A stretch of DNA of 64,000 bases from Collinsella tanakaei (GTDB taxonomy: Bacteria > Actinomycetota > Coriobacteriia > Coriobacteriales > Coriobacteriaceae). A model generated the notes under the pieces. The model had not been told where the DNA came from, did not search any database, and saw only the letters and a list, made by a program, of their open reading frames with translations. Positions 1 through 64,000 of the stretch are shown in pieces; position 1 is the first letter of the stretch; each line of letters begins with the position of its first letter. The DNA is taken from positions 1 through 64,000 of the forward strand of contig NZ_JAUDCO010000005.1 in assembly GCF_030373545.1 (NCBI RefSeq), in the 5' to 3' direction. Made by a program: the position numbers and the translations under genes.

Positions 1-66
1 TAAGCCGGCCAGCGCCGATGGTACTGCGGGGTAAGCCCGTGGGAGAGCAGGGCGCCGCTGACCGGT
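1..66 (+). rRNA. rrf: 5S ribosomal RNA, 3' part
   Basis: The window opens inside a 5S rRNA. The segment with GCCGATGGTACTGCGGGG and GTGGGAGAGCAGGGCGCCGC is the conserved 3' half of bacterial 5S, and the closing GCCGCTGACCGG would pair with a 5' end lying before the window. It marks the end of an rRNA operon transcribed into the window. The exact 3' end is placed by eye. Confidence 0.85.
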
Positions 67-83
67 GGACGGCGTTTCGAGGA

Positions 84-113
84 GGGGCCCCTTCGGGGGC
101 CCCTTTTCTTTTT
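84..113 (+). terminator. Intrinsic terminator of the rRNA operon
   Basis: A GGGGCCCC/GGGGCCCC hairpin with a TTCG loop is followed by TTTTCTTTTT, 18 nt after the 5S end. This is a textbook rho-independent terminator. Confidence 0.9.
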
Positions 114-265
114 ACAAGGACAATTTGACATCGTTGATGATTCATCCATCAACCGTTTCTCAACGATTAGACGCTCGGCTCATTCGAGCAGTCGCTGGTT
201 ACCGCGATCGTGCTGCTCGTTTTTGCATCGCCGCTCCTCGGCCTTCGTCGTGGTGTCTGTGCATA

Positions 266-306
266 TATGGTTCATCTGCGTGGTGTTGCGAGTACAATGA
301 ACCATA
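266..306 (+). promoter_or_regulatory. Putative acpS promoter bracketed by a 10-bp inverted repeat
   Basis: TACAAT at 293-298 looks like a -10 box, with TTCATC at 271-276 as a weak -35 (16-nt spacer). The arms TATGGTTCAT (266-275) and ATGAACCATA (297-306) are perfect inverted repeats that overlap both boxes, so the site could be an operator for a dimeric repressor. No regulator can be named from the sequence. Confidence 0.4.
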
Positions 307-339
307 CGTATGTGTATATCCGACAGATTGGTGATTTGC

Positions 340-870
340 ATGGCCGAGGCCGCTATCGGTGTCGACATCGTCGAGATCCAGCGATTCGAGGAGATCCTTC
401 GGCGTACCCCGTCGTTCGCTCAGCGCATGTTTACCGAGCAGGAGCGTGCCTACTGTGAGCGATCGTCTCGTCCCGCCGCGCACTATGCGTGCCGTTTCGC
501 CGCTCGCGAGGCGGTGCTTAAGGCCTTGGGCACCGGTTTCGGGCAGGGAGTGGGCCGTAAGGACGTGTCCGTCGAGCGTGATCCCAACGGACGTCCGCGC
601 GCCGTTCTTTCAGGAAGGGCCCTTGAGATTGCCCAAGAAAAGGGCATTGTCGAGGTGGCTTTGTCGCTCTCGTTTACGAGCGGCCTTGCCGTCGCCAATG
701 CCATGGCGATTACCGATTCTGCGCGCCCGAAGCCCAAGGCGACCAAGCAGGATGAGAAGGCCATGATAGCCCAGTCGTTTCGGGATGCACGCTCGGTGCT
801 CGACGATCTCGAGCGCGTATCGATTGATGACGCATCTGAAACCGCTGTCGATTCCGACGATCTGCAGTAA
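340..870 (+). CDS. acpS: Holo-[acyl-carrier-protein] synthase with C-terminal extension
   Basis: Transfers 4'-phosphopantetheine from CoA to acyl carrier protein in the cytoplasm. The N-terminal GVDIVEIQRFEEIL carries the magnesium-binding Asp, and FAAREAVLKALGTG carries the metal-binding Glu of the AcpS family. The protein has 176 residues while typical AcpS has about 120-130; residues from about 120 on form a charged, probably disordered tail (many Lys, Asp, Ser). ATG at 340 places the family N-terminus correctly, though an in-frame GTG nine bases upstream is possible. nnrD starts 15 nt downstream, so the two are probably co-transcribed. Confidence 0.9.
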   Translation: MAEAAIGVDIVEIQRFEEILRRTPSFAQRMFTEQERAYCERSSRPAAHYACRFAAREAVLKALGTGFGQGVGRKDVSVERDPNGRPRAVLSGRALEIAQEKGIVEVALSLSFTSGLAVANAMAITDSARPKPKATKQDEKAMIAQSFRDARSVLDDLERVSIDDASETAVDSDDLQ

Positions 871-885
871 AGACGGGAGTGTGCG

Positions 886-2502
886 ATGAAGCCTATTTTG
901 AGCACCGAGGAAGTCGTTCGCCTCGAGGATATCATCGAGCGGCAGGGAACGTCTAAAGCCGAGCTCATGGAGCATGCTGGCGAGTTTGTCGCCACGTTGG
1001 CGCTCGGGTACGAGCCCCACGAGGTCGTCGTGCTTGCCGGTTTCGGCAACAATGGCGGTGATGGCTGGGTTGCTGCGGATATTCTGCAACAGCGCGGTAT
1101 CCACGTCGTTGTCGTGACGCCTGTCGAGCCCAACGAAATCCCGAGTGCGCTTGCGCGCCATGTCGCCCGTCGCACCGCTGGTCGCGAGGTGACGGTCGTC
1201 GTCGGTCCTTCTCGTGACGAGCTTGCCGAACTGATGGAAAAGGCTGACGTCGTTATCGACTCCATTTTGGGTACTGGTTTTCACGGTGCGGTGCGTCCTC
1301 CCTTCTCCATCTGGATTCCTACGGTCAACGAGCTCGCCAAGCATGTAATCTCCGTCGACGTTCCGTCAGGCTTGGATGCCCAGACGGGTGTCGTCGAGGA
1401 CTGCTGCATCCGCGCTGACAAGACCGCGACCATGATCGCGCCGAAGATCGGCCTATACAGCGCTGACGGTCCGAGCTACGTAGGCGAGCTGGTGTGCGGC
1501 GAGCTGTATGACAACCTCGATGAGGTCATCGACGATGTCGACCATGCCGCCGAGATCGTCCAGGCAGGTGACTTGGTTGAGTTCATGGAGCCCCTGCCTG
1601 CCAACGTGAACAAATACTCCCGCGGTTCCGTTCTGATCGTGGCCGGTTCTGCCCGGTATCCCGGCGCCGCGATGATGGCTGCCAAGGCTGCGGCGCGCGC
1701 CGGCGCGGGCTATGTCGCTGTTGCCGCGCCCGACGCGTGCGCCAACCTGATTCGCATGGCGCTGCCGTCCGTTCCTGTTATTGCCATTCCCTCGGATTCC
1801 CGCGGTTCGTTTGGCGCTGCCGCCCGCTCGGTCGTGTGCGAGATCGCGCCCAAATACGATTGCGTGCTGTGCGGGCCCGGCATGACCACGGCCGCCGGCT
1901 GCATGCAGGTGGTAAGCGGCCTGCTGGAGCTCGACATCCCCTTGATTCTCGATGCGGACGCCCTGAACTGCCTCGCCCGCTTGGCGATCGACGGCATCGA
2001 CAAGACGCCGGAGCTGTACCGCCGCGAGGCGCCGCTCATCCTGACGCCGCATCACCGCGAGCTCTCCCGTCTGGTTGGCGACGCTCCGGTGGACGATCTG
2101 GGCACTGCCATCGATGCCGCGCAGCGCATCGTGTGGGCTGTGGGCTCCGACAACCTCATCGTCGTCGCCAAGGGCGCCACAACCGCCATCGTGGGCGTCG
2201 AGAAGGTGCTGATTCCCATGTCGGGTCCCGCGTCGCTTGCGACCGCGGGCTCGGGTGACGTGCTTGCCGGCATCCTCGCGGGAGCCGTCGCCACGTCGCA
2301 CGGCGAGGTCGACCACTGGGAGCTTCTGGCCTCCTATGCCGTGGCGATCCACTCGTATACCGGATTCGCTGCAGCGGCTGAGTACGGCGAGCGCAGCGTG
2401 ATCGCGACTGACCTCATCGATCTGATCGGTGAGGCCATGCAGCTCGTCGAGAACGAGGCGTGCAAGGATCTGGGAATCTCTGCCGACCAAGGAGATGAAT
2501 AG
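886..2502 (+). CDS. nnrD: Bifunctional NAD(P)HX epimerase / ADP-dependent NAD(P)HX dehydratase
   Basis: Repairs hydrated NADH and NADPH. The N-terminal YjeF_N epimerase domain (about residues 1-215) shows GFGNNGGDGWVAA and a DSILGTGFHG stretch. The C-terminal YjeF_C kinase-like dehydratase domain (about 235-530) shows DADALN, LTPHHRE and GSGDVLAGILAG, which binds ADP and the hydrated nucleotide. The 538-residue length fits the fused form known in many bacteria. It sits between acpS and alr with a 3-nt gap to alr, matching the frequent acpS-nnrD-alr-tsaE gene order in bacteria. Confidence 0.93.
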   Translation: MKPILSTEEVVRLEDIIERQGTSKAELMEHAGEFVATLALGYEPHEVVVLAGFGNNGGDGWVAADILQQRGIHVVVVTPVEPNEIPSALARHVARRTAGREVTVVVGPSRDELAELMEKADVVIDSILGTGFHGAVRPPFSIWIPTVNELAKHVISVDVPSGLDAQTGVVEDCCIRADKTATMIAPKIGLYSADGPSYVGELVCGELYDNLDEVIDDVDHAAEIVQAGDLVEFMEPLPANVNKYSRGSVLIVAGSARYPGAAMMAAKAAARAGAGYVAVAAPDACANLIRMALPSVPVIAIPSDSRGSFGAAARSVVCEIAPKYDCVLCGPGMTTAAGCMQVVSGLLELDIPLILDADALNCLARLAIDGIDKTPELYRREAPLILTPHHRELSRLVGDAPVDDLGTAIDAAQRIVWAVGSDNLIVVAKGATTAIVGVEKVLIPMSGPASLATAGSGDVLAGILAGAVATSHGEVDHWELLASYAVAIHSYTGFAAAAEYGERSVIATDLIDLIGEAMQLVENEACKDLGISADQGDE

Positions 2503-2505
2503 CCG

Positions 2506-3657
2506 ATGATCGGTCGCAAGGAGCCGGCAACCCGGTGGGCGTGGGTCGAGATCGACCAGGGCGCCCTGCGTCGCAACACGCGCGCCTTCAAGAACCTGCT
2601 GGGTCCCCGTCAGCGGCTGTGCTGCGTCATCAAGGCCGACGCCTACGGTCACGGCGCGGTGGCGTGCGCCAAGGTCATGCACGCGACGGGCTGCGACATG
2701 TTCGCCGTCGCCACGGTGCTGGAGGGCGTCGAGCTCCGTCAGGGCGGTATCGAGGAGCCGATCCTTGTGCTGTCCGAACCTCCGCTGACCGCGATCGATA
2801 CGCTGCTTGAATATCGCCTGATGCCGTCGGTCTACACGTCCGAGTTCGCGCTCGCCTACGGTGAGCGCGCAGTGAGCCTCGGTACGGTGGGCAAGTACCA
2901 CATGGCGATTGAGACCGGTATGAACCGTATTGGCGTGCATTACACCGAAGTGCTCGACTTCAGGCGTGAGATCGATTTCCACCGCGGTATCCAGTGCGAC
3001 GGCGTGTTTACCCACTTCGCGACGGCTGACGAGTCGAGCGGATGGGACTACCAGCTTCAAAGGACCCGCTTCGACGAGGCGGTCGGCGCCCTGCGCGACG
3101 CCGGCTTTGAGTGCGGCATCGTCCACTGCGACAACACCGCCGCGTCGATTCTGGACGCGTCGTCCCATTACGACATGATTCGCGCGGGCATCGGCCTGTA
3201 CGGTCTGCAGCCCTGCGAGGCGACGCGCCCCGTCTTTCCGCTCGAGCCGGTCATGAGCGTGCGGGCGCGTGTGACGCGGACCGTGCATCCCGCGATGGGC
3301 GAGGGCGTGGGCTACGGCTTCACCTACCGTGTGCCGCGGGCCCGCGTGCAGATCTGCACGCTTCCGGTCGGGTACGCCGACGGTCTTGCGCGCACGCTGT
3401 CCAACCGGATGGATGTCCTGTATCGCGGCCAGCGCCTGCGCCAGGTGGGCAATATCTGCATGGACCAGTTCATGGTCGCTATCCAGCAGACCTCCATGCG
3501 CCAGATGCCGGAGGCCCAGATGGGCGACGTCATGACGATCGTCGGCCGCGACGGCGACGCCGAGATCACGATGGACGAGATGGCGCGTCTGCGCGGAACC
3601 ATCAGCTACGAGGTCGCCTGCGGATTCGGCATGCGTCTCGAGAAGGTCTACTGCTGA
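2506..3657 (+). CDS. alr: Alanine racemase
   Basis: PLP-dependent interconversion of L- and D-alanine for peptidoglycan. The PLP lysine lies in VIKADAYGHGA near residue 45. The second catalytic base, a Tyr, fits the GVGYGFTYR segment near residue 270, and NICMDQFMV is the conserved C-terminal-domain motif. The 383-residue length is normal. Start ATG 2506 lies 3 nt after nnrD, so it is probably translated from the same message; the udg gene follows after 9 nt. Confidence 0.95.
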   Translation: MIGRKEPATRWAWVEIDQGALRRNTRAFKNLLGPRQRLCCVIKADAYGHGAVACAKVMHATGCDMFAVATVLEGVELRQGGIEEPILVLSEPPLTAIDTLLEYRLMPSVYTSEFALAYGERAVSLGTVGKYHMAIETGMNRIGVHYTEVLDFRREIDFHRGIQCDGVFTHFATADESSGWDYQLQRTRFDEAVGALRDAGFECGIVHCDNTAASILDASSHYDMIRAGIGLYGLQPCEATRPVFPLEPVMSVRARVTRTVHPAMGEGVGYGFTYRVPRARVQICTLPVGYADGLARTLSNRMDVLYRGQRLRQVGNICMDQFMVAIQQTSMRQMPEAQMGDVMTIVGRDGDAEITMDEMARLRGTISYEVACGFGMRLEKVYC

Positions 3658-3666
3658 AGGAGCGCT

Positions 3667-4326
3667 ATGGGCGTTATGCATATTCCCGGTCACGACCGGC
3701 AGAAACCGCGCGAGGTCTCGCTTGACGAGATTCGCGACGTCATGGGCGACTGCAGGCTGTGCCCGCTCTATGAGACGCGGACCAAGCTCGTGTTCGGCGT
3801 GGGCAACCCGCGGGCGCGCGTGATGTTTGTCGGCGAGGCGCCGGGCCGCAACGAGGATCTGCAGGGCGAGCCGTTTGTCGGGCGCGCCGGCGAGAACCTG
3901 AACTCTATCTTGGCGCTTGCCGGCCTGAAGCGCGAGGACATCTATATCGCCAACGTGCTCAAGTGCCGCCCGCCCGGAAACCGCAACCCGCGCCCGGAGG
4001 AGGTGCTCGCCTGCTCCCCGTTTTTGCGCGAGCAGATCCGCAGCATCTGGCCGGACATCATCGTGACGCTCGGCAACCCGGCGACGCACTTCGTGCTCAA
4101 GACTGAGATTGGCATCACCAAGCTGCGCGGACGCTTCCATCAGATGGGTCACTTCGTGGTCATGCCGACGTTTCATCCGGCCGCCGCGCTGCGCAATCCG
4201 GCGTGGCAGGAGCTGCTCGAGCAGGACTTCCGCATGCTCGGCGATTACCTGGCCCGACATCCGGAGGACGGGCCGGTGATCCCCGCGACCGCCCATTCCG
4301 ACGCGCTGCCGCGGGTGGAGGAGTAG
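3667..4326 (+). CDS. Family 4 uracil-DNA glycosylase (4Fe-4S)
   Basis: Removes uracil from DNA. The family 4 fingerprint is present: CRLCPLY near the N-terminus, [18 protein letters not shown] (active-site loop), [18 protein letters not shown] with a later cysteine in LACSPF, and the late [11 protein letters not shown] motif. Four cysteines are placed to hold the 4Fe-4S cluster of this family. The 219-residue length is typical. GGAG precedes ATG 3667. Family 4 enzymes are common in organisms without family 1 Ung, but Ung elsewhere in the genome cannot be excluded. It sits inside the alr-tsaE run with 2 nt to tsaE. Confidence 0.93.
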
Positions 4327-4328
4327 CC

Positions 4329-4832
4329 ATGGCGTTGACGCGCGAGGCGGCATGCCGCTACGAGAGCGAGTCCGCCGAGGATACGATGCGCTTCGGCGAG
4401 CTTACCGCCGACGCGTTCGACGAAGGCGACGTGGTCGTGCTCACCGGAGGGCTCGGCGTGGGCAAGACGCACCTCACCAAGGGCATCGCACGGGGGCTGG
4501 GGGACGACCGACCGGTCACGAGCCCGACCTTTGCGCTCATGGCGGTGCACGACAAGGGTCGTATCCCGCTGTTTCACTTTGACCTCTACCGCCTTGAGCA
4601 CGCGTTCGAGCTCGAAGATACCGGGATCTACGACGTCCTCGGATACGAGGGGGTCTGCGTGCTCGAGTGGGGCGAGCAGTTCCAGGACGAGCTGACCGAC
4701 GAGTACCTCTCGATCACGATCTCCCGCGATGGGCGGGGACCCGAGCTGCGCTCGATTGTTTTGGAGCCGTATGGCGGCCGTGCCGAGCGGCTCGCCGAAG
4801 CTATAGATTCGATTATCGCGGCGCGCGCCTAG
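4329..4832 (+). CDS. tsaE: tRNA t6A threonylcarbamoylation ATPase TsaE
   Basis: ATPase partner of TsaB-TsaD in making t6A37 on ANN-decoding tRNAs. The P-loop GGLGVGKTHLTKG, SPTFALM and the late FDLYRLE and LEWGEQF motifs are those of TsaE (YjeE). It has 167 residues. ATG 4329 was chosen because it follows the udg stop by 2 nt and puts the P-loop about 40 residues in, as in the family. The next gene encodes TsaB and TsaD themselves, so the context supports the call. Confidence 0.93.
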   Translation: MALTREAACRYESESAEDTMRFGELTADAFDEGDVVVLTGGLGVGKTHLTKGIARGLGDDRPVTSPTFALMAVHDKGRIPLFHFDLYRLEHAFELEDTGIYDVLGYEGVCVLEWGEQFQDELTDEYLSITISRDGRGPELRSIVLEPYGGRAERLAEAIDSIIAARA

Positions 4833-4854
4833 ACGCACCGTCGCATCTGCAAGG

Positions 4855-7281
4855 ATGGACAGGATGGAAAACGACACCTCGCGCCCCTTGGTGGTGGCGA
4901 TCGACACTTCGACGGATATGCTTGCCTGCGCGGTCGCCCGCTGCGGGCGCGCGAACGACGCCGAGCAGGTCGAGGTGCTCGCCGCCCGCGACCATCTGTG
5001 CCGTCGCCATGCCAACGTCGAGCTCGTCAACACGGTTGATGCCGCCCTTGCGGAGGCGGGGGCGGGCATCGCCGACGTGAGCGCCTTTTTCGTCGGGCGC
5101 GGTCCCGGATCGTTCACCGGGGTCCGCATCGGCATTTCGACCGCCAAGGGCCTTGCCCGCGGCGCGAACGCGGCGCTGTACGGCGTCTCGACGCTCGATG
5201 CGAGCGCATGGACCGCATGGCTGGCGGGAACGCGCGGCATGCTGGCGGTCGCTGCGGACGCGATGCGCGGCGAGGTCTATCCGGCGCTCTATCAGCTTGA
5301 CGATGAGGGCCCGCGCCGTCTGTTCGAGCGCGAGCGCGTCGTGAAGGCCGCCCTCGCTGCGGACGAGTGGGCCGAGCGCGCCGACGCGCATGAGCTCCAG
5401 CTGACGGGCGACGGTTTGGTGCGCTACGCCAAGCTCTTCGAGGATGCCGGCCTCATGGGGCACAGTCTGCCCCGCGAGCTGTGGTGGCCGTCCGGCGAGG
5501 GCTTGCTGCGCGCTGCGTGCGCAAACGACGCGGGCTATCCCGCGGGCGACGGCGATCCCGCGCTCGTGTTACCGGTCTATACGCGCCTCTCCGATGCCGA
5601 GGAAAACGAGCGCAAGCGCCTGGGGCTTACCGAGAGCGCCAACGCCGCCCTCACCGGCGTCGCCGACGAGCTCGCCGGCCGTCACCTGCAGGTGCGCCCG
5701 ATGGCGGCCGCGGACGCCGAGGCCATGGCGGCCCTCGAGGCCGAGAGCTTTGCCGGTGCGGGCCATGAGCCCTGGAGCGCCTCGATGTTTTTGTCGGAGC
5801 TCGACCCCGATGCGGCCGCTGCGCGCACCTGGTGGGTCGCCCACGACAACGGCGAGCTGCTCGGATTTGCCGGGGGCATGGTCGTCGACACCGATATCGA
5901 GATCCTCGACGTCGCGGTGGCCGTCGAGCACCGGCGGGAGGGCATCGCCCGCAAACTGCTGTCGCACGTGAGCTATGACGCCCAGATGCTCGGCTGCACG
6001 ACCGCCTCCCTGGAGGTCGAGGACGGCAACGACGCCGCGCGCGCCCTGTACGAGAGCCTGGGCTTTGCCGAGGTCGGCCGCCGTCGGAACTATTACGGGC
6101 AGGGGCGCGACGCCGTCGTGATGAGCTCGACGCTTCCGCTGGTCTTGCCCCTGGATGCCGCCTCTCCCGAGCCCACCGCCGCAGTCCGTCGCGCCTGGCC
6201 GCTTCCTGCGCCCGTGCGGACGGATGCCGAGCGGGCCGAGATCGAGCGCCGTCAGCTCGTGCTGGCGATCGAGAGCTCGTGCGACGAGACGGCGGTGGCG
6301 ATTATCGACGCGCAGGGCAACCTGCTCGCCAACCAGGTGTCCACGCAGATCGACTTCCACGCACGCTTCGGCGGCGTGGTGCCCGAGATCGCCTCGCGCA
6401 AGCACGTCGAGGTCATCGTGGGCGTGGTCGACGCTGCGCTCGAGGAGGCCGCCGCGTCGCTGGGGCTTGCCGGCGGCGCGATCGCGCCGGGCGAGCTTGC
6501 GGCGGTCGGCGTGACCCAGGGCCCGGGCCTCGTGGGGGCGCTCGTCGTGGGCGTCGCGTTTGCCAAGGGCTTCGCCTATGCTGCCGGCAAGCCGTTGATC
6601 TGTGTGAATCACCTTGAGGGCCATCTGTACGCCAACCTGCTGACCACCCCCGACCTCAAGCCGCCCTTCATCTTCACCCTCGTGTCGGGTGGGCACACCA
6701 TGCTTGTCCACGTGCGCGCATGGGGCGACTACGAGGTGCTCGGCGAGACGCTCGACGACGCGGTGGGCGAGGCGTTCGACAAGGTCGCCAAGGCGCTTGG
6801 TCTGGGGTATCCGGGCGGACCGGTCATCTCCCGCCTGGCCGAGACCGGCGACCCACATGCCATCGAGTTCCCGCGCGCCCTCAACCGGCGCGGCGATTAC
6901 CGCTTCTCCCTGTCCGGCCTGAAGACCGCCGTCATGCTCTACATCGAGCAGGAGCAGCGCGCGGGCCGTCCGATCCACCTGCCTGATCTGGCGGCGTCGT
7001 TTGAGGCGGCCGTCTTCGACGTGCAGTACAAGAAGGCGAAAAACGCGCTGCGCGAGACGGGCGCCCGCGAATACTGCATCGGCGGCGGCGTCGCCGCCAA
7101 CCCGCACCTGCGCGAGATGATGGTGAGCAAGCTCACCCGCCAGGGGATCCGCGTGACGGTTCCGCCGCAGAACGCCTGCACGGACAATGCGGCGATGATC
7201 GCTGTCGTCGCGCGCGAGAAGTTCGGTCGGGGCGAGTTCGCGTCCTTCGACGTGGACGCCGACCCGAATATGACGCTGTAG
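4855..7281 (+). CDS. tsaD: TsaB-RimI-TsaD triple fusion (t6A synthesis plus N-acetyltransferase)
   Basis: One 808-residue chain carries three normally separate proteins. Residues 1 to about 260 are TsaB (VVAIDTSTD, FFVGRGPGSFTGVRIG), the dimer partner of TsaD. About 278-432 are a GNAT acetyltransferase of RimI type (AVAVEHRREGIARKLL, ARALYESLGF), which would acetylate ribosomal protein S18. From about 468 on is TsaD (AIESSCDETAVAI, HLEGHLYANLL with the metal-binding His pair, late GGGVAANPHLRE). ATG 4855 is used; ATG 4864 is a possible alternative with better ribosome-site spacing. TsaB-RimI and RimI-TsaD pairs are known as fusions or neighbours; all three in one chain make the stoichiometry fixed. 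TsaC is not in the window. Confidence 0.93.
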   Translation: MDRMENDTSRPLVVAIDTSTDMLACAVARCGRANDAEQVEVLAARDHLCRRHANVELVNTVDAALAEAGAGIADVSAFFVGRGPGSFTGVRIGISTAKGLARGANAALYGVSTLDASAWTAWLAGTRGMLAVAADAMRGEVYPALYQLDDEGPRRLFERERVVKAALAADEWAERADAHELQLTGDGLVRYAKLFEDAGLMGHSLPRELWWPSGEGLLRAACANDAGYPAGDGDPALVLPVYTRLSDAEENERKRLGLTESANAALTGVADELAGRHLQVRPMAAADAEAMAALEAESFAGAGHEPWSASMFLSELDPDAAAARTWWVAHDNGELLGFAGGMVVDTDIEILDVAVAVEHRREGIARKLLSHVSYDAQMLGCTTASLEVEDGNDAARALYESLGFAEVGRRRNYYGQGRDAVVMSSTLPLVLPLDAASPEPTAAVRRAWPLPAPVRTDAERAEIERRQLVLAIESSCDETAVAIIDAQGNLLANQVSTQIDFHARFGGVVPEIASRKHVEVIVGVVDAALEEAAASLGLAGGAIAPGELAAVGVTQGPGLVGALVVGVAFAKGFAYAAGKPLICVNHLEGHLYANLLTTPDLKPPFIFTLVSGGHTMLVHVRAWGDYEVLGETLDDAVGEAFDKVAKALGLGYPGGPVISRLAETGDPHAIEFPRALNRRGDYRFSLSGLKTAVMLYIEQEQRAGRPIHLPDLAASFEAAVFDVQYKKAKNALRETGAREYCIGGGVAANPHLREMMVSKLTRQGIRVTVPPQNACTDNAAMIAVVAREKFGRGEFASFDVDADPNMTL

Positions 7282-7313
7282 GGAGCTTTCGGAAGGCGGG
7301 GACGAGGGTTGCC

Positions 7314-7985
7314 CTAGCCTTCGCACACGATGTCGATGAGCTGCGCGGGCGCGTCGATGATGTAGTCGGCGCCCGCGGCCTCGAGCTCATCGCGGCCGCG
7401 GAAACCCCAAGCCGCACCGGTGACGCGCAGGCCCGCGTTGTGGCCGGTCTCGACGTCGACGTTTGAGTCGCCCACGTAGAGCGTTCGCTTCGGGTCGGCA
7501 TCGAGCTGCTCCAGAACATGCAGGGTTATGGGTGCGGCCGGTTTGGGCTCGTAGCCTTCGATATGGCCCTGCACCAGCTGAAAGCAACCGGCTCCAAAGT
7601 GTCGGTCGACGAGCGGGGTGGCGGCGGTGTGGTCCTTGTTGGTGAGGACGGCGAGCGTGACGCCCGACGTCCGGAGCGCCGAAAGCATGTCGATGACGCC
7701 CTCATAGGGCTTCGTGTGATCGTATTTATGCTCCTCATAGCAGGAACGCAGCTCGGCGAGGGCACGCCCCAGCACGGTGGCGTCGCCGGCGAACTCCGCC
7801 GGTGCGATGCGCTCGACGAGGCGCTCCATGCCGTTGCCGACCTTGTAGCGGTATGCGTGCACGGGGAAGGTGGGCCAGCCGAACAGCTCGCAGGTATGGT
7901 TTGCGGCAAACGCGAGGTCCTCGAGGGTATCGAGAATCGTGCCATCCAGATCGAAGATCACGTGGCTGAAGACGGGAGTGCTCAC
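7314..7985 (-). CDS. gph: Phosphoglycolate phosphatase-like HAD hydrolase
   Basis: HAD-superfamily phosphatase. Motif I FDLDGTILDT lies near residue 11, VLTNKD gives motif II, and YVGDSNVDVETGHNAG gives motif IV with the acidic metal ligands; a helical cap lies between I and II. The 223-residue length and order fit Gph or a related HAD1 phosphatase, but the substrate cannot be read from sequence. It is convergent with the TsaD fusion gene and is the last gene of the hyp run, 36 nt after hypE, so it may be transcribed with it. Confidence 0.8.
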   Translation of the reverse strand: MSTPVFSHVIFDLDGTILDTLEDLAFAANHTCELFGWPTFPVHAYRYKVGNGMERLVERIAPAEFAGDATVLGRALAELRSCYEEHKYDHTKPYEGVIDMLSALRTSGVTLAVLTNKDHTAATPLVDRHFGAGCFQLVQGHIEGYEPKPAAPITLHVLEQLDADPKRTLYVGDSNVDVETGHNAGLRVTGAAWGFRGRDELEAAGADYIIDAPAQLIDIVCEG

Positions 7986-8021
7986 AGGGGGTCCTTTCCG
8001 GACTGTTGGACGGACGCGGTA

Positions 8022-9044
8022 CTAGCAGATGCGGGGAAGCTGCTCGCCGACGAGCATGTCGAGGATGCGGGTGGCGCCCCAGCCGGTGCGGACGCGCACG
8101 TGCGCCTCGCGGCCGGGATCGAGCTCGAGCACGCGTCCGATGATCGCGGCGTTCTCGCCGTACGGCGCGCCGCGCATCGCCTCGAGGGCGGCCTGGGCTT
8201 CCTCGGCGGGCACGACGGCAACCATCTTGCCCTCGTTGGCCACCTGCAGCGGATCGTAGCCGAGCATCTCGCAGGCGCCGCGCACCTCCGGCCGCACGGG
8301 GATGGCATCCTCGTCGACCTCGATGGCGACGCCGCTCGCGTCGGCGAATTCATTGAGGGTGCTCGCCAGGCCGCCGCGCGTGGGATCGCGGAAGCACCGC
8401 GCGTGCGGTGCGGCGTCCATGGCGGCTGCGATAAGGTGGTTCAAGGGCGCGGCGTCGCTTTGTATGTCGGTTGCGAACGCGAGGCCCTCGCGCGTGCTCA
8501 TGACGGCGATGCCATGGTCGCCGAGCGTGCCCGACACCAAGACGACGTCGCCGGGGCGGCAGTTGGCGCCCGAGAGGTTCACGCCGCACGGCACCTCGCC
8601 CACGCCGGCCGTGCTGATGTACACGCCGTCGGCGCTGCCACGGCCGACGACCTTGGTGTCACCCGTGACGATGCGCACGCCGGCCTCGCGCGCGGCGTCG
8701 GCCATGGATCGGACAATGGTGCGCAGATCGTCGAGGGGATAGCCCTCCTCGAGGATGAAGCCGCAGGAAAGATAGCGCACGCGGGCGCCGCTCGTGGCGA
8801 CGTCGTTGACCGTGCCGCATACGGCGAGCCGGCCGATATCGCCGCCGGGGAAGAACGGCGGCGTCACCACGAAGCTGTCGCACGACATGGCGATGCGGCC
8901 GGTGCCGGGCAGCTCGCCCACGCCGGCGTCGTTTCCCTCCAGCAGCTCGGGCGAGCCGAACGCCTCGAGAAAGACCTCGTCTATCAGGCGCTTCATCATC
9001 TGGCCACCCGATCCGTGACCCAAGAGCACCGTGTTGTCTGCCAT
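8022..9044 (-). CDS. hypE: Hydrogenase maturation protein HypE
   Basis: Dehydrates the carbamoyl group placed on its C-terminal Cys by HypF to a thiocyanate, the source of the CN ligands of [NiFe] hydrogenase. LLGHGSGGQMMKRLI is the N-terminal signature, PurM-like motifs follow (VSGTLGDHG, DPTRGGLAS), and the chain ends in PRIC, giving the modified C-terminal cysteine. It has 340 residues. It is read in the order nikR-hypF-C-D-E, 75 nt after hypD. No hydrogenase subunits lie in the window. Confidence 0.95.
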   Translation of the reverse strand: MADNTVLLGHGSGGQMMKRLIDEVFLEAFGSPELLEGNDAGVGELPGTGRIAMSCDSFVVTPPFFPGGDIGRLAVCGTVNDVATSGARVRYLSCGFILEEGYPLDDLRTIVRSMADAAREAGVRIVTGDTKVVGRGSADGVYISTAGVGEVPCGVNLSGANCRPGDVVLVSGTLGDHGIAVMSTREGLAFATDIQSDAAPLNHLIAAAMDAAPHARCFRDPTRGGLASTLNEFADASGVAIEVDEDAIPVRPEVRGACEMLGYDPLQVANEGKMVAVVPAEEAQAALEAMRGAPYGENAAIIGRVLELDPGREAHVRVRTGWGATRILDMLVGEQLPRIC

Positions 9045-9119
9045 GGTCGACTCCTTGTTCCAAAGCCGCGTGGCGGCATGCGTATCGCCGGCGCCGCCTC
9101 GTGCCGTCGCGATGTCGCG

Positions 9120-10235
9120 TCAGACGCGGTAGCGATGGTATGCCGCGCAGCTGCCCTCGCTCGATACCATGCACGGACCGACCGGATGCTCCGGCGTGCA
9201 GGCATGTCCGAACAGCGGGCAGGTGTCGGGTGCGATGCGCCCGCGCAGCACGTCCCCGCAGCGGCAGCCGCGCGGCTCCTGCGTCGGCTCAACGTGCACG
9301 TCGAACCTCCGTTGCGCATCATAGCACGCGTATTCCTCGCGGATGCGCAGGCCCGAAGCGCAAAGCTCGCCGAGGCCGCGCCACGTGGCGCCGACCGTCT
9401 CGAAGACCTGCTCGGTCAGGGCGCGCGCGGTCGGGTTGCCGTCGGCGTTCACCCCGCGGCGATAGGCGTTGACGATATCGGGCGTGCCGTCGATGATCAT
9501 GCGCACGAGCAGCTCGATGCTCGCGAGGATGTCGACGGGCTCGAACCCGGTCACCGCGCCCGGCAGGCCGAACTCGTCCACGAGGAAGCGGTAGGGCGCA
9601 AGACCGGTGATGGTCGACACGTGCCCCGGCAGGATGAAGCCGTCGATGCGCGTCTGCGGGTCGTCGGCGATGGCGCGCAGCGCGGGCGGCGTCAGCTTGT
9701 TGGCGCACAGCATGGAGAAGTTGGCGAGGTTGCGCTCGGCCGCATCGAGCAGGCAGGCCGCTATGGCCGGCGTCGTGGTTTCGAATCCGACGCTCACGAA
9801 GACGACCTGGCGGCCAGGTTCATCCTCGGCGATGCGCAGGGCATCGAGCGGGGAGTAGACGATGCGCACGTCGCGTCCGGCGGCTTTTTCGGCTGCGAGC
9901 GAGGAGGTCGATCCGGGGACGCGCATCATGTCGCCGAACGTGGCGATCGTGACGCCCTCGATGCGCGCGATGGCGATCGCGCGGTCGATATCGCGGTTGG
10001 CGGTCACGCAGACCGGGCAGCCGGGGCCCGAGAGCAAGCGAAGGCCCGCGGGCATGACGGAGCGGAAGCCGAAGCGCCCGATGCTCATCGTATGCGTGCC
10101 GCAGACCTCCATGAGGTTGATGGAGCGGTTGCCGACCGCGCCGCGGATGCGCGCGATGAGGTCGCGCGCGAGGCCGGGGTCGCGAAACGCGGAGAAATCG
10201 ATGGCGGCGGCCTGCGGCCCGCTCACCGCGCTCAT
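9120..10235 (-). CDS. hypD: Hydrogenase maturation protein HypD
   Basis: Iron-sulfur scaffold that with HypC assembles the Fe(CN)2CO unit. MEVCGTHTMSIGRFG and SGPGCPVCVT carry the conserved cysteines, and GFETTTPA and the C-terminal cysteine cluster (CRCGDVLRG, CPLFGHAC) follow. It has 371 residues. Start ATG 10235 overlaps the hypC stop as ATGA, a typical coupled junction; a longer in-frame upstream stretch overlaps hypC and has no HypD similarity. Confidence 0.95.
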   Translation of the reverse strand: MSAVSGPQAAAIDFSAFRDPGLARDLIARIRGAVGNRSINLMEVCGTHTMSIGRFGFRSVMPAGLRLLSGPGCPVCVTANRDIDRAIAIARIEGVTIATFGDMMRVPGSTSSLAAEKAAGRDVRIVYSPLDALRIAEDEPGRQVVFVSVGFETTTPAIAACLLDAAERNLANFSMLCANKLTPPALRAIADDPQTRIDGFILPGHVSTITGLAPYRFLVDEFGLPGAVTGFEPVDILASIELLVRMIIDGTPDIVNAYRRGVNADGNPTARALTEQVFETVGATWRGLGELCASGLRIREEYACYDAQRRFDVHVEPTQEPRGCRCGDVLRGRIAPDTCPLFGHACTPEHPVGPCMVSSEGSCAAYHRYRV

Positions 10236-10489
10236 GCGCGGTCGCCCGCAGCGCCGGGGAGCTCTTCTTCTACCAGCTCGTCGAGCTCGCGCATGAGGGC
10301 GATGGTCTCGGCAGCCTCCTGGGGGTCGATGACCTGGATTGCGAAGCCCGCGTGCACGAGCACGTAGTCGCCGAGCGCGGCATCGGGCACCAGGCGCAGC
10401 GATACCTCGCGGCGCGCTCCGAGCATGTCGGCGACGGCGCTCCCATCCTGCGTCATCGATACGATTTTCCCGGGTACAGCCAGGCACAT
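10232..10489 (-). CDS. hypC: Hydrogenase assembly chaperone HypC
   Basis: Small chaperone (85 residues) that carries the iron unit with HypD to the hydrogenase large subunit. The N-terminus MCLAVPGKI has the essential Cys2, and DYVLVHAGFAIQVID is the family's second motif. AAGGAG precedes the start on the minus strand. Its stop overlaps the hypD start by 4 nt. The C-terminus is acidic with EELPG. Confidence 0.95.
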   Translation of the reverse strand: MCLAVPGKIVSMTQDGSAVADMLGARREVSLRLVPDAALGDYVLVHAGFAIQVIDPQEAAETIALMRELDELVEEELPGAAGDRA

Positions 10490-10590
10490 GGGCAGCTCAC
10501 TCCTTTTTCGGGCGCGGTGTCGCGGCCCGCGATTGTCTGTGGGACATGGTACCGCGCGCGCCCCGGCAGGACAACGCTCGCGGTCGGGCT

Positions 10591-13020
10591 TCAGCGCGGA
10601 GCTTGAGCCAGCCGAGCGCGCGCGACCGACGCCTGGCCGTAGGCGATGCAGCCGTCGTTGACCGGGACGGTGCGGGGCACAAGAACGGTGCAGCCATCCG
10701 CGCGAAGCAGATGCGTGACGTCCTCGAGCAGCAGGCGATTGAGGAACACGCCGCCCGAGAGCGCGACCGTTGTGATGCCGGTGTCCTTGCGAATGAGGTA
10801 TACCGTGCGAAGGATCAGGGCGGCCATGTCGCGGTGGAAGGCGAGCGCGATCTCATCGACCGGTATGCCGGCGGCGATGCGGTCGAGAATCCGGGCAATT
10901 ATCGGCAGGGTGTCGACTACGTATGCCCCCTGCCCGCCTTTTTCGGCCGGGCGGTCGGGGCCGTGGAGTGCTTCGTACGGGCTGCCCTGCGCGACCGCGC
11001 ACCACGCCGCGGCTTCGAGCTCGCATGCGGGCTCTCCCTCATAGGTCGCCTTGCCGCAGATGCCCAGCAGGGCTGCTGCTGCGTCGAACAGCCTGCCCGC
11101 GCTGCTCGTAAGCGGGCTGTTGAGCCCGCGTTCGATCATGGTGGCGATGACGGCGCGCTCCTGCTCGCCCAGGTCGCGCAGGAGGGTCGCGGCGCCGGGA
11201 TGCTCGAGCAGGCCGAGGGCGTGGAGCAGCGAGAACGCGCAGCGCCGTGCGTCGCGGATGGAGGCCGCGCCTCCGGGCAGGCGCCAGGTGCGCAGGTGCG
11301 CGGCGCGTTGGGCGCCGGAGAGCGTGGCGACAAGGAACTCGCCGCCCCAGACGGTGCCGTCCGCGCCTGCGCCGGTGCCGTCGAACGCGATGCCGATGAC
11401 GGGTTCCGCGAGATCATGGACGCCCGCGCTTGCCGCCTCCGCTATGACGGAAGCGATGTGGGCGTGATGGTGCTGGACCTCGATCAGGGGGGTGCCGTGG
11501 CGATGCGCCTGCTCGCGCGCCCAGCGGCTTACCTGATAGCCAGGGTGCGCATCGCAGGCGAGGGCGGCGGGGCGCAGGTCGAACAGGGTCTCCAGGCGCT
11601 CGCGCGCCTCGTGCCAGGCCTCGAGGGCGGCGGCGTTCTCAAGATCGCCGATGTGCTGCGACACGAAGCAGGATGCGCCGCCATCCTGCTCCTCGCGCGT
11701 GAGGGCGAGGGTTGATTTCTGCTCGGGGCCGCACGCGAGCACGCTGGGCGCCCGCACCCCTGCGTGGGGGAGGGTAGGCAGCGGAAGCGGCTGCGGCGCG
11801 TAGCCGCGGGCGCGCCGTACGGACAGGGCCGTGCCGTCGACGACGCGCATCACCGAGTCGTCGTAGCGCGACAGGATGGCGCGGTCGTTGCCCAGCAGGG
11901 CGTCTGCGATGCCCGTCGCGACGAGGTGGTTCCAGGCGCGCGCGTCGTCGACCTCGATGGGCTCCTCGCTGATGTTGCCGCTCGTCATCACGAGCGCGCC
12001 GACGCCGTGACGATCGCAGGCCGCAAGCAGAAGGTGCTGCAGGGGCGTATAGGGCAGCATGACGCCCACATCGGGCATGTCGCCTGCGACGGCTTCGGCG
12101 ATGAGGGGCTCATGTGCCCCGGGGCGCCGTCGCATGAGGACGATCGGATGGGCGCTGCTTTCCAGAAGCTCGATCGCTTGATTGTTGGGCACGCAGCAGC
12201 GCCTATAGAACGCGTCCATGTGTGCGCGGTCCATCATGACAGCAAGCGGCTTGTTGCTGCGGCGCTTGCGGCGGCGCAGCTCACGGACGGATGCCTCGTC
12301 GGCCGCATTGCAGGCGAGATGGAACCCGCCCAAGCCCTTGATGGCGACGATGCGACCGTGTGCGAGCAGGTCGGCGCATCGCCCGATGATCGCATCGCTC
12401 GTCTCGCGCGTCGTGCCCACGGAAGGTTCCGCATCGCCGGACTCGCGCCAGGTAATGTGCGGACCGCAGGCGAAGCATGCATCCGGCTGGGCATGAAAGC
12501 GCCGGTCGGCGGGATCGGCGTACTCGGCGGCGCACGCGGGGCACATGGGGAAGCGATCCATGGAGGTCGCGGGCCGGTCGTAGGGCAGCGATCGGATGAT
12601 GGTGAAGCGCGGGCCGCAGTTCGTGCAGTTGATGAAGGGGTAATGGTAGCGCCGGTCGGCGGGATCGAACAGTTCGCGCAGGCAGTCTTCGCAGGTCGCG
12701 ATATCGGGGGAGACGAGCGTCGTGCGCTCGCTTTCCCCGTCCGAGGCGATGATGGAGAAGCCGGGTGCGCGGTCGGTCGCCGGGCAGACGCGCACCTCGA
12801 TGTGCTCGATGCGCGCTGCGGCGGGCGCGTCGCACTCGAGAGCGCGCACGAAGGCGTCGATATCGCCCGGCGTTCCGTGCGCCTCGATGTGGACGCCATC
12901 GCCGGCGTTGTTCACCCATCCCGAGATGTCGTGCTCCAGAGCCTTTCGGTAGACGAACGGCCGCATGCCGACGCCTTGGACGATACCCGTGACGTGTATG
13001 TGCGCGTGCCCGGTCTCCAT
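10591..13020 (-). CDS. hypF: Carbamoyltransferase HypF
   Basis: Makes carbamoyl-AMP from carbamoyl phosphate and passes the carbamoyl group to HypE. In order: an acylphosphatase domain (about 1-92, VQGVGMRPFVYR), a zinc-finger region (about 108-190, CEDCLRE, CTNCGPRF, CPACAAEY, CFACGPH), a YrdC-like domain (about 205-390, IKGLGGFHLACNA), and a Kae1-like domain (about 425-800, HHHAHIASV, ALSGGVFLN). The 809 residues are full length. The gene starts 11 nt after nikR, so the nickel regulator and maturation genes form one unit. Confidence 0.95.
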   Translation of the reverse strand: METGHAHIHVTGIVQGVGMRPFVYRKALEHDISGWVNNAGDGVHIEAHGTPGDIDAFVRALECDAPAAARIEHIEVRVCPATDRAPGFSIIASDGESERTTLVSPDIATCEDCLRELFDPADRRYHYPFINCTNCGPRFTIIRSLPYDRPATSMDRFPMCPACAAEYADPADRRFHAQPDACFACGPHITWRESGDAEPSVGTTRETSDAIIGRCADLLAHGRIVAIKGLGGFHLACNAADEASVRELRRRKRRSNKPLAVMMDRAHMDAFYRRCCVPNNQAIELLESSAHPIVLMRRRPGAHEPLIAEAVAGDMPDVGVMLPYTPLQHLLLAACDRHGVGALVMTSGNISEEPIEVDDARAWNHLVATGIADALLGNDRAILSRYDDSVMRVVDGTALSVRRARGYAPQPLPLPTLPHAGVRAPSVLACGPEQKSTLALTREEQDGGASCFVSQHIGDLENAAALEAWHEARERLETLFDLRPAALACDAHPGYQVSRWAREQAHRHGTPLIEVQHHHAHIASVIAEAASAGVHDLAEPVIGIAFDGTGAGADGTVWGGEFLVATLSGAQRAAHLRTWRLPGGAASIRDARRCAFSLLHALGLLEHPGAATLLRDLGEQERAVIATMIERGLNSPLTSSAGRLFDAAAALLGICGKATYEGEPACELEAAAWCAVAQGSPYEALHGPDRPAEKGGQGAYVVDTLPIIARILDRIAAGIPVDEIALAFHRDMAALILRTVYLIRKDTGITTVALSGGVFLNRLLLEDVTHLLRADGCTVLVPRTVPVNDGCIAYGQASVARARLAQAPR

Positions 13021-13031
13021 TGCGTCGAACC

Positions 13032-13472
13032 TTAGATATCCAGGCTTGCACCCGTTGCGGCGCAGGTCAGCTCGCCGTGCTTGACGCCGCGAAGCCCCAG
13101 CAGCCGGTCGGCGAGTTCGTAGACGCGCGATCCCAGGCCTTTGAGGGCGAGGATTTCCAAGCAGTTGTGATGGTCGAGGTGCACGTGCATGGTCGAGACG
13201 ATCTCCGCCGTGAAATCGTGCTGAATCTCGTCGAGCCTGCGCGTGAGGTCCCCGGTGTGGTGGTCGTAGATCATCGTGAGCGAACCGATGACCTGCTCGT
13301 CGGGAGTGCGAAGGCTGTCTTGGACGAGCGCCGCGCGCATGAGGTCGCGTATCGCCTCGGAGCGGTTGCGCGCCTCGCCGCGGCGCGCGATGAGCGCATC
13401 GTACTCGTGCAGCAGGTCCTCGGGGACGGCCACGGAAAACCGGGCAAGTTCAGCGCTGTCCGCCGCGCCCAT
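13032..13472 (-). CDS. nikR: Nickel-responsive regulator NikR
   Basis: Ribbon-helix-helix repressor that senses nickel. The N-terminal RHH part (RFSVAVPEDLLHEYDAL, RSEAIRDLMR) is followed by the ACT-like metal domain with HVHLDHHNCLEIL, which supplies the His and Cys ligands of the square-planar nickel site. It has 146 residues, full length. It starts 1 nt after the upstream small gene and runs into hypF, so it may autoregulate the cluster. I found no convincing NikR palindrome upstream. Confidence 0.92.
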   Translation of the reverse strand: MGAADSAELARFSVAVPEDLLHEYDALIARRGEARNRSEAIRDLMRAALVQDSLRTPDEQVIGSLTMIYDHHTGDLTRRLDEIQHDFTAEIVSTMHVHLDHHNCLEILALKGLGSRVYELADRLLGLRGVKHGELTCAATGASLDI

Positions 13473-13473
13473 A

Positions 13474-13722
13474 TCAGACCAGCTTCACGGTGCCGACGCT
13501 GTTGTGGTCGGCCTCGATGGCGTCCTCGTAGCCGGCAAGCGCCGCGCGCGCCTCGCCGAGGGCGTCCATCGCCGCCTGCAGCTTGGAGCCGATGCGCTCC
13601 ATGTCGAACGCCTCGGTTGCGTGCAGAAGGTCGTGGCTCCAGGACCGTGCGAGCTCGATGGTGTCGTCAACCTGCTTGACGCTCATCGCGAGCTGGCTCA
13701 TGTTCATGCCGGTATCGTGCAT
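13474..13722 (-). CDS. Small helical protein of unknown function leading the nikR-hyp cluster
   Basis: 82 residues, not recognised. It is acidic and predicted by eye as two long amphipathic helices (VDDTIELARSWSHDLL, MERIGSKLQAAMDALG), with a Met/His-rich start (MHDTGMNMSQ) and several histidines that could bind metal. An AGGAGGC ribosome site stands 4 nt before ATG 13722, and nikR begins 1 nt after its stop, so it is translated and co-transcribed with the nickel regulator. A role in nickel handling is inferred from context only. Confidence 0.65.
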   Translation of the reverse strand: MHDTGMNMSQLAMSVKQVDDTIELARSWSHDLLHATEAFDMERIGSKLQAAMDALGEARAALAGYEDAIEADHNSVGTVKLV

Positions 13723-13753
13723 AGTGCCTCCTTGTCGATTTCGTCCAGTGTAG

Positions 13754-14044
<291 letters not shown>

Positions 14045-14208
14045 GGCCTGCGCCCATCTTCGGGCATCGCTAACGTGCGGGAAGGGGCTGTATTAGAAGT
14101 CGTTTCCCGAACTCAGCCCCGTGAAGGCGGCCCGTCCCGGTTCCCCGGGGCGGGCCGCCGCCGTTCCCTGCGATGCCGCAGCCATCCGTGAAGAAGGGCG
14201 GGGAGGGG

Positions 14209-14770
14209 CTATTCCTCCTGCCCCTGGTCCTCCCTGAGGCCCGCCAGGAACATCTTGCGTATGTTGTGGCCGGTCGCGGTGCCTCAGGGTCGGCTTCCTC
14301 CGCGTGAAGCTGAACCTGTTGGCGACGGCCCCGACCTTCGCGCCGTCCAGGAAGCAGGTCTCGAGGGCGATGCGCCCCGCCTCGGCGAGCACGGCCACGA
14401 CCTCGGCGAAGACCTCCTCGAAGACGGAGCGCGCCCGCTCGGTGCGGAACCCGTTGACGGTGGAGTGGCCGAGCGGCTCCATGCCGGTGAGCTGCATGGG
14501 GTTGATGTTCTCCCGCGTCGCGGCCGCTATCTTCCTGCTCGAGCAGATGCCGCCCGCGCAGCGGAACAGGACCACCTTGGGCATCATAGCGGGGTCGTGG
14601 GCGGAGGCGCCGCCCCCCGGGCAGGGCGACCCGGGCAGGCGCCTGTCCATGCGCCCGACGGCCGCGTCCACGAGCCTGACCATCGCGTTCGCGGGGATCG
14701 GGTCGGAGACGTCGGGCGGCAGCGGCATCGGCTGGCGCTGGCGGCAGGGGCGGAACCTGGGTCCTGGCAT
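14209..14770 (-). pseudogene. Internally deleted IS1182-type transposase
   Basis: The N-terminal 150 residues match IS1182/DUF772 transposases: LPPDVSDPIPANAMVRLVDA, then SSRKIAAATRENINPMQLTG, TVNGFRTERARSVFEEVFAE and ETCFLDGAKVGAVANRF. The frame then changes at about 14285, and another frame gives ATGHNIRKMFLAGLREDQ ending at TAG 14209, which is the C-terminus of the same family. The catalytic middle is missing, so the copy is dead. Clear terminal inverted repeats were not found. Confidence 0.75.
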
Positions 14771-15093
14771 GGCGTCCCCCGCTCTCCGGGTGATAGCTCA
14801 ATTATACCATAACCGCAGGTAGATAGCTGTTTTAGGGTCTCCGCGCCCCTTGCCGCCGGACCCTTCTGGCGCCCTCCCGGGACAAGGCGAGGGGCCCGCG
14901 CCGGAGCGCGGACCCCTCAATCGTTAGGGACCTTATGATACGGGCCCCGCGGGCGTTTCGTTCGGGTATCGCTGCTGCTGCAATGCCCGAACCGTATATC
15001 AGACGCGCCGGCTGCCGGTCTAACGTCGAGCGGCCGGCGCGCCCGTAAAGCGCGCATTCGGGTTTGCCGCGCTTTACCGCAAAAGAAGAGGGT
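14771..15093. other. Intergenic stretch with two hairpins, no gene seen
   Basis: No coding frame is convincing. It holds a G+C hairpin at 14890-14917 (AGGGG-CCCGCGC against GCGCGG-CCCCT) and a perfect 10-bp inverted repeat GTAAAGCGCG/CGCGCTTTAC at 15045-15054 and 15068-15077, just past the end of the SLC13 gene. Neither has a T-run, so terminator function is only possible. Confidence 0.5.
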
Positions 15094-16419
15094 CTAGAAC
15101 ACCGGGTAGATGATGGACAGCCAAGCCGCCAGGACGACCCAGATCAGCAGGGTGGGGAACCAGCCCATCTTGAGCATGGTCTTGAGGTCGTAGCCGCCGG
15201 CGCCCATTGCGTAGACGACCGTCGAGGTGGCCGTCGGCAGGATGAAGGCGCTCTGGGTGGCAGCCATGACGCAGATGATGCTGCCGATGGGGTTGGCGCC
15301 CAGAGCCTCGCAGACCTGGATGGCGATGGGGTAGAAGATGAACGTCGTCGTGCGGTTGTTCAGGAAGTTCGTGCAGATGTAGGGACCGACGCAGAGCAGG
15401 ATGTAGTACATGAACGTGTTCTGGAAGGTGTTCACCAGGGCGGCGACGGTATTGCCGATGATCTCGCCCGCACCGGTGTTGGTAAGGGCACCGGCCATAA
15501 CGAGGCCGCCGACGAACATGAGCCAGACCCAGATGGGCAGCGCGCGGGAAGCCTCTTTGGGCTTGAGGACGCCCGTAAAGACCATGAGCAGGGCGCCGGC
15601 CATGGTGACGACCCAGTTATCGAGCTGGATGGGCAGCTCGACGGTGCTGACGATGATCAGGGCCAGGGTGACGCCAAAGAAGATGATGAGCGCGGAGGCC
15701 TCCTGGAAGGAGCTCAGCTTGGGCTTTTCTAGCTCGGCCTTGGCACGGCCCTTGGTGTCCTGCTCCTCGACGCCCATGATGGCGGTCACAGGCTCTTTGG
15801 GCGTGAAGCGCGGGGCGATGAAGATGCAGTAGATGAACATGGCGACGAGCACAGGCCAGCGACCCATGAAGGGGTCGAAGATGCCGGCGCGGTACTCGGA
15901 GCCCAACGCCTCGAGCTGCGTGTTGTAGATGGCGTACTCGGTCGCGCCGCTGCCGATGGGCATGCACACGACGCAGGAGATCAGCAGGGCGGCGTAGGGG
16001 AACATGACGCGCGAGGGGCTGTAGCCCATGGTCTCGACCGTGGCGGCGAGCATCGGGGCCATGACGCAGAAGACGACCAGGATGCTCGGGATGAACTGCA
16101 CGAGCAGAAGGCCGATGATGCTGTAGCCCAAAAGCACGAGCGTCAGGCTTCCCCTGGACAGGCGCTGCACGGTCTGCGCCAAGGTCTTGACGAATTGCGT
16201 TTTGTTAAATCCCGCTGTGACCACAAACATGGTGCACGTCAGAATACCCGTCGTGTTGCCGAAACTGCTGACGACGACCTCCTCGTCGACGCAGCCCGTG
16301 ATGAAGAACAAGACGACGCCGAGCACCGTGGTGGTGGCGATGGACTTATAAGGATCCCAGATAAACAGAACCATCAACAAGATGGTGATGGCAAAGCAGA
16401 TCATGACCTGCATATCCAT
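15094..16419 (-). CDS. SLC13/DASS-family anion transporter
   Basis: Integral membrane carrier, 441 residues with about eleven hydrophobic segments across its length. The pattern fits the divalent anion:Na+ symporter (SLC13) group within the ion-transporter superfamily: SFGNTTGILTCTMFVVTAGF early, FLNNRTTTFIFYPIA and AATQSAFILPTATSTVVYA late, as in the paired SNT-like motifs of DASS proteins. The substrate, probably a dicarboxylate or other organic anion, cannot be told. GGAAGGAGGG stands before ATG 16419. It follows the MBL gene by 43 nt and is probably in its transcript. Confidence 0.8.
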   Translation of the reverse strand: MDMQVMICFAITILLMVLFIWDPYKSIATTTVLGVVLFFITGCVDEEVVVSSFGNTTGILTCTMFVVTAGFNKTQFVKTLAQTVQRLSRGSLTLVLLGYSIIGLLLVQFIPSILVVFCVMAPMLAATVETMGYSPSRVMFPYAALLISCVVCMPIGSGATEYAIYNTQLEALGSEYRAGIFDPFMGRWPVLVAMFIYCIFIAPRFTPKEPVTAIMGVEEQDTKGRAKAELEKPKLSSFQEASALIIFFGVTLALIIVSTVELPIQLDNWVVTMAGALLMVFTGVLKPKEASRALPIWVWLMFVGGLVMAGALTNTGAGEIIGNTVAALVNTFQNTFMYYILLCVGPYICTNFLNNRTTTFIFYPIAIQVCEALGANPIGSIICVMAATQSAFILPTATSTVVYAMGAGGYDLKTMLKMGWFPTLLIWVVLAAWLSIIYPVF

Positions 16420-16462
16420 ATGGAACCCTCCTTCCTACGTTGGAAATGGAACAGGCGATGCG

Positions 16463-17371
16463 CTATTGGGCGGAGATTCCGGTGGTGATGCTGTACCACT
16501 GGTACGGCTTGGGGTTGAACGCCACGCCGGGGTAGCCGTCCGCCTTCAGCACCCCGTTCACGCGCCCGAAGTACTCGTTTAAGTCCTCGCCCTTGGCGCG
16601 CGCGTTGTTGTGGTGCAGCGGCATCATGAGCTGGGCGCCCATGGCCTCCATCTGGCGGGCGTACTCCTCGGGGGTGTACGAGCGGATGCGGTGGCGAAGC
16701 ATCAGGTTCGGGGCCTTGTCGCGCACGTGGCGCACGTGGTCGGGGTAGTCGCGCCCCGCCGAGAAGTCGATGCGGTAGTTCTGCGGGGTCTCGATCAGGA
16801 AGTTGAAGCAGAACATGGTGCCCAGGCCGTTCAGACGGTTGGGGCACGGGATGGCAAAGTCATCGCTTGCCGCATACGGGGTCTCGGGGCTGCTCGGACG
16901 CATGAAGGCGCCCTCGCGGAAGGCGCGGTTGTCGTGCGCGCCCGGGTAGACCGTGAGCGTGAAGTCGTCCAGGTAGTAGGTGTTGCCCGGGTACAGCGGC
17001 ATGATGGCCCCATACGGGATGTCCTCCACACGGGCGAGTTCCTCGGCCGCCCCCGCCGGGACCAGCACCCGCCCGTAGAACTTGTTCCAGAGGTCACCGG
17101 CGATATTCATGTGGTCGCCGTGCACATGGCTGATCAAGATGTAGTCGGCACCCGTGAAGTCGTCGACCGAAAACCCTTCCTGCGCGTAGACCTTGAGGGA
17201 GTTCGCCTGCTGCTTCGTGAGTTCGGGAAGCACCCGCAGGTTGTCGCCCTCCCAGTAGAAGGGGTCGGTGACGATCGTCTTGCCGTTGGGCAGCACCATC
17301 TCGTAGCACTGGACTGAGATCCAGCGGATGCGCAGCGCCTCGGACTGAACGGATTCGACATAGTCGCTCAT
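16463..17371 (-). CDS. MBL-fold metal-dependent hydrolase, UlaG-like
   Basis: 302-residue metallo-beta-lactamase fold protein. HVHGDHMN near residue 85 is the metal-binding HxHxDH motif, PGAHDN gives a later His-Asp pair, and LMMPLHHNNAR supplies the C-terminal His. The layout resembles the UlaG/L-ascorbate-6-phosphate lactonase group, but the substrate is unknown. Co-location with the anion transporter suggests both handle one organic acid. Start ATG 17371 overlaps the stop of a possible 14-codon leader and has AAAGGAGG upstream. Confidence 0.8.
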   Translation of the reverse strand: MSDYVESVQSEALRIRWISVQCYEMVLPNGKTIVTDPFYWEGDNLRVLPELTKQQANSLKVYAQEGFSVDDFTGADYILISHVHGDHMNIAGDLWNKFYGRVLVPAGAAEELARVEDIPYGAIMPLYPGNTYYLDDFTLTVYPGAHDNRAFREGAFMRPSSPETPYAASDDFAIPCPNRLNGLGTMFCFNFLIETPQNYRIDFSAGRDYPDHVRHVRDKAPNLMLRHRIRSYTPEEYARQMEAMGAQLMMPLHHNNARAKGEDLNEYFGRVNGVLKADGYPGVAFNPKPYQWYSITTGISAQ

Positions 17372-17412
17372 CGTCGGTCCTCCTTTCTCGTTTCATGCTC
17401 CATAACCAGCAT
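17368..17412 (-). CDS. Possible 14-residue leader peptide before the MBL hydrolase gene
   Basis: AAAAGGAGG stands 2-3 nt before ATG 17412, which opens the frame MLVMEHETRKEDRR. Its stop overlaps the MBL start as ATGA. A strong ribosome site plus a coupled stop-start suggests real translation, but such a short frame can arise by chance. A second ribosome site lies inside it for the MBL gene. Confidence 0.3.
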   Translation of the reverse strand: MLVMEHETRKEDRR

Positions 17413-17557
17413 TCCTCCTTTTCACATGGGTGGATATCTCGTCGATGTGGAATATAGAAAGCGAGAAGAAATGTGTAAAATGACTTAATATTCAGTTTTG
17501 TTGAGAAAAAGGAATAGTGCAGACCGCGAGGGGTTGACGCATGGGTGGTCATGACAT

Positions 17558-17583
17558 GAAAAACGCGCCCAGCAGGCGCGTTG
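17558..17583 (-). terminator. Intrinsic terminator of the LysR gene
   Basis: On the minus strand AACGCGCC-TGCT-GGGCGCGTT is followed by TTTTCATG, about 30 nt after the LysR stop. It separates the regulator from the MBL-transporter genes downstream. Confidence 0.75.
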
Positions 17584-17612
17584 AGACAAGAGATGCTATT
17601 TCTTAATACTCT

Positions 17613-18524
17613 TTAGGATATATATCCATATAACAATCTAACGACTTTCTGCATATGCATCAGCGACTCGTCCTGGTCCAGATCCTTGGATGTCACCATG
17701 CACATCTGCTGTTCTTCTCGTGTTCCTTCCGGCAAACAGAGGCAGGTGACGGAATTGCGCAGATAGGGAGGCTCCATCACGATGGTGTTGCCGAGACCGC
17801 GATACACGGCGCCGAGCGCACTGCGCACGTCATTTACGTACAGGCGGTTGACGGGATGCTTGCCGATACGGTCAAAATAGGCCTGCGCCGTCGCTCCGGA
17901 CCTCGTCAGGGTGGCAATGCGGATAAAGGGCTCATCGAGCCAGCGGTCATCGGCGACGACCGGATAGGGGTAGCCGCTTTTGAGCTCGGCGGTGTCGAGC
18001 AACTCGGAATCGTCGGGCACCACGAGCACCGGGCGCGCAGGGCTGAGCGGGACGTAGGTGAGCCCCGAGCGGAAGCTGTCCACATAGGCCAGGCACACGT
18101 CCAAGTCGCAGTTTTCCGTATCGCGGATGAGCTCGGCCGAGCTGCTCTCCCGCACGCTCACGGGGCGGACGCCGGGGTTTGCAAAATAGGCTGGCAGCAG
18201 GCGGTCCAAGATGAAGTCGGCAAAGCCCATGCCGTACCCGAGGCGGATGGCGTCGGCGCCGTTGGCTTTAAGTTTCTGGATCCCATCCGCCACGAGCTGG
18301 TCCTGCCGGATGATCTCGCGCCCCCGGTCGACATAGAGCTTGCCGATGGGCGTCAGGGTGAAGCGCTTGCCGTGCCGGTAGAACAGCGGGCTGCCGAGCT
18401 CGGACTCGATGCGCCGGACGTATTTGGACAGCGCGCCCTGCGTGATGCGCAGGCGCTCCGCCGCCGCGGTCAGGCTCGCTTGGTCGGCGATCTCGACGAT
18501 ATAGCTGTAATCCTTGATGTTCAT
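17613..18524 (-). CDS. LysR-family transcriptional regulator
   Basis: 303 residues. The N-terminal winged helix-turn-helix is plain (YSYIVEIADQASLTAAAERL, ITQGALSKYVRRIESELG), followed by a LysR substrate-binding domain. It lies directly upstream of, and on the same strand as, the MBL hydrolase and SLC13 transporter genes, with a terminator between; regulation of these two is a reasonable guess. Effector unknown. Confidence 0.88.
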   Translation of the reverse strand: MNIKDYSYIVEIADQASLTAAAERLRITQGALSKYVRRIESELGSPLFYRHGKRFTLTPIGKLYVDRGREIIRQDQLVADGIQKLKANGADAIRLGYGMGFADFILDRLLPAYFANPGVRPVSVRESSSAELIRDTENCDLDVCLAYVDSFRSGLTYVPLSPARPVLVVPDDSELLDTAELKSGYPYPVVADDRWLDEPFIRIATLTRSGATAQAYFDRIGKHPVNRLYVNDVRSALGAVYRGLGNTIVMEPPYLRNSVTCLCLPEGTREEQQMCMVTSKDLDQDESLMHMQKVVRLLYGYIS

Positions 18525-18598
18525 GGCGCTCCTGCGGCTCGGGTGCCTTACATCATATCCATGTGTCCGCGCTGCGGCTCATGAGGTGCAACGAAATG

Positions 18599-18630
18599 AC
18601 GCGAGGGGCCCGCGTGCGAGCCCCTCGCGT
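18599..18630 (-). terminator. Hairpin after trxA
   Basis: ACGCGAGGGGC and GCCCCTCGCGT form an 11-bp perfect stem about 45 nt past the trxA stop. The following T-content is low, so this may be a terminator or an end-protecting hairpin. Confidence 0.5.
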
Positions 18631-18673
18631 CTTGAGGGAAGGCGCCTTGTTGGAAGGAGGGGGAGAAGTGGAT

Positions 18674-18994
18674 TTACAGCGCCTTGGAGATTTCTGCAGC
18701 CAGGCGCGCCTTGGGCATCGCGCCCACCGTGCGCATGGCCTCCTGGCCGGACTTGAGCATCACGAGGGTGGGGATGGACATGACGCCGTACTTCATGGCG
18801 ATGTCCTGGTTCTCGTCGACGTTGCACTTGGCGACGATGAGCTTGCCCTCGAGCTCGCCGGCGAGCTCGTCGACGATGGGGGAGAGCGTGCGGCACGGGC
18901 CGCACCACGGAGCCCAGAAGTCGATGAGTACGGGCAGCTCGGACTTGAGCAGGCTGTCAAAGTTCTGGAGCGTGGCCTCGACGATGTTTGCCAT
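18674..18994 (-). CDS. trxA: Thioredoxin
   Basis: 106-residue cytoplasmic dithiol reductant. The active site WCGPCRTLSP lies near residue 31, preceded by VLIDFWAPWC, and MSIPTLVMLKSGQ carries the conserved cis-proline. Length is that of classical thioredoxin 1. GGAGG sits before ATG 18994. It is divergent from the next gene and stands alone. Confidence 0.95.
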   Translation of the reverse strand: MANIVEATLQNFDSLLKSELPVLIDFWAPWCGPCRTLSPIVDELAGELEGKLIVAKCNVDENQDIAMKYGVMSIPTLVMLKSGQEAMRTVGAMPKARLAAEISKAL

Positions 18995-19175
18995 AAGATC
19001 CTCCTATGCGGTCTCGCGTCTGCGCGCGGGGCATTTCGTACGTTGGGGGTTATACCCAGTTGCCAGCGGGCATTGCATGCGGATTGCGGGAATTGCGCGT
19101 CGGCGGTTCGCGCGCGCCCGGTGCCGTCGGCGCGGTATGATGCCGTAAGGAATCGAGCGGCGAAGGGGGCCTTTC

Positions 19176-19760
19176 GTGCACATCTCAACCGCAGACAGGA
19201 AAGAGGCGCTTGCGCGTGCGACGGAGCAAGAGCTCGATGCACTGGCCCGCCGCGGCGTGCGCACCGCCGGCAACGCGTTGTCACCTATCGTGCTGGTCAA
19301 GGGCTGTCTGAACGCCGAAGAGCGCACGTGCGGCGAGCTGCTCGGCGGTGCAGACGGGGCCGCCCTGCGCTCGGCGCTTGCAGCGATCGGCTACGCTCCG
19401 GAGGATTTCTGCGCCCTTGCCGCCGTTGCCGGTCCCGCCGATGCTGCCGATTCGGTGGCTCCCGCAGGCGAAGCGCTTCCTGCCGACGTGTTTCGCGAGG
19501 CGCTCGAGACACTGGACCCCGAGGCCGTGTTGCTGCTCGACGACGTGGCGGCCGACGTCATGCGCGACGCGTACGCCGACGCTCTGGTCGTCATCGAGGA
19601 TTTCGACACCGCTATGCTCAAGCCGGGCCTGGTCGCCCATGTGCTGGGCCGGCGCGTGCTGGCGCTCGACGGCTTCGAGGCGGCGCTTGCCGACCCACGC
19701 GAGAAGCAGCGCATGTGGGCCTACATCAAGCAGCTTCCCCCGGCAGGCGCTCCCTACTAA
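19176..19760 (+). CDS. Uncharacterised protein, 194 residues
   Basis: Not recognised with certainty. The start is GTG 19176, with AAGGGGG 7 nt upstream. The segment IVLVKGCLNAEERTCGELLG followed by LRSALAAIGYAPEDFCAL is faintly like the VGEAP...AG..L...L...LG pattern of family 4/5 uracil-DNA glycosylases, but the catalytic residues are absent, so at most it is a degenerate relative. The rest is Ala- and Asp-rich with alternating helix and strand and no signal peptide. It has coding-like composition and stands alone between trxA and a large palindrome. Confidence 0.6.
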   Translation: MHISTADRKEALARATEQELDALARRGVRTAGNALSPIVLVKGCLNAEERTCGELLGGADGAALRSALAAIGYAPEDFCALAAVAGPADAADSVAPAGEALPADVFREALETLDPEAVLLLDDVAADVMRDAYADALVVIEDFDTAMLKPGLVAHVLGRRVLALDGFEAALADPREKQRMWAYIKQLPPAGAPY

Positions 19761-19773
19761 TTGTGCCCCTGCG

Positions 19774-19881
19774 GCGCAGTGCCCGGCGTTAAAACACCCT
19801 AGGGATTATTTTACATTGCGCATTCTATTGAATGCGCAATGTAAAATAATCCCTAGGGTGTTTTAACGCCGGGCACTGCGC
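19774..19881. repeat. Large palindrome: 52-bp perfect arms with a 4-nt loop
   Basis: Arms at 19774-19825 and 19830-19881 are exact reverse complements, separated by TATT. The arms carry GCGCAGTGCCCGGCG, AAAACACCCTAGGG and TATTTTACATTGCGCATTC. The core TTAAAA...CCCTAGGG...TTTTA recurs in smaller palindromes at 30931 and 32587. It lies between a plus-strand stop and the ferredoxin terminator. It can form a very stable hairpin and may be a small mobile or REP-like element. Confidence 0.9.
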
Positions 19882-19929
19882 GGACGGGACCTCAGCGAAA
19901 GCCTGTGGTTCCGCACCGATACCCCTGAT

Positions 19930-19966
19930 GAAAAAAAGAGCCCGGCTCCTTGTGGAACCGGGCTCT
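19930..19966 (-). terminator. Intrinsic terminator of the ferredoxin gene
   Basis: On the minus strand AGAGCCCGGTTCC-ACAA-GGAGCCGGGCTCT is followed by TTTTTTT, about 30 nt past the ferredoxin stop. Confidence 0.9.
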
Positions 19967-19994
19967 TCGTGCAATGCGCGATGACGCGAGCGAG

Positions 19995-20177
19995 TTACTC
20001 CTCGATCTCGGTGATAGCGCCGGCCGGGCAGGCCTCCTGGCAAGCGCCGCAGGCGATGCAGGAATCCTCGTCGGTCACGGTAGCAACATCGTTGAGCTCG
20101 AGAACGCCCTGGGGGCAGGAGTCAACGCAGACGCCGCAGGCGATGCACTCATCAGCATCAATGATAGGCTTGGCCAT
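19995..20177 (-). CDS. 2[4Fe-4S] ferredoxin
   Basis: 60-residue electron carrier of the clostridial type. CIACGVCVDSCPQG and CIACGACQEACPAG give two CxxCxxCxxxCP cluster motifs. Start ATG 20177 (MAKPIIDADE) has AGAGAGGA upstream; a longer frame from 20237 adds residues with no ferredoxin similarity. It has its own terminator and is probably monocistronic. Partners such as pyruvate:ferredoxin oxidoreductase are not in the window. Confidence 0.95.
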   Translation of the reverse strand: MAKPIIDADECIACGVCVDSCPQGVLELNDVATVTDEDSCIACGACQEACPAGAITEIEE

Positions 20178-20480
20178 GATAGTATCCTCTCTCTGTGCGA
20201 TACATGGTGCGCTCGATGCGATAGGCGATACGCGCATCGAACTTTTCTGGGCTTAACATACCACGAGGGACCATCAATGCAAGCCCCGAGGGGAGCATTT
20301 TCATACCGTTCGCCGAGTCAACCGAGGTTGACTCGATGCGCAGCTCGCGTGCTGTGCATCGAGTCGCGCCGAAGGACAGACGGCGCTGTTCGGATTCTCA
20401 CCGCATGACCCCAAACCTCCTTTCAGGTCATCTGCCTGACCTTTTGCCTGCTTCGACCGCCCTCTCTCCAGTTTTTTAGA

Positions 20481-20515
20481 AAATCTTATATGGAATGACT
20501 TAGATTTTGTATAAC
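20481..20515 (+). promoter_or_regulatory. Putative HspR operator and promoter of dnaK
   Basis: AAATCT (20481-20486) and AGATTT (20502-20507) form an inverted repeat with a 15-nt spacer, followed directly by TATAAC (20510-20515), a likely -10 box. The same arms, spacer length and following TATA box occur before clpB at 40628. HspR is encoded at 24683 and in actinobacteria represses exactly these genes. The sequence differs from the Streptomyces HAIR consensus, so binding is inferred. Confidence 0.6.
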
Positions 20516-20615
20516 TGGGCCTATAAGGGGATATAGTATGGTCGAACGAAAAAACGCGGGACGTTCGGAAGGCTCCGGCGGCCCGGCAAGTAAAAGGAAA
20601 GAAGAGGGATACATC

Positions 20616-22514
<1,899 letters not shown>

Positions 22515-22516
22515 TC

Positions 22517-23356
22517 ATGTCCGCCCGCAATGACCACACGGAGGCGGCCGCCGCTGCCGCCTCCGCGGATGCTGAGGAGAAGGACGTGAAGATTCCCGTA
22601 GAGGCAGCCGACGAGGCAACGGAGGCTGTCGAGACCGAGGCCGTTCAGGCCGCGCCGGAGCAGGCCGACCAGGCGAACGCCGAGGAGACGCCCACCATGA
22701 CCGAGGAGGAGATGGTGGAGGCGGCCATCCGCGCCGGCGAGCAGGCTGCCAACGACGACTTCAAGCTCAAGTTCGAGCAGGTCCAAGACGAGTTGGCGCA
22801 GGTTCGCGCCGAGCTCGACGCCGCCGCCGAGGCTCGTGACGCCGCCGAGGCGAAGGCCGCCGACGCCGTCGACCGCACCGCACGCCTGCAGGCGGATTGG
22901 GAGAACTTCCGCCGCCGTACCGCCGCCGAGCGTCTGGCCGAGCGCGAGCGCGCGACCGAGAAGCTCGTCTGCGCTCTGCTGCCGGTTGTCGACGATATCG
23001 AGCGCGCCATCGATCACGCGCGCTCCCAGGAGCTCGCCGATGACTTCAAGCAGTTCGTCGACGGTGTCGATGCGGTGCACGCGAAGCTCATGAGCGTGTT
23101 TGAGCACGAGGGCGTCGAGCCCATCGATCCGGCGGGCGAGCCGTTCGATCCGCTCGAGCACCAGGCCGTGGGCCGCGTCGAGGACCCGGACGTCTACGAC
23201 GAGACGGTGCGCGACGTGTACCAGAAGGGCTACCGCATGGCCGACCATATCCTGCGTGCGGCCATGGTCACGGTGACCTACGGCGGGGCCAAGCGACCCG
23301 CCCCGGAACCCGAGGAGGCTCCCGAAGAGGCTGCCCCGGAGGATACCGAGGAGTAA
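22517..23356 (+). CDS. grpE: Nucleotide exchange factor GrpE
   Basis: Releases ADP from DnaK. 279 residues: an unusually long acidic, Ala/Glu-rich N-terminus (about 85 residues, probably disordered), then a long coiled coil (about 88-150), then the beta domain with EGVEPIDPAGEPFDPLEHQ and VYQKGYRMADHILRAAMVTV, the GrpE signature. The acidic C-terminal tail EEAPEEAAPEDTEE is also long. It follows dnaK by 2 nt. An intrinsic terminator lies just after it, before dnaJ. Confidence 0.95.
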   Translation: MSARNDHTEAAAAAASADAEEKDVKIPVEAADEATEAVETEAVQAAPEQADQANAEETPTMTEEEMVEAAIRAGEQAANDDFKLKFEQVQDELAQVRAELDAAAEARDAAEAKAADAVDRTARLQADWENFRRRTAAERLAERERATEKLVCALLPVVDDIERAIDHARSQELADDFKQFVDGVDAVHAKLMSVFEHEGVEPIDPAGEPFDPLEHQAVGRVEDPDVYDETVRDVYQKGYRMADHILRAAMVTVTYGGAKRPAPEPEEAPEEAAPEDTEE

Positions 23357-23362
23357 GACGCG

Positions 23363-23397
23363 AAGGCTCCGGGGCAAATCGCTCCGGAGCCTTTTTA
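23363..23397 (+). terminator. Intrinsic terminator between grpE and dnaJ
   Basis: AAGGCTCCGG (23363-23372) pairs with CCGGAGCCTT (23384-23393), followed by TTTTT. It should end or attenuate dnaK-grpE transcripts. Confidence 0.88.
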
Positions 23398-23494
23398 AAG
23401 TGTGCGCGACAGGAGCGCTTCCCAGGCCTGCCCGATGGGCGGACATGCGAGGGATGCCATCCCGGAGCGCACGGTGGAAAGGAGGAGGCGCACC

Positions 23495-24451
23495 ATGCCA
23501 CAGGGTAAGACGTTCTACGATGTGCTGGGTGTCCAGAAAAACGCCTCCGATCAGGAGATCAAGAAGGCTTTTCGCAAGCTCGCGCAGAAGTACCATCCCG
23601 ATGCGGGCGGCGACGAGGCCAAGTTCAAGGAGATTTCCGAGGCGTACGAGACGCTGTCGGATCCCAAGAAGCGCAAAGAGTACGACCAGATGCTGATGTT
23701 CGGGGGCATCCCGGGCGCCGGCGGTGGCGGCTATGCCTATTCGGGCGGTGCCGGGGCCGGCGGCTGGAGCGACATCTTCAGCAGCATCTTCAACGGCGAC
23801 GGCGCGTTTGGGTCCGACTGGGCGAGCGGATTCGGCGGCATGGGCGGCGCGGCCGGCCGTGCGGCGAACCGTCCGCGCAAGGGCAGCGACCTGTCGCTTT
23901 CCGTCGACGTGTCCGCCGAGGACGCGTTCCGCGGCGTCACGCACAAGGTGACCTACCGCATCCCGTCGACCGGCGAGCAGCAGACTATCACGGTCTCGGT
24001 GCCCGCGGGCGCGGTGGACGGCGGCAAGCTGCGCTACAAGCGCCGCGGCGAGTACGGCGTCAACGGCGGCGAGCGCGGCGATCTGGTCGTGACCACCAAC
24101 GTCGCCGAGCACCCGCTGTTCAAGCGCAAGGGTGCCGACGTGACCATGGAGCTGCCGATTTCGGTGTACGAGGCGGCGCTCGGTTGCTCGGTCGAGGTGC
24201 CGACGCCCGGCGGCGCGACGGTGCGCCTGAAGGTGCCGGCGGGCACGCAGTCGGGCAAGACGTTCCGGTTCAAGGAAATGGGTGCGCCCGACGTGAAGCA
24301 CCGCGGCCGCACAGGCGCGCTGCTGGTGAAGATCGCCGTGCAGGTACCCACCGGTCTTTCGGGCGACGAGAAGGCGGCGCTCGAGAAGCTTCGCGAGAGC
24401 GATCAGCGCGACTATCGCGCTGAGGTGAACCGCTATCGGGCGAAGGTGTAA
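23495..24451 (+). CDS. dnaJ: DnaJ-type co-chaperone without zinc finger (type II)
   Basis: 318 residues. J-domain at 1-70 with KYHPDAGG holding the HPD motif, a Gly-rich linker ([12 protein letters not shown]), then C-terminal substrate-binding domains I and II. No CxxCxGxG zinc motif exists (a single Cys is visible), so this is a CbpA-like DnaJ although it sits in the dnaK locus. Start ATG 23495 follows GGAGGAGG. It lies 138 nt after grpE, beyond a terminator, so it may need readthrough or its own promoter. Confidence 0.93.
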
Positions 24452-24473
24452 GCGTCGGTGCCTTCGGCCCGGC

Positions 24474-24576
24474 CGGCCGGCTGAGGCACCGCACCTTGCC
24501 GCTCAAGCCTTCGGGCGCCGCACGCTAGGCGTGCGCCCTCGGCTTTCACGGCAATCTGCGGCACCTCAGCCGGCCG
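24474..24576. repeat. Large inverted repeat between dnaJ and hspR
   Basis: 28-nt arms at 24474-24501 and 24549-24576 pair with three mismatches (CGGCCGGCTGAGG side against CCTCAGCCGGCCG). The loop holds a second hairpin, GGGCGCCGCACGC-TAG-GCGTGCGCCC at about 24513-24538. It starts 22 nt after the dnaJ stop and could act as terminator or mRNA-stabilising structure. Confidence 0.85.
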
Positions 24577-24587
24577 ACTTCGTTGCT

Positions 24588-24616
24588 GACAAGATAGGGC
24601 TGGGTTCAATCTTGTC
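24588..24616. repeat. 29-bp REP-like element, family 1
   Basis: Begins GACAAG and ends CTTGTC with GGGCTGGGTTCAA inside. Other members: 26425, 26456, 27100, 29543, 38885, 39528, 40436, 40590. Confidence 0.85.
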
Positions 24617-24682
24617 ACTTGCGTGGTAGATTTATGACAGGGAAGCATATCCTGGCTGTCATGAAGAGTTGGGGGATAGAAC

Positions 24683-25096
24683 ATGGCTGATGATGCGCGC
24701 AACAAGCCGCTGTACATGATTTCCGTTGCGGCGGAGCTGACGGGCATGCACCCCCAGACCCTGCGCGTCTACGAGTCCAAGGGCCTGGTGAACCCGCAGC
24801 GCTCGGGCGGCAATACGCGCCTGTACTCGCGTGCGGACATCGAGCGTCTTGAACTCATCAATCAGCTTACCGACGAGGGTATCAACCTCGCCGGCGTGGT
24901 GCGCATTCTCGACATGAAGGAGCGCGCCGAGGAACGCGAGCGCGAGACGGAGAAGCTCCGCGCCCGCGTACGCGAGCTCGAGGAGCAGGTCCACGAGTTC
25001 AAGATGCAGAAGAAGATCACCGCGCTCGCCCCGCGCGACGGCTCGGCCGACCCCCATCAGGTCCTGCGCGGCCTGCTCGGCAACGGCGACCTGTAG
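24683..25096 (+). CDS. hspR: Heat-shock repressor HspR (MerR family)
   Basis: 137 residues. The N-terminal MerR-type helix-turn-helix (ISVAAELTGMHPQTLRVYES, GLVNPQRSGGNTRLYSRADI) is the HspR signature, followed by a coiled coil (about 80-115). HspR represses dnaK and clpB in actinobacteria, using DnaK as co-repressor. It follows dnaJ as in the classical dnaK-grpE-dnaJ-hspR order, but 231 nt away and behind a large inverted repeat. A good terminator follows. Confidence 0.93.
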   Translation: MADDARNKPLYMISVAAELTGMHPQTLRVYESKGLVNPQRSGGNTRLYSRADIERLELINQLTDEGINLAGVVRILDMKERAEERERETEKLRARVRELEEQVHEFKMQKKITALAPRDGSADPHQVLRGLLGNGDL

Positions 25097-25120
25097 GTTT
25101 GCATCGCATTCGGTTGACGA

Positions 25121-25165
25121 GCGCCCGCCCTTCGCATGAGGTGTGCGAAGGGCGGGCGCTTTGCT
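25121..25165 (+). terminator. Intrinsic terminator of hspR
   Basis: GCGCCCGCCCTTCGCA pairs with TGCGAAGGGCGGGCGC, followed by TTTGCTTT, 25 nt after the hspR stop. Confidence 0.85.
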
Positions 25166-25519
25166 TTGCCGATTACGGGTGCCTACGGGCGATTGGGTCA
25201 TCTGTACCTGCCTCCAATGGCGCAAACAATGGCATTGAAGAAATGCCCCGGCTGCATTGCGGGCAATTTGTTCAGATATGAAGGTTTTCGGCCGGCTAAA
25301 TCGGCTGAAAGGGGCCATGCTCGGGGTGGGAGCTTGCCGGAGGTAAGCCGATCCGCAGAATCATAATGTCTCATATTGTGTGCGCGGGTACTTTCCGGGC
25401 CGTTGTCCCGTGCTGATGGCGCCGACGCCTTCATATCTGAACGAATTGTCCACCTTGAAGAGGTGTCAGCGGAGTCGCCCGCTCGCGCGCTGCGGCAGTC
25501 CGGTCGCTGCGTCGAATCG
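25166..25519. other. Intergenic stretch with a spaced 15-bp inverted repeat, no gene seen
   Basis: No convincing gene. GTTCAGATATGAAGG at 25270-25284 and its exact complement CCTTCATATCTGAAC at 25428-25442 lie 143 nt apart. The stretch may be the footprint of a lost element. Confidence 0.45.
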
Positions 25520-26392
25520 CTATCCCCACAGACTGCGGATCTTGTCGAGGAAGACACTTGCCGCCGGCGAGAACTCCTGATAGCGCTTCCATGCGATGGT
25601 GATGTTGGCATGCATGGGCGGATCGAGCGGCCGGAACGCAAGCCCGCTGCCTGCCGAGGTGTCCACGATATTCTCGAGGCTCACCACGTAGCCCACACCG
25701 CGGCGGGCGAGCAGCGCGGCGTTGAACAGCAGGTTGTACGTGGCGACGATGTCCAGCTCGGCAAAGTCATGCTTGAACCACCTGCGCATCTCCTGGCTGG
25801 CCTGGCGCGAGAAAATGAGCGGCCGGTCCAGCAGATCTTCGGCGCGGATGACGTCGAGCTGGACAAGCGGGTCGTCTTCGCGCATGAAGACGCCCCAGGT
25901 GTCGCGCGCGGGCAGCTCGATGGCCTCGTAGCGCGAGAGGTCGGTCTGCCCGATGAATACGCCGAAGTCGATGCGCCCGGTGTCCAGGCGCTCACCCACG
26001 TCCTCGGCGTTGCCGCTGAACAGCGAAAACCTCAGCAGGGGATAGGCTTCCTGCAGCTCGGCGATTACGTCGGCGATCAGTCCCATGGCCTGCGTCTCGC
26101 CGCCGCCGATGCGCACCTCGCCGGCAAGCGTGTCGGCCGACACCAGAAACTCCGATTCCGTGCGCCCCACGAGGTCGACGATCTCCTCAGCACGTTTGCG
26201 CAGACGCATGCCTGCCTCGGTGAGCTCGATGCGGCGGCTGCCGCGTTCGAAGAGCGTGCAGCCCAGCTCGTGTTCCAGGTCCTGCATCTGGCGCGAAAGC
26301 GACGGCTGCGAGATATGCAGCACATTCGCTGCGCCCGAAATCGTGCCCTCACGGGCGACCATCAGGAAGTACTGCAAACGGCGAAGCTCCAT
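25520..26392 (-). CDS. LysR-family transcriptional regulator A
   Basis: 290 residues. Winged HTH at the N-terminus (LQYFLMVAREGTISGAANVL, ISQPSLSRQMQDLEHELG) and a LysR effector domain. It is clearly paralogous to the LysR protein at 27131-28012: both share DTWGVFMREDDPL-like and ATYNL-FNAALL segments in the effector domain. Between the two lie a toxin-antitoxin pair and three REP-like elements. Targets unknown. Confidence 0.88.
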   Translation of the reverse strand: MELRRLQYFLMVAREGTISGAANVLHISQPSLSRQMQDLEHELGCTLFERGSRRIELTEAGMRLRKRAEEIVDLVGRTESEFLVSADTLAGEVRIGGGETQAMGLIADVIAELQEAYPLLRFSLFSGNAEDVGERLDTGRIDFGVFIGQTDLSRYEAIELPARDTWGVFMREDDPLVQLDVIRAEDLLDRPLIFSRQASQEMRRWFKHDFAELDIVATYNLLFNAALLARRGVGYVVSLENIVDTSAGSGLAFRPLDPPMHANITIAWKRYQEFSPAASVFLDKIRSLWG

Positions 26393-26424
26393 AGCGCGGC
26401 CTTTCTATGCGTTCGGGGCGTGGC

Positions 26425-26484
26425 GACAAGATTGAACCCGGCGCCAACTTGTCACGACAAGATGGGACCGGGTTCAATCTTGCC
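26425..26484. repeat. Two family-1 REP-like elements, head to head
   Basis: Copies at 26425-26453 (GACAAGATTGAACCCGG...) and 26456-26484 (opposite orientation, ending GGTTCAATCTTGCC) are 2 nt apart. They lie between LysR A and the yoeB stop at 26494. Confidence 0.88.
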
Positions 26485-26493
26485 GCTTTGGCA

Positions 26494-26763
26494 TTAGCGG
26501 TTTTCGTAGTGGCCTCGGCAGGAGACGATGCGCACTACGTCTCCGTCAACCCTGTAGGTGAGTCGGTTCTTCCCGTCGATGAGAACGCTGCTCAGGCCCT
26601 CTTTTGAGTGCTTGAGCAATTCGGCCTTGCCGATGCCCGGCTCGGTTCCGCCGGTTCGTGCGATGTCTTTAAGCAGAGCATTGATACGGCGGAGCGTCTT
26701 CTTGTCCTGCGTGAGCCAGTACCGATAGTCAATCCAAGCTTGGTCGTCCCATAGATACGGCAT
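26494..26763 (-). CDS. yoeB: YoeB-type mRNA interferase toxin
   Basis: 89 residues. Matches the Txe/YoeB family: WDDQAWIDYRYWLTQDKKTL, INALLKDIARTGG, ELLKHSKEGLSSV, KNRLTYRV and the C-terminal RGHYE, keeping the catalytic Glu, Arg, His and Tyr. Family members cleave mRNA at the ribosomal A site. The stop of the antitoxin gene lies 2 nt upstream, as in normal TA operons. The partner is a RelB/DinJ-type protein rather than the usual YefM. Confidence 0.92.
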   Translation of the reverse strand: MPYLWDDQAWIDYRYWLTQDKKTLRRINALLKDIARTGGTEPGIGKAELLKHSKEGLSSVLIDGKNRLTYRVDGDVVRIVSCRGHYENR

Positions 26764-26765
26764 TT

Positions 26766-27026
26766 CTAGATCTCCACGAGATCATGCTCTGCTTCGTTCC
26801 CGTTGCGCATGGAGCGGTGGCGGGCATCCATTTCTGCCGTGTACTCAGATTCGCTGGGGACGCGCCGGCGCACGTCAAAGGGGAAGCCACCCTCCTCTAC
26901 GAAGCGCTTCATGAAGACCGTAAGCGCAGAGGTGGCGCTGAGCCCGAGATCTTCCGCCGTTGCCTCGAATGCTCGTTTGAGGTTGATATCGACGCGGTTG
27001 CCAAGGGGTGCGGTCGTGCTCGCCAT
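26766..27026 (-). CDS. RelB/DinJ-family antitoxin
   Basis: 86 residues. The N-terminal ribbon-helix-helix (NRVDINLKRAFEATAEDLGL, SATSALTVFMKRFVEEGG) with FPFDVR is the RelB/DinJ signature; the C-terminus is charged and would wrap the toxin. It precedes yoeB by 2 nt. DinJ-type antitoxins usually pair with YafQ or RelE; pairing with YoeB-like toxins is also seen. It probably represses its own operon. Confidence 0.9.
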   Translation of the reverse strand: MASTTAPLGNRVDINLKRAFEATAEDLGLSATSALTVFMKRFVEEGGFPFDVRRRVPSESEYTAEMDARHRSMRNGNEAEHDLVEI

Positions 27027-27099
27027 GTCAGCTCCTTGCTACAATTAATGACGATTGTATTCTAACCAATATCACTTGCTTTCAAACGTAGACATAGGC

Positions 27100-27128
27100 A
27101 ACAAGATCGAACCTGGCGCTAACTTGTC
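27100..27128. repeat. 29-bp REP-like element, family 1
   Basis: AACAAGATCGAACC...AACTTGTC, between the dinJ promoter side and the LysR B stop at 27131. With the pair at 26425-26484 it brackets the dinJ-yoeB locus. Confidence 0.85.
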
Positions 27129-27130
27129 GG

Positions 27131-28012
27131 TCAAGCTTGGAGCTCTTCCAGGAAGAGTTGGACCGCGCGCGAGCGCGGGGTGTTGCGCTTCCAGACGACG
27201 TCGATGATCGAGACCGCGGGTGGGTAGAGCAGGCGGAATGTGAGTCCCGTGTTGCCGCCCGTCGCCGTGAGCCCCTCGAGCGTGAGCATGCGGCCCGCGC
27301 CCTCTTGGACAAGCAGCGCTGCGTTGAAAGACAGGTTGTACGTTGCGGCGACATCGAGCGTGCGGCCGTGTTCGCCGAACCATGCGCCCAGGGGCCCGAG
27401 CGGCCCGTCGTCGCTCCATGAGCGCTCCGGCATGACGAGCGGGGCGTCGGCAAGGTCCGCGGGGCCGATGACCTCCTGCGCGGCCAGCGGATCGTCCTTT
27501 CGCATGACGACGCCCCAGGCGTCGGTGGGCTGCAGGCGCAGGTGCCCGTAGCGGTCGTTGTCGGGGTGAGACATGAGGACCACGAGGTCGTCCAGTCCGT
27601 GCTCGAGCCGCTCGATCAGGTCGGTGGCGATGGCGCTGTGCAGGTGGAAGCGCACGTGGGGATAGCGTGCGCGGAAGTCCGCGATATGTTGCGCGACCTG
27701 CCTCATGGCGACGCTCTCGCCGGCGCCGATGTGGATGTCGCCGGCGACGATACCCTCGTCGTGGGTGAAATCGGCAGCGGTCTGGTCGGCGAGCCCGACG
27801 ATCTCCTGCGCGCGACGCCGCAAGTACAGGCCCTGTTCGGTGGGGGTAACGCTTCGACTATGGCGCTCGAGCAGGTCGCAGCCCAGCTCGCGCTCGAGTG
27901 CGGCGATCTGGCGCGACAGCGCCGGCTGGGTCACGTGCAGTGCTTCGGCAGCGCGCGACATGGTGCCGTATTCGCAGACGGCGAGGTAGTAGCGTAAGGC
28001 GCGAATCTCCAC
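27131..28012 (-). CDS. LysR-family transcriptional regulator B
   Basis: 293 residues from GTG 28012, chosen because GGAGGAG stands 5 nt before it; an in-frame ATG at 28075 has no ribosome site. N-terminal HTH (LRYYLAVCEYGTMSRAAEAL, VTQPALSRQIAALERELG) and effector domain. It is divergent from the cyclophilin-like/aldo-keto reductase/flavodoxin run, the classical layout for a LysR activator and its targets. Paralogue of LysR A. Confidence 0.88.
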   Translation of the reverse strand: MEIRALRYYLAVCEYGTMSRAAEALHVTQPALSRQIAALERELGCDLLERHSRSVTPTEQGLYLRRRAQEIVGLADQTAADFTHDEGIVAGDIHIGAGESVAMRQVAQHIADFRARYPHVRFHLHSAIATDLIERLEHGLDDLVVLMSHPDNDRYGHLRLQPTDAWGVVMRKDDPLAAQEVIGPADLADAPLVMPERSWSDDGPLGPLGAWFGEHGRTLDVAATYNLSFNAALLVQEGAGRMLTLEGLTATGGNTGLTFRLLYPPAVSIIDVVWKRNTPRSRAVQLFLEELQA

Positions 28013-28040
28013 GAACTCCTCCAAACCATAACGATTCCTT

Positions 28041-28060
28041 ATATCACGATATACAGTATA
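28041..28060. promoter_or_regulatory. Possible LysR B operator between divergent genes
   Basis: ATATC-AC-GATAT (28041-28052) overlaps TATAC-A-GTATA (28050-28060), two short dyads in the divergent gap. Dyads of this kind are typical LysR boxes and overlap likely TATA boxes. Assignment is inference. Confidence 0.4.
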
Positions 28061-28125
28061 AGCAATTGTATTCATCTCATTCCGGACGGAAACTGAGTCT
28101 AGAGACGTTGTAGGAGGAGGTGGAC

Positions 28126-28491
28126 ATGGCGCGGCGCATCGTGATGCATGTTGGGGACGTGACGGTTGCGGCCCTGCTCAACGACTCCGTCGCCGCCCAT
28201 CTGTTCGCCGAGCGACTTCCCGTGCGCATCCGCATGAGCGCATCGACGGTCGGTTGCTGCGGACCGGCGCCGTTCGAGATGCCCGTCGATGCCGCCCTCG
28301 TGCATCGCGGCTGGATAAACGGCGACATCAACTACAACCCCGGCGGCGGCTGGCTCGCGGTGTTCGTCGAGGACGAGGAGAACTCGGGCCGCTACGGCGA
28401 CCAGTTCACCATCGGCCGCATCGAGGGACCGCTCGCGCCGCTACGTGCGCTCACCGGCGCGTATGACGTCCTGATCGAGGTGGAGTCGTAG
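28126..28491 (+). CDS. Cyclophilin-like fold protein
   Basis: 121 residues. Resembles the cyclophilin-like family without proven isomerase activity (TM1367/DUF3830 type): a small all-beta barrel with MPVDAALVHRGWINGDINYN, GGGWLAVFVEDEENSGRYGD and TIGRIEGPLAPLRAL. ATG 28126 has GGAGGAGG 6 nt upstream. It opens a run with aldo/keto reductase, flavodoxin and CMD-cupin genes. A second, lipoprotein-anchored cyclophilin-like protein is encoded at 38891. Function unknown. Confidence 0.75.
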   Translation: MARRIVMHVGDVTVAALLNDSVAAHLFAERLPVRIRMSASTVGCCGPAPFEMPVDAALVHRGWINGDINYNPGGGWLAVFVEDEENSGRYGDQFTIGRIEGPLAPLRALTGAYDVLIEVES

Positions 28492-28524
28492 GGAGCGGCC
28501 CCTTTTCACGAAAGGAGATCGGCC

Positions 28525-29541
28525 ATGCAGTACACGACACTCGGCCATTCAGGTATCGAGATCTCGAAGCTCTGCCTGGGCGGCATGAGCTTCGGCAAGG
28601 CGTCGCCCGACTTCCACCAGTGGACCATCGGGCGCGACGACACCCGCGCGGTCATCAAGCGCGCGCTCGACCTCGGCATCAACTTCATCGACACGGCAAA
28701 CTGCTATGCGTTCGGCACGAGCGAGGAGTGCATCGGCGCCGCCCTGCGCGACCTGGGCGTCGCTCGCGATCAGGTGGTGCTCGCCAGCAAGGTGTACTTC
28801 AACGAGGGCAAGCTCTCGCGCGCGGCCATCGACCGCGAGATCGACGGCACGCTCAAGCGCCTGGGTACCGACTACCTCGACCTTTACATCATCCATCGCT
28901 TCGATTACGAGACGCCGATTGAGGATACCATGGAGGCGCTCGACGCCCTTGCGCGCGCCGGCAAGGTCCGAGCCCTCGGCGCGAGCGAGATGTACGCCTA
29001 CCAGCTGCATAACATGCAGGTCGCGGCGGAGCGCAACGGGTGGACGCCGTTCACGAGCATGCAATGCCACTACAACCTGCTCTACCGCGAGGACGAGCGC
29101 GAGATGATCCCCGTGTGCCGCCAGTTCGATATGGCGCTCACGCCGTATTCGCCCATGGCGTCGGGGCACCTGTGCCGCCCCACGTGGGATTCCGAGTCCA
29201 AGCGTTCTACGACCGACACCACCATGCGCAACAAGTACGACGCGGCGCGCGACAACGACATGCAGATCATAGGCCGCGTGGCCGAGGTCGCTGAGCACCA
29301 TGGCGTGCCGATGGCGCAGGTCGCGCTCGCCTGGCACTGGGCGCGCGGCGTGGAGTCGCCCATCGTGGGCTGCTCGCGCCCCGAGCGCGTGGATGATGCC
29401 GTGGGGGCGCTCGACGTGGAGCTGACGGCCGACGAGGTGGCCTACCTGGAGGAGCCCTATGTCGCCCATGAGCTCGTGGGCCCCGCCGCCCGCCCGGGCG
29501 AAAAGCCGCTGGCCGGCACTACAAACCCCAACGTGAAATAG
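28525..29541 (+). CDS. Aldo/keto reductase
   Basis: 338-residue NADPH-dependent oxidoreductase with a TIM barrel. The catalytic tetrad is visible: Asp in NFIDTANCYAFG with Tyr a few residues on, Lys in LASKVYFNEG, and His in YIIHRFD. The GCSRPERVDDAVGAL motif binds the cofactor phosphate. It resembles the YajO/Tas-like group of AKRs. The strong AAAGGAG precedes ATG 28525. It lies between the cyclophilin-like and flavodoxin genes, suggesting a shared redox role. Confidence 0.9.
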   Translation: MQYTTLGHSGIEISKLCLGGMSFGKASPDFHQWTIGRDDTRAVIKRALDLGINFIDTANCYAFGTSEECIGAALRDLGVARDQVVLASKVYFNEGKLSRAAIDREIDGTLKRLGTDYLDLYIIHRFDYETPIEDTMEALDALARAGKVRALGASEMYAYQLHNMQVAAERNGWTPFTSMQCHYNLLYREDEREMIPVCRQFDMALTPYSPMASGHLCRPTWDSESKRSTTDTTMRNKYDAARDNDMQIIGRVAEVAEHHGVPMAQVALAWHWARGVESPIVGCSRPERVDDAVGALDVELTADEVAYLEEPYVAHELVGPAARPGEKPLAGTTNPNVK

Positions 29542-29542
29542 C

Positions 29543-29571
29543 GACAAGGTGGTACCAGGTACAAACGTGTC
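29543..29571. repeat. 29-bp REP-like element, family 1
   Basis: GACAAGGTGGTACCAGG...ACGTGTC, directly after the aldo/keto reductase stop and before the flavodoxin ribosome site. Confidence 0.85.
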
Positions 29572-29592
29572 GCGCTGTGGAAGGGAATGACT

Positions 29593-30066
29593 ATGGGCAA
29601 GACATTGGTTGCGTATTTCTCGGCGGGCGGGACGACGGCGCGCGCAGCGCGCGAGGTCGCGCAGGCGACGGGTGCCGATCTATACGAGATCGCGCCAAAG
29701 CAGCGCTATACGGCGGCGGACCTCGATTGGAGGGACGCATCGAGTCGCAGCTCGGTCGAGATGAACGACGCGGGTTGCCGTCCGGCCATCGAGGGCGTCG
29801 TCGGGAACATGGGGGACTACGACACGGTCTTTGTCGGCTTCCCCATCTGGTGGTACGTCGAGCCGCGCATCGTCGACACGTTTCTTGAGTCCTACGATTT
29901 CGCGGGCAAGACCCTGATTCCGTTCGCCACGTCGGGCGGCAGCGGCATCGCGCGGGCTGAGAAGAGCCTGGCGGAGCATTGCCCGGCGGCGATCTGGAGG
30001 CCCGGCCGCCTACTCAACGGCGGGGGCGCCGCAGCATGGGCGAAGGGCCTGCAGCAGGTGAAATAG
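29593..30066 (+). CDS. Flavodoxin
   Basis: 157 residues. LVAYFSAGGTTARAAREVA is the FMN phosphate-binding loop, VGFPIWWYVEPRIVDTFLE the isoalloxazine-side segment, and FATSGGSGIARAEKSL the later loop; this is the short flavodoxin_4 type common next to aldo/keto reductases. ATG 29593 has GGAAGGG 6 nt upstream; ATG 29587 overlaps that site. It likely carries electrons to, or is regulated with, the neighbouring reductase. Confidence 0.88.
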   Translation: MGKTLVAYFSAGGTTARAAREVAQATGADLYEIAPKQRYTAADLDWRDASSRSSVEMNDAGCRPAIEGVVGNMGDYDTVFVGFPIWWYVEPRIVDTFLESYDFAGKTLIPFATSGGSGIARAEKSLAEHCPAAIWRPGRLLNGGGAAAWAKGLQQVK

Positions 30067-30127
30067 CGCCAAGCGCACGTTTTCATACCAACGGACCGTA
30101 TCGGCAAGCGATTGAAAGGAATCCAGA

Positions 30128-30877
30128 ATGGCAGTGAAGCAGACGGCCGGACGCGATCAGCTCGGTGTCGTGGCACCCAAGTTCGCGCAGCTCAACGACG
30201 ATGTGCTCTTCGGCGAGGTATGGAGCCGCGAGGACAAGCTCTCGCTCAAGATGCGCTCAATCGTCACCGTGGTGACGCTTGTGGCGAAAGGCATGGTCGA
30301 CAGCTCGTTCGAGTTCCACATGGCGAGCGCCAAGGCCAACGGCGTGACGCGCGACGAGATGGCCGAGATCCTTACCCACGAGGCCTTCTATGCGGGCTGG
30401 CCCAATGCGTGGGCGGCTTTCCGCGTGCTGCTCAAGGTCTATGGCGAGGATGCGGACGATGGGTCGGGCAAGACGTTCGCCCCTATGTTCGGCATGGGCA
30501 ACCCCAACGACGCCTACGCGCAGTACTTCATCGGCAACTCGTACCTCAACCCACTGACCGATGCGGCCGAGGCGGGCGTCGGGCTCGCCAACGTTACCTT
30601 CGAGCCCGGTTGCCGCAACAACTGGCACATCCACCACGCGAGCAAAGGCGGCGGGCAGATCCTCATCTGCACCGACGGCCGCGGCTGGTACCAGGAGTGG
30701 GGCAAGGAGCCGCAGGTGCTCACGCCCGGCACCGTCGTGGTGATCCCGGCCGGCGTCAAGCACTGGCACGGCGCGGCGCGCGATTCGTGGTTCAGCCACA
30801 TCGCCTTCGAGGCTCCCGGTGAGGGCTGCTCCAACGAGTGGCTCGAGCCGGTGGATGACGCCTCCTATCCCGCGTAG
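30128..30877 (+). CDS. Carboxymuconolactone decarboxylase-like / cupin fusion
   Basis: 249 residues. The N-terminal part (about 20-105; REDKLSLKMRSIVTVVTLVA, ILTHEAFYAGWPNAWAAF) is a CMD/AhpD-like helical domain. The C-terminal part (about 135-235) is a cupin with NNWHIHHASKGGGQILICTD and VVIPAGVKHWHGA, supplying a metal-binding His set. No CxxC of peroxidase-type AhpD is seen. This architecture is common in anaerobe redox clusters next to flavodoxins and aldo/keto reductases; substrate unknown. Confidence 0.88.
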   Translation: MAVKQTAGRDQLGVVAPKFAQLNDDVLFGEVWSREDKLSLKMRSIVTVVTLVAKGMVDSSFEFHMASAKANGVTRDEMAEILTHEAFYAGWPNAWAAFRVLLKVYGEDADDGSGKTFAPMFGMGNPNDAYAQYFIGNSYLNPLTDAAEAGVGLANVTFEPGCRNNWHIHHASKGGGQILICTDGRGWYQEWGKEPQVLTPGTVVVIPAGVKHWHGAARDSWFSHIAFEAPGEGCSNEWLEPVDDASYPA

Positions 30878-30930
30878 GCTCTCTGGGGGACACGGCCCGT
30901 CCGCCTCGCCATGCTCGGGCGTGGCGGGCG

Positions 30931-30958
30931 TGTAAAATACCCCAGGGGTTATTTTACA
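30931..30958. repeat. 28-bp palindrome of the CCC(T)AGGG family
   Basis: TGTAAAATA-CCCCAGGGG-TTATTTTACA is nearly self-complementary and shares its arms with the large palindrome at 19774-19881. It lies 53 nt after the CMD-cupin stop. Confidence 0.8.
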
Positions 30959-31054
30959 TGTGATACTCGAGCGGGCGGGCGGATGGGCCGTTGTGTCGCC
31001 CGCCCTCATCGCCGACGGGTCTGCTACGATGGGCGCGACGACATCGGAGGCGCC

Positions 31055-31336
31055 ATGGATATCCCAGCGACGGAGCACTACAAGTTTTTCAACCACACGG
31101 CATGCGAATTCTATCCCTGTCATGACATGCCGGCAGACGAGCTCAACTGCCTGTTCTGCTTCTGCCCGCTCTACTGTCTGGGACCTGAGTGCGGCGGTAA
31201 TTTCCGCTACGTGGGCGAGAACGGTGACATCAAGGACTGCTCCGCCTGCACCCTGCCGCACCGCAAGGAGAACTACGACTACGTCATGCGGCAGTTCGAG
31301 CGCGTGAAGGACATCGCAAACCGACGCACGACATAA
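31055..31336 (+). CDS. Cysteine-rich small domain protein
   Basis: 93 residues with ten cysteines or so arranged as FYPCHD, NCLFCFCPLYCLGPECGGNF and KDCSACTLPHRKEN, the cysteine-rich small domain (PF04071-type). It probably binds zinc or an Fe-S cluster. Such proteins occur in anaerobes, sometimes near cobalamin genes; no cobalamin genes lie here. ATG 31055 follows GGAGG. Function unknown. Confidence 0.8.
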   Translation: MDIPATEHYKFFNHTACEFYPCHDMPADELNCLFCFCPLYCLGPECGGNFRYVGENGDIKDCSACTLPHRKENYDYVMRQFERVKDIANRRTT

Positions 31337-31405
31337 GGATGCGGCGCCCGCCTTGCCGGAAGACGGCAGAAGCGGGCACCGCGCTTTCCATCAGCGGCCC
31401 TGCGA

Positions 31406-32479
31406 TTAGAACGACGCAAGTGCCTCGGGGGAGAGTCCTTCGGCCACGGCGATGGCGACGTCGATCGTCGTGCGGATGTCCTCCACGGCGCAGATGGCCG
31501 TGCCCGCGTGGATGTAGCGGCACGGGATGCCCGCCACGACGCTCGGGATATCGAGCTGGTGGAGCACGCCGCCGTTGGTGCCGCCGCCCGTGCGGACGGC
31601 GGTCTGCACGGGCAGGTCGCGCGCCGCGGCGACGCCCAGCACAAAACGCTGGTAGCGCGGGTTGGTGATCATGCAGCGGTCGAAATAGCGGAACATGGGG
31701 CCCCGACGGAGCGCCGTTTGGATCTCGTCGGCCGGGGTGAAGGTGTCGTCGGCCGGGCAGCCCTCGAACAGGAAGGCGGCTGCGGGCTTGACCTGCCGCG
31801 CCGCAGCTCCTATGCCGCGCTCGCCCATCTCCTCCTGTGCGGAGATGCAGCCCGCGACGTTGACGGGGAGGCCGTTGCAGGCGGCGAGTTCACGCAGGGC
31901 GAGCAGTAGCGCGCAGACGCCGACGCGGCAGTCAAAGGCCTTGCCGATGGCGATGCCGGTCGTCTCGTCGTAGGTAAAGGCGGTCGCAGGCACGATCGGC
32001 TCGCCGATACCGATGCCGAAGCGCTCGATGGCGTCCGCCTTGGACGTGGCGCCCACGTCGAGCGTCAGCGGCGCTGCGCCCTCGGCGCGCTCGGTGGCAC
32101 TCCAGAAGTGCGGGGGCTTGACGCCGATGACGCCGCGGATCCACGCGCCGCGTGTCGTGCGCACCCAGACATCCTGTCCGGCGAGCGTGTTGGGGGCGAA
32201 GTGCCCCAGCTCCACGAAGTTCATCGTGCCGCCCGCGTGGATCGACTGGACCATGCCGCCGACCTCGTCGCCGTGCGCGTCGAACATGAGTGTCGGTTTG
32301 TCCGGTGCGGCGTTGTTCGGCGTGATGATGACGTCGAGCAGACTGTTGACCTCGACGGTCGCCCAGCCGCGGCAGAACTCGCGGACGATATCGACGACCT
32401 CGTCCTCAAAACCCGACGGGGACTTCGCGTCTGAAAGACGGGCGAGCAGATCGATCAGTTCGGCATCGGTGACGGCCAT
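31406..32479 (-). CDS. M42-family metallo-aminopeptidase
   Basis: 357 residues. Two-metal aminopeptidase or endoglucanase-like protein of family M42: FDAHGDEVGGMV holds the first His/Asp, FDCRVGVCALL the bridging Asp, SAQEEMGERG the catalytic Glu pair, and GTNGGVLHQLDIPSV the final His region. The PDZ-like insert lies around 70-170. ATG 32479 has AAAGGAAG upstream and is preferred over ATG 32506. Probably a cytoplasmic dodecamer that trims peptides. Confidence 0.92.
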   Translation of the reverse strand: MAVTDAELIDLLARLSDAKSPSGFEDEVVDIVREFCRGWATVEVNSLLDVIITPNNAAPDKPTLMFDAHGDEVGGMVQSIHAGGTMNFVELGHFAPNTLAGQDVWVRTTRGAWIRGVIGVKPPHFWSATERAEGAAPLTLDVGATSKADAIERFGIGIGEPIVPATAFTYDETTGIAIGKAFDCRVGVCALLLALRELAACNGLPVNVAGCISAQEEMGERGIGAAARQVKPAAAFLFEGCPADDTFTPADEIQTALRRGPMFRYFDRCMITNPRYQRFVLGVAAARDLPVQTAVRTGGGTNGGVLHQLDIPSVVAGIPCRYIHAGTAICAVEDIRTTIDVAIAVAEGLSPEALASF

Positions 32480-32586
32480 GGGCGCTTCCTTTCGGGGATG
32501 GTTCATCGCTCTCTATTGTTCCACAACGGATTTGCTCGCGCTCCGATGGTTTCGCGTCGCGTGGGCATGGCCGCCAGCGTCCCGAA

Positions 32587-32615
32587 TGTTAAAAAATCCC
32601 TAGGGTGTTTTTACA
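32587..32615. repeat. Palindrome of the CCCTAGGG family
   Basis: TGTTAAAAAATCCCTAGGG followed by TGTTTTTACA. Same core as 19774-19881 and 30931-30958. Confidence 0.75.
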
Positions 32616-32707
32616 TCAATAGCTTCTAGGTATAGATAGCCATAGCTTATAGGTCTTTTACATGGGAGGAGGCCGGTCGTACCATGGTTTCACGATGGGA
32701 GGCTCCT

Positions 32708-32977
32708 ATGGGTGATTTAAGCGAAGATCTTGAACGCTGTCTGTGCGACTGCGCGTGCGACGAAGCGCGCGCCGCGAAAGCCCGCTGCTCATGCGAGGAG
32801 GGGCGTGTTCGCGAGACCAAGCGCGTACTGCTCGACGAGCGTCGACGCCTGCTCGACGAGCTGCATGCCAGCCAGCGCGGCATCGATGCCATCGACCACA
32901 TGCTCCATCGTGTGAGCTGCGAGTGCGCGCCTCGTGACCTGTTTGCCGATGGGAAGGAGGCGGGCGTCCATGAGTGA
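32708..32977 (+). CDS. Small coiled-coil, cysteine-rich protein
   Basis: 89 residues, not recognised. CLCDCACDE and ARCSCEE near the start and RVSCECAPRD near the end give seven or eight cysteines flanking a charged helix (RVRETKRVLLDERRRLLDEL) that looks like a coiled coil. Start ATG 32708 is preferred for GGGAGG 5 nt before it; ATG 32684 is possible. Its stop overlaps the ABC permease start by 8 nt, so it is co-translated with the transporter. A metal-binding or thiol-sensing role is only a guess. Confidence 0.6.
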   Translation: MGDLSEDLERCLCDCACDEARAAKARCSCEEGRVRETKRVLLDERRRLLDELHASQRGIDAIDHMLHRVSCECAPRDLFADGKEAGVHE

Positions 32978-33644
32978 CCGTGTCGTCGAGATCCTACTCG
33001 ACTCGTTTTCCAAGATCCTCATCCCGGGTCTGACTGCCACGATCCCGTTGGCGCTCATCTCGTTTGCCATCGCGCTTGTGATCGCCATCGCGGTGGCGCT
33101 CGTGCAGTACGCGCGCGTGCCCGTGCTCACGCAGCTCGCGCGCTTCTACATCTGGATCGTCCGCGGTACGCCGCTGCTGGTCCAACTGTATGTGGTGTTC
33201 TACGGCCTACCCGATTTCGGCATCGTGCTCGACCCGTTTCCAACGGCGATCATCGTGTTTTCCATCAACACAGGCGCCTATTCGGCCGAGACCATCCGCG
33301 GCGCGCTGGAGTCGGTGCCGGCGGGGCAGCTCGAGGCTGGGTACTGCGTGGGTATGAGCTATATGCAGATCATGCGTCGCATCCTGTTGCCGCAGGCGCT
33401 GCGCACAGCGTTCCCGCCGCTTTCCAACGAGCTCATCGCGCTCGTGAAGGACACCTCGCTCGCCGCGAACATCACGGTGCTCGAGATGCTCATGGCGACG
33501 CAGCAGATTGTGTCGCGCACATATGAGGCACTGCCGTTGTATCTGGAAGTTGCAGCCATCTACCTGCTGTTCTCCACAGTGCTCACCTGGCTGCAGGGCA
33601 TCGGCGAGAAGCGGCTCGCATCGTTTGGCATGGAGAGGGGGTAG
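32970..33644 (+). CDS. Polar amino-acid ABC transporter permease
   Basis: 224 residues with about five membrane spans. The HisM/GlnP family signature appears as FYIWIVRGTPLLVQLY, AETIRGALESVPAGQLEAG and the EAA loop QALRTAFPPLSNELIALVKD. Start ATG 32970 follows GGAAGGAGG. With the ATPase (33648) and binding protein (34585) it makes a complete importer for a polar amino acid or cystine; the exact substrate cannot be told. Confidence 0.93.
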   Translation: MSDRVVEILLDSFSKILIPGLTATIPLALISFAIALVIAIAVALVQYARVPVLTQLARFYIWIVRGTPLLVQLYVVFYGLPDFGIVLDPFPTAIIVFSINTGAYSAETIRGALESVPAGQLEAGYCVGMSYMQIMRRILLPQALRTAFPPLSNELIALVKDTSLAANITVLEMLMATQQIVSRTYEALPLYLEVAAIYLLFSTVLTWLQGIGEKRLASFGMERG

Positions 33645-33647
33645 GCG

Positions 33648-34400
33648 ATGGCGGAGGACATGCTGCGCCTTGAGGGCGTGCGTAAGACCTTCGGCGGCTC
33701 CGAGGTGCTGCACGGCATCGATCTTACCGTGCGCCGCGGCGAGGTCGTGGCCATCCTGGGCCCGTCCGGTTCCGGCAAGACCACGCTGCTGCGCTGTGCG
33801 AACTTCCTGGAACGCGCGGACGCCGGCGTGCTCGAGCTCGGCGGCGAGCGCTACGATTTGGCGCAGGCGACCAAGCGCGAGATGGCGGCGGTGCGGCGCC
33901 GGACGGCCTTTGTGTTCCAGAACTACAACCTGTTCCGCAACAGAACGGTGCTGGGCAACGTGACCGAAGGGCTGGTCGTCGCTCGCAAGATGCCGCGCGC
34001 CCAAGCGGAGGAAATCGCCCGCGGCTGCTTGGAGCGCGTCGGCATGGCGGACCGTGCCGACGCCTATCCGGCGGAGCTGTCCGGCGGCCAGCAGCAGCGC
34101 GTGGCGATTGCCCGGGCCATGGCGACCGACCCGGAGATCATCTACTTCGACGAGCCCACGAGCGCTCTTGACCCCGAGCTGACCGTCGAGGTGCTGGGCT
34201 CCATGCGCCAGCTTGCCGAAGGCGGCATGACCATGCTCGTGGTCACGCACGAGATGGGCTTCGCGAAAAACGTCGCCGACCGCGTGGTGTTCATGGAAGA
34301 CGGAGCCGTGGTGGCCGCGGCGTCCGCCCACGAGTTTTTCGACCATCCCGCCAACGACCGTGTGCGCATCTTCCTGCGCACCGTCGGAGGAGAGGGCTAG
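33648..34400 (+). CDS. Polar amino-acid ABC transporter ATP-binding protein
   Basis: 250 residues. Walker A GPSGSGKTTLLRC, Q-loop VFQNYNLF, signature LSGGQQQRVAIARAMA, Walker B IIYFDEPTSALDPE and the switch His in VVTHEMGFA. This is the GlnQ/TcyC-type PAAT subfamily. It begins 3 nt after the permease. A repeat-rich gap separates it from the binding protein gene. Confidence 0.95.
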   Translation: MAEDMLRLEGVRKTFGGSEVLHGIDLTVRRGEVVAILGPSGSGKTTLLRCANFLERADAGVLELGGERYDLAQATKREMAAVRRRTAFVFQNYNLFRNRTVLGNVTEGLVVARKMPRAQAEEIARGCLERVGMADRADAYPAELSGGQQQRVAIARAMATDPEIIYFDEPTSALDPELTVEVLGSMRQLAEGGMTMLVVTHEMGFAKNVADRVVFMEDGAVVAAASAHEFFDHPANDRVRIFLRTVGGEG

Positions 34401-34403
34401 CAC

Positions 34404-34557
34404 GGGTTGGACGGGTTGAATGGGGACGTGTTCCGTCCAACCCATCCGACTGTCTTTGACGCGGGTTGGATGAAAAAGGGTTGGAACGAACACGTCCCCA
34501 AATGACCCAAAAAGGGTTGGAGCGAGCACGTCCCCAAATGCCCCACCCAAATGCCCC
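34404..34557. repeat. Hairpin plus two 36-bp tandem repeats
   Basis: GGGTTGGACGG (34404-34414) pairs with CCGTCCAACCC (34433-34443). Units 34473-34508 and 34509-34544 are identical except at three bases (AAAAAGGGTTGGA, then ACGTCCCCAAATG), followed by a partial copy to 34557. The array fills the gap between the ATPase and binding protein genes and may terminate or attenuate the transcript. Confidence 0.85.
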
Positions 34558-34584
34558 AACCGTTTACTTCAGAAAGGAAGAGAT

Positions 34585-35418
34585 ATGTCCATTCAGATGA
34601 TTTCGCGCCGTGGGCTCCTGACGATTGCAGCCGGCGCTGCGTCACTCGGTCTTGTCGGTTGCGGCGACGACGGCAGTGCGGCCGGCTCTGCGTCATCGGC
34701 GGGCGATGGCGATCTGCTCGCGCAGATTACCGGGCGCGGTTCCATGACGTTTGCCACCGAGGGCACCTGGAGCCCGTGGACCTTCCACAACGAGGCCGGA
34801 GATCTCACCGGGTACGATATCGAGGTCGCGCGCGCCATCGCCGAGCGCTTGGGCGTGGAGGCAGAGTTTGCCGAGGGCGAGTGGGACGGCCTGCTCGCGG
34901 GTCTCGATTCGGGCCGTTACGACACGATGGCCAACGGCGTGTCGGTCACCGAGGAGCGCGAGGAGAAGTACGACTTCACCGAGCCGTATGCGTACAACCG
35001 CATCGTGGTGATCACGACGGGCGACTCCGACATCGCGAGCATGGACGACCTTGAGGGCAGGACCACGGCGAACACGCTGGGCTCCAGCTACGCGATTCTG
35101 GCGGAGAGCCACGGCGCCATCAACACGGGCGTCGACGACTTCAACCAGACCATCCAGCTGCTCGAAAGCGGTCGCATCGACGCGACGCTCAACGACGAGG
35201 TCGTGTTCTACGACTACATGGAGCAGCACTCGGATGCCGATCTGAAGATTGCGGCGGAAAATGGCGAGTCCACGCACGTGGCGTTTCCGCTGCGTCGTGA
35301 GGAGGCCACGGCGAGCTTGCTTGCTGCTATGAACGAGGCGATCGCGGCGCTTCGCGAGGACGGCACGCTGTCCGAGCTTTCGCAGGAGTTCTTCGGCATC
35401 GACATCACCGAGGCCTAG
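34585..35418 (+). CDS. Amino-acid ABC transporter substrate-binding lipoprotein
   Basis: 277 residues. The signal peptide carries SRRGLLTIAAG, which looks Tat-like, and a lipobox LVGC with Cys26, so it should be lipid-anchored outside the membrane. The family 3 solute-binding fold follows: MTFATEGTWSPWTF, TGYDIEVARAIAERLGVEAE, DGLLAGLDSGRYDTMANGVS. GAAAGGAAG precedes ATG 34585. It completes the importer with the two upstream genes. Confidence 0.93.
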   Translation: MSIQMISRRGLLTIAAGAASLGLVGCGDDGSAAGSASSAGDGDLLAQITGRGSMTFATEGTWSPWTFHNEAGDLTGYDIEVARAIAERLGVEAEFAEGEWDGLLAGLDSGRYDTMANGVSVTEEREEKYDFTEPYAYNRIVVITTGDSDIASMDDLEGRTTANTLGSSYAILAESHGAINTGVDDFNQTIQLLESGRIDATLNDEVVFYDYMEQHSDADLKIAAENGESTHVAFPLRREEATASLLAAMNEAIAALREDGTLSELSQEFFGIDITEA

Positions 35419-35456
35419 ACCCGGTTGTTGCGAAAGAGCCCCTGGGGCATTTTGCG

Positions 35457-36341
35457 TTATTCGGCGTGGTGACGCCTGCCTGAGCCCTGGCCCCCGCCCT
35501 GGCTCTTGCCTTGGCCGCGGTGGCCTTCCTCGTTGTGATGCGCGCCGCCGGCGACGCTTGCGGCAGTCTGCGAGGTGTCGACGCCCTCGGCCTCGATGAG
35601 GTCGAGCAGTTCGCGCATGGTCATGCTGGATGCCTCGTCGGCCGAGATGTCCACGCCCGCGGCGACGAGCTCCTGCCACACGCGGTACCTGCCGACGCCG
35701 ATGCCGACGCTTGCCGCGGCGTGGTGCTCCTCCTCGCTTGCGTGCGAGCAGTGGACCTGATCCGTGCCCGATGCGCGCAGACAGCGCGTACCGACATCTT
35801 CAAGCTGGCTCGCCGCACGTCGGTCGTCGCAGATGATGGTGACCTCGATGGCCGAGGTATCGTCGAGGTAGTCTCGCAGGGCTTGTTCGATGGAAGTCAT
35901 GGCCTGCTCATATGTCTCGCCATCGACATTCGCCGCGGCGAGCACGCGCTCGCCGTCGTCGTTGTAGGCACGTGTGCTCGCCACACGGTCAAAGCGGTTG
36001 ATGCCGAGCTCGATGGAGGGATTCACGTCGATCGCCACGTAGGCGTAGGGCTGCCACGCCCATGCCACGCCGCCGATGCCCAGAGCCACGAGCGCCAAGC
36101 AGGCAGCTAGGACAGCGACGAGCGGCAGGCGGTGGTGCTTGCGCACCGTACGGCGCGATGGCTTTCCGTCGACGATGGAAAGCGGCTCCGTTGTGACAGG
36201 GGAGGGGCTGGCTGCGGGCTCGCGGGCCGCCTCCGTCTGCCGCTCAGCTTCGATTCGCGCGAGCGTGCGCTCAGCGAGGCCGGCGGGCATATGCACCTGA
36301 TCGAAGGCCCCGCGCATCCGCTGTTCAAGCTTGTCGGTCAT
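35457..36341 (-). CDS. RsgI-like anti-sigma factor with His/Gly-rich tail
   Basis: 294 residues. Cytoplasmic N-terminus (1-70), one membrane span (about 72-96), then an extracellular domain opening YVAIDVNPSIELGINRFDRV, the hallmark of RsgI N-terminal extracytoplasmic domains, with NDDGERVLAAANVDG. The C-terminus is Gly/His/Gln-rich and ends RRHHAE. Its ATG overlaps the sigma factor stop as ATGA, so the pair is coupled. It should sequester the sigma factor and release it on an outside signal, perhaps metal or calcium. Confidence 0.8.
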   Translation of the reverse strand: MTDKLEQRMRGAFDQVHMPAGLAERTLARIEAERQTEAAREPAASPSPVTTEPLSIVDGKPSRRTVRKHHRLPLVAVLAACLALVALGIGGVAWAWQPYAYVAIDVNPSIELGINRFDRVASTRAYNDDGERVLAAANVDGETYEQAMTSIEQALRDYLDDTSAIEVTIICDDRRAASQLEDVGTRCLRASGTDQVHCSHASEEEHHAAASVGIGVGRYRVWQELVAAGVDISADEASSMTMRELLDLIEAEGVDTSQTAASVAGGAHHNEEGHRGQGKSQGGGQGSGRRHHAE

Positions 36342-36826
36342 GACAGGGCCTCCCTCAGCTGCTTTTTCCCGCGCGAGATCCATGAGTACACGGTGCCCTC
36401 CGGCATGCCGGTCATTTGCGAGATCTCGCGCGCGGTATAACCCTCGTAGAGGGCGAGGTATAGTTGCGTTTTCGGCGGATCGCCCAGCGCGTCCATGGCG
36501 TCGAGGATCTCGCGCAGGCCGAGTGCCGCGTCATCGCTCTCGGCGCCGAGTTCCCCCTCGCGCCCCGCATCGGTGAGTTCCTCGACTGAGCTGTTCTTGG
36601 TACGCGCGCTTTTGAGGACATCCTTGCAGGCGTTGATGGCGACGCGCAGCAGCCATGCCTTTTTGTGGGCGTCGTCGTTAAACGGTGCATCGTGCAGCGC
36701 GAATTTGAGAAACACGTCCTGAAAGACGTCTTCGGCGTCAGCGGGGCGCAGGTACAGAAGGCACGCGCGCCACACGGCATCGCCATACGCGGCGATTGCC
36801 TGCTCGATGTCGCTGGCTGGACGCAC
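36338..36826 (-). CDS. ECF-type sigma-70 factor
   Basis: 162 residues. Region 2 is seen in LRPADAEDVFQDVFLKFA and KAWLLRVAINACKDVLKSA; region 4 in ALYEGYTAREISQMTGMPEG followed by TVYSWISRGKKQLREAL. It is coupled by a 4-nt overlap to the anti-sigma gene. The upstream neighbour encodes a secreted repeat protein, a likely regulon member. Its own promoter consensus is not recognised. Confidence 0.92.
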   Translation of the reverse strand: MRPASDIEQAIAAYGDAVWRACLLYLRPADAEDVFQDVFLKFALHDAPFNDDAHKKAWLLRVAINACKDVLKSARTKNSSVEELTDAGREGELGAESDDAALGLREILDAMDALGDPPKTQLYLALYEGYTAREISQMTGMPEGTVYSWISRGKKQLREALS

Positions 36827-36916
36827 GCGTTACACTCCTCTCCGCGTCGACGGGCTCGCGTGTCGCGATAGGATGGCAGCGGGCCCTTTCAGCATACCGC
36901 TCTTGCACGTGCCGCA

Positions 36917-36949
36917 GCGCCCGCACGGCGGGAGACGTCGTGCGGGCGC
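36917..36949 (-). terminator. Hairpin after the secreted repeat protein gene
   Basis: GCGCCCGCACG and CGTGCGGGCGC give an 11-bp perfect stem 39 nt past the stop of the gene at 36988. There is no T-run; it may attenuate transcription into the sigma gene. Confidence 0.45.
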
Positions 36950-36987
36950 GGCCAATCGCTTGGATTTCCGAGGACAGGGGTAGATGG

Positions 36988-37563
36988 CTAGCAGCGGCCG
37001 TGGCCTGCGCCGTGGTGGCCGCCGTTGCCGGAGCCGTTGCCGCCGTGATGGCCGCCGCCGTTGCCGGTGCCCGTGCCTGCGCCGTTGCCGTATCCGCTGC
37101 CAGCGCCCGTGCCGTAGTTGTCGCACACCCCGTCGCCGTCGGCATCGACGTAGTTCGCACCGCAGCCCGCGCCCGCGCCGTATCCGTTGCCTGCGCCGGT
37201 ACCGCCGCCTGCGCCGCTGCCAGCGCCCGTGCCGTAGTTGTCACACACCCCGTCGCCGTCGGCGTCGACGTAGCCCGCTCCGTTGCCGCCGCCTGCGCCG
37301 GTGCCGCGGTTGTCGCAGATGCCGTCGCCGTCGGCATCGACGAATACTGCGCATGCAGCCGATGTGCTGACGCGAGCGGCTCCGGAAGAAAGCGTGCCTG
37401 CAGCTTGGCAGACGCCGCTTTGCATGCCGGCGCCTCCGCCGGTGCCGGCGCCTCCGCCGGTGCCGGTGCCTGCCGCCAGCGCGGGAACGGCGCCGATAAG
37501 CGTCGCGCCCAGCGTGACGATCCCCAGCGTGGCTGCGATCGTGAGTTTCGTGTTCGTCTTCAT
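36988..37563 (-). CDS. Secreted Gly-rich protein with three DxDGDG calcium-type repeats
   Basis: 191 residues. Signal peptide MKTNTKLTIAATLGIVTLGA with cleavage near ALAAGT. Three copies of [FY]VDADGDG[IV]CDN follow, an EF-hand/thrombospondin-type-3-like calcium loop, each with one Cys, separated by Gly/Ala/Asn/Tyr-rich linkers; the tail is Gly/His-rich and ends HGAGHGRC. Start ATG 37563 follows AAAGGA. It stands 161 nt upstream of the ECF sigma gene on the same strand, so it is probably the sensed or controlled surface protein. Function unknown. Confidence 0.75.
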   Translation of the reverse strand: MKTNTKLTIAATLGIVTLGATLIGAVPALAAGTGTGGGAGTGGGAGMQSGVCQAAGTLSSGAARVSTSAACAVFVDADGDGICDNRGTGAGGGNGAGYVDADGDGVCDNYGTGAGSGAGGGTGAGNGYGAGAGCGANYVDADGDGVCDNYGTGAGSGYGNGAGTGTGNGGGHHGGNGSGNGGHHGAGHGRC

Positions 37564-37666
37564 GGCTTCGTCCTTTCCGTCGCTATGCCTGTGAAGCTTT
37601 CCTTCACAACAGAAACGAGCGACGCGGACGAATCCTTGCATCAACATGCGAAATACGTTCAGGCAT

Positions 37667-37740
37667 TTTTTCGGGATGGGTTTGTCTCAGATAGAAGACT
37701 GTAACTGAGACAAACCCATGGGCATGAAATTACGCCCGAC
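37667..37740. repeat. About 74-bp hairpin repeat, copy 1
   Basis: Nearly identical to 40518-40592. It contains the 15-bp stem ATGGGTTTGTCTCAG (37676-37690) / CTGAGACAAACCCAT (37705-37719), followed by GGGCATGAAATTACGCCCGA. It occupies the gap between the secreted protein gene and the alpha/beta hydrolase gene, where no other gene is seen. Confidence 0.9.
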
Positions 37741-37883
37741 GCTTTCCCATGCTCGTTCCTGCGACAGGCTCTTTCTAACTATGCATATTCTGCATGAAAC
37801 ATCATCAGACATAGGTATTTGAAATGCCGCTGCAGCGCCCTGACAATGGAAGTGAACCTACATCGTCGCAGGAAGGGGCGCAT

Positions 37884-38873
37884 ATGCAGAACGCAGAGCT
37901 TACGTTGACGCAGGAATGGGACAAGACGTTTCCGCAGTCGGAGCTGGTTGACCATAGCAAGGTGACGTTCCACAACCGCTATGGCATCACGTTGGCGGCA
38001 GATCTCTACAAGCCGAAGGATGCTCCGGCGGACGCCAAGCTCGCCGCCATCGCCGTGTGCGGTCCTTTCGGTGCCGTGAAAGAGCAGTGCGCCGGCCTGT
38101 ACGCTCAGACCATGGCGGAGCGCGGTTTTATCACCATCGCCTTCGATCCGTCGTTCACCGGCGAGTCGGGCGGAGAGCCGCGCTACATGGCGAGCCCCGA
38201 CATCAACACCGAGGATTTCCTCGCCGCCGTGGACTACCTGAGCTGCCGCGACGATGTCGACCCCGAGCGCATCGGTATCATCGGCATCTGCGGTTGGGGC
38301 GGCATGGCCATCAACGCCGCGGCCCTCGACCCGCGCATCCGCGCGACGGTCGCCTCCACGATGTATGACATGGCGCGCATCAACGCCAAGGGCTACTTCG
38401 ACGAGGCAGACAGCCCCGAGGCCCGCCAGGCTCAGCGCCGCACCCTCGCCGACCAGCGCACGCGCGATTACGCTGCGGGTACCTACGACCGCGCCGGCGG
38501 CGTCGTCGACCCGCTGCCCGCCGACGCTCCGTTCTTCGTCAAGGACTACTACGACTACTACAAGACGCCGCGCGGCTACCATCCGCGTTCGCTCAACTCC
38601 AACGACGGCTGGAACGTCATCGGCACGCAGAGCTTCCTGAATCAGCCGATTCTCGCCTACGCTGACGAGATCGAGACCGCCGTCATGGTGCTCCACGGCG
38701 ACGCGGCGCACTCCTGCTACATGGGCAAGGACGCGTTCGCTCAGCTCAAGGGCGATAACAAGGAGCTCGTGCTCGTGCCGGGCGCCGTGCACACCGACCT
38801 GTACGATGGCGGCGGCAAGAACGCCATCCCCTGGGACGGGCTCCAGGCCTTCTTCGAGCGCTATCTGGCCTAG
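37884..38873 (+). CDS. Alpha/beta hydrolase with cysteine nucleophile elbow
   Basis: 329 residues. YcjY/dienelactone-hydrolase-like fold: NRYGITLAADLYKP at the start, FDPSFTGESGGEPR, a nucleophile elbow IGICGWGGMAIN where Cys replaces the usual Ser, the acid in VLHGDAAHSCYM, and His in PGAVHTDLYD. The GxCxGG elbow is seen in some dienelactone hydrolases. ATG 37884 has GGAAGGGG upstream. Substrate unknown; no operon partner. Confidence 0.85.
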   Translation: MQNAELTLTQEWDKTFPQSELVDHSKVTFHNRYGITLAADLYKPKDAPADAKLAAIAVCGPFGAVKEQCAGLYAQTMAERGFITIAFDPSFTGESGGEPRYMASPDINTEDFLAAVDYLSCRDDVDPERIGIIGICGWGGMAINAAALDPRIRATVASTMYDMARINAKGYFDEADSPEARQAQRRTLADQRTRDYAAGTYDRAGGVVDPLPADAPFFVKDYYDYYKTPRGYHPRSLNSNDGWNVIGTQSFLNQPILAYADEIETAVMVLHGDAAHSCYMGKDAFAQLKGDNKELVLVPGAVHTDLYDGGGKNAIPWDGLQAFFERYLA

Positions 38874-38884
38874 CGACACGCCGG

Positions 38885-38913
38885 GGCAAGATGGTGCCGG
38901 GTACAAACTTGTC
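38885..38913. repeat. 29-bp REP-like element, family 1
   Basis: GGCAAGATGGTGCCGGG...AACTTGTC. It overlaps the apparent start of the next lipoprotein gene, so the first codons of that frame are repeat-derived. Confidence 0.85.
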
Positions 38914-39451
38914 GCGTCGGATCGGTTCGCCGGCGCTCGCCCGCAGGACCCTTGTTGTGGCGCTTGCTTTCGCCGTATCCGGTCTGACCGGATGCGGCGA
39001 GTCGGAGACGCCGACGACGGAAGGCTTGTCGGATATGGCGGGCGCCATCGCGCGCGAGAGCGCGGTGGGCATCGAGACGGATGCAGGTACGAAAGGGGAA
39101 GCCGTGCAGATCACGGTGACGGTCAACGGTGTGCCCTTCGCGGCGACGCTTGCGGACAACATGGCGGCGTCAAAACTCGCCGAGATGCTTTCGGGCGGGC
39201 CGCTGACGTTTGGCTTGAGCGACTATGCGGGGTTCGAGAAAGTTGGTGACCTGGGGTTCTCGCTTCCTGTGGAGAACGAGCGCATCACGACTGCTCCCGG
39301 CGATATCGTCCTGTACCAGGGCGATCAGATCGTGTGCTTCTACGGTGAGAACACGTGGAGCTACACGCGTTTGGCCCGGATGGACGACCTCGCGGGCTGG
39401 GAGGAGGCGCTCGGGTCGGGCGCTGTGGAGCTCACGCTTGCGCTCCCATAG
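38891..39451 (+). CDS. Cyclophilin-like lipoprotein
   Basis: 186 residues from ATG 38891. RRTLVVALAFAVSGLTGC is a lipoprotein signal with Cys35; the mature part (about 75-185) has the cyclophilin-like fold pattern: VNGVPFAATLADNMAASKLA, FSLPVENERITTAPGDIVLY, ENTWSYTRLARMDDL. The apparent start lies inside a REP-like element and no ribosome site is visible, so the true start may be TTG 38909 or the gene may have lost its leader. Similar secreted proteins are frequent in gut anaerobes; function unknown. Confidence 0.7.
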   Translation: MVPGTNLSRRIGSPALARRTLVVALAFAVSGLTGCGESETPTTEGLSDMAGAIARESAVGIETDAGTKGEAVQITVTVNGVPFAATLADNMAASKLAEMLSGGPLTFGLSDYAGFEKVGDLGFSLPVENERITTAPGDIVLYQGDQIVCFYGENTWSYTRLARMDDLAGWEEALGSGAVELTLALP

Positions 39452-39527
39452 CAAACGAATGCGGCCAATAGGGGCGGGTCGCTTTTGGTCTGGGCGCCGC
39501 GACCGCGTCACTCGAGATGACATGGGC

Positions 39528-39557
39528 GATAAGGTTGCACCCCGGCACCATCTCGTC
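39528..39557. repeat. REP-like element, family 1 (30-bp variant)
   Basis: GATAAGGTTGCACCCCGG...ATCTCGTC, ending 2 nt before the hepT stop codon at 39560. Confidence 0.8.
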
Positions 39558-39559
39558 GG

Positions 39560-39904
39560 TCAGCTTGACTTGAGTTGACGCTCGCAGAACTCCTTCAGGG
39601 GCGGCAGGTCCTCGGTGATGCTCTCCCAGAGGCCATCGGTGTCTACACTGGCGTAGGCGTGCGCGATGATGTTCCGGAACCCGCGTATCTCGTGCCAGGC
39701 GATGTCGTCGCGCTGTTCGATAAACTCGTCTGACAGGTCGTTGACGAATTCCCCCATCTGCTGGATGTAGAATGCACATCCGTCGCGGTAGAGCTCCTCC
39801 TCATCGAACCGCTCGCGTGTGGGGAAGAATCTCGCCCTGACGTCTTCGGTTTTACGGCACTATCTGAGAATCTGCTTGAGCGCGTTTCGTTCCTTATCGT
39901 TCAT
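39560..39904 (-). pseudogene. hepT: HepT-like toxin gene with one in-frame amber codon
   Basis: The frame from ATG 39904 to TGA 39560 encodes 114 positions and matches HepT/DUF86: MNDKERNALKQILR-[TAG]-CRKTEDVRARFF, YIQQMGEFVNDLSDEFI and the catalytic RNIIAHAYAS, which holds the RX4HXY motif. The only defect is TAG at 39862-39860, codon 15, where relatives have Tyr (pattern IL-Y-C-K). The remainder from ATG 39757 is an open 65-residue frame. HepT is an RNase inactivated by AMPylation by its MntA partner. Either the gene is decaying or the amber is read through. Confidence 0.8.
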
Positions 39905-40358
39905 AGAGCAGCACCTGGTCCTGTTGGATATTCTGGCGAAAATCCTCGTCAAGGGAATCCAGGGTTACAACATCGACTGCCGCTTGGAGTTCGTGTTCAA
40001 GCTCATCGAGAAAGCCGCCCAGTGCAAGTCCCCGCATGGAGCCCTTATCGATAAGGATGTCGACATCGCTGTCCGGTTTTGCCTCGCCGCGGGCGTAAGA
40101 ACCGAACAGCTATGCACGCTCGACGCCGTAACGGCGTGCGACATCCGAGACGACACGCTTGATGCGTCCGAGGGGAAGCGCATCCTGTGAGGCCTGCGGC
40201 ATCTGAACGGCAAAGGGGAGGCCTTTATTCAAGACGATCTGGGCGTAGAGGGCGGCAATCGCAGCGGAGGGGCTGAGCCCCAACGTGCGGAGAATGGCAT
40301 CCGCCTGCTGTTTCGTGCTGCTGTCGATACGCGCGCTGACGGTGGTGAACGTACCCAT
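39894..40358 (-). pseudogene. mntA: DinJ-nucleotidyltransferase fusion (MntA-like antitoxin) with one in-frame amber codon
   Basis: From ATG 40358 the frame gives a RelB/DinJ domain (TVSARIDSSTKQQADAILRT, SPSAAIAALYAQIVLNKGLP), a linker, then GRIKRVVSDVARRYGVERA-[TAG]-LFGSYARGEAKPDSDVDILI and a C-terminus VVTLDSLDEDFRQ...VLLYER, ending at TAA 39894. The second part is an MNT-type nucleotidyltransferase with GSX10DXD intact. The single stop, TAG at 40112-40110, replaces the conserved Tyr of RAYLFGSYARGE. It overlaps hepT by 11 nt. As read, ribosomes would make an 82-residue DinJ-like protein. Confidence 0.8.
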
Positions 40359-40435
40359 GGTTCCTCCGTAATAGTATCTATTACAATGTAATAATGGCTG
40401 AAACTAATAATGCCTGAAACAGGAGTCGCCGACGT

Positions 40436-40464
40436 GACAGGACAGTGCCAGGTACAAACTTGTC
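40436..40464. repeat. 29-bp REP-like element, family 1
   Basis: GACAGGACAGTGCCAGG...AACTTGTC, upstream of the dinJ-mntA fusion; with 39528 it brackets the locus. Confidence 0.85.
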
Positions 40465-40517
40465 GGCTATTCAGAATGAGGCCTCGCGCGAAATGAGGCT
40501 CGGTGTTTTCACAAGGC

Positions 40518-40592
40518 GTTTTTCGGGATGGGTTTGTCTCAGATAGAAGCCCGTAACTGAGACAAACCCATGGGCATGAAATTACGCCCGAC
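40518..40592. repeat. About 74-bp hairpin repeat, copy 2
   Basis: Second copy of the repeat at 37667-37740, stem at 40528-40542 and 40557-40571. It runs directly into the family 1 element at 40590. Confidence 0.9.
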
Positions 40593-40618
40593 AAGATTGC
40601 ACCTGACACCATCTTGCC
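40590..40618. repeat. 29-bp REP-like element, family 1
   Basis: GACAAGATTGCACCTGA...ATCTTGCC, immediately before the clpB operator. Confidence 0.85.
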
Positions 40619-40627
40619 GCACTTAGA

Positions 40628-40663
40628 AAATCTTATATATGGAGACTTAGATTTAGGTATAGC
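40628..40663 (+). promoter_or_regulatory. Putative HspR operator and promoter of clpB
   Basis: AAATCT (40628-40633) and AGATTT (40649-40654), 15-nt spacer, followed by TATAGC (40658-40663). Arms, spacing and the flanking TTAGA and CTTATAT sequence match the dnaK upstream site at 20481. Confidence 0.6.
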
Positions 40664-40735
40664 TGCAGCAAAAATCGGTAACAATACCTCTCGAACAGAC
40701 GAATGCTGCCCCGGAGGGCAGCAGGCTGACCGCGT

Positions 40736-40764
40736 GGGAAAACGGTGCCTGTCCCCATGTTCCC
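40736..40764. repeat. 29-bp palindromic element, family 3
   Basis: GGGAAAACGGTGCCTG...ATGTTCCC; the other copy, inverted, is at 58393-58421. It lies in the clpB 5' leader. Confidence 0.75.
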
Positions 40765-40798
40765 GCGGGTCGGTAACACCCCAGGAGAGGTGAGGCAT

Positions 40799-43423
<2,625 letters not shown>

Positions 43424-43433
43424 GCCGTACAAT

Positions 43434-43470
43434 GTCCCAAAAGGGGCCAGTCCCCTTTTGGGACATTTTC
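43434..43470 (+). terminator. Family 2 palindrome acting as likely clpB terminator
   Basis: GTCCCAAAAGGGG-CCAGT-CCCCTTTTGGGAC is a 13-bp perfect stem followed by ATTTTCTTT, 10 nt after the clpB stop. Related, less perfect copies lie at 50185, 55655 and 58030. Confidence 0.85.
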
Positions 43471-43491
43471 TTTGAATGAGAGGGAGACGCC

Positions 43492-43656
43492 ATGGCTCAA
43501 CCGGAGGAGAAGGACCGTGCGACGGTGCAGCAGCGCCCGACGACGTCGGACGACCCGTTTATCCGCGCGGAGAACGAGGACGACGACGGCTACGATCCCT
43601 ATTCCGACCGACGCCCGGAACCCGAGCCGCTGTTCGAGCGCGATCCGTGGGGATAG
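43492..43656 (+). CDS. Small acidic protein, 54 residues
   Basis: Frame from ATG 43492, with GAGAGGGAG upstream, to TAG 43656. The protein starts MAQPEEKDRATVQQR, has ENEDDDGYDPYSDRRPEPEP and ends FERDPWG. It is acidic, Pro-rich and probably disordered, with no known domain. Good ribosome site and placement after the clpB terminator suggest a real gene, but no homologue is recognised. Confidence 0.5.
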   Translation: MAQPEEKDRATVQQRPTTSDDPFIRAENEDDDGYDPYSDRRPEPEPLFERDPWG

Positions 43657-43770
43657 ACGGCAGGTTGCTGCTGCTTAGACCGTTGTAGCAGGCTACAATA
43701 GACAAGTTGATTCGTTCGAATCCGATTGCGTCGCGCGTGCGTCGTCGTGCCGCATCATGGAAGGAGACCT

Positions 43771-44178
43771 ATGTCCTCGTTGTGCAAGACCGTCAAGGTC
43801 ATCGCGCTCATCATGCTTGTGCTGGGCGTGCTGTCCATCATCTTCGGCGCCGTGATGTTCGTGAACGCCGGCGCGCTCGATGCCGTCGACGGCGGTGCCG
43901 CCTCGGCCCAGACCGCCGGTATCGTCATGATTGCGACTGGCGTGTTCTACCTGATTGCCGGCATCTCCGGTGCACTCGGTGCGAACAATCCCTCGAAGCT
44001 CGGTACGTTCATCGTGCTGTGCGTCATCATCATGCTCGTCAGCGTCGCCGGCGTGGCGCTGGTCCTGACGGGTGGTTCCGGCTCTCCCGTGTACAACATC
44101 GCGTACGCGGTCGTGGCACTGATCGCCGCTGTGTGCGCGGTGCGCGCCAAGAAGGATGCGGCGGACCGCCTGCTCTAA
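43771..44178 (+). CDS. Small four-helix membrane protein
   Basis: 135 residues, not recognised beyond membrane topology: hydrophobic spans near 10-32 (VIALIMLVLGVLSIIFGAVM), 48-70, 78-100 (FIVLCVIIMLVSVAGVALVL) and 108-125. The C-terminus RAKKDAADRLL is cytoplasmic by the positive-inside rule. ATG 43771 has GGAAGGAG 5 nt before it. It stands alone upstream of tRNA-Arg. Confidence 0.7.
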   Translation: MSSLCKTVKVIALIMLVLGVLSIIFGAVMFVNAGALDAVDGGAASAQTAGIVMIATGVFYLIAGISGALGANNPSKLGTFIVLCVIIMLVSVAGVALVLTGGSGSPVYNIAYAVVALIAAVCAVRAKKDAADRLL

Positions 44179-44240
44179 GGCGTGGAGATTCGCATCGGGC
44201 CGATGGGCCGATGGGCGTTCTGTTAGAATGCACACTACTT

Positions 44241-44316
44241 GCCTCCGTAGCTCAGGGGATAGAGCACCGCTCTCCTAAAGCGGGTGTCGACGGTTCGAAT
44301 CCGCCCGGGGGCACCA
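44241..44316 (+). tRNA. tRNA-Arg(CCU)
   Basis: Cloverleaf: acceptor GCCTCCG pairs with CGGGGGC, D-arm with AGCTCAGGGGATAGAGC, anticodon loop CTCCTAA giving CCU, T-loop GGTTCGAATCC, and encoded CCA. A hairpin ACGGCG...CGCCGT with TTTCT at about 44323-44355 can terminate it. Confidence 0.95.
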
Positions 44317-44377
44317 GGGAACAAGACGGCGTCGCGGCTGCGGCGCCGTTTCTGGTTTGTAGGGCTGCCCGCGGATT
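44296..44377. repeat. Direct repeat, copy 1, covering the tRNA 3' end
   Basis: Starts with CGAATCCGCCCGGGGGCACC of the tRNA and runs through its terminator to CTGCCCGCGG. Copy 2 is at 44479-44565. Confidence 0.85.
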
Positions 44378-44478
44378 CGAACCCGTTGGGGTCGCGAGGC
44401 TGAGCAAACGCGTGAGCGTTTGCCAGCGAGCGTGCGAGGGCGCGAAGCGCCCGGAGCCGCGGACGGCGCAGCCGGACG

Positions 44479-44565
44479 CGAATCCGCCCGGGGGCACCAG
44501 CAAGCAAGACGGCGCCGCCGCTGCGGCGCCGTTTTCGGTTTGTGGGGGGGCTGCCCGCGGACTCG
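44479..44565. repeat. Direct repeat, copy 2: displaced tRNA-Arg 3' end
   Basis: 22 bp identical to the tRNA 3' end including CCA, then a diverged copy of the terminator hairpin. Offset from copy 1 is 183 bp. Such a duplication is what site-specific integration and later loss would leave; it may also be plain tandem duplication. Confidence 0.75.
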
Positions 44566-44991
44566 GGCCACCGACATTCGCATCGCCAGTCTCCTCGTAG
44601 GCATCATTTTGGCTCGGGGTGCCTTCTTCCTTGCTTGAGAGTCTGTTTTTGGTCACGCATGGACGATTACTGTCATCGCAGGCTGACGGGATGGCGATAT
44701 TCAGGGTGGTTGAGCTGGCGGCAAGCAATATGCTTTCGCGAGGTTCGGCTGCCGACTGCGCGGCGATTGGCAAAATGCAATATAAGATATCAATTCATAT
44801 TATATCGACTGACGATTCCGATGCGGCGCTCGTGGGTGAGCGCCTCCATCCTGTCAGGAATCGTTCGTTGATGACCACTTGCCCCAAAACGAAGTTTCCC
44901 GTCCGGTTAAGTCGGGTTTAACGATGCATATTTCGGGTGTATTCCGCCAAATAATGAATAGCGGGCGCGCGCTCGTTTCGAGATGTCGCAA
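44566..44991. other. Intergenic stretch, no gene seen
   Basis: Short open frames on both strands lack ribosome sites and any recognisable protein. A+T content is higher than in neighbours. Together with the tRNA 3' end duplication it may be an old integration scar. Confidence 0.4.
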
Positions 44992-45573
44992 TTACGAAAG
45001 CAATCCCAAGATGAACTCTAGGAAAAGCCATAGTCCGGTGCCCAGGGCGATATATGCCGCGAACGACCGTGGGCGCCCGGAGTGCTTCGGCAACGTTCCG
45101 CGCTCGATATACTCGGCAACCTCTCGCGCGCACCGCAGTCCAAGGTCGCGCTCCACCGCAAAGGCTCGCCACGAAAACCAAATCGCCGGCGGTATCAGAG
45201 CGCACGCGAACCAAAGGGACGCTGCTGTCCCGTGCATGAATTCGAGCAGGATTACCGCGGGCACGAATAGGGAAAGCCCTACGTAGATCGTCATAAGCTC
45301 GCGACGGGTGTCGCCGCCGCGCTCGACCATGCGCCGCATCTCGGGTTCTCCCAGCAGTTCGGGCAGCGTTGTCTCGAGCGCGCGGGCCATCTCGGCGAGA
45401 CTCTGCACGTCGATCAGGGTTTTACCCCGTTCCCAATTTGATACCGTTTGCCGTGACACGTGAAGCGTTTCGGCGAGGGCCTCTTGGGATACACCGCGTT
45501 TCGTGCGCACATCGCGAATGCGGGCTCCGATTGTCGCCTTGTCGTATTCGAATTCACGCGTATTTCTGTTCAT
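44992..45573 (-). CDS. XRE-family regulator with C-terminal membrane segment
   Basis: 193 residues. HTH_3 at about 14-68: IGARIRDVRTKRGVSQEALA, LHVSRQTVSNWERGKTLIDV. Hydrophobic spans follow near 100-145 (LMTIYVGLSLFVPAVILLEF, SLWFACALIPPAIWF) and at the C-terminus (YIALGTGLWLFLEFILGLL), so it is a membrane-bound DNA-binding protein of a type common in Gram-positive bacteria. ATG 45573 follows GGAGGC. Divergent from the LacI gene. Targets unknown. Confidence 0.85.
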   Translation of the reverse strand: MNRNTREFEYDKATIGARIRDVRTKRGVSQEALAETLHVSRQTVSNWERGKTLIDVQSLAEMARALETTLPELLGEPEMRRMVERGGDTRRELMTIYVGLSLFVPAVILLEFMHGTAASLWFACALIPPAIWFSWRAFAVERDLGLRCAREVAEYIERGTLPKHSGRPRSFAAYIALGTGLWLFLEFILGLLS

Positions 45574-45808
45574 GGACGCCTCCAGCTCGTGCTCCACGAA
45601 CCAAGTATGGTGGCCGCCGCTCGCGTCGTCTATCAAATGTCTTTGACATTGGCCTGAAATCCGCCTTGTGTCATGATGGACGAAGCGGGGGTGCGTAGTT
45701 TCGCCCGTGTGAAGGAACGGGTGCTCGCTATTATAAAGAGCGCGTATCGTGGTATAAGTTCCAATCAGATGCCCTCCGGCACAGCGAACGATACAAAGGA
45801 GCGTCGTC

Positions 45809-46849
45809 GTGGCCAACAAGGTGACATTGAAGCAGATCGCGCGGGAGGTGGGTCTGTCGCCCGCATCCGTGTCGCTCGTGCTCAACAACCGGCCGTGCCG
45901 CATCTCAGAGGAGAACCGCCGCCGCATCAAAGAGGTTGCATCGCGCGAGCACTATATTCCCAACCAGATCGCCCGCAGCCTGGTCACGCAGCAGTCCAAG
46001 ACGCTCGGCCTGATCGTGCCCAACATCGAGAGCCGCTTCTTCTCGTCCCTCGCCAAAAACCTCGAGCAGCGCTGCCGCGCCGAGGGCTATGCGCTGTTCA
46101 TCACCAACTCCGACGGCTTGGCCGAAAACGATCTCGAGCTGCTCAATCTGCTCGTGACGCGCGGCGTCGACGGTCTGTTTCTGGTCGTCAGCGACGAGGC
46201 GCCCGACGATCGCGCCCTGTTTGACGAGCTGTCGAGCCTCACCATCCCTTACGTCATGGTCGACCGCGTCATGGACGAGCTGCCTTGCGACAAGGTGATG
46301 TTCGACCACGAGCTCGGCGGCTATATGGCCACGCGCTACCTGCTGCAGCAGGGGCATCGACGCATCGCCTGCATGGTGAACGCCGCCAAGACGGTCACGG
46401 GGCGCAAGCGCCTGAGCGGCTACCTGCGCGCGCTGCGCGAATCCGGCATGGAGCCCGACCTCTCGCTGGTCGTGGAGAGCGAGTATTACATCTCGAGCGC
46501 CTACGAGGCGGCTGAGCACGTGCTCGCGAGCGATGCGACGGCGGTCTTTGCGAGCTCCGACAACATCACGCTCGGCCTGCTCAAGCGTCTGCATGAGAAC
46601 GGTCAGCGCGTCCCGCGCGACTACTCGCTGGTCAGTTACGACAACAGCGCCGCCGACGCGCTGTTCGAGCCGTCGCTGACGTCGATCGAGCAGAACGTCA
46701 GCGAGCTGTCCCACCATGCGGTGCGCCTCATGATGCGCCGCCTGGGCAATCCGGGTATCGAGCCGGTGGAGCGCGTGCTCAAGCCCCATCTGGTGATCAA
46801 GGAAAGCGTCGCCTCGCTTGCCGACGACCGCGCGCGGATGCTCGCCTAG
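45809..46849 (+). CDS. LacI-family transcriptional regulator
   Basis: 346 residues. N-terminal HTH with hinge (VTLKQIAREVGLSPASVSLV, NRRRIKEVASREHYIPNQIA) and a periplasmic-binding-protein-like sugar domain with LIVPNIESRFFSSLAKNLEQ. It lies directly upstream of phosphoketolase, whose leader carries two TAAAACGTTTTA-type sites; control of xfp and of itself is likely. Effector, perhaps a sugar phosphate, unknown. Confidence 0.92.
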   Translation: MANKVTLKQIAREVGLSPASVSLVLNNRPCRISEENRRRIKEVASREHYIPNQIARSLVTQQSKTLGLIVPNIESRFFSSLAKNLEQRCRAEGYALFITNSDGLAENDLELLNLLVTRGVDGLFLVVSDEAPDDRALFDELSSLTIPYVMVDRVMDELPCDKVMFDHELGGYMATRYLLQQGHRRIACMVNAAKTVTGRKRLSGYLRALRESGMEPDLSLVVESEYYISSAYEAAEHVLASDATAVFASSDNITLGLLKRLHENGQRVPRDYSLVSYDNSAADALFEPSLTSIEQNVSELSHHAVRLMMRRLGNPGIEPVERVLKPHLVIKESVASLADDRARMLA

Positions 46850-46877
46850 CGCAGCGCTGGGGCGCGACCGCCCTGCG

Positions 46878-46913
46878 ACCGTTCGCGCCGCTCACCGCGA
46901 ACGGTATCTTTTT
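46878..46913 (+). terminator. Intrinsic terminator of the LacI gene
   Basis: ACCGTTCGCG (46878-46887) pairs with CGCGAACGGT (46896-46905), followed by ATCTTTTT. Confidence 0.85.
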
Positions 46914-47159
46914 GACGATGAACGGCAAATCGTGTGAAGGAAGCGCGCACGCGCGAAGGTGAACGGCTCTTTGAGGGATGGCCCCAAACGTTCGGTAGGG
47001 GAGCGCCAAGCCGAAAATTCCGCGCCGCGCCAATTGCAAAATACCTGTTAAATCCTGCGGAAATGTCACGGCTAGGCAATCGGGTAGCGGCCGTCGCGGC
47101 GGCCTGACAAAACGCCGTACTCCCGCTTACCGCCACCTGACCAAAACTTTTCTGAAAGA

Positions 47160-47192
47160 TAAAACGTTTTTTCAGAATGCTAAAACGTTTTA
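47160..47192 (+). promoter_or_regulatory. Two LacI-type operators upstream of xfp
   Basis: TAAAACGTTTTT (47160-47171) and the perfect palindrome TAAAACGTTTTA (47181-47192), centres 21 bp apart, so on one DNA face. TATACT at 47198-47203 is a possible -10 box, placing the second site inside the promoter. AACG/CGTT-centred palindromes are typical LacI-family sites. The rest of the 46914-47383 gap holds no gene that I can see. Confidence 0.6.
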
Positions 47193-47383
47193 CCACTTAT
47201 ACTTCACCTTGATGCTCGTGACGGGTGCGTGCCGGTGGCCCGGCGGTTCACCCCGATGCCGGGCGGCATCATGAGGCGAGGAACCCCTGCCCGCGCCTCG
47301 TACTGTCGGCTCGCGCCCGTCCGCATCCAACTTCGTGCTTTGTCACCGGGCAGCCCGTCCGGTGCGATGAAAAGGAGGAGTAC

Positions 47384-49891
47384 ATGTCCAACCCCGTGAT
47401 CGGAACTCCGTGGAAGAAACTCAACGCTCCCGTGAGCGCCGAGGCCCTTTCCGGTGTCGAGAAGTACTGGCGCTGCGCCAACTACCTCTCCGTCGGTCAG
47501 ATCTACCTGCGTTCCAACCCGCTCATGAAGAAGGACTGGGTTGACGAGAAGACCGGTGAGACCCGTGACTTCGGTCGTCCCGACGTCAAGCATCGCCTCG
47601 TCGGCCACTGGGGCACCACCCCGGGCATCAACTTCCTGTTCGGCCACGTGAACCGCCTCATCGCCGATCACCAGCAGAACACCGTGTTCCTCATGGGCCC
47701 TGGTCACGGCGGTCCCGCGGGCACCGCGCAGTCCCTGCTCGACGGCACCTACCGCGAGATTCGTCCCGACATCACCGATGACGAGGCCGGCCTCCAGAAG
47801 TTCTTCCGTCAGTTCTCCTACCCCGGCGGCATCCCCAGCCACTTCGCTCCCGAGACCCCCGGCTCCATCCACGAGGGCGGCGAGCTCGGCTACACCCTGT
47901 CCCACGCCTTCGGCGCCGTCATGGACAACCCGAGCCTGCTCGCGGTCGCCGTGGTGGGCGACGGCGAGGCCGAGACCGCGGCGCTGGCCACCTCTTGGCA
48001 GTCCAACAAGCTCGTGAACCCCAAGACCGACGGTATCGTGCTGCCGATCCTGCACCTCAACGGCTACAAGATCGCCAACCCGACCATCCTCGCCCGCATC
48101 TCCGACGAGGAGCTCACCAAGTTCTTCGAGGGCATGGGCTACAAGCCGCACTTCTTCATGGCCGGCTTCGACAACGAGCCGCACATGTCCATCCACGCGC
48201 GCTTCGCCAACCTCCTCGAGGAGGTCTTCAACGAGATCTGCGACATCAAGGTCAAGGCTGAGACCGGTGTCGAGACCCGCCCCGTCTACCCGATGATCAT
48301 CTTCCGCACGCCCAAGGGCTGGACGTGCCCCAAGCACATCGACGGCAAGAAGACCGAGGACTCCTGGCGCGCCCATCAGGTGCCGCTGGCGAGCGCCAAG
48401 GACACCCATGAGCACTTCCGCGTCCTGCGCGCGTGGCTGCGCTCCTACAACCCCGAGGAGCTCTTCACGCCCGAGGGTCAGGTGCGCCCCGAGGTGACCT
48501 CCTTCATGCCCGCCGGTGACCTGCGCATCGGCGCCAACCCCAACGCCAACGGCGGCAAGATCCGTCGCGACCTCGTCCTGCCCGACATCCACGCCCACGA
48601 GGTGCCGGTTGCCGAGAAGGGCCACGGTTGGGGCTCCACCGAGGCCGCCCGCGTCTTCGGTGCCTACACCGCCGACGTGCTGGCCGCCAACGATGACTTC
48701 CGCATCTTCGGCCCGGACGAGACCGCTTCGAACCGCCTGCAGGATGCCTACAAGGTGACCAAGAAGCAGTGGGAGGCCGGCTATCACGCCGACGCCGACA
48801 ACGACGACCTGCTGTCCACCTCCGGCAAGGTCATCGAGCAGCTCTCCGAGCACCAGTGCGAGGGCTTCCTCGAGGCCTACCTGCTCACCGGCCGTCACGG
48901 CGTGTGGAGCACCTACGAGAGCTTCGTGCACGTCGTCGACTCCATGGTCAACCAGCACTGCAAGTGGCTCGAGGCCACCGTGCGCGAGATTCCGTGGCGC
49001 GAGCCCATCGCCGGCCTCAACATCCTGCTGACCAGCCACGTCTGGCGTCAGGACCACAACGGCTTCTCGCACCAGGACCCCGGCTTCATCGACCTGCTGC
49101 TCAACAAGGCCAACGACACGCACATCGTGAACGCCTACTATCCGTGCGACGCCAACATGGCCCTGGCCGTGGCCGAGCGCGCCTACCAGTCCACCAACTG
49201 CGTGAACGCCATCTTCTGCGGCAAGCAGCCGTCCCCGACCTTCATCACCGTCGACGAGGCCAAGGCCGAGCTCGAGGAGGGTCTGGCCGTCTGGGATTGG
49301 GCCAGCACCGCTGACAGCCTCGAGGATGCCGACCTGGTGATCGCCTCCTGCGGCGACGTGCCCACCATGGAGGCCCTGGCCGCGACCGACCTGCTGAAGA
49401 AGCTCGGTGTCAAGGTGTGGTTCGTGAACGTCGTCGACCTGCTCAAGATCCAGAGCCTCGCCGACAACGATCAGGCCATCTCCGACGAGCGCTTCTGCGA
49501 GTTCTTCGGCGACGGCGACAAGCCCGTGCTCTTCTGCTTCCACGCCTACGAGGGCACCATCCACCGCATCCTGTGGGATCGCCCGGGTGTCAAGTCCTTC
49601 CGCGTGCACGGCTACGAGGAGAAGGGCTCCACGACCACCCCGTTCGACATGCTGCGCCTCAACAACATGGACCGCTGGGCGCTGGCTGCCGACGCGCTGC
49701 GCCTGGTCGACGGCGACAAGTTCGCCGACCAGATCGACGCGTGGGAGGACTTCCGCGAGGAGGCGTTCCACTTCGCCGTGGACGAGGGCTTCGATCACCC
49801 CGACTTCACCAACTGGGTCTGGCCTGACGCTGCCGCCGCGACCGACGGCGAGCTCTCCGCGACCCAGATGACCGCCGGCGACAACGAGTAG
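47384..49891 (+). CDS. xfp: Xylulose-5-phosphate/fructose-6-phosphate phosphoketolase
   Basis: TPP enzyme that splits xylulose-5-P or fructose-6-P to acetyl phosphate. 835 residues, close to bifidobacterial Xfp. [57 protein letters not shown] (TPP-binding GDG) and SSTYESF-like [17 protein letters not shown] are family landmarks. ATG 47384 has AAAGGAGGAG upstream. Codon use is strongly biased as in highly expressed genes. Control by the upstream LacI protein is likely, and a strong terminator follows. Confidence 0.96.
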
Positions 49892-49917
49892 TCGCTCGGT
49901 CTCACATCAGGCTGACG

Positions 49918-49951
49918 AAAAGCGCCCCGGAGCAATCCGGGGCGCTTTTTG
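49918..49951 (+). terminator. Intrinsic terminator of xfp
   Basis: AAAGCGCCCCGG-AGCAAT-CCGGGGCGCTTT followed by TTGC, 26 nt after the stop. Confidence 0.92.
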
Positions 49952-50184
49952 CATGCCGAGGCGGGGTGCTGTGGCGAGGCGGCGAGGGGGCGGCCGCTGA
50001 CGGACGCTGGCGGCGAGGATGAAGCGCCGACCTGCCTTTGTCGGGGGGATGCGCCGCCTGCCTGCTTTGCCCCGCTGGCCCGGCTCGGTGCGCCTTGTTT
50101 CGGGACGCACATTTCGAGCGCCGCCATTCGCGATGGCACTCCAGTGTGCTAAAGTACCGCAATACCTGCCCGGGACGCCCACAT

Positions 50185-50215
50185 GTCCCAAAAGGGGCCA
50201 GGAGAAAATTGGGAC
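50185..50215. repeat. 31-bp palindromic element, family 2
   Basis: GTCCCAAAAGGGGCCAGGAG...TTGGGAC, in the leader of the his operon. The 49952-50303 gap otherwise shows no gene and no T-box that I can recognise. Confidence 0.85.
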
Positions 50216-50303
50216 ATGCTGACGTGCCGCTGCGCCCGCCCCGTAAGGGGTGCGGGCGGATCGGCGCACCGTGAGACCGGCTCAGACGAAGGGGGCTTTT
50301 GCC

Positions 50304-52004
50304 ATGACGAGCACGCCGTGGGGCTTCAGAGATATCTTGCCCGACGAGGCGCAGGCGCGCGAGGATATCGCGCTGACCGTCAAAGGATGCCTCCGTGCCC
50401 ATGGATACGCGCCGGTGGAGACGCCCCTGCTCGAGGATCGCGCGGCGCTTGCGAGCGGCGGACGTCTGACGGATTCGCCGTTCAAGCTTTTTGACGATGA
50501 CGGGCGCTCGCTCATGGTGCGCCCCGATAACACCCTTCCCATCGTGCGGCTCGTGTCAACGCGCATGCATGGGTCCGAGCTGCCGCTGCGCCTGCGCTAC
50601 GAGGCGCCCGTGGTACGCGCCTCGACACGCAACTCGGGGATGTCGCGGCAGTTCACCCAGCTTGGCTACGAGCTGATCGGTGCGGGCGGCGTCGAGGGGG
50701 ACGCCGAGATCGTGTCGATCGCCGTCGAGGCGGTTCGCCTTCTGGGGCTCGCCGACTGGAAGCTCGTGTGCGGCAGCGTGCGGCCCTTCAAGGAACTGCT
50801 GGACCGGTGCGCCGACGCGTCGCTTGCGGCGCGCGTGCTCGACCTCGTGCACCTCAACAACCTGGTGGACGTGGACGACCTCGTGCGCGCCAGCGACGAG
50901 AGCGATGCGGTCAAGCGGGCCATCTGCGAGCTGCCGCGCCTGCACGGGGGCGCCGACGCGCTCAGTCGCGCGCAGGAGCTGCTCACAGCGGCGGGCGTCG
51001 ACGGCGACGCGATCGATGATCTGCGCGAGTTGCAGACCGCGCTCGAGAAAGACGATCCCGCCATCGCCGCGCGCCTGTCCTTTGATTTCTCGATCATGAA
51101 CTCGTTTGACTACTACACCGGGCTCGTGTTCAAGGTGTACGCGGCGGGCATGTCGGAGTCGGTGGGCTCCGGAGGGCGCTACGACGCGGTGCTCGACGGT
51201 GCGCTCGAGGGAGTGCCGCACGTTCCCGCCGCGGGCTTTGCGTTCTCGCTCGAACGGCTCGAGGCGGTGCGTCCTGCCGGCGAGCAGGTAGAGTCCGCCG
51301 CCCCGGGTGCGGGCGGGGACGGTGCCATCATACGCGACGTCGCGGCTCCGCTGCGCATCGCGGTGCCCAAGGGGTCGCTGAACCGGGATGCCTTGGATGT
51401 CCTTGAGCGCGCGGGGCTCGACGTGTCGCCGCTGCGCGATCCGGGCCGCCATCTTATCTTCCGGGCGCGCGACACGCGTTGTGGCGAGGGGTCGATCGGC
51501 GAGGTCGAGTACATCATCGTGCGCCCGACGGACGCGCCGGCCTTCGTGGCGTGCGGCGGTGCGGACTGCGGCATCTGCGGGCGCGATTCGCTCATCGAGG
51601 CCGACTACAACTTGCTGCAACTCGTGGACTTGGGATTTGGCGCCTGCCGCTTCATCGAGGCTGAGCCGGCGTCCGCCGCGGGAGCGGCCGAGCATGCCTA
51701 TGCGCGCCGCGGGAGCCTGCGCGTGGCGACCAAGTATCCGCGCATCGCGAGCGCGTGGTACGAGCGCCGCGGCATCAACGCGGACATCGTAACGCTTCAC
51801 GGCAACATCGAGCTTGGCCCCATCGTCGGCATGACCGACCGCATCGTGGACATTACCGCTACCGGCACGACGCTGCGCGAAAACGACCTGGTCATCACCG
51901 GCGAGATCATGGATTGCACCGCCCGCTTCTTCGTGAACCCCGGCCGCGCGCGCATCGACGCCCGCGTCCGCGAGCTTGCGACGCGCCTGGCGGCCCTTGG
52001 GTAG
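50304..52004 (+). CDS. hisG: HisZ-HisG fusion ATP phosphoribosyltransferase
   Basis: First step of histidine synthesis. 566 residues. The N-terminal part (1 to about 330) is HisZ, a histidyl-tRNA-synthetase-like regulatory chain (STPWGFRDILPDEAQAREDI, MVRPDNTLPIVRLVSTRM, FDYYTGLVFKVYAAG). The C-terminal part (about 350-566) is the short-form catalytic HisG (LRIAVPKGSLNRDALDVLER, VATKYPRIASAWYERRGINA, DRIVDITATGTTLRENDL). Short HisG needs HisZ for activity, so the fusion is sensible. ATG 50304 starts the HisZ family N-terminus. Confidence 0.95.
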   Translation: MTSTPWGFRDILPDEAQAREDIALTVKGCLRAHGYAPVETPLLEDRAALASGGRLTDSPFKLFDDDGRSLMVRPDNTLPIVRLVSTRMHGSELPLRLRYEAPVVRASTRNSGMSRQFTQLGYELIGAGGVEGDAEIVSIAVEAVRLLGLADWKLVCGSVRPFKELLDRCADASLAARVLDLVHLNNLVDVDDLVRASDESDAVKRAICELPRLHGGADALSRAQELLTAAGVDGDAIDDLRELQTALEKDDPAIAARLSFDFSIMNSFDYYTGLVFKVYAAGMSESVGSGGRYDAVLDGALEGVPHVPAAGFAFSLERLEAVRPAGEQVESAAPGAGGDGAIIRDVAAPLRIAVPKGSLNRDALDVLERAGLDVSPLRDPGRHLIFRARDTRCGEGSIGEVEYIIVRPTDAPAFVACGGADCGICGRDSLIEADYNLLQLVDLGFGACRFIEAEPASAAGAAEHAYARRGSLRVATKYPRIASAWYERRGINADIVTLHGNIELGPIVGMTDRIVDITATGTTLRENDLVITGEIMDCTARFFVNPGRARIDARVRELATRLAALG

Positions 52005-52440
52005 CGGTATCGCCGACCGCGCGGGTGGCGCTTCGGTGCCGGCATCATCTTCGTCACCTGCTTGCTGATCGCTCCCGCGCGGGCGGCGCTCCGCCCGTGT
52101 GGTCCGATTTCACAGCGGAATCCGGGCTTGCCTCGCGAAGTAAGTGCGTCGTTTTGGAAACGACGTGTACAACAACGTGCTCTTATAAAGAATGCGCAGG
52201 TAGATGAATTGCTACTTCACCGGTATACAAAGGGCTTCTGAAATGACGTACACACTTCGCGAAGGGTCGTGCACGGTCGCCTTTCGTAACCAACGTATAA
52301 CGCACGACGCCCCGCGTTGTGGGGGAAACTTTATCGTGATAAAGTCGAAGCGCATACCCGCGGGCGCACGGTCGCATGGCCGTGCGCCCTTTCCAGCTGA
52401 TTCGCCGTCGGTTCGACCGAAGGCTGTAAGGAGAGAGCCC
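52005..52440. other. Leader between hisZG and hisD with hairpins
   Basis: No gene with support. Hairpins: CGTCGTTT-TGG-AAACGACG near 52147-52165, ACTTTATC-GT-GATAAAGT near 52328-52345, and GGGCGCACGG...CCGTGCGCCC with TTTCC at 52362-52394, which looks like a terminator or attenuator. The open frame continuing upstream of hisD has no HisD similarity. No run of His codons or T-box was seen. Confidence 0.5.
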
Positions 52441-53862
52441 ATGAAGACCGTCACCCTGGCGTCAGGCGAGCGCCTTGCCGCGGAGATGCTCACGCGCGAG
52501 GGCGTGCTGCCGGCGGACATCACGGCGTCTGCGCAGCGCATCATCGACGAGGTCCGCCGCGGCGGCGACGATGCCCTGCGCCGTTTCTGTCGCGAGTTCG
52601 ACGGCGTGGACGTCGAGGATTTCCGTCTGCCGCTCGAGCAGATCGACACCGCGCTCGAGGGGCTCGACCCTTCGTTCGTGGCGGCGCTCGAGAAGGCGGC
52701 AGCGCAGATTCGCGCCTTCCACGAGCGCGAGGTGCAGCAGTCGTGGTTTACCACCCGCGCCGACGGCACGATGCTCGGCGTCAAGGTGACGCCGGTCGCC
52801 GCGGCGGGCATCTACGTGCCCGGCGGTCGCGCCCAGTACCCCTCGACGGTGCTCATGAACGCCATCCCCGCTAAGGTAGCGGGCGTGGAGCGCGTGGTCA
52901 TGGTCACGCCGCCCCAGCGCGATGCCGCTCCGGGCGCCTGCCCCATCTCGCCCTACACGCTCGCCGCCGCCAAGGTCGCCGGCGTGGACGAGGTCTACAC
53001 CGTGGGCGGCGCGCAGGCCGTGGCGGCGCTTGCCTACGGCACCGCGTCCATCCCGCGCGTGGAGAAGATCACCGGCCCGGGTAACGCCTACGTGGCAGCC
53101 GCCAAGCGCCTCGTCTCGGGCGACGTTGGCATCGACATGGTCGCCGGCCCCTCCGAGGTTTGCGTGCTCGCTGATGCCACGGCCGAGCCGGCGGTGATCG
53201 CGGCGGACCTCATGGCGCAGGCCGAGCACGATCCGCTGGCTGCGTGCTATCTGGTGACCTGCGATGTGCAGCTCGCGCACGACGTCGAGCGCGCTCTCGA
53301 GGTGCTGCTGGCGGCGAGCCCGCGCGCGGACATCACGCGCGCCTCGCTGGACAACCAGGGCATGGCGATCATCGCCGCGGACATGGACGCGGCCGTCGAC
53401 GCCGTCAACACCATCGCTCCCGAGCACCTGGAGCTGCACTGCGCCGATGCCCTGGGACTGCTCGGGTCCATCCGCAACGCGGGCGCCATCTTCGTGGGCG
53501 CGTGGAGCTCCGAGCCGCTCGGCGACTACGTGGCCGGGCCCAACCATACGCTGCCCACCGGCGGCACCGCGACGTTTTCCAACCCGCTGTCGGTCGACGA
53601 TTTCGTCAAGCGCTCGTCGGTCATCTGCTACACGCCCGCCGGCCTGCTCGCCGACGCGCCTGCCACCCAGCGTCTCGCGCAGGCGGAAGGCCTGTGGGCC
53701 CACGCGCTTTCGGCCGGCTTGCGCCGCCGCGTGCTCGAGGAGGGCGCGTCGGCGGTTCAGATCGACGCGCTCGCGCAGGCGGACCTGACCACCGTCGCGT
53801 GGCCCGGCGACACCCCGGACGTCGTGGTTCGTGGCGCCGGCGTGCCGGAGGAGGGGAGGTAG
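52441..53862 (+). CDS. hisD: Histidinol dehydrogenase
   Basis: Two-step NAD- and zinc-dependent oxidation of histidinol to histidine. 473 residues. GIYVPGGRAQYPSTVLMNAI, TGPGNAYVAAAKRLVSGDVG, GPSEVCVLAD and MAQAEHDPLAACYLVT are the family motifs. EHLELHC supplies the catalytic Glu-His, and GPNHTLPTGGTATF the later His. ATG 52441 follows AAGGAGAG. hisC begins 1 nt after its stop. Confidence 0.96.
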   Translation: MKTVTLASGERLAAEMLTREGVLPADITASAQRIIDEVRRGGDDALRRFCREFDGVDVEDFRLPLEQIDTALEGLDPSFVAALEKAAAQIRAFHEREVQQSWFTTRADGTMLGVKVTPVAAAGIYVPGGRAQYPSTVLMNAIPAKVAGVERVVMVTPPQRDAAPGACPISPYTLAAAKVAGVDEVYTVGGAQAVAALAYGTASIPRVEKITGPGNAYVAAAKRLVSGDVGIDMVAGPSEVCVLADATAEPAVIAADLMAQAEHDPLAACYLVTCDVQLAHDVERALEVLLAASPRADITRASLDNQGMAIIAADMDAAVDAVNTIAPEHLELHCADALGLLGSIRNAGAIFVGAWSSEPLGDYVAGPNHTLPTGGTATFSNPLSVDDFVKRSSVICYTPAGLLADAPATQRLAQAEGLWAHALSAGLRRRVLEEGASAVQIDALAQADLTTVAWPGDTPDVVVRGAGVPEEGR

Positions 53863-53863
53863 C

Positions 53864-54946
53864 ATGGCCGAGCTCTCTGCGCGCATGCGCTCGATGGTGC
53901 AACCGTATCTTGCGGGTATCGAGCCCTACGACCCCAACTTCACCCCGACGCGCATCAACCTGTCGGCCAACGAGAACACCTATCCGCTTCCCGCCGACGT
54001 GCGCGAGGCGGTGGATGCGGCGCTTGCGGCCACGCCGCTCAACCGCTATCCCGATCCCATGTCAAATGAGCTGCGGGACGAGCTGGCGGCGCGCCACGGT
54101 GTGGCGCGCGAGAACATCTGCGTGGGCAACGGCGGCGACGAGCTGCTCTTCAACTTTCTGCTCGCCTTCGGCGGCGAGGGGAGGCAGCTGCTCAACTGCC
54201 CGCCGTGTTTCTCGGAGTACGAGTTCTTCGCCTCGCTGACCCGCACCGGCGTGCGCAACGTCCGGCGCGACCGCAAGACGTTCGCCCTCGACGAGCGCGC
54301 CCTGCTCGCGGCGGCGCCGCAGGCGAGCCTGGCGATCATCACCTCGCCCAACAACCCGACGGGCGACATCGTCGAGCGTTCGTTCATCGAGCGTCTGTGC
54401 CATGCATGTCCCGGTCCCGTCATGGTCGACGAAGCCTACATCGAGTTCGCAGATGCGGGGGCGTCGACAGAAGAGCTGCTTGAGGACTGCCCGAACCTGG
54501 TCGTCCTCCATACGCTGTCCAAGGCATTCGGCGCGGCGGGCATTCGCTGCGGCTACGTGATCGCTGCCCCGGATGTCATCGAGGTGTTCGCCGCGATTCG
54601 GCAGATCTACTCCGTCAACGTGCTCACGCAGGCGGCGGCGGCCGCCATGGTGCGCGCCCGCGATGCGTTCTCACCCGTGGTGGAGCAGATTCGCAGCGAG
54701 CGCGAGCGGATGTACCGGGCGCTTGCGGCAGACGGGCGCCTGACGGTGTGGCCGAGCCAGGGCAATTTCCTGCTCGTGCGCATGGAGGGGGCGAGTCGCA
54801 TCCGCGAGCGCCTCCGCGACGAGTTCTCGATCCTTGTGCGCGATTTCTCCTATGCGCCGGGGCTCGACGACTGCCTGCGCATCACAGTGGGCACGCCCGA
54901 GGAGAACGACGAGGTGCTGGCCGCGCTTGCGGCGCTGCTAGACTAA
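53864..54946 (+). CDS. hisC: Histidinol-phosphate aminotransferase
   Basis: PLP enzyme, 360 residues. INLSANENTYPLP and NRYPDPMSNELRDELA open the fold; NGGDELLFNFLLAF binds the cofactor phosphate side, SPNNPTG is the substrate-carboxylate motif, VDEAYIEF holds the PLP Asp and Tyr, and TLSKAFGAAGIRCGY has the PLP lysine. ATG 53864 has GGAGGGGAGG before it, inside the hisD end. Start choice excludes 11 upstream residues overlapping hisD. Confidence 0.95.
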   Translation: MAELSARMRSMVQPYLAGIEPYDPNFTPTRINLSANENTYPLPADVREAVDAALAATPLNRYPDPMSNELRDELAARHGVARENICVGNGGDELLFNFLLAFGGEGRQLLNCPPCFSEYEFFASLTRTGVRNVRRDRKTFALDERALLAAAPQASLAIITSPNNPTGDIVERSFIERLCHACPGPVMVDEAYIEFADAGASTEELLEDCPNLVVLHTLSKAFGAAGIRCGYVIAAPDVIEVFAAIRQIYSVNVLTQAAAAAMVRARDAFSPVVEQIRSERERMYRALAADGRLTVWPSQGNFLLVRMEGASRIRERLRDEFSILVRDFSYAPGLDDCLRITVGTPEENDEVLAALAALLD

Positions 54947-55002
54947 CGGATAAGGCGCGGCGATACGCCGCCCTCCGGGACCGAGAATAACGAGGAGGTG
55001 CG

Positions 55003-55596
55003 ATGCCCATGGCGCGCACAGCTGAAGTGACCCGCACGACGGGCGAGACCGATATCACCATCAAGCTCGATCTGGACGGCACGGGCATCTGCGACATCGC
55101 GACCGGCGTGCCGTTTTTCGACCACATGCTCAACGCCTTCGGTCGCCACGGCCAGTTTGACCTGACGGTGCGCGCGACCGGCGACGTCGAGGTCGACGCG
55201 CACCACACCGTCGAGGACACCGGCATCGTGCTGGGGCAGGCCTTCGCGGCGGCGCTCGGCGACAAGGCGGGCATCGCGCGCTTCGCCGATGTGGCCATCC
55301 CCATGGACGAGACGCTCGTCATGGCGGCGGTGGACATCTCGGGGCGCGGCCAGGCCTATTGCGACCTGCCGCTGCCGACCGAGCAGGTCGGCGCGTTTGA
55401 CACCGAGCTCGCCGTCGAGTTCTTCTACGCGTTTGCGCGCGACGCCCGCGTCACCCTGCACGTGCGCGAGCTCGCCGGCGCCAACAGCCACCACATCATC
55501 GAGGCGGCGTTCAAGGCGGTGGGCCGCTGCATGCGCTTTGCCTGCGAGCTCGACCCGCGCGTGGTGGGCGTGCCGTCCACCAAGGGGTCGCTGTAG
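55003..55596 (+). CDS. hisB: Imidazoleglycerol-phosphate dehydratase
   Basis: 197 residues, the single-domain form with no phosphatase domain. VPFFDHMLNAFGRHGQFDL, DAHHTVEDTGIVLG and the second metal site GANSHHIIEAAFKAVGRCMR are the di-manganese motifs. GAGGAGG stands 5 nt before ATG 55003. A histidinol-phosphate phosphatase is therefore needed from elsewhere; none is seen in the window. Confidence 0.96.
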   Translation: MPMARTAEVTRTTGETDITIKLDLDGTGICDIATGVPFFDHMLNAFGRHGQFDLTVRATGDVEVDAHHTVEDTGIVLGQAFAAALGDKAGIARFADVAIPMDETLVMAAVDISGRGQAYCDLPLPTEQVGAFDTELAVEFFYAFARDARVTLHVRELAGANSHHIIEAAFKAVGRCMRFACELDPRVVGVPSTKGSL

Positions 55597-55654
55597 CGCC
55601 GGAGAAGGGCACGGCGCGGCTGCGGCGGTCGGCTTCGGACCCGACCCGTGCCCT

Positions 55655-55685
55655 GCCCCAAAATTCTCCTGGCCCCGATTGGGAC
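55655..55685. repeat. 31-bp palindromic element, family 2, inverted
   Basis: GCCCCAAAATTCTCCTGGCC...TTGGGAC, inside the his operon between hisB and hisH, ending 16 nt before the hisH start. Confidence 0.85.
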
Positions 55686-55701
55686 ATCTGAGAGGAGCGA
55701 T

Positions 55702-56454
55702 ATGCCGACGATCGTCGTCATCGATTATCACAAGGGCAACCTGTCGAGCGTGGCGCGCGGCCTTGCGCGCGCGGGCGCCGAGGCGGTTGTGTCCGACGAC
55801 CCCGAGCGCATCCGCGCCGCGGATGGCCTGGTGCTGCCCGGCGTCGGCTCGTTTTACGACGCGATGGCGTTCATGTGCGCCACGGGTCAGGACCGGGCGG
55901 TCATCGACGCGATCGCACAGGGCTCGGGCACCCCGTTTCTGGGCATCTGCCTGGGGCTGCAGCTGCTGTTCGAGCGCGGCGACGAGGGTGTGCCGGCTGA
56001 TGCCGCAGCCGAGTCCGCCGACGATGCGATGGGCGACGGCCTTGCTCCCGGCGCGGTGTTCGAGGCCGAGGGAACGCGCTGGGTGCGCGGCCTCGGCGTG
56101 CTGCCCGGCTCCTGCACGGTGCTGCCGTCGCGCCGCCTGAAGGTTCCGCACGTGGGCTGGGACCAGGTGCACCTGACGCCGTCGGGTGCCGCCTGCCCGC
56201 TGCTCGAGGGCTTCGACGAGGGCGCGAACCTCTACTTCACCCATTCGTACGCGCTCGACGAGGACGTGGACGCTGCCGACATCGCCGCGCGCACGTTCTA
56301 TGCGCGCAATTTCGGGTCGGTCGTGTGGCACGGCAACATCTACGGCTGCCAGTTTCACCCCGAGAAATCCTCGGCGCACGGGCACCAGATGCTCGAGAAC
56401 TTCGTGCGCATCGTCGCGGCACGCGCGCAGGGGGCCCAGGAGGTGCGCTCATGA
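55702..56454 (+). CDS. hisH: Imidazole glycerol phosphate synthase glutaminase subunit
   Basis: Class I glutamine amidotransferase, 250 residues, that feeds ammonia to HisF. Catalytic Cys in FLGICLGLQLLFE, oxyanion strand LPGVGSFYDAM, and His-Glu in GCQFHPEKSS. GAGAGGAG precedes ATG 55702. An insertion around 95-115 (ADAAAESADDAMGDG) is longer than usual. Stop overlaps hisA by 4 nt. Confidence 0.95.
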   Translation: MPTIVVIDYHKGNLSSVARGLARAGAEAVVSDDPERIRAADGLVLPGVGSFYDAMAFMCATGQDRAVIDAIAQGSGTPFLGICLGLQLLFERGDEGVPADAAAESADDAMGDGLAPGAVFEAEGTRWVRGLGVLPGSCTVLPSRRLKVPHVGWDQVHLTPSGAACPLLEGFDEGANLYFTHSYALDEDVDAADIAARTFYARNFGSVVWHGNIYGCQFHPEKSSAHGHQMLENFVRIVAARAQGAQEVRS

Positions 56455-57238
56455 TCGTCTTTCCCGCTATCGACCTCATCGCCGGCAAGGTGGTGCGCCT
56501 GGAGCGCGGCGACCGCGCCCACATGAAGGTGTACTCCGAGGATCCGGTCGCCCAGGCGCACGCGTTTTTGGAGCAGGGGGCCACGTGGGTGCACGTGGTC
56601 GACCTGTCCGCCGCCCTCGAGGAGGACGATGACGCGCGCCACGCCAACTCGGAGGCGATTCGCGCCATCTGCCAGATCGAGGGGCTGTCCGTCGACGTGG
56701 GCGGCGGCGTGCGCTCGCTCGCGCGCATCGATGAGCTCGCCGGGTACGGCGCCCGCCGCATCGCGCTGGGCACGGTGCTCGTGACCGAGCCAGGGTTTGC
56801 CGAGGTCGCAGCCCGCGGGTTCGGCAATCTGCTCGTTGCCGACGTCGCCGCACACGACGGCCAGGTCAAGATCAACGGCTGGCGCGACGGGATCGAGCGC
56901 AGCGTCGAGGACGTGGTCGGCCAGCTGACCGAGCTCGGCTTCAAGCACCTGGTGTTCACCGACATCGCACGCGACGGCATGCAGACGGGCATCGATGTCG
57001 AAGCGTACCGGCGCGTGGCGGCTTGCGCGGGCTTTCCCGTGGTGGCTTCCGGCGGCATCTCCACGCTGGACGACATCCGCGCGTGCGCGGCTGCGGGTCC
57101 GGACGTCATCGAGGGCTGCATCACCGGCCGCGCGCTGTACGAGGGCAACTTCACGCTCGCCGAGGCGCTTGCCGCGGCGAGCGAGGGCGACGGCGACGCT
57201 GCGGGTGCGATCGCCGACGCAGACAACAAGGAGGCCGC

Positions 57239-57245
<7 letters not shown>
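56451..57245 (+). CDS. hisA: ProFAR isomerase
   Basis: TIM-barrel isomerase, 264 residues. [20 protein letters not shown] holds the catalytic Asp, [18 protein letters not shown] the middle strands, and [20 protein letters not shown] the second Asp; [10 protein letters not shown] is close to the HisA pattern. The C-terminus carries an extra acidic tail ([19 protein letters not shown]). ATGA overlap with hisH and a 7-nt overlap with hisF show tight coupling. Confidence 0.95.
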
Positions 57246-58021
<776 letters not shown>

Positions 58022-58029
58022 TGTCCGAT

Positions 58030-58060
58030 GTCCCAAAAGGGGCCAGGAGAAAATTGGGAC
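58030..58060. repeat. 31-bp palindromic element, family 2
   Basis: Same sequence as the 50185 copy; lies between hisF and hisI, 21 nt before the hisI start. Confidence 0.85.
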
Positions 58061-58081
58061 ATGCGCAGGGAAGGGATGACG

Positions 58082-58402
58082 ATGGAGATCGATAAGCTGA
58101 AGTTCGATGCGCAGGGGCTCATCCCGTGCGTCGTGCAGCAATACGATACGGGCGAGGTGCTCATGGTGGCGTGGATGAACGCCGAGTCGGTGCGTCTCAC
58201 GCTTAAGACCGGCACCACCTGGTTTTGGAGCCGCAGTCGCCAGGAGCTGTGGAACAAGGGCGCGACGAGCGGCAACATGCAGCAGCTGCACGAGCTGCGG
58301 GTGGATTGCGATGCCGACACGCTGCTCGCCCTCGTGGACTCACCCGGCCCTGCCTGCCACACCGGCAACCGCACCTGCTTCTTCCGCACCCTGGGAAAAT
58401 AG
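58082..58402 (+). CDS. hisI: Phosphoribosyl-AMP cyclohydrolase
   Basis: Zinc enzyme, 106 residues, HisI only with no HisE part. LIPCVVQQYDTGEVLMVAWM, FWSRSRQELWNKGATSGNMQ, VDCDADTLL and PACHTGNRTCFF give the zinc and magnesium ligands. ATG 58082 is preferred (GGGAAGGG 6 nt before); ATG 58076 is possible. A longer frame would start in the upstream repeat and is not credible. Its stop lies inside a family 3 palindrome. Confidence 0.95.
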   Translation: MEIDKLKFDAQGLIPCVVQQYDTGEVLMVAWMNAESVRLTLKTGTTWFWSRSRQELWNKGATSGNMQQLHELRVDCDADTLLALVDSPGPACHTGNRTCFFRTLGK

Positions 58403-58421
58403 GGGCAGGCACTTTTTTCCC
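58393..58421. repeat. 29-bp palindromic element, family 3
   Basis: GGGAAAATAGGGGCAGGC...TTTTTCCC, overlapping the hisI stop codon; inverted relative to 40736-40764. Confidence 0.75.
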
Positions 58422-58446
58422 GCTGCCTTCAAGAAAGGACCGCAAC

Positions 58447-58764
58447 ATGGGCGTTCGTACCGCCAACGTAACCGACGGCAACATCGGGGAGACCTTGACC
58501 GGACTTGCTGCGGTCATCCACGGTCGCCGCGAGGCTTCGCCGGAGACCTCCTACACGGCCAAGCTTCTGCAGGGCGAGGCCGACAGCCTGCTCAAGAAGC
58601 TTGCCGAGGAGGCGAGCGAGGTCATCATGGCCTGCAAGGACGACGACCACGACCACATTCGCTATGAGGCGGCGGACCTCGTCTACCACCTGATGGTCAC
58701 GCTCGAGCGCTACGGCATCACCCTCGAGGAGCTCGCCGGCGAGCTGGATGCCCGCCATCGCTAG
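58447..58764 (+). CDS. hisE: Phosphoribosyl-ATP pyrophosphatase
   Basis: MazG-like all-helical pyrophosphohydrolase, 105 residues. SYTAKLLQGEADSLLKKLAE, EEASEVIMACKD and YEAADLVYHLMVTL give the EExxE and ExxD metal motifs. AAGAAAGGA stands before ATG 58447. It is the last gene of the his operon, separate from hisI. Confidence 0.95.
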   Translation: MGVRTANVTDGNIGETLTGLAAVIHGRREASPETSYTAKLLQGEADSLLKKLAEEASEVIMACKDDDHDHIRYEAADLVYHLMVTLERYGITLEELAGELDARHR

Positions 58765-58919
58765 GCGCCGCATCGGTCGCGTCGAGCATGTAGACATCCT
58801 GCACGACACGTTTTATCTGCGAGGACGTTGGAAAAATCAAGCAGCTGCACGACAGACCGAATCGCGTCGATAGGGAATAATCCCCCATGTAGACAAGGGG
58901 TCGGACAAGGAGGTCGGCT

Positions 58920-59372
58920 ATGTTCCCCAAAGGATTCGAGTGGGTCATCATCATGGTTACGTTCCTGTTCGTGCTCCTGCCCATCATCGCGGCGGTGCTC
59001 CTGGTCGTCTTGCTCGCAAGGCGTTCGAGCAGGAAGCAAGACTGCCCGCCTGCTACACCGGGCGCGGCGCAGACGGTCTCGGCGGGACCTTCCGTTCCCG
59101 CGCAGCCCGCGCCGACGGTTCCGGGTGCGGGTGTCGCCGAAGATGCCCGGGCGCGTATCGACCGCCTGCTTGCCGAGCGTAACCTGACCGACCGGGAACG
59201 CGACATCCTGGTCGGCATCTATCAGGGCAAGACCCAGGCGCAGCTCGCCGAGGAGCTCTTCCTGTCGCGCTCGACGATCGGCACCTATTGCACGCGCGCC
59301 TACGAAAAGCTCGGTGTCGCCTCTAAAGACGAGGCGATCGCGGCCCTGCGCCGTGCCGCCGGGCAACAATAG
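58920..59372 (+). CDS. Membrane-anchored LuxR-type HTH protein
   Basis: 150 residues. One N-terminal span (about 8-32, WVIIMVTFLFVLLPIIAAVL), a Pro/Ala-rich linker (40-75), then a LuxR/GerE HTH (about 85-145): NLTDRERDILVGIYQGKTQA, QLAEELFLSRSTIGTYCTRA, YEKLGVASKDE. The linker-tethered HTH resembles the small membrane LuxR regulators abundant in Coriobacteriia. Targets unknown. Confidence 0.82.
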   Translation: MFPKGFEWVIIMVTFLFVLLPIIAAVLLVVLLARRSSRKQDCPPATPGAAQTVSAGPSVPAQPAPTVPGAGVAEDARARIDRLLAERNLTDRERDILVGIYQGKTQAQLAEELFLSRSTIGTYCTRAYEKLGVASKDEAIAALRRAAGQQ

Positions 59373-59434
59373 GACATTCGAGCGCATGGTACAATCGCCG
59401 CGATACCTGTTTGCGGCGTGAGAAAGGCCAGCGC

Positions 59435-59794
59435 ATGTCCGTCCTGTTTGTCGAATACCCCAAATGCTCGACCTGCAAGAAGGCCAAGAAATGGCTGGAT
59501 GAGCACGGTGTCGAGTATATCGACCGCCATATCGTGGAGGACAATCCGCGTGCCGACGAGCTCGCCGCGTGGCAGCAGAAATCCGGCCTGCCGGTCCGCC
59601 GTTTCTTCAACACGAGCGGCATGAAATACCGCGAGCTGGGCATCAAGGCCAAACTGGATGCCGGCATGTCCGACGACGAGGCGTTTGCCCTGCTTGCGAC
59701 CGACGGCATGCTCGTCAAGCGCCCTATTGTGGTGACCGATGGAACGGTGCTCGTCGGGTTCAAAGAGGATGCGTGGGCCGAGGCCCTGGTGTAA
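59435..59794 (+). CDS. ArsC/Spx-family protein (YffB-like)
   Basis: 119 residues. FVEYPKCSTCKKAKKWLDEH has a CxxC rather than the Cys-only ArsC motif; NTSGMKYRELGIKAKL and LVKRPIVVTDGTVLVGFKED match the ArsC/Spx/YffB thioredoxin-like family. It could be a thiol reductase or an Spx-like regulator; arsenate reduction is not implied since no ars genes are near. ATG 59435 follows AGAAAGG. Confidence 0.85.
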   Translation: MSVLFVEYPKCSTCKKAKKWLDEHGVEYIDRHIVEDNPRADELAAWQQKSGLPVRRFFNTSGMKYRELGIKAKLDAGMSDDEAFALLATDGMLVKRPIVVTDGTVLVGFKEDAWAEALV

Positions 59795-59844
59795 GGGGCT
59801 CACGGCGCGACCGGGGAGGGCGCGCGGTAGCTAAAATGCCATAT

Positions 59845-59977
59845 CCCCGTTTACGGTTCGGTTTTGGAGGCGCCTCTCGAGTAGAGGCGCTCTTTCGCCC
59901 AAAGAATCAGCAGGTACAGAGCTTGCCGTTTTGTGCGCTATTCGACCGGTCGTCTCCAAACCGAACCGTAAACGGGG
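59845..59977. repeat. Structured inverted-repeat element, copy 1
   Basis: Arms CCCCGTTTACGGTTCGG...GGAG (59845-59869) and CTCC...CCGAACCGTAAACGGGG (59954-59977) pair with one bulge. Inside is GCGCCTCT-CGAGT-AGAGGCGC (about 59870-59890). It shares its layout with copy 2. Confidence 0.8.
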
Positions 59978-60000
59978 TTTGCGTTTCGCGAGATTTCCAG

Positions 60001-60139
60001 TACCCCCGTTTAGGGGACGGATTTGCGCGCGCCTCTTGAGTAGACCGTATTTGAGCGCCGCATCTACCTGCAAGTTTTATAGTGCTAAAAACCCGTCTAC
60101 TCAACAGCCCTTTCAAAAACCGTCCCCTAAACGGGGGTA
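60001..60139. repeat. Structured inverted-repeat element, copy 2
   Basis: Perfect 20-bp arms TACCCCCGTTTAGGGGACGG (60001-60020) and complement (60120-60139), with an inner perfect 10-bp pair TTGAGTAGAC (60036-60045) / GTCTACTCAA (60095-60104). The GCCTCT-GAGTAGA text is shared with copy 1. Both lie between convergent genes where no protein gene is seen. Confidence 0.85.
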
Positions 60140-60204
60140 GTGAAAATACGGCGTCGTGTGGGGCCAAAAACGGGTTTCGAGCAATGCCCGTGGCCGGCGA
60201 ACGC

Positions 60205-60645
60205 CTACAGAATGCCGAGCTGCATCAGATAGAGCACGTAGCCGACGGCCATGACCGCGTTGGCGACGACGCAGATGAAGCCCAAGACCTTGCCGGCGGT
60301 GATCATGCGCGGGTACGGGGCGTTTTGGCGCTTGGCCATGGTGCCCAAGACGATGGCGACGATACCGGCGACGATGCTCAAGATCCAGCTAACGAACAGG
60401 GCGAGGATGATGCCGACGATGCCGAAGATCGCCGTCGCGACCGAGAGGCCAGGGTTGCCGAAGGCCTCATCGGCTTCCTCGTCGGCGTCGGCGCCCTCAT
60501 CGGCGTCGGAAGGGGAGGCGACGTCGGCGGGCTCGTCGCCCCGCGGCGTGTCGGCCTCAGGCGTGCATGCAGCAGGTGCGGTCGCATCCGCCTCGATGCC
60601 GTCGTCGATGTTCTGCTTGATATCTTCGCTCTGGTCAGATGCCAT
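60205..60645 (-). CDS. DUF4190-like membrane protein
   Basis: 146 residues. An acidic, disordered N-terminus (about 1-60, DADEGADADEEADEAFG) precedes two spans with the DUF4190 pattern (SVATAIFGIVGIILALFVSW, LSIVAGIVAIVLGTMAKRQN) and a third near the C-terminus (FICVVANAVMAVGYVLYLMQ). ATG 60645 has GGAGGAAC upstream. Function unknown; possibly a housekeeping envelope protein. Confidence 0.75.
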   Translation of the reverse strand: MASDQSEDIKQNIDDGIEADATAPAACTPEADTPRGDEPADVASPSDADEGADADEEADEAFGNPGLSVATAIFGIVGIILALFVSWILSIVAGIVAIVLGTMAKRQNAPYPRMITAGKVLGFICVVANAVMAVGYVLYLMQLGIL

Positions 60646-60847
60646 GGTTCCTCCACAGGGGTCGGGCGGTGCAGCCGCCGCCGTGCCGCGCGCGTCCGTG
60701 CGGTTCGCGCGTTTTGCAGCAGGATACTCGCTTTTGTGCCGGCGTGTGCGCAGCCCGTGTGGAATCGGTTCCGCGTGCCATGGCTTGAAACGCGCCACAT
60801 GGGGTATCGTCAAAGGCGGACAATCACGTGCAAGGCGGGAGGTTGCG

Positions 60848-61612
60848 ATGGATGCATCCGATCTTGAGGAGCTGGCGCGCGCCGTTGCCGCGGGCGACAT
60901 GACGCCGCGGCAGCTGGTCGAGCGCGTGCATATGGATTCCGTCGTCGATGTGGGCTACGCGCAGGTCGATACGGCGCGCGGCGTGCGCACCGGCGTGTCG
61001 GAGGTCATCTACGGAGCGGGTAAGACGCCCGAGCAGATCGCCGGCATCGTCGCCGCCATGTGCGACGCGGGACAGCGGCGCGTGCTGATCACGCGCCTCG
61101 ACGCCGCCAAGGCCGCGAAGCTCGCCGAGTTGGGCTGCACGTTTTCCTATCACGAGCTCGCGCGTGCGGGCGTGGTGGGCGAGCTGCCCGAGCCCGACGG
61201 CAACGGGGAGATCTTGGTGCTCACGGCCGGTACGAGCGACGCCGCCGTCGCCGAGGAGGCGGCGCTGACGGCGCGCTTCCTGGGAAACCGCGTCACGTGC
61301 GTGCACGACGCGGGCGTGGCGGGCATCCATCGCCTGCTGCGGCACGGCGAGCAGATCGCCCGCGCACAGGTGATCATCGCCATCGCGGGCATGGAGGGCG
61401 CGCTGCCCTCCGTCGTGGGCGGCCTTGCGTCCTGCCCGGTCATCGCCGTCCCCACGAGCGTGGGCTACGGGGCGAACCTGGGAGGTCTGACCGCTCTGCT
61501 CGCCATGGTCAACAGCTGCGCGAGCGGGGTTTCCGTGGTGAATATCGACAACGGGTTCGGCGCTGCCTACCAGGCGTCGCTCATCAACCATCTTCCGGGC
61601 AAGGAGGCCTGA
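60848..61612 (+). CDS. larB: LarB, pyridinium-3,5-biscarboxylate mononucleotide synthase
   Basis: Carboxylates NaAD and cleaves it in the synthesis of the nickel-pincer nucleotide (NPN) cofactor. 254 residues. VDVGYAQVDTARGVRTGVSE near the N-terminus and the PurE-like C-terminal domain VLTAGTSDAAVAEEAALTAR, GMEGALPSVVGGL, VPTSVGYGANLGG are LarB landmarks. ATG 60848 has GGGAGG upstream. larC follows 6 nt later. LarA and LarE are not in the window. Confidence 0.94.
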   Translation: MDASDLEELARAVAAGDMTPRQLVERVHMDSVVDVGYAQVDTARGVRTGVSEVIYGAGKTPEQIAGIVAAMCDAGQRRVLITRLDAAKAAKLAELGCTFSYHELARAGVVGELPEPDGNGEILVLTAGTSDAAVAEEAALTARFLGNRVTCVHDAGVAGIHRLLRHGEQIARAQVIIAIAGMEGALPSVVGGLASCPVIAVPTSVGYGANLGGLTALLAMVNSCASGVSVVNIDNGFGAAYQASLINHLPGKEA

Positions 61613-61618
61613 TAGCCT

Positions 61619-63004
<1,386 letters not shown>

Positions 63005-63109
63005 TTGCCGCCGGAGCCGTCGTCCGTCCGCATGTGCGAGCGGGGTACAATGGTCGTCGCGGGCGGCCGCGAGGCGTCCGGTTCGGTACGAGTGCGAAGG
63101 CGGTTGGGC

Positions 63110-63484
63110 ATGTCTGTTCTGCAACGGGCGTTTCGGGTTATAAGCGCGCTGGCGATCGTCGGAGCGATCGACCTGAGCATCACCGCGCGCGTGCTCGCCA
63201 CCTCCGGCACCTCGATCGAGCCGCTTCAGGTGGTGACGATCGTGCTGTCCGTCGCCATGTCGCTCGTCTTGGGTATCGCCGGCTTGGCTTCTGCAGGCAG
63301 GCCCGATGCGGTGCGGCGGCTCTTCCTTGCCATCGTGCTGGCGATCTGGGCGAACGCGTGCGACGTGCTCCTGCTGGTGTTAGAAGGGGAGTTCATCTTC
63401 TCCGTCGTGATCAACGCCGCGATCGTGGTCGCCTACGCGTATCTGGCGCATCGGGTGCGCCGCGAGCCCCCTTCGTCCTCATAG
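63110..63484 (+). CDS. Small membrane protein
   Basis: 124 residues, not recognised. Three or four spans: near 10-28 (VISALAIVGAIDLSITARVL), 38-58 (VTIVLSVAMSLVLGIAGLAS), 68-88 (FLAIVLAIWANACDVLLLVL) and 92-110. C-terminus HRVRREPPSSS is likely cytoplasmic. ATG 63110 has only a weak ribosome site (GAAGG); longer upstream frames lack better ones. Lies between larC and a phosphodiesterase gene. Confidence 0.6.
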   Translation: MSVLQRAFRVISALAIVGAIDLSITARVLATSGTSIEPLQVVTIVLSVAMSLVLGIAGLASAGRPDAVRRLFLAIVLAIWANACDVLLLVLEGEFIFSVVINAAIVVAYAYLAHRVRREPPSSS

Positions 63485-63546
63485 TCACCTGTGCGCTCGG
63501 CGCAACAGGGCGCCGCGGCTTCACATCCATCTGAAAGGACCCTCCC

Positions 63547-64000
63547 ATGAAGTTCCTCATCGCCTCGGATATCCACGGATCGGCCTATTGGGCCGGCCGC
63601 CTCATGGAGGCCATCGACACCGAGGCGCCCGACCGTATCATCCTGCTGGGCGACCTGCTCTATCACGGCCCGCGCAACGACCTGCCGCGCGACTACGCGC
63701 CCAAGCGCGTCATCCCGCTGCTCAACGAGCTGGCCGCAACGGGTCGTCTTATCGCCGTGCGCGGCAACTGCGAGGCCGAGGTCGACCAGATGGTGCTCAG
63801 CTTCCCGTGCATGGCCGACAGCGCGACGGTGATGGATCCCGACGGGCGCCAGCTGTTCTGCACGCACGGCCACGTGTTCGGCGCCGGGTTCCACAACAGC
63901 GTGGACAACCTGCCGCAGCTGCCCGAGGGCTCGGCGATCGTGTACGGGCACACCCACGTCAAGGTGAACGAGGCCGTCCCGGGCTTCCCGTCGATCTGGG
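63547..64000 (+). CDS. YfcE-type metallophosphoesterase, 3' end beyond window
   Basis: The frame from ATG 63547 stays open to the window end (151 codons). FLIASDIHGSAYWAGRLMEA, LLGDLLYHGPRN, AVRGNCEAEVDQ, CTHGHVFG and VYGHTHV are the metal-binding motifs of the YfcE/MJ0936 calcineurin-like phosphodiesterases. Family length is about 180 residues, so about 30 are missing. GAAAGGA precedes the start. Confidence 0.92.
   Translation, partial: MKFLIASDIHGSAYWAGRLMEAIDTEAPDRIILLGDLLYHGPRNDLPRDYAPKRVIPLLNELAATGRLIAVRGNCEAEVDQMVLSFPCMADSATVMDPDGRQLFCTHGHVFGAGFHNSVDNLPQLPEGSAIVYGHTHVKVNEAVPGFPSIW

Follow-up and report, generated by a model that had tools for sequence, protein, structure and literature searches.

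Mobile repeats of bacteria are normally traced through their conserved ends. REPINs are intergenic palindromes in which two inverted units lie at near-fixed spacing, and they form lineage-specific repeats. MITE families are identified from the conservation of their ends and not of their middle, and ERIC, BOX and NIME elements are intergenic palindromes of ~100-150 bp with conserved arms. Here we describe a dispersed non-coding DNA repeat of Coriobacteriales, two-fold symmetric and 133 bp long to within 1-2 bp, in which the ends change between species and the middle stays, so that searches by conserved ends miss the family. Among open-licence papers, we found no such repeat for Collinsella or Coriobacteria; six taxon names have 0 occurrences in PMC3733652. 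Fremin and Bhatt (2021; PMC8040213) present palindromic structured RNA candidates of human microbiomes, some of them 100-130 bp long; a Collinsella candidate named there is 51 bp, lies upstream of L7/L12 and is unlike the 133-bp element.

The window analysed is a stretch of 64,000 nucleotides from Collinsella tanakaei (contig NZ_JAUDCO010000005.1). An initial annotation of its letters had described a pair of nested inverted repeats at 59845-60139, non-protein-coding and possibly structured RNAs. The inverted repeats are present, both units are exactly 133 bp with paired arms in each, and the absence of a coded protein was borne out. Copy 1 (59845..59977, arm type CGGTT) has its core on the plus strand and copy 2 (60004..60136, arm type GGGGA) on the minus strand, so that the two cores of the pair run in opposite directions. 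Copy 1 begins with the left arm CCCCGTTTACGGTTCGGTTTT (59845..59865, +), followed on the same strand by the left inner motif CGAGTAG (59878..59884, element positions 34-40), the central conserved motif (59904..59917, element positions 60-73, the region of the AAAACCNGCAGGTAG consensus), the right inner motif (59938..59944, element positions 94-100, consensus CTACTCG) and the right arm (59957..59977). Apart from a single mismatch at its inner end, the right arm is the reverse complement of the left, and pairing is perfect over 20 bp (59845-59864 with 59958-59977). Copy 2, read on the minus strand in core orientation, has its left arm at 60116..60136, left inner motif at 60097..60103 (positions 34-40), central motif at 60064..60077 (positions 60-73), right inner motif at 60037..60043 (positions 94-100) and right arm at 60004..60024. 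Its 64-nt arms are 77% complementary without gaps and are predicted to fold into a long, bulged outer stem. Identity between the two copies is 80% over their first 44 nt. Outside the element, the left neighbour is a gene of the ArsC family (59435..59794, +; Pfam PF03960, E 1.8e-20), and the right neighbour is a predicted gene convergent with it (60205..60645, -; no Pfam match). Elsewhere in the window, a simple DNA repeat within an ORF of 461 aa (61619-63004) gives rise to a long alternating His/Glu run (HEHEHE...).

The observation holds and extends further than first noted. A search for further copies, proposed in that annotation, showed the pair to be two members of a dispersed intergenic family with ~30 copies in this genome (G000) and more in other genomes. 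In the genome, the arm pattern CCCCGTTTANNNNNCGGNTTT has 49 matches and its reversed control has 0. Our first collection held 49 copies (29 in G000, 18 in the close relative G022 and 2 in G016), and length was exactly 133 bp in 46 of them. Two more were later added to the 29, and a model of the core reported 38 places in G000 at E<=0.001. Arm sites fell inside elements in 48/48 cases in G000 and 35/36 in G016, the odd one being a lone arm.

The architecture is rigid. A core of ~91 bp, CGAGTAG ... AAAACCNGCAGGTAG ... CTACTCG, lies between inverted arms that read, in core orientation, CGTTTA, five variable bases and CGGTTTT. From the arm inward come 12 unconserved bases, CGAGTAG, ~20 unconserved bases, AAAACCNGCAGGTAG and then TTGC with a T-rich stretch; CTACTCG, 12 unconserved bases and the mirrored arm complete the element. 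The 12-base spacers pair at chance level. The five variable arm bases are of the types GGGGA, CGGTT, GAAGA and GGGTT, and the two sides agree save in a few hybrids: the 29 copies of G000 comprise 15 GGGGA/TCCCC, 5 CGGTT/AACCG, 4 GAAGA/TCTTC and 5 mixed or near matches. Adjacent pairs in G000 were heterotypic in 5/5 cases, one of them through a hybrid copy, which is only suggestive given the type frequencies. In some copies the two halves match different relatives (L043:3004-3136 and 3274-3406, where hybrid arms are found, and L056:3097 against L060:2974), a sign that copies recombine with one another.

Copies did not overlap predicted genes (0/46, by a rough gene caller that placed the right neighbour of the L043 gap on the plus strand, where a protein match gives minus), and they had no fixed orientation to neighbouring genes. 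When the direction of flanking genes was read from third-position substitution, 29 gaps comprised 9 co-directional, 5 divergent and 4 convergent cases, with 11 left unassigned. A terminator role was discarded: although the genes on either side of the window pair converge, copies elsewhere occupy co-directional and divergent gaps too. A leader RNA was rejected for want of an orientation rule.

We then compared arms across species. The initial annotation had observed that the arms of the two window copies differ while each copy keeps its own pairing. This stands on a larger scale, though hybrids such as GAAGA/TCCCC and CAGTT/TCCCC break the rule. Outside the window's species group, inverted arms were present in 85 of 91 copies found by their cores, and at 16 of 2000 random places, some of which may themselves fall on elements. 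This recount used one search space with repeats removed and included homologous places in related species; because such species share some copies by descent, the 91 copies are not independent events. The register of the window copies, 134, was kept in 59 of the 85, and all 85 lay within 132-136. Within the window's species group, inverted arms were found in 63/63 copies, many of them recovered through their arms.

Arms change together on both sides, and they do so by species. The arm pairing score averaged 5.5 across genomes and 15.4 within a genome, with a copy's own arms scoring 9.5-25.8 depending on the genome. Arms of other species are entirely different, such as CTTGTACCAGTTT (G001), CGCAAATGTGGGGATAA (G050) and GGTTTGGTGTGGGTTT (G057); G008 has both GTTGTGTATGGGTTTT and CTCGTGTGCACGTTTT, and G046 at least five kinds. 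Within one genome, arms are near-invariant and cores drift. Core columns differed by arm class at p<0.05 in 14 of 91 cases, with ~5 expected; we read these differences as shared ancestry and rejected a guide-like match of core to arm. In several loci a second copy of the arm motif lies ~35 bp further out on both sides (L179-L184 in G001, L200-L201 in G057, L205 in G021). Arms reach more than 40 bp as near-perfect palindromes in L197 and L199 (G008) and in L237-L238 (G084), where the window copies have 20-26 bp.

The core carries the family across species borders. A first core-only model (91 columns, 43 copies, no structure, blind to arms) matched 41/43 Collinsella genomes, whereas exact arm patterns were found in only 2 or 3 of the 43, which illustrates how such a family is missed. 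A second model (72 positions, 79 copies, cut-off E<=1e-5) found the core in 31 of the 120 genomes searched in the order. Nineteen of these are Collinsella, six belong to four other genera of the same family (4-24 matches each), and six come from a second family, where they fall into three genera (1-11 matches; in four of the six only at E 1e-6 to 6e-6). The remaining 89 of the 120 gave no match at E<=1e-5. Copies from the four other genera, and from G096 and G131, again had arms of their own. Copy numbers were 20-40 per genome, spread over contigs. Viral contigs held 0 matches to arm or core patterns, and searches of phages and plasmids with one core each gave short, chance-level matches only.

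Is the element used as RNA or as DNA? As a structured non-coding RNA, it would have an outer stem made of the arms, an inner stem of GAGTAGAC/GTCTACTC and, as a protein-bound loop, the central motif. Strong hairpins are predicted for both window copies on both strands (folding z-scores of -7.4 to -10.2, with 0/200 shuffles as stable each time), a stability that comes mostly from the palindrome itself, and arms pair in nearly every copy. The inner repeat also has isolated two-sided changes that favour an RNA: GAGCAC/GTGCTC occurs in many Collinsella genomes, a Collinsella clade has exchanged GAGTAG/CTACTC for GAGCAC with GTGCTC or GTGGTC, and L057 and L188 have GCGTAG/CTACGC. At inner positions 35-37 with 97-99, G.U outnumbered A.C by 36 to 11 in 86 dereplicated copies, and in this one respect the core leans to RNA.

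However, the helices of the core did not exceed chance. From 43 copies, RNAalifold predicted 0 consensus pairs over the 91 core columns, and with RIBOSUM scoring of 79 genus-wide cores only the inner repeat of 8-9 bp was predicted to pair. The covariation score of that repeat was at shuffle level (0.160, against 0.151 in shuffles, 98/500 of which were as high), although its number of pairs with two-sided change, seven, was attained in 23/500 shuffles. The arms covary between species, but their mismatches, among 134 distinct arm pairs, were 27 G.U, 27 A.C and 63 of other kinds; as G.U equals A.C, there is no wobble preference, and this absence together with zero core consensus pairs favours DNA over RNA. 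Moreover, near-identical arms sit on cores with only about half of their bases in common, for which pairing alone is insufficient; sequence-specific recognition or homogenisation is therefore needed.

At gathering level, with Collinsella-1 RNA among the families searched, neither window copy matched Rfam; at six other loci the element had no match even at E 1, and one chance-level match (E 0.59) fell outside it. The sole gathering-level Rfam match of the window is a tRNA gene (44241-44313). A scan for sigma-70-type promoters over 59780-60210 found 0 promoter-like sites; terminator-like matches in the same interval numbered two, with 0.9 expected. With no orientation rule either, the structured-RNA reading of the initial annotation was not upheld, and we consider it unlikely.

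We compared orthologous copies to assess how the element behaves in place. In 12 G000/G022 pairs (excluding the chimera L056/L060), changes numbered 69/768 in variable core columns, 15/324 in conserved columns (p 0.013) and 6/408 in the arms (p 5e-8); the conserved core columns were taken from 28 of 44 copies in other species. Arms of unmoved copies are thus under constraint where they stand, and their purifying rates of change suggest a use in place beyond mobility. Constraint on arms and on conserved core columns would suit a site on the chromosome where a protein binds to serve the host (nucleoid, replication or repair), selected in place and with a binder that quickly changes specificity, as would the conserved spacing of motifs and the 20-40 copies over contigs. 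The history of single gaps argues against such a site. The gap beside a metallo-hydrolase gene holds the element in G000, G008, G046 and G057, and none was detected there in G016, G013, G017 and G047 (where the gap is 70 bp); presence therefore varies at one gap even among close species.

One gap can also hold different copies in different species. Of 16 G016 copies examined, 12 lie in gaps that contain a copy in G000 or G022 as well (for L126 as judged from a single flank), and one more, L124, stands at the position of L133 in G022. Where G000 and G016 had the same arm type, cores were 82% and 73% alike and ranked 1. At nine loci with differing arm types (one of which, L111:3295, could pair with another neighbour), core identity was 43-62%, at ranks 6-34 of 45. 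We read cores at paralogue level where the arm type differs as replacement; very fast change in place may also account for them, as 7/9 loci were slightly above the average paralogue. A host protein would, in addition, need to switch simultaneously with ~30 sites. On these grounds a host binding site is, in our judgement, doubtful and no more probable than an RNA.

Orientation was kept in 11 of 13 G000/G022 pairs; one pair had undergone a clean inversion, and the chimera was also inverted. In the clean case, L047 and L061 have cores identical at 83/91 positions in opposite directions, with continuous flanks. Flipping is therefore infrequent, a point that weighs against an invertible segment (inverton) with recombinase sites for arms and a switchable core, even though inverted repeats at fixed distance, the lack of a fixed orientation to genes and the two inversions would fit one. 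The window copies have no promoter-like sequence by the sigma-70 scan, and neighbouring genes are convergent as well as co-directional or divergent. An inverton is thus a distinctly improbable reading. Neighbouring copies also differ in number between relatives: L066 of G022 is a pair, and L046 of G000 is one copy with the pair's outer flank.

No gene found in our searches for a mobiliser (RAYT, IS21 or an autonomous parent) was tied to the element. Movement of a REPIN by a RAYT transposase would explain palindromic, intergenic, species-specific repeats with fixed spacing, and RAYT genes do occur in the genus, with three in G000. But Pfam found 0 matches to Y1_Tnp in the carriers G001 and G005, which hold 18 and 5 core matches, and the three RAYT loci of G000 are accompanied by other palindromes, with no arm at fewer than 4 mismatches. 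Of all readings weighed here, we regard mobilisation by RAYT as the least probable.

Other mobilisers fared no better. An origin from IS21 was rejected: near full-length IstB is present in 7/15 genomes and absent from 8/15, including G000, and the best arm match at ten IstB loci had at least 5 mismatches. In G000 and G016 we found no autonomous transposon with these arms; the arm sites there are short elements and one lone arm. Most copies of the G000 group have TA on both sides and most G016 copies lack it, a pattern in which no clean target-site duplication is evident. Given its absence from most G016 copies, TA may just belong to the palindrome, and an IS630-type MITE, proposed from these flanks, was dropped. 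Two further kinds of repeat were seen. A palindrome, GGGTTGG..GAACACGTCCCCAACCAACCC, clusters beside many elements (L043:3420-3560, L059:3143-3300, L057:3060-3180, L088:3183-3304) and also occurs at one RAYT-like gene locus in G000. Short repeats at 58023-58066 and 58384-58429 recur many times in G016, G022, G013 and G008 at 85-100% identity; they are REP-like and of a different family from the 133-bp element.

The reading we prefer, with about even chances of being right, is a non-autonomous DNA repeat that moves or recombines in the manner of REPINs or MITEs and whose arms are read by a putative lineage-specific protein. The comparisons above lead us to infer this protein and its binding, as well as transposition itself and the sequence of replacement events. 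Each of the two arms would be bound by one copy of a lineage-specific DNA-binding enzyme, or of a protein belonging to such an enzyme; with a pair so placed, the arms would have to match each other and agree across the copies of one genome. For the core, the binder would be a host protein or a more slowly evolving component of that machinery. When arm specificity shifts, copies of the new type would enter intergenic gaps that already hold, or are able to hold, the element, and copies of the old type would be lost, partly via deletion between neighbouring copies.

More tentatively, and as a possibility we think somewhat short of probable, the family may represent bacterial DNA elements of a new kind, which combine a conserved middle with species-specific mirrored arms that serve as a recognition code. 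The arm "dialect", common to ~20-40 copies in a genome, would change as a set between species, driven by a putative fast-evolving DNA-reading enzyme that occurs throughout Coriobacteriaceae and in one or more other families. If a protein reads the arms, the copies offer many natural matched pairs of sites with different sequence and the same geometry, a ready data set on how a DNA-reading enzyme alters its specificity in step with all of its sites. As natural markers, the copies also record rearrangement in common gut bacteria.

The combination of a rigid, two-fold symmetric repeat, a conserved core and species-specific arms sets the element beside several described systems. Like ERIC, BOX, NIME and other intergenic mosaic repeats, it is palindromic, intergenic and ~100-150 bp long; we saw no sequence link to them, and by their description their arms are conserved. 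Invertible promoters of gut bacteria likewise have inverted repeats around ~90 bp, and one inversion was seen here, but the sigma-70 scan of the window copies found no promoter and the gene arrangement is unsuited at convergent places. With MITEs such as Correia elements and RUP it has in common a short non-coding body, terminal inverted repeats, many copies and, in the G000 group, the flanking TA, but it differs in that G000 and G016 yielded no autonomous copy bearing such arms and that a target-site duplication was not seen consistently. It resembles the REPINs of the RAYT system in Pseudomonas and enterobacteria in being intergenic, palindromic, lineage-specific and built of two inverted units at near-fixed spacing. 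It differs from them in having carriers without a detected RAYT and a middle that is conserved over two families between arms that vary.
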